DNA of 13,863 nucleotides. Origin: Lachnospiraceae bacterium. Lineage in GTDB: Bacteria; Bacillota_A; Clostridia; Lachnospirales; Lachnospiraceae. Every line of letters begins with the position of its first letter. The stretch's first letter is position 1. Shown piece after piece: positions 1 to 13,863 of the stretch. The DNA lies in contig JAGATU010000083.1 of NCBI GenBank assembly GCA_017621115.1, positions 1 to 13,863 on the forward strand, in the 5' to 3' direction. Under the pieces are notes generated by a model. That model saw only the letters and a program-made list of their open reading frames with translations, was not told where the DNA came from and ran no database searches. Position numbers and translations under genes: made by a program.

Positions 1-179
1 ACTTCCGCATCTGTTACATCCGCTTTCTTACAATACGGGAGCACCAAACTTGCGTCATTGACAATATCTTCATCCACATCTACTGCCAAAACTTCTGCGC
101 CATTCTCCACCAATTCTTTTGCAACTGCAATTCCATATCTTCCAAGTCCAAACACCGCATATGTTTGCTTTATACTCAT
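1..179 (-). CDS. ktrA: KtrA/TrkA-type potassium uptake regulatory subunit (N-terminal part, cut by window edge)
   Basis: This is the first 59 residues of a cytoplasmic, nucleotide-binding RCK/TrkA-N protein that gates a potassium channel-like transporter. The start reads MSIKQTYAVFGLGRYG: a beta strand followed by the GxGxxG dinucleotide-binding loop (GLGRYG, residues 11-16). Further on, AVDVD (residues 32-36) is the acidic end of the second strand of a Rossmann fold, which binds the ribose of NAD or ATP. The ATG lies 25 bases after the stop codon of the membrane subunit, so the two form one operon in the order ktrB-ktrA. The rest of the gene, with the RCK-C domain that in Firmicutes relatives can bind c-di-AMP, lies outside the window. 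Family assignment is firm; whether it is named KtrA or TrkA is a matter of convention, and I chose KtrA because the partner has KtrB length. Confidence 0.9.
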   Translation of the reverse strand, partial: MSIKQTYAVFGLGRYGIAVAKELVENGAEVLAVDVDEDIVNDASLVLPYCKKADVTDAE

Positions 180-204
180 ACTATATATTCTCCTTATCCT
201 TGCT

Positions 205-1566
205 TTAGCCTATTACTATTTCTTCTGTCGGGTTACTGATAATATTTTGTTTCTCTTTTCGTGTTCCAAACGCGATTGCCAGTGAAATCGGACCGATTCT
301 TCCCAAATACATGGTTATTATAATAATAATCTTGCCCCATAGGTCAAGAACAGTCGTCAGCCCTCTTGACAATCCTACCGTTGCCGTGGCACTTACCGTC
401 TCGTATATCACATCAAGTGCTCCGGCATTCATTACGGCAAGCAAAAGAATGGTTGCCGTAAAAGTTGTTGCAAACGATGTGCTCATAATTGCCACTGATT
501 TATTTACCGCTTCTTTCGGAATCTTACGGTTAAATAGCACAACCTCATTTTTATTTTTGATGGTTGCAACAGCAGACGCCACCAATACCAACATCGTTAC
601 CGTCTTAATACCACCTGCCGTCCCTGCCGGTGAACCGCCGATAAACATTAACAGCAATGAAATTACAGAAGTGGCATCCTTTAGATTCTGCTGCGGAACT
701 GTCGCAAATCCGGCCGTTCTTGTCGTAACAGACTGGAAAAATGCCAACTGCAACTTATCCCAAACAGATTGTCCCCCCAACGTTAACGGATTGTTATATT
801 CTAAAATGAAAACCGCCATTGCTCCGGCAACAATCAAAAAAACAGTAACACTGATTGCCAGTTTGCTTTGCAGCGTCATCCTTTTAAAACAGGCAAATCC
901 CTGCTTTTTAAAATTACGTAGTACACGGATTACATCCCACCAGACAATATATCCGATACCTCCAAATACAATCAAAAGACAGGTTACCATATTCACCATC
1001 GGATTTAATGCATATTCGCATAGAGAGTTTTCCGAGATAATATCCATTCCCGCGTTACAAAAAGCCGAAACCGCATTAAATACGGATATCCAGACCCCAC
1101 GTACTCCATGCTCAGGCACAAACACTGTCATGTACAAAAGTGCGCCCACACCTTCTACCAAAAATGTTCCGAGCACAACATTTTTTACAAATTTGACAAG
1201 TCCCGATAATGTATTCAGATTAAACGCCGCCTGTATCAGCATCCGGTCACCGAGCCCGATTTTCTTATGCAGATTAATCATAAACATGGATACGATGGTA
1301 ATTACACCCAGTCCGCCTGCCTGTATCAGCAGCAAAATGACAAGTTGTCCCCAAAAACTCCATGCCGAAACAGTCGGAACGGTTACCAGTCCCGTAACAC
1401 ACACGGATGTAGTCGCTGTAAATAACGCATCAATATAAGATACTGCTTTCCCGTTTGCCGCACTAAACGGCATCGCAAGCAAGACACTTCCCGCCAATAT
1501 TAAAATCAGAAAACTCAGCATAATAATTTGAGTCGTCGTTAATTTATTTCGATATTTATTTTTCAT
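205..1566 (-). CDS. ktrB: KtrB/TrkH-type potassium transporter membrane subunit
   Basis: Integral membrane protein of 453 residues, the usual KtrB size, that moves K+ (in many species driven by Na+ or H+) across the cytoplasmic membrane. The four pore-loop repeats of the SKT superfamily can be read: TTSVCVTGL (52-60), then AFCNAG, then TTRTAGF, and finally SATATVGLSRG near the C-terminus, each with the glycine of the selectivity filter. Hydrophobic helices flank each loop. The ATG is preceded by AAGGGA about 12 bases upstream, and a TATAAT box sits 40 bases upstream. The regulatory subunit follows after 25 bases. The role is osmotic and potassium homeostasis. Ion specificity (K+ only, or Na+-coupled) cannot be read from the sequence. 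Confidence 0.93.
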   Translation of the reverse strand: MKNKYRNKLTTTQIIMLSFLILILAGSVLLAMPFSAANGKAVSYIDALFTATTSVCVTGLVTVPTVSAWSFWGQLVILLLIQAGGLGVITIVSMFMINLHKKIGLGDRMLIQAAFNLNTLSGLVKFVKNVVLGTFLVEGVGALLYMTVFVPEHGVRGVWISVFNAVSAFCNAGMDIISENSLCEYALNPMVNMVTCLLIVFGGIGYIVWWDVIRVLRNFKKQGFACFKRMTLQSKLAISVTVFLIVAGAMAVFILEYNNPLTLGGQSVWDKLQLAFFQSVTTRTAGFATVPQQNLKDATSVISLLLMFIGGSPAGTAGGIKTVTMLVLVASAVATIKNKNEVVLFNRKIPKEAVNKSVAIMSTSFATTFTATILLLAVMNAGALDVIYETVSATATVGLSRGLTTVLDLWGKIIIIITMYLGRIGPISLAIAFGTRKEKQNIISNPTEEIVIG

Positions 1567-1598
1567 ATGAATTGATTGTCCCTTAAATTATTGCAGAT

Positions 1599-1611
1599 TT
1601 ATGTAATTATA
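1599..1611 (-). promoter_or_regulatory. Likely -10 region of the ktrB-ktrA promoter
   Basis: On the minus strand a perfect TATAAT occupies 1611-1606, about 40 bases before the ktrB ATG. The sequence 17 bases further upstream is T-rich and is not a good -35 box, because it overlaps the U-run of the preceding terminator. The untranslated leader would be only about 33 bases, too short for a c-di-AMP riboswitch of the ydaO type. Confidence 0.45.
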
Positions 1612-1627
1612 TCACATCTACCAAAAG

Positions 1628-1667
1628 AAAAAAACCTTACCGATTCATTCCCCTTAAATCAGTAAGG
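1628..1667 (-). terminator. Intrinsic terminator of the two-small-gene operon
   Basis: Arms 1635-1645 and 1657-1667 (CCTTACCGATT / AATCAGTAAGG) pair over 11 bp with one wobble or mismatch. On the minus strand the hairpin is followed by seven T (1634-1628). It lies 42 bases after the stop of the 51-aa gene and just upstream of the ktrB promoter, so it separates the two transcription units. The plus-strand tail (CTTTTC) is weak, so the terminator acts mainly on minus-strand transcripts. Confidence 0.8.
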
Positions 1668-1708
1668 CTTTTCGGGAGGTCCCCTCAATCGTATTTATTT
1701 AAAACCTT

Positions 1709-1864
1709 TTACACACTAAATATATGTTCCTCATTTTTCTTTTGTATTATATTCACCCCACAAAATGTGGATGCATTTTCCAGTCCCAGTTGTCTACTAT
1801 AAGCCTCCTGCTCACTCATTTTTTCCAATAATCTACAGATTAAAACGCGCTCTTTCACACTCAT
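1709..1864 (-). CDS. Small hypothetical protein, 51 aa
   Basis: A 51-codon gene too short for most gene callers. It starts MSVKERVLICRLLEKMSEQ and runs through an A-Y-S-R-Q-L-G-L-E segment to a stop at 1709. A good ribosome binding site (GGAGGA) sits 5-6 bases before the ATG, and an intrinsic terminator follows 42 bases after the stop, so it is flanked as a real gene should be. The N-terminal half is predicted to be a charged amphipathic helix; there is no membrane segment or signal peptide. From memory it resembles short proteins of unknown function found in many Lachnospiraceae, which I cannot confirm here. It lies 48 bases downstream of the 77-aa membrane protein and probably shares its transcript. 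Function unknown. Confidence 0.75.
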   Translation of the reverse strand: MSVKERVLICRLLEKMSEQEAYSRQLGLENASTFCGVNIIQKKNEEHIFSV

Positions 1865-1912
1865 AGGCAGTCCTCCATATCAATTGCTTTTATACAGTTC
1901 TGCTTTCTACTA

Positions 1913-2146
1913 TTATCTGATAGGCACCAGGAAAAACATTCCTGCTCTCATACATAAAAGTCCTACCGGAATAAGAATGATAGTACAGCATAAAATGCCT
2001 CCCAGCACCAACATTACTAACGATACCGGTAATCCAATTAGCAACCATAAACAAGCTGTTATCAACGCTCCCGTTAATTTAAAACCTATCCACAATAAGA
2101 AAATTGCAAATAATACTGTTAATACAAAACTAATCACTTTCTTCAC
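1913..2146 (-). CDS. Small membrane protein, 77 aa, weakly YccF-like
   Basis: Highly hydrophobic protein beginning MKKVISFVLTVLFAIF, with two or three transmembrane helices: roughly residues 4-22, 25-45 and 47-68. The GTG at 2146 is preferred as start because AAGG lies about 8 bases upstream. An in-frame TTG at 2176 would add ten residues but has no ribosome binding site. The C-terminal stretch CCTIILIPVGLLCMRAG recalls the TIIGIP-G-Q-FKLA repeats of YccF-domain (DUF307) inner-membrane proteins, but it is a single short copy, so I give this only as a resemblance. It is the first gene of a likely two-gene unit with the 51-aa protein. Function unknown. Confidence 0.6.
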   Translation of the reverse strand: MKKVISFVLTVLFAIFLLWIGFKLTGALITACLWLLIGLPVSLVMLVLGGILCCTIILIPVGLLCMRAGMFFLVPIR

Positions 2147-2216
2147 CCCGTTTACCTTCTTTCCGAAACATTCCAATTTATGAAATTAATGTGTTCCCCT
2201 TGGATTGATTACAGTA

Positions 2217-2222
2217 TATAAT
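2217..2222 (+). promoter_or_regulatory. Candidate -10 box for the helix-turn-helix gene
   Basis: A perfect TATAAT at 2217-2222 lies 90 bases before the plus-strand ATG. No convincing -35 is found 16-18 bases upstream (TTCCCC at 2194-2199). The same AT-rich core could serve the divergent minus-strand membrane-protein gene as TATACT. This is weak evidence from one box. Confidence 0.3.
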
Positions 2223-2267
2223 GAAAGAGCGCGCCGATACATGGTTAAAGCGGCGACTTAATACTGC

Positions 2268-2293
2268 TTATTTCGCCGGAAAGTGCGAAATAA
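2268..2293 (+). promoter_or_regulatory. Perfect 9-bp inverted repeat before the HTH gene: possible operator
   Basis: TTATTTCGC (2268-2276) and GCGAAATAA (2285-2293) are perfect inverted copies separated by 8 bases. The repeat ends 18 bases before the ATG and just ahead of the AGAGGGG ribosome binding site. Its symmetry suits a dimeric DNA-binding protein, so autoregulation by the downstream regulator is a natural guess. As RNA it would form a hairpin beside the ribosome binding site. Confidence 0.45.
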
Positions 2294-2311
2294 CTTTTAC
2301 AGAGGGGAAAA

Positions 2312-2800
2312 ATGGGAAGAAAATCAACTAAAAAAGACAAAAACATTTATCAGATCAGCCGCGAAGAAGCCGGCTATACACGCGAGAGCGCAGCTGAAAT
2401 ATTAGAATTTATTTCATCGGACCGCATTGAGAAAATCGAGAGCGAGCGCTCACTGCCGCATCCGGACGAGATACTGGCAATGGCAGAAGGGTATAAGAAT
2501 CCGTCTTTATGTAATTACTACTGTTCGCATGAATGTCCGATTGGACAGGAATATGTTCCCGAAGTACAGTTCAAAGAACTCTCCCAGATTACACTGGAGA
2601 TGCTTGCATCACTTAATTCATTGGAAAAAGAAAAGAACCGTCTAATCGAGATTACTGTTGACGGTCAGATTTCAGACGACGAGATAAAGGATTTTGAGAA
2701 AATCCAAGAACAGTTATCACAGATTTCCATGGCTATTGATTCCTTGCAATTATGGGTGCAGAAAGCAATTGCCGAGGGCCGTATTGATAAGAGAGATTAG
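2312..2800 (+). CDS. XRE-like helix-turn-helix regulator with cysteine cluster
   Basis: A 162-residue protein and the only ordinary-sized gene on the plus strand. Residues 11-63 form a helix-turn-helix domain of XRE type: REEAGYTRESAAEIL, then SSDRIEKIESERSLPHPDEILAMAEGY, with the E-S-E-R-S-x-P-x-P segment typical of these domains. It is followed by a cysteine cluster C67-x3-C71-x3-C75 (CNYYCSHEC), which could bind a metal or sense redox state. Residues 85-162 are a long charged helical region (EKEKNRLIE..., KIQEQLSQISMAIDSL) likely to form a coiled coil for dimerisation. The ATG follows GAGGGGAAAA. A perfect inverted repeat just upstream may be its operator. The target genes are unknown; the gene converges on the transglutaminase operon and shares a terminator with it. 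Confidence 0.8.
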   Translation: MGRKSTKKDKNIYQISREEAGYTRESAAEILEFISSDRIEKIESERSLPHPDEILAMAEGYKNPSLCNYYCSHECPIGQEYVPEVQFKELSQITLEMLASLNSLEKEKNRLIEITVDGQISDDEIKDFEKIQEQLSQISMAIDSLQLWVQKAIAEGRIDKRD

Positions 2801-2826
2801 TTTACATAACACATGCATGTACTAAA

Positions 2827-2862
2827 AACAAGGAGGCAAATCAACTGATTTGCCTCTTTGTT
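2827..2862. terminator. Bidirectional intrinsic terminator between convergent genes
   Basis: Arms AACAAGGAGGCAAATC (2827-2842) and GATTTGCCTCTTTGTT (2847-2862) pair over 16 bp with a single G-T wobble and a 4-base loop. It lies 26 bases after the HTH gene stop. The right arm runs into the stop codon (2863-2861) of the opposing transglutaminase gene, so the minus-strand gene ends inside its own terminator. Short T-rich tails are present on both sides. Confidence 0.85.
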
Positions 2863-5167
2863 ATCTTCCGAACAATTTATAGATTATATAACGGAATCTC
2901 TTTCTTTCCTGTAAAATGCCTAAAAGTTCTTCATTCTCTCTTAAAAGAACTTCCCACATTTTGCCATCCGCCTGCTTATTTCCATACAGTAGCATTTCAT
3001 ATTCTTCCATAAATTGTAATGACATATTTCCCGGCAATTCCTCGCGAATTCTTGCCCGGTATTCGCTAAGCGTTTCTGCATCCAATCTATGCATGCCAAG
3101 ACATGTCAATATTTTGAACGCCTGTCTGACTTTATAACCATACCGCTTCTCCTGACTCATTTTCGACAGAATATAACTGCTTCGCAAATATTCTTCCAAA
3201 GCCAGTAATGCAACTGCAGCCGCTAAAAGCAAGACAATCCGCAGGACTCTTGACAGTATTTTGCGGATATACACAGAAAAAGAGACCTTATTCCCTACTT
3301 CGATCATAGCTTCAGTATCACCAAATTTCTCTGCATACACATCTTTTGCATTCCAATACTTTTCACGCTCTATATCTGCAATTAAACTGCCTTTTTTAGG
3401 CTCCCATGAACCATATCTTACTTCTCCGTAACCCGGTGTCGGCTCAAAAGGAATCCAGCCGATATTCTTAATGTATACTTCCGGCCATGCATGTGCCATG
3501 GATGCCGTCACCGATACATCTCCGGGTTTGCCCGCCGGAATACAGTAACCATGTACATATCGTGCGGGTATTCCCTGTGACTGTGCCAACAATGCAAAAG
3601 CAGTTGCAAAATGAGTACAATATCCCTGCCTTTTTTCCAACAGGAAATAATCCAAAAAAGTTCCTGCATCTATGACTTCTTCGGGAATTTCCCCGGAATC
3701 AAAAGAATATTCAAAGCTATTCAGTTCCTGCTCAATTGCTATCAGCTTATCAACATCCGAGACAGCGTCCTGTAATATCTCAGCTATATATTCTTCCGTT
3801 TCTTTTGAAAGCGCAATATCACTTAAATAATTCTCATAACAGAATTCTTCATACGCATCAAAATCTTCCGGTTTCAACTCTACTCCCGTACGCGCATTCA
3901 AATCAGCCAAAACATCTTCTACGACTACCGCATCCGGTTCTGTTTGCGGCAAAGTTCTAAAAAAATCACTTCCGGAATTCATCTGATAGAAACCGACATC
4001 GAAAACAGTTCCGAAATCCTGCTTTTCTTCAAGCATAAAGTTTCCGTCTTTTGCCAGAACTTCCACATTCCTTTGGTTGCTCTCAACATCATATGTTTTT
4101 ATCGGTACGAATAAGGTCTGTGTACTTAAATATTCATAGCAAATATCCATAAATGTATAGCCGATGTAGTCCATAAAAAACTCATTATCATAACTTCTTA
4201 CGGCACATACGGTCTTTGCCGTATCCAGATACAATTCATTCGGATACATCTCAGCATTCGCCGTCCATTCCCGTCCGTCAAATGCATGGAATATCTTCCC
4301 GACAAGATATACATTTGTTTTTAGCTGCCCGTTGGTGCGCAACACCATTACCTTTTTATCGTTTTCATTAAGACTTTCTTTTAAGCTGCCTTCCTCAGAA
4401 AAACCACTGAATACAAATTCAGGTTCTCCATACTCCGGGAAGAACTTTAATGAAACCGCCAAAATAGTATCTTCCAAATCCTCTTTTGCCTTTTTTACAA
4501 ACTGCCAGTCATATGGCTTTAGAGAAACCGGCATATTCAGCAGCAATATGAAATAGACCATAACAAACGGTAAAAGCCAGTTCATACAGGCAAAAATGCT
4601 CTGTGTCCGGACCTTTTTCCATTTTCTCTGTGTCCACTCCGTTAGTATCAGGAAAACAAAGGTGATACTGCATCCTGCAAACAGAGGTATTACATTCTGT
4701 CTGCTAATCATGCAATATAAAAGCCATACGACGATACCGGTAAGCATTGCCACCTTGATATAAAAATAGTTCTCCGTAAAAAGCAGGAACAAATAGCAGA
4801 TTACTACTACCCAGAGTATCTGCATTACACTATATCCGAATACCCACTCCGGATTCCAATCCGGTCTGTTAGTAATCCAGTTTATGTAGGAATTCAAAAA
4901 ATCTTTACTCACCTGCAGGCCGATTGTACCCATTACCAGGAGAATGAGTAACAATACGGAAAAGATACCGAATAAGACCTTTTTATACAGCAGAATATGC
5001 AAAAGCAGTATCATTACCGCTATTGCCACCACAACTGCCGCATGTTTTCCACCTGTATCTTTTATTCCGAGTAACCCACCGCAGCCCAATACAATAATGC
5101 AGGAAAGCAACACTGTATTCACAAAACGGAACAATTCCTGTTCCCTGAAAGGAAGCCGTATATTCAT
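2861..5167 (-). CDS. Membrane-anchored transglutaminase-like protein (TgpA type)
   Basis: A 768-residue protein. Residues 15-210 hold a cluster of about six or seven transmembrane helices. Residues 215-635 form a large extracytoplasmic region with the transglutaminase-like (papain-fold) core. The catalytic set can be read: Cys517 in QGYCTHFATAF, His559 in MAHAWPEVYI, and the third acidic residue Glu575 in WIPFEPTPG. One further helix (643-658) precedes a cytoplasmic tail of about 110 residues. Proteins of this build are thought to cut or crosslink proteins or peptides at the cell surface; the substrate here is unknown. It is the last gene of the MoxR-DUF58-transglutaminase operon. Its ATG overlaps the DUF58 stop by one base (TAATG), a sign of translational coupling, with GGGAGG 6 bases before the ATG. 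Confidence 0.92.
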   Translation of the reverse strand: MNIRLPFREQELFRFVNTVLLSCIIVLGCGGLLGIKDTGGKHAAVVVAIAVMILLLHILLYKKVLFGIFSVLLLILLVMGTIGLQVSKDFLNSYINWITNRPDWNPEWVFGYSVMQILWVVVICYLFLLFTENYFYIKVAMLTGIVVWLLYCMISRQNVIPLFAGCSITFVFLILTEWTQRKWKKVRTQSIFACMNWLLPFVMVYFILLLNMPVSLKPYDWQFVKKAKEDLEDTILAVSLKFFPEYGEPEFVFSGFSEEGSLKESLNENDKKVMVLRTNGQLKTNVYLVGKIFHAFDGREWTANAEMYPNELYLDTAKTVCAVRSYDNEFFMDYIGYTFMDICYEYLSTQTLFVPIKTYDVESNQRNVEVLAKDGNFMLEEKQDFGTVFDVGFYQMNSGSDFFRTLPQTEPDAVVVEDVLADLNARTGVELKPEDFDAYEEFCYENYLSDIALSKETEEYIAEILQDAVSDVDKLIAIEQELNSFEYSFDSGEIPEEVIDAGTFLDYFLLEKRQGYCTHFATAFALLAQSQGIPARYVHGYCIPAGKPGDVSVTASMAHAWPEVYIKNIGWIPFEPTPGYGEVRYGSWEPKKGSLIADIEREKYWNAKDVYAEKFGDTEAMIEVGNKVSFSVYIRKILSRVLRIVLLLAAAVALLALEEYLRSSYILSKMSQEKRYGYKVRQAFKILTCLGMHRLDAETLSEYRARIREELPGNMSLQFMEEYEMLLYGNKQADGKMWEVLLRENEELLGILQERKRFRYIIYKLFGR

Positions 5168-6363
5168 TAAAGCCTCCCTTCTAATTCCGCATCAGCGGGA
5201 ACCGTAATTATATTTCTACGCTCATTGTTTAATTTTATATAGTCTTCGTATTTTTCTTCCGTTACCACATACAAAACAACCGGAATACCGGACTGTGACA
5301 ATTGCTCCGTCATCTCCATAATTTCCTGATTCATCTCGTGTAAAATACCAAAAGCCACCTTACAATCAGAAAACGCTCCTTTTGCCATCAGTTCCCGCAT
5401 CAGACCGGAAACCTCTTCCGTATCACTATAGACAACTCCGGAAATATTCTCATAATACTCATTAAATTCCCGGACACCGTTTACCCTTTTACTTATCATC
5501 TTTCCCTGACTGTAATATGCTGTAAACGGCATGTTCTGCTCTGCCAGATAAATCCCGAGCGATACCATAATCTCAAGCATTTTATTTTCCAGCGGAAGAT
5601 ATTCTTCCATCCGGCTGTAATACCTTTTGGTATCCCCGAATAAAACAATTCCCTGTTTTTCTTCCGCTATCCGGTTTCTGACTTTTAATTTATTTTCACG
5701 CGCAGAAGTTTTCCACGAAATATTCTTAATCGCATCTCCCGGCACATAATCACGTACCGTAACATCCGGCTCACTTCCCGCATGCATGGACTGCATCTGT
5801 AAAACACTTATCATCTCACCGATACTGATAAGTTTGGAAACACGCGTAATTTTCGGTTTAACGATGGCTCTTATCGTATTCGGGACATGGTATCTTAAGC
5901 GGAACAGACGGAAATAATCCGTTACAATTATCTCTTTTACGCCTACTTCATACTCTCCGCGGTACTTGCAGGTCAATTTGGTTTCGAAAGTATATTTATC
6001 TCCACATAATAATTCATATTCCGTGTTTTCAGGCATTTTTTCCACAAAAGAAAATGATGAAAAAAGTTTGACACTGACGCCTGAAAAAGGAATAACACTA
6101 TCGTTTTGCAAAATAAAGAAATATGGTGCAGGCTGTCCGCACACCATATCCCTGCTCTCCACCTTCTGGTAGATTCTGAAAAAAATGTATACGGCTAAAA
6201 GATAGGCAAGCGAAATAAACGGAATCAGAGTCACGCCAAAAAAGAAGCCGTAACTGACCGCTCCGCCATAAAAACTGATTCCCACCAGGGAAAGTATCCA
6301 TACGCCAAACAGAACCCATCTGCGCTTGGCCAATTCATCCGCCTTTTTCCTCAGTCCCCTCAT
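5167..6363 (-). CDS. DUF58 domain protein
   Basis: A 398-residue protein with two N-terminal transmembrane helices (about 16-34 and 38-62), followed by a beta-rich region and then the DUF58 domain. The family signature is clear at 200-222: D-V-T-V-R204-D-Y206-V-P-G-D-A-I-K-N-I-S-W-K218-T-S-A. A von Willebrand A-like fold is expected downstream, beginning near IVLFGDTKR. DUF58 proteins regularly accompany MoxR ATPases and are presumed clients or partners of them. This gene sits between the ATPase (9 bases upstream) and the transglutaminase (1-base overlap downstream), which fits that pairing. AGGAGA lies about 6 bases before the ATG and overlaps the end of the ATPase gene. The biochemical activity of the family is not established. 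Confidence 0.92.
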   Translation of the reverse strand: MRGLRKKADELAKRRWVLFGVWILSLVGISFYGGAVSYGFFFGVTLIPFISLAYLLAVYIFFRIYQKVESRDMVCGQPAPYFFILQNDSVIPFSGVSVKLFSSFSFVEKMPENTEYELLCGDKYTFETKLTCKYRGEYEVGVKEIIVTDYFRLFRLRYHVPNTIRAIVKPKITRVSKLISIGEMISVLQMQSMHAGSEPDVTVRDYVPGDAIKNISWKTSARENKLKVRNRIAEEKQGIVLFGDTKRYYSRMEEYLPLENKMLEIMVSLGIYLAEQNMPFTAYYSQGKMISKRVNGVREFNEYYENISGVVYSDTEEVSGLMRELMAKGAFSDCKVAFGILHEMNQEIMEMTEQLSQSGIPVVLYVVTEEKYEDYIKLNNERRNIITVPADAELEGRL

Positions 6364-6372
6364 AGGTATCTC

Positions 6373-7305
6373 CTACATCGGTACTTTTACCTTAAGTATT
6401 AATTCCTTCAAAATTGCTTCTGCACTTGCTCTCTGAAGTCTTGCTTCTGCAGACAGTACTAATCTGTGCGCAAGAACCTGCATCGCTACTGCCTTTACAT
6501 CATCCGGCTTCACAAAATCCCTTCCCTGCAAAAAGGCCCTTGCCCTGGATGCTGCAAGAAGCGAAAGCAATGCTCTTGGGCTTGCCCCAAGCAATAAACG
6601 CGCATCCTCTCTTGTAATCTTAACGATATCTTCCATATAGCCGAGTATATTTTCCTTTACCGTTACCGCCTTAATTTCATCGCGCAATGCAAGAATATCC
6701 TCTGCTTTACAAACGGCTTTTGTCTTATCCGATGTTTTTTCCTGTAAGAACAGTTCCGCCATCTTCATTTCCTGCTCCCTGTCCGGATACCCGATGGAAA
6801 GACGCATCATAAAACGATCCATCTGTGCTTCCGGAAGCGGATAGGTTCCCATGAATTCTACCGGATTCTGCGTTGCAATTACGATAAACGGCTGCGGTAA
6901 TTCATACACCTTGCTATCGACCGTCACCTGTCCTTCTGCCATTGCTTCCAGCAAACTGGCCTGTGTCTTCGGCGATGTACGGTTAATCTCATCTGCCAAA
7001 AGAACCTGATTCATCACGGCGCCCGGACGGAACTCAAATTCACCGGACTTCATATTGTAAACCGATACACCTACTACATCGCCCGGCAAAGTATCCGGCG
7101 TAAACTGGATACGTCCAAAATCCGCATCCATACTTTTTGCAAGGGTTAGTGCCAGTGTCGTCTTACCAACGCCAGGTACATCCTCCAAAAGGACATGTCC
7201 GCCTGCTAACAGGCATATCAAAAGATTCTCTACAATATCTTCTTTTCCCACAAAAACACTGTTAATATTCTCTCTTAACGCTGCAGTTAATTCTATACTG
7301 TTCAT
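6373..7305 (-). CDS. MoxR-family AAA+ ATPase
   Basis: A cytoplasmic 310-residue AAA+ ATPase of normal MoxR length. Walker A is VPGVGKTT (43-50, Lys48), preceded by the MoxR-type LLED. Walker B is VLLADEINR (101-109), followed by the strongly conserved TSPKTQASLLEAMAEGQVT. Sensor 1 is in VIATQNPVEFMGTYPLPEAQMDRF, and the C-terminal lid follows (ASPRALLSLLAASRARA). MoxR ATPases act as chaperones that mature or assemble partner complexes. Here it heads an operon with DUF58 and transglutaminase genes, the usual arrangement. AGGGGG sits 6-7 bases before the ATG. A leader of up to about 200 bases upstream contains a 12-bp palindrome. Confidence 0.95.
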   Translation of the reverse strand: MNSIELTAALRENINSVFVGKEDIVENLLICLLAGGHVLLEDVPGVGKTTLALTLAKSMDADFGRIQFTPDTLPGDVVGVSVYNMKSGEFEFRPGAVMNQVLLADEINRTSPKTQASLLEAMAEGQVTVDSKVYELPQPFIVIATQNPVEFMGTYPLPEAQMDRFMMRLSIGYPDREQEMKMAELFLQEKTSDKTKAVCKAEDILALRDEIKAVTVKENILGYMEDIVKITREDARLLLGASPRALLSLLAASRARAFLQGRDFVKPDDVKAVAMQVLAHRLVLSAEARLQRASAEAILKELILKVKVPM

Positions 7306-7339
7306 TTGTACCCCCTATACCCTCTCTATTTTTTGAATT

Positions 7340-7351
7340 CGGCATATGCCG
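7340..7351. promoter_or_regulatory. 12-bp palindrome in the moxR upstream region; rest of 7306-7529 holds no clear feature
   Basis: CGGCATATGCCG is a perfect palindrome 35 bases before the MoxR ATG. Further upstream on the minus strand, TTATCA and TATGCT spaced by 17 bases (around 7455-7484) could be a promoter, but each box matches consensus at only four of six positions. I see no other structure between 7306 and the GNAT terminator. Confidence 0.25.
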
Positions 7352-7529
7352 GCATTACTTCAAGTCTGTAGTCCGGATATAATACCGGTCGGTTTAGCAA
7401 CCTGCGTTTTCCTTATTTTTATACTATCGTTATTATCATAACACATTTCCCATAGTTAGTAGATAAATATAGCATAATATCATTTGTAATGCTTGATAAA
7501 TTGAGTAACTGTTTTCCTATGCGGCAAAT

Positions 7530-7564
7530 AAAAAAACAGGCAAGCCTAAAATATGGCCTGCCTG
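7530..7564 (-). terminator. Intrinsic terminator of the lone GNAT gene
   Basis: Arms CAGGCAAGCC (7537-7546) and GGCCTGCCTG (7555-7564) form a 10-bp stem with one wobble in the minus-strand RNA and an 8-base loop, followed by seven T (7536-7530). The hairpin begins only 4 bases after the GNAT stop codon. Confidence 0.88.
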
Positions 7565-7568
7565 CAAA

Positions 7569-8012
7569 TTATGTATCAATCCTATCCAATGCATGAATAT
7601 TTTTATTCCGATACACCAAATCCTCCCTATCTGTAAATCCAATATTGTCCCAAAAACCGTTTCCGATTTCGTTATGTTTGAACACAACCAACGCAACTTT
7701 CTTTATTCCTTCTTTGTCGAGAGCATCCATTGCGCTATCCACCAGTTTTGTAGCAATTCCCTGTTTCCGGTAATCCGACAGAACCGCTGTATGATTGATA
7801 AATCCTCGTCTGCCATCATGCCCTGCCATAATTACACCGATAATTTTACCGTCACTCTCTGCCACAAAACTTGTGGTAGGGTTACGCTTCAGATACTTAT
7901 CAATTCCCTCTCTGCTGTCATCGGTTGTATTCAATCCCATTCCCGGAGTGTTAATCCATAGATTATAGACTCCGTCGTAGTCGTCAATTGTCATTACTCT
8001 GATGTTTATCAT
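7569..8012 (-). CDS. GNAT-family N-acetyltransferase
   Basis: A 147-residue single-domain GNAT enzyme, the normal size for the family, predicted to transfer an acetyl group from acetyl-CoA to an amine. Motif A reads HTAVLSDYRKQGIATKLVD: a beta strand leading into the R/Q-x-x-G-I/x-A pyrophosphate loop (RKQGIA). Later, FKHNEIGNGFWDNIGF is the family's C-terminal asparagine and aromatic segment (N-x-x-G-x-x-F/Y-W-x-x-x-G-F). I chose the ATG at 8012 (MINIRVMT) because an SD-like AAAGTGAG lies 11 bases upstream; a GTG at 8021 would add three residues but leaves no room for that site. It is a monocistronic gene with its own promoter and terminator. Substrate unknown. Confidence 0.88.
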   Translation of the reverse strand: MINIRVMTIDDYDGVYNLWINTPGMGLNTTDDSREGIDKYLKRNPTTSFVAESDGKIIGVIMAGHDGRRGFINHTAVLSDYRKQGIATKLVDSAMDALDKEGIKKVALVVFKHNEIGNGFWDNIGFTDREDLVYRNKNIHALDRIDT

Positions 8013-8057
8013 TATTATCACATCTCACTTTCTCTAAATTTATTTTGAATTGGGCGT

Positions 8058-8087
8058 ATAATACCAAAAAACAATCATTGAGTCCAA
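8058..8087 (-). promoter_or_regulatory. Candidate promoter of the lone GNAT gene
   Basis: On the minus strand TTGGAC (8087-8082) and TATTAT (8063-8058) are spaced by 18 bases, about 45 bases before the ATG. The -35 box lies in one half of an 8-bp inverted repeat (GTCCAAAA at 8082-8089, TTTTGGAC at 8119-8126), so a bound protein could control it. The word AATTGGGCG occurs twice, at 8048 and 8172. The stretch 8130-8307 up to the next gene otherwise shows nothing I can name, and I see no clear terminator for the nucleoside phosphorylase gene. Confidence 0.4.
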
Positions 8088-8307
8088 AAACAACTTAACA
8101 ATCGACCTTTTCCAGTTCTTTTGGACACTATTCATATAGTTATGATGTTTTTAGTCCATAAAACACTTATTAATTGGGCGCAGAAACAATTTAGCCCCCT
8201 TTTATGACCAAACATTTTTTGTTCCATGATTATCAATTGCCAGAAAGTGTGATTTTTCCCACATTCCATTTTAGAAAGCATAATTCGCAAAATGAATATA
8301 TTAACAC

Positions 8308-9072
8308 TTACGCTATCCTCACCGCCAACTCCAGCGCGATCGTAGCGATGCGGTCTTTTTCCTCCAACTTAGCGCTGTTGCTTAAGCTTCGTACATCCCA
8401 CTCTTCCGCATCTAAATTATCCGCCGCATAGAAAAACTGTACCAAGTCCTTTCCACGGAACTGCGCTACCGCAGCATCTGCAGAACATTCCATGTCTACG
8501 CAGATACAGCCATGTTCCTTTCTGCGTTTTATCTTATCCGCCGTCTCCCGATAAATGGCATCGGTTGTCCATGTTTTTCCGACTGTATATTTTATCTGTA
8601 ATTCATCGAGCATTCCCGTGAATACGGACATATACTTTTGATTAACCTCGATTTCATCTGACGGTGGTGCGTAATGATAACTGGTTCCTTCATCTCTCAT
8701 TGCGCTATTTGGAATGATAATCGCACAATCATCAATGCTCTTTTCCAATACGCCACAGGTCCCGAAAATAATGATTTTCTCCGCACCCATCTGATATACA
8801 TCCTCCATCATTGCGGCAGATGCCGGCGCCCCTACATCCATCATAAAAAGGGCAATCTCCACTCCTTTGTATACCGCTTTATAAATCGGTATTTTTCCGT
8901 TTGCCGTGGATGCGGATGCTATCTGCTCTGCATCAAGACCCGCAAGCATTCTCTCAAAAGTTTCTTTTGCATAACAGGTAACCGCCACTCTGGGCATTCC
9001 TTTTACCGGGTTCACTATACCATGTGGATTAATAACTGCTATTTTATTAGGGTCAAATTCTGTTAAAATCAT
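8308..9072 (-). CDS. Nucleoside phosphorylase (PNP/UDP family)
   Basis: A 254-residue enzyme of the PNP/uridine phosphorylase (NP-I) fold, of usual size. It splits a nucleoside with phosphate into a free base and ribose-1-phosphate. Visible landmarks are GTCGVL (104-109), the phosphate and ribose loop of this fold; PNSAMRDEGTSYHYAPPS (121-138), where Arg126 and the following DEGTS/HY segment match the family's active-site loop; TTDAIYRET (169-177), typical of the UDP branch; and VDMECS (192-197) with Met194 and Glu195, the ribose-binding Met-Glu pair. Whether it prefers uridine, purines or a modified nucleoside cannot be told. It is the last gene of the attenuator-controlled operon: the start follows GGAGGAG and lies 12 bases after the small transglutaminase stop. 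Confidence 0.88.
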   Translation of the reverse strand: MILTEFDPNKIAVINPHGIVNPVKGMPRVAVTCYAKETFERMLAGLDAEQIASASTANGKIPIYKAVYKGVEIALFMMDVGAPASAAMMEDVYQMGAEKIIIFGTCGVLEKSIDDCAIIIPNSAMRDEGTSYHYAPPSDEIEVNQKYMSVFTGMLDELQIKYTVGKTWTTDAIYRETADKIKRRKEHGCICVDMECSADAAVAQFRGKDLVQFFYAADNLDAEEWDVRSLSNSAKLEEKDRIATIALELAVRIA

Positions 9073-9084
9073 AATGCACTCCTC

Positions 9085-9711
9085 CTATTCTTTGTCTGTA
9101 TGGTATGCCAGTTCTGTAGGCAAATCCTCCCACAACTGTGGTCTTGTTTCATATTTCTGCAAACGCTCCAATACCTTTTCATCCGGATTCGGATATACTG
9201 TGTAATCATCCACTTCTCCCAATTCCGGTCGTATCGGAAAAGCAAGTCGCTCTTCTTCAATAGAAAACTGCGCATTCACGCCTTCTTTGTTTCCTCTGGC
9301 ATCCAAGCGTACCCAAGTATCAAGATTCTTTATATACACTCCGATAAGTCCATGATATATCAGAACAGGCGTCGTATCATCATCCAATATCAGTTTCTGA
9401 TAGCAGAATCCTGCAGGTATCTCCTTACAACGCAACAACGCCACCAACAAATGAGACTTCGCGAAACAAATTCCATGACCGGCTTGTAATACTTCCGATG
9501 CAGAGCAAGTAATCTGTTCTTCACCGGCATCTGCAGAATGGCATATCTGATCTCTTACAAATTCATATGCTGTCTTAATATATGCCAGTTCATCTTCTGC
9601 CTGTGAAAATAACGAATCGGATAGGTTTTTGATTGCTTCATTATCATAATCAATTACTTTATCTAATGCTAAATATTTATTAATTTCCTCTGTATATAGT
9701 GTTGCTTTCAT
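9085..9711 (-). CDS. Small transglutaminase-like (papain-fold) protein
   Basis: A 208-residue protein made essentially of one transglutaminase-like domain, without signal peptide or membrane segments and so cytoplasmic. The catalytic triad can be read: Cys82 in GHGICFAKSHLLVALLR, His120 in IYHGLIGVYI, and Asp137 in WVRLDARGNK. The family includes thiol peptidases, amidases and transamidases; the reaction here is unknown. It is distinct in size and place from the large membrane transglutaminase at 2861. It lies between the double GNAT (9 bases upstream) and the nucleoside phosphorylase (12 bases downstream). AGGTGAAGG just before its ATG overlaps the end of the GNAT gene. All three genes read as one operon behind the leader. 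Confidence 0.87.
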   Translation of the reverse strand: MKATLYTEEINKYLALDKVIDYDNEAIKNLSDSLFSQAEDELAYIKTAYEFVRDQICHSADAGEEQITCSASEVLQAGHGICFAKSHLLVALLRCKEIPAGFCYQKLILDDDTTPVLIYHGLIGVYIKNLDTWVRLDARGNKEGVNAQFSIEEERLAFPIRPELGEVDDYTVYPNPDEKVLERLQKYETRPQLWEDLPTELAYHTDKE

Positions 9712-9720
9712 TCCTTCACC

Positions 9721-10740
9721 TCACAATTCAATTCGATATATATCCGCCTGTTCACCTTCAAATTCAAAACTACGTTCATATACGCCACCATTTTTCACAA
9801 TTGTTCTGACAGATGGTGAATTGTCTCTTTCTACTGAAAGATGTACCTCTGTCAGACCTGCTTCCTTTGCTACAAGTAGCACCTGTCTGAGCATTTCAGT
9901 TGCATAGCCTTTTCGTCTTTCGGACGGGCGTACACTGTATCCGCTATTTCCAAAGTCCTTTAAGAAATCATTCAATGTATGGCGCAAATCAATGATTCCG
10001 ACTATTTCACCTTTTTCATCCAAAGCAAAAAAGGTGTCTGTCACTACCCATGTTGGACTGACCGTCTCCGGAGATTCGTTCGCCTTTATTGATTCCAGCC
10101 ATTCCTCATAGGATTCTGTTTTATCCAAAAGTTCACTACCATTGATAATCAGTTCTCCATTATCAAAATGCTCCTGACGGTATGCTAATGCTTTTTCTTT
10201 TAATTCTAATGTTGGTCTTATTAATCTAATCATAGCACTTCCTCCCAATCCACAAAATTTCTCATACTTCACCAGTGTCATCTTTTCATTAACCACATCT
10301 TCATCACCGTATCTGACAAACCCGCATTTTTCATATAGATGACAGTTGCCCGGTTCCTGTTTAATGGTATCCAATCTCCAGGTGGGAGTATCCGGATACA
10401 TATCAAATACCTTGTCAATTACCTTCTGCGCAATACCCCTTCCCTGAAATGCAGGAATTACATAAATTGGAGATATCCATCTAACACCCTCTGTGATATT
10501 TCCGCCATTGTGGTTTCGTACGCGAATACCTCCCACCGGCTCATTTTCAAATTCAATGATGTAGAAATCGGATTTGACACGGTCCGTAATCTTCCATCTG
10601 ACGGTATCCAACGATTCCTTCGCCGGACTTGTCTCATCGTCGTGATATTTTTCATATAGGGGCATGAAAGCCTCTACCTGTAGCCTATGTAAAAGTTCTG
10701 CGTCTTTTTCAGTTGCCAAAACCAATCTTATCGTATCCAT
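9721..10740 (-). CDS. Double GNAT acetyltransferase (two fused domains)
   Basis: A 339-residue protein of two complete GNAT domains. Domain 1 (residues 1-160) has motif A in SPIYVIPAFQGRGIAQKVI, with the acetyl-CoA loop QGRGIA at 99-104, and ends ...GNCHLYEKCGFVRYG.... Domain 2 (170-339) has GYSVRPSERRKGYATEML, with RRKGYA at 275-280, and a C-terminal NSPSVRTIVKNGG segment. The two differ in sequence and are not a recent tandem copy. The linker KFCGLGGSA (161-169) contains, at DNA level, a GGAGGA site and an ATG in frame for domain 2, so this was probably two genes joined by loss of a stop. I chose the ATG at 10740 because GGAGGAGTGATT precedes it; an upstream in-frame ATG at 10809 falls in the terminator hairpin. 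First structural gene of the attenuated operon. Substrates unknown. Confidence 0.87.
   Translation of the reverse strand: MDTIRLVLATEKDAELLHRLQVEAFMPLYEKYHDDETSPAKESLDTVRWKITDRVKSDFYIIEFENEPVGGIRVRNHNGGNITEGVRWISPIYVIPAFQGRGIAQKVIDKVFDMYPDTPTWRLDTIKQEPGNCHLYEKCGFVRYGDEDVVNEKMTLVKYEKFCGLGGSAMIRLIRPTLELKEKALAYRQEHFDNGELIINGSELLDKTESYEEWLESIKANESPETVSPTWVVTDTFFALDEKGEIVGIIDLRHTLNDFLKDFGNSGYSVRPSERRKGYATEMLRQVLLVAKEAGLTEVHLSVERDNSPSVRTIVKNGGVYERSFEFEGEQADIYRIEL
10231..10245 (-). promoter_or_regulatory. Internal ribosome binding site and ATG inside the double GNAT gene
   Basis: GGAGGA (10245-10240) followed after six bases by ATG (10233-10231), in frame with the long gene. This is a full-strength start site for a separate 170-residue second GNAT domain. 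It may still be used, giving both the fused and the short protein. Confidence 0.6.
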
Positions 10741-10797
10741 AATCACTCCTCCTTCTACAACCCATAGCTCGATGACCACTTGACTCGTCGCCATAAC

Positions 10798-10832
10798 AAA
10801 AAATCGCACCGGGTCTTAAAACCTAGTGCGAT
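10798..10832 (-). terminator. Attenuator terminator before the double GNAT operon
   Basis: In the minus-strand RNA, the 5' arm ATCGCACTAGGT and the 3' arm ACCCGGTGCGAT pair over 12 positions with one wobble and one mismatch around a 6-base loop, followed by a run of six T (10803-10798). It lies 58 bases before the GNAT ATG and well after the leader reading frame. It can stop both the leader transcript and read-through from the chemoreceptor gene upstream. Confidence 0.88.
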
Positions 10833-10931
10833 AATTTCGATTACGGATATAAATATATATAAAACCCACATTCTCATTTATGCACTAGTTTAAAAGACCT
10901 ATCGGCTTACAACTAATGCAAAGATGATTAG

Positions 10932-10994
10932 TTATAAGCGAATACGTCTGTCATACATGTACATATCAAGGACTAACTGCAGGTTCTGATTCAT
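10932..10994 (-). CDS. Putative 20-aa leader peptide
   Basis: The reading frame encodes MNQNLQLVLDMYMYDRRIRL and a TAA stop. AGGAG lies 10 bases before the ATG, and a promoter with TTGACA is 53-58 bases upstream. The frame ends inside the first arm of the 1:2 hairpin, as expected for a peptide whose translation steers RNA folding. The C-terminus contains R17-I18-R19, the +x+ pattern at which macrolide-bound ribosomes arrest on some known leader peptides; two Met-Tyr pairs sit just before it. The peptide is too short to have an enzymatic role. I do not recognise it as a described leader. That it is translated is inferred from the ribosome binding site and layout only. Confidence 0.65.
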   Translation of the reverse strand: MNQNLQLVLDMYMYDRRIRL

Positions 10995-11023
10995 GTTATG
11001 TTTTCTCCTAAAAGTTTTTTCTT

Positions 11024-11052
11024 AAGGTAACACCGAAAAAATACTTTGTCAA
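11024..11052 (-). promoter_or_regulatory. Promoter of the attenuator leader
   Basis: A perfect TTGACA (11052-11047) is followed after 17 bases by TACCTT (11029-11024), a poor -10 box partly offset by an extended TGT directly before it. Transcription would start near 11017, about 23 bases before the leader ATG. The -35 lies 21 bases after the stop of the chemoreceptor gene. Confidence 0.6.
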
Positions 11053-11072
11053 CCACTTTTTATATTAAACCA

Positions 11073-12086
11073 CTATACGGTCTCTTCCGTAATCTTTGTA
11101 ATCATACCTACCGATTCGGTAATATCTGTCAGTGTTGCTGTTATTTCTTCTGTTGATGCCGCCTGATTGCCTGCCGCATCATTTGCATCGTTCACTGCTG
11201 CCGTTACTTTTTCAACTGCACTGATAATATCTTCTAATGACTGGCTGATTTCTTTTGCGGAATTACCGCTTGCCTGAGCCAATTTACCCATTTCGTCTGC
11301 AACAACTGCAAAGCCTTTACCCATTTCACCGGCACGTGCTGCTTCAATGGATGCATTCAAGGCCAGGATATTGGACTTGGACGCATTTGCCTGAATAGCG
11401 CCTACCATTACTACCGCTTTATCTACTTCTTCTTTAACGGATGTGGTAACCTCATGGATACTGTTCAGTTTCTCTGCAAGATTAGCTGCTTCTTTTGCAA
11501 TCTCTTCAACACCTGCTTTGGACTGGTTGAGGTTTGTATCCAAAGTAGCAATTGATTCCTTAATATTGATTTCCTCTTCTAACGAATAAGCACATGCTAC
11601 CAGACCAACTACTTCACCATCTTCAAATACCGGTGTAAGGATACCCTTAATCGGCACACCAAAAATCTCCTTTGGAAGGAAATTCACATCCGGCACTCCG
11701 CTTTCCATTACTGCAAGCATACCTCTATGAGCCGGATTATCCCACTCAAGAGCCAATCCCGGAATTGCTCCCGGCATACTGAAACTATCTGCCGGCCATG
11801 TATCAATTGCTTTTTCCCTGTCACACAGAGACAACTGGATATCTTTACCGGTCATCTGTTTTACAAGCGGCAATACTAATTTTAATGCTTCAATCATTTT
11901 ACTTTCTTTTACTTCTTCTACAGGTTCCTCTTCCGGTTCCTCTAAAATCGCTTCTTCAACCGGTTCTTCCTCTACGGCTATCTCTTCTTCTACTTCCTGC
12001 ACTGCTTCAACAACCGCTTCTGCTGCCTGTTCTAAAACAACCTGTTTTTTGTCACGTCGTCCTTTGAACAATTTTTTAAGCCCCAT
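11073..12086 (-). CDS. Soluble methyl-accepting chemotaxis-type receptor
   Basis: A 337-residue protein with no transmembrane helix, so cytoplasmic. Residues 1-16 are basic and 19-62 very rich in Glu, Val and Ala, probably an extended or coiled segment. Residues 63-172 look like a small sensor domain ending in a PAS/Cache-like strand ([18 protein letters not shown]). Residues 180-337 are the methyl-accepting signalling helices, with the hairpin tip in [37 protein letters not shown] (234-271), where CheA and CheW bind. The signalling domain is short and has no C-terminal CheR-binding pentapeptide. The ATG at 12086 is preferred: GGAGGAATAGT precedes it, one base after the glycoside hydrolase stop. 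Coupling to that gene suggests it senses a carbohydrate or metabolic state; the ligand is unknown. Whether it controls motility or another pathway cannot be told. Confidence 0.87.
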
Positions 12087-12087
12087 A

Positions 12088-13635
12088 CTATTCCTCCGTT
12101 TTTGCCCGCATACGGATTGCCATATACGGTTTGCCGCCAAGGATAACTCTAAACTTCCCCCTATAAGTACCCTGTGGCTTGATTGTCATGTTCCATGTGT
12201 CGATAATATCTACTTCGTATTCCGTTGAATCATCGATATAAATATCCCTATAAAACGGTCTTAGATAAGTAAAATAATACAACAAAAACTGTTTTTTTTC
12301 AACATCGGTAGTCGCTGCAATTGCATCCCAATAAGAAGTATCCTGTTGCAAACCTTGTCCTTTTGGAATCTCTGACAACAGCTTACTTAAGAATGCAATT
12401 CTTGCCGGGCTGTCTCCATGAAGAACTCCGCCGTGGGACCACCAGAGTTTGGCATCATCCAATGTCTCATCCGCCGCAAAGATATAGGTCTCACCATGCC
12501 CGACATAACCACCTCGCATGGTTGCCTCCCAGAAGCGCCTCGTCATCTCTTCACCGCTGATATTACCCCAGCCAAGGTCAATATTACCCTCGTATAAGAC
12601 TTCATCCCAGACTACAGGCTTATTATATTTCTTGCGGATATCATCGGTATTTTCCGTTGAGCGGTATCGGTCGGTTCCCTGGCAGCTGCAATGTGTAATC
12701 CACTCTCTTGAAAAATCATAAAATGCCGGGCCGTTATGAATGGAACACATACGACGATACGGGTCTTCTTTGCAAATCAATTCCCCGATTCTGTCCCAGT
12801 CTGCAATCGTTTTTGTCTCTACATAATCATATTCATTGGCAAGCGACCACCAGATATTACGGTATGCCGCATAACGCGCCACAATGTATTTTACATAGAA
12901 ATCATCATTCTCTGCTCCCATTCCGTCAAATCCCCAACGGTCATACGGATGGAATAAAATCAAATCCGCTTCGATTCCCATTTCCATAAGCTGCTCAATA
13001 CGCTTATCAAATCGCCTGAAATGCTCTGTATTGAAGCATTTAAAATCCCAGTTGTTACCGCTCTTATCCTTTAGATAATCAAACATCGTCCCACGATTTA
13101 AACCGGAATTATCACACGGTGTACCCTCGTAAGGGAATGTAACCGGGTCCGCATAATTATAATCGTAGTGCTTCGGAAACATACAAAAACGAATCTTGTT
13201 AAACGCATTTTCCGAAAGTGTCTGTAATGTCTGCTCCTGCATTTCTTCGCTCTGATGTACCCATGCATAGCAGGTGGTTCCGAGTGAATAATACGGTGTC
13301 TTATCCGCATAACAGAAATGGTAGGTGTCGCGGATAGTCATATAGCCATGATTGTTTCCGGAAGGTGCAACTGCCGCGAAGTCCCCCTCAAAAACTTCAT
13401 CCGAAAAACTTCCGCTTACGATAAAATGATACGCACCCTCAAAATCCGGCATAAAACGTACTACATACTCTCCGTTTCCGTCATAAAATCCGATTACGGT
13501 TTTACTCTCGTCTGCAGATGTAAAAGTTCCGTTTATCTCATAATCTGCAAAAGGATTACCTTCTGCCTTACCGGTCATACGTACTTCAAAAACGCCCCAT
13601 TTTTCGACTTGCCTGTTGTAAATGCAATCTGCCAT
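12088..13635 (-). CDS. DUF5060-containing clan GH-A type glycoside hydrolase
   Basis: A 515-residue protein without signal peptide, thus cytoplasmic and acting on imported sugars. Residues 5-92 form the beta-sandwich DUF5060 domain (VEKWGVFEV..., [10 protein letters not shown]). Residues 100-415 are a TIM barrel of the DUF4038-like group in clan [17 protein letters not shown] at the first strands, then [13 protein letters not shown]. Glu268 in WWSLANEYD is the likely acid/base, and Glu345 in [10 protein letters not shown] the likely nucleophile. Residues 420-515 are a C-terminal beta domain of the DUF5605 type. The true substrate is unknown; related proteins are often linked with plant cell-wall side chains. 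GGAGAAAATGCT precedes the ATG. An unidentified protein ends 26 bases upstream and the chemoreceptor starts one base after the stop. Confidence 0.85.
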
Positions 13636-13661
13636 AGCATTTTCTCCTGCATATAACGTAA

Positions 13662-13863
13662 TTATTTTTTAATCTTAAAGTAAAGCTGATACGGCTCCTC
13701 ATAAATATCATTTAACTTCATAAAACTAATGCCCGGATCCTGATTCTCCGTGCGATAGAATGTACGGAAGTCGCCCCACTGACGCTCGGTGTCTGCAGAA
13801 AGTTCATCCTCCGGCTTATCGCTTTCCAGCTTAAGAATTCGTTCTTTATCCGTAACGCCTGCC
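13662..13863 (-). CDS. C-terminal end of an unidentified protein (cut by window edge)
   Basis: The last 67 codons of a minus-strand gene, ending in ...YEEPYQLYFKIKK and TAA. The visible part is rich in Glu, Asp and Lys, with an aromatic segment (RQWGDFRTFYRTE) and no membrane helix. The ribosome binding site and start of the glycoside hydrolase lie within the next 26 bases, so it belongs to the same operon and is probably a carbohydrate-related protein. I do not recognise the family from this tail. Confidence 0.65.
   Translation of the reverse strand, partial: AGVTDKERILKLESDKPEDELSADTERQWGDFRTFYRTENQDPGISFMKLNDIYEEPYQLYFKIKK

Follow-up and report, generated by a model that had tools for sequence, protein, structure and literature searches.

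A conserved leader before acetyltransferase and methyltransferase genes of Lachnospiraceae, predicted to act as a stall-activated attenuator with three states

The stretch of DNA considered here (the window; 13,863 nucleotides, contig JAGATU010000083.1 of the Lachnospiraceae assembly GCA_017621115.1) carries on its minus strand a leader at 11052-10798, behind which lie the following genes:

9721..10740, minus strand: first gene, a fused double GNAT acetyltransferase of 339 aa (Pfam Acetyltransf_1, E 2.3e-26, in two stretches)
9085..9711, minus strand: transglutaminase-like protein of 208 aa (Pfam Transglut_core, E 1.1e-10)
8308..9072, minus strand: nucleoside phosphorylase superfamily protein of 254 aa (Pfam PNP_UDP_1, E 8.6e-27; no NCBIfam model at cut-off)
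7569..8021, minus strand: second GNAT acetyltransferase of 150 aa, with a terminator-like site (7565-7536) behind it

The second GNAT gene, which lies 286 nt from the phosphorylase-like gene and is of the type LWxxTPGMGLNxxDDSxEGI, is possibly the last gene of the operon. Further along the same strand (2861-7305), genes for a MoxR-type AAA protein, a DUF58 protein and a large transglutaminase protein stand in a row, which we take to be a known gene trio and which is apparently a separate operon. The first gene shows no strong similarity to a named resistance enzyme (best NCBIfam score about 27 bits, against cut-offs of 140-250), and none of the 14 proteins scanned, from the window and from related loci, reached a named NCBIfam cut-off. 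Comparison to solved structures gave one weak match for the GNAT protein, 39 phosphorylase or nucleosidase matches for the phosphorylase-like protein and, for the first gene of a related locus (L110), 21 matches, mostly to methyltransferases; such matches show folds, not substrates. A 427-aa protein in the list of homologues (P0024) has precomputed Pfam domains for GNAT and PNP_UDP_1 in one chain, and thus links both enzyme types of the window operon.

The leader combines a promoter, a 20-codon ORF with a ribosome-binding site, four mutually exclusive pairings and an intrinsic terminator, with the following parts read from the sequence:

11024..11052, minus strand: promoter, with TTGACA at 11052-11047, a 17-nt spacer and a weak extended -10 (TG-T-TACCTT, 11029-11024)
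11005..11009, minus strand: Shine-Dalgarno sequence AGGAG of the leader ORF
10932..10994, minus strand: leader ORF of 20 codons, MNQNLQLVLDMYMYDRRIRL and a stop
10959..10987, minus strand: segment A (leader codons 3-12), pairing in the ribosome-free ORF with B and the 3' end of segment 3
10941..10949, minus strand: segment 0, AGAC and UAUU inside the leader ORF, an outer extension of helix 1:2
10927..10939, minus strand: segment 1, the last codons, the stop and its 3' flank
10905..10917, minus strand: segment 2, partner of 1 or of 3
10882..10899, minus strand: segment 3, the 5' arm of the antiterminator, GGTCTTTTAAACTAGTGC, with a core TAGGT[CT]T conserved among copies
10861..10878, minus strand: segment B, immediately 3' of segment 3
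10812..10832, minus strand: segment 4, the terminator 5' arm and loop, paired with 3 in the read-through form
10798..10813, minus strand: segment 5, the terminator 3' arm (10813-10803) and T run (10803-10798)

The promoter, the frame with its ribosome-binding site, segments 1-5 and the terminator had been described in a first-pass annotation of this DNA, and all of them could be read again. Segments 1 and 2 form a 13-bp pairing, the terminator (10832-10803) ends in six T, and 10829-10812 is complementary to segment 3 at 15 of 18 bases, exactly as had been claimed. A scan for consensus promoters and terminators listed neither the promoter of the leader, whose -10 matches the consensus at three of six bases, nor its terminator, probably because the stem is interrupted. 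The 228-nt leader has a minimum free energy of -70.3 kcal/mol, compared to -43.9 (sd 3.7) for 200 shuffled sequences (z -7.1), and its predicted duplex energies are -21.2 for 3:4 versus -16.2 for 4:5.

We collected 39 further copies of the leader, giving 40 distinct copies with that of the window once repeat fetches of the same place were dropped. Most come from genomes drawn around one Lachnospiraceae genome; these draws overlap and each includes the centre genome, and those of more than 40 genomes were made under stricter filters, so that the genome counts given here are lower bounds. Two copies (L001 and L005, both from Lachnospiraceae MAGs) were reached through the GNAT protein, with upstream regions that can be aligned to the leader. 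A pattern of 24 leader bases, searched with at most three mismatches, matched nine of 397 genomes in the family draw, compared to two of 397 for the reversed pattern. An RNA model built from 11 copies (R1) found another in a Eubacteriales MAG (L036, E 4.6e-5) and had matches in six of the 392 genomes of the order draw; a second model built from 18 copies (R2) recovered 22 copies outside its training set. R2 matched 21/397 genomes in the family draw, 11/61 and 2/23 in two genera, and in the phylum draw 1/249, namely the centre genome itself (G001). R1 also matches the opposite strand of the window weakly (10845-10979, plus strand, E 0.0002), owing to the fact that the untranslated leader is nearly one long palindrome.

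Among loci of GNAT relatives from a genome scan, most of which matched only in the C-terminal half, three of 80 have the leader; it stands before 10 of the 30 best loci matched in the N-terminal half, including all but L147 of the nine best by E-value. The first-pass annotation had called the leader undescribed, which agrees with Rfam 15, where the window had no match at the gathering score and five loci had none at E<=1, and with a search of open-licence literature, where we found no paper naming it in the title or at the start of the abstract. Plasmids and phages contained no match to the leader of the window, and plasmids none to that of L005; the L096 leader gave short matches in 22 plasmid records, none covering at least 80% of the query. 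Viral contigs had no match to five leader patterns and no relative of the GNAT protein.

The promoter recurs with the leader. An exact TTGACA lies upstream of 33 of 38 copies, compared to 3.4% of shuffled upstream stretches; with one mismatch allowed the figures are 37 of 38 and 48%, so the exact count is the telling one. The genes further upstream differ (a methyl-accepting protein in the window, by eye a YidC-like ORF in L001), and therefore promoter, leader and operon look like one unit. The first ORFs behind the leader were scanned with Pfam in 38 of the 40 loci (L096 and L098 were left out), by a procedure that misses genes of fewer than 100 aa and genes whose start lies over 30 nt upstream of the core: the main GNAT model matched 21 and methyltransferase models 12, together 33 of 38. 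By eye, a GNAT resembling that of the window follows several of the methyltransferases (L103, L104, L135, L140). Nucleoside-phosphorylase-like genes are found in the window, in L125 and L129 (below the NCBIfam cut-off) and by eye in L094 and L116. The first-pass annotation had held such enzymes to be not usually associated with control of this kind, which is only partly fair, acetyltransferases and methyltransferases being classic drug-inactivating or target-modifying folds. By eye, genes like the second GNAT of the window also stand behind the leader in L094, L095, L128 and L130.

One genome has the leader twice, about 6.4 kb apart (L093 and L131; G076:C1, 358218 and 364643), and the first ORF of at least 100 aa behind L131 encodes a protein of 230 aa that seems not to be a GNAT. 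In a few copies (L098, L105, L127 and L131) the RNA appears damaged by eye or no GNAT lies directly behind it. Among the damaged-looking copies (L105/L108, L098, L126, L142), L105 and L142 have no Shine-Dalgarno sequence, no start was found in L126, and L098 lacks the usual terminator and the GNAT, its own terminator being probably not homologous; this is as expected when elements decay after loss of the operon. The repeats at L126 gave no CRISPR-like array.

The leader ORF is kept across the family. By script, 38 of the 40 copies have an ORF whose stop falls 25-46 nt upstream of the core TAGGTCT, and 36 of these ORFs have a Shine-Dalgarno sequence; the exceptions are L105 and L142, with a shorter ORF lacking one, and L126 and L127, with no ORF. 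Apart from the two shorter ones, the peptides have 18-25 residues and fall into two main types, MNQNLHSRxYMYMYYR[RH]IxL and MNQRYMYNYMEMMYR[RH]IxL. In a reduced set of 21 leaders, variability is highest at codon position 3 (0.47, versus 0.39 and 0.32), most clearly in the first codons (0.40, versus 0.10 and 0.19), a pattern that speaks for translation under peptide constraint. Compared to the downstream proteins, these leaders are enriched in Tyr (3.1x), Met (4.9x), His (2.9x), Asn (2.1x) and Arg (3.3x), and Ala, Val, Gly, Phe, Pro, Lys and Glu are almost missing. NAY codons (Tyr, His, Asn and Asp) make up 35% of leader residues versus 18%, with five to nine in each of the 21. We do not claim selection for NAY codons: by eye about half of the substitutions stay NAY, which is what single base changes would give. 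The MYMY motif coincides in the window with codons 11-14, the stall site predicted below, and its conservation does not prove an arrest peptide because the motif is also paired RNA (10965-10959 pairs with 10885-10879 when the leader is folded without a ribosome); conservation of the leader sequence is in part explained by such pairing.

Whether the helices are kept by compensatory change was addressed by computing how well each copy's segment pairs with its own partner and how well with the corresponding partners from every other copy, in 38 copies (L126 and L127, where the script found no ORF, were left out). The own partner was better for all four helices, with 0 of 5000 shuffles reaching the observed mean in each case: for 1:2 at -16.9 compared to -11.6 kcal/mol when swapped (about 5.4 better), for 2:3 by 3.8 kcal/mol, and in a first test for 3:4 and 4:5 by 3.0 and 5.9 kcal/mol, the last of these biased towards own pairing, since its arms had been taken from the hairpin that each copy itself folds. 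When the windows were fixed, 4:5 gave -12.4 own versus -9.3 swapped and 3:4 -16.4 versus -13.3, again 0/5000 each in 38 and in 22 copies. The outcome for the four helices did not change when the 38 copies were reduced to 22 of less than 80% identity. Segment borders were chosen after inspection of the helices, and the same test found no co-variation for the pairs 1:3, 2:4 and 0:2 (shuffle fractions 0.14-0.64). Thus the first-pass view that the complementarity is not chance holds up: the architecture is repeated in 39 other copies, and 1:2, 2:3, 3:4 and 4:5 co-vary.

An alignment of 36 distinct rows (A5) adds detail. Outer extensions of 1:2, AGAC:GGUCU and UAUU:GAUA, reach into the R-R-I codons and had been absent from the first-pass annotation. 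For this extended helix 87.8% of cells are paired (shuffled 82.8) and 39 cells are changed on both sides, compared to 14 when shuffled; for 2:3 the values are 90.0% (85.8) and 22 versus 6 cells. Counted as pairs changed on both sides, shuffles reach the observed value in 19 of 500 cases for 1:2 and 60 of 500 for 2:3, and counted as further pair types in 3 and 207 of 500, so that on these two measures 2:3 does not stand above shuffles. By eye the register of 2:3 is shifted by one in the window and in L001, which the A5 count scores as unpaired. Within the extension of 1:2, no pair is broken in columns 16-19/84-87, where the ten changes on one side only all give G-U, and column 23/80 has eight cells changed on both sides. 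We considered and dropped a separate helix between segment 0 (AGACGTAT) and the AUAUGUCU stretch within segment 3: it is strong but does not co-vary, own partners (-11.1) being no better than swapped ones (-11.7; shuffle fraction 0.98), and in the window it reaches only -7.1. Segment 0 is retained solely through AGAC:GGUCU, which lengthens 1:2 and in which all changes are to G-U.

A further helix had not been noticed before. It joins the first half of the leader ORF (A) to the nucleotides directly after segment 3 (B): in L005 TTACATTC pairs with GAATGTAA, with compensating changes in other copies, and in the window AGAACCUGCA (10987-10978) pairs with UGUGGGUUUU (10870-10861), continued by 10972-10971/10875-10874 and 10969-10968/10878-10877. 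The swap test gave -13.0 kcal/mol for own and -8.9 for swapped partners, with 0/5000 shuffles both in 36 copies (L105 and L142, lacking a Shine-Dalgarno sequence, were also left out, here and in the simulation of states) and in the 21 of the reduced set, which is the 22-copy reduced set minus these two plus L131, added by hand. A control with a window further downstream was negative (0.66 and 0.43); one with B reversed was negative in the reduced set (0.40) and gave 0.02 in all 36, and relatedness therefore adds a little to the A:B signal. Co-variation in related leaders, a check that the first-pass annotation had proposed, is thus present in its four helices and in A:B.

To follow the competition between helices we folded leaders ending before segment 4 with the nucleotides from P-15 to P+15 blocked by a ribosome. 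In the window 1:2 is ahead with the P-site at codons 1-14, in agreement with the earlier idea that a paused ribosome leaving segment 1 free lets 1:2 form, and 2:3 is ahead from codon 15. Across 38 copies, 1:2 is ahead in 26 when the P-site is nine codons short of the last, in 19-20 at eight to six, and in five at a distance of five; from there 2:3 is ahead in 33. With the ribosome at the end of the ORF, segment 2 occupies the antiterminator arm of segment 3 (0.72; window 0.78). The arm is freest with the ribosome in the middle of the ORF, yet even there its unpaired share ahead of the synthesis of segment 4 averages only 44%.

At equilibrium for the full leader, 33 of 36 copies are OFF with a ribosome at the stop, and in the shorter transcript the window has, with the ribosome there, 14.7 expected pairs of 2:3 and none of 1:2; the first-pass proposal that segment 2 then captures segment 3 and the terminator forms is thus supported by folding. 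Twenty of 36 copies have some codon at which 3:4 beats the terminator and 16 never do. Such codons are commonest 9-14 before the last (13-16 copies each), no single offset being ON in more than 16 of 36. In the window 3:4 exceeds the terminator only at P-site codons 11-14. A footprint reaching 12 nt again gave 20 of 36 copies with an ON codon, at codons 13-15 in the window. For the 16 copies that never prefer 3:4 at equilibrium, ON must therefore rest on 3:4 forming before segment 5.

Folding and comparison support the first-pass view of a translation-coupled transcription attenuator, and we consider it likely, the three-state logic being computed, that the leader is stall-activated and ribosome-mediated. 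Without a ribosome, the ORF would fold onto downstream RNA (A:B and the extended 1:2), trapping segment 3, so that the terminator forms and the operon is OFF. When the leader is translated to its end, the ribosome would cover segment 1, segment 2 would take segment 3, and the outcome is again termination. A ribosome stalled part-way (in the window with its P-site at about codons 11-14) would break A:B and let 1:2 form, so that segment 3 can pair with 4 and RNA polymerase reads into the GNAT operon, provided that 3:4 forms first. The helices, the ORF and the promoter are shown by comparison of copies. The earlier suggestion that a pause gives ON accordingly survives for pauses in the middle of the ORF and not for those in its first codons.

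One could suppose instead that the stall reports on charged tRNA, scarcity of Tyr, Met, Asn or His halting the leader ribosome as in trp and his leaders. The residue enrichment described above would suit this, as would the position of the window's Tyr and Met codons in the ON zone with its Arg codons in the OFF zone. Among the 21 leaders, however, L118 and L131 have no Tyr and L125 has no internal Met, the A:B pairing forces part of the codon use, and no biosynthetic enzyme was named among the genes scanned (GNAT, methyltransferase, phosphorylase-like), all of which makes an amino-acid sensor unlikely.

A device with only two states, as the first-pass annotation had proposed, would turn ON at any failure to translate the leader, including failure to initiate, and so act as a general alarm: 1:2 forms and segment 3 is left free. 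Indeed, 1:2 exceeds 2:3 in 36 of 38 copies folded without a ribosome, and slow formation of A:B could still let segment 3 meet segment 4. However, folding contradicts the claim that a leader which never loads a ribosome is ON: the leader ORF folds onto segment 3 and what follows it, occupying the antiterminator arm (mean 0.73 in 36 copies, 0.70 in the window), and the equilibrium state is OFF in 34 of 36 copies. Of what had been expected from folding free and blocked leaders, the blocked case came out as supposed (2:3, OFF) and the ribosome-free case as its reverse. A:B, kept by compensatory change, would moreover not be needed by such a device, to which we give slightly poorer odds than to an amino-acid sensor. 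Poorer still are those of a structured RNA or a protein- or ligand-binding element with an incidental ORF and no input from translation, for although the ribosome-free hairpin is strong and long-range and the conserved nucleotides of the ORF are the paired ones, 36 of 40 copies retain a Shine-Dalgarno sequence and an ORF whose stop lies 25-46 nt upstream of the core, variation is greatest at third codon positions, and the switch point in the window fits a ribosome footprint.

Several known leaders resemble the predicted device in part. By analogy it would work like the ribosome-mediated transcription attenuators of trp, vmlR and whiB7 with an extra helix added; an ORF with a Shine-Dalgarno sequence lies between promoter and terminator (36/40), and 3:4 and 4:5 both co-vary. 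In trp-type attenuation with superattenuation the untranslated leader is OFF, the fully translated one is OFF and the stalled one is ON, the same three outcomes as predicted here. The untranslated OFF state here differs in having its own long helix, between the ORF and the sequence after the antiterminator arm, and compared to trp and his leaders we saw no biosynthetic genes and no single repeated codon.

The vmlR leader of B. subtilis and others of ABCF type, as described in passages of PMC9226507, share with this one a uORF, an anti-antiterminator, an antiterminator and an intrinsic terminator, with read-through upon a stalled ribosome; in vmlR, loss of the Shine-Dalgarno sequence or start codon of the uORF nearly abolishes expression. 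The vmlR uORF has three codons and the stall is thought to occur at the start, whereas here there are about 20 codons, a predicted stall in mid-ORF, another RNA sequence and other genes; no ABC-transporter family was found among the Pfam families listed (25 of 29) for the 38 first ORFs. The uORF of whiB7 likewise controls an attenuator through its translation and answers to several drugs and to starvation, according to parts of PMC12121999 and PMC13236596, but precedes an actinobacterial regulator gene where the present leader controls enzymes directly. In toiL (E. coli topAI-yjhQ; same passages of PMC12121999) an ORF is also held in a hairpin with downstream RNA and stalls at several sites disrupt it, though toiL masks a ribosome-binding site and acts via Rho rather than an intrinsic terminator.

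The tlrB/yxjB leader of B. subtilis (PMC6851288, in part) resembles ours in that its peptide ends with Arg residues and that it attenuates transcription of a methyltransferase gene. Tylosin induces it by stalling the ribosome at the C-terminal RYR, whereas in our leader a ribosome stalled at the C-terminal RRIR is predicted to leave the operon OFF. We found no macrolide +X+ arrest motif where a stall would mean ON: the window's RRIR codons fall within the zone predicted to be OFF, and some copies, for instance those that end in RRICL, have no +X+ at that place. The main text of a genome-wide study of attenuators (PMC2965389) contains neither "acetyltransferase" nor "GNAT".

Acetyltransferases and methyltransferases under the control of a predicted stall sensor suggest a defence against a translation inhibitor. 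The most likely cause of the stall, we infer, is an inhibitor that the acetyltransferases, methyltransferases and nucleosidase-like enzymes of these operons inactivate or protect against, and the evidence is compatible with starvation as an alternative input. More tentatively, and with rather less than even chances, the copies may form a family of RNA sensors in Lachnospiraceae and close kin that respond to stalls only, kept OFF by the helix of ORF and downstream RNA when untranslated and by segment 2 when translated, and opened by a jam in mid-ORF. They would then mark a hidden regulon of acetyltransferase, methyltransferase and nucleosidase-like genes directed against a translation inhibitor new to these bacteria, possibly a nucleoside-like one.

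If the proposed logic is true, the leader offers a testable three-state device whose untranslated OFF state has its own conserved helix, and an RNA signature by which enzymes of unknown function that answer to blocked translation could be found in Lachnospiraceae. The model suggests that the operon enzymes answer to something that blocks protein synthesis, and the identity of the inducer would point to the substrate of this uncharacterised group of acetyltransferases and methyltransferases.
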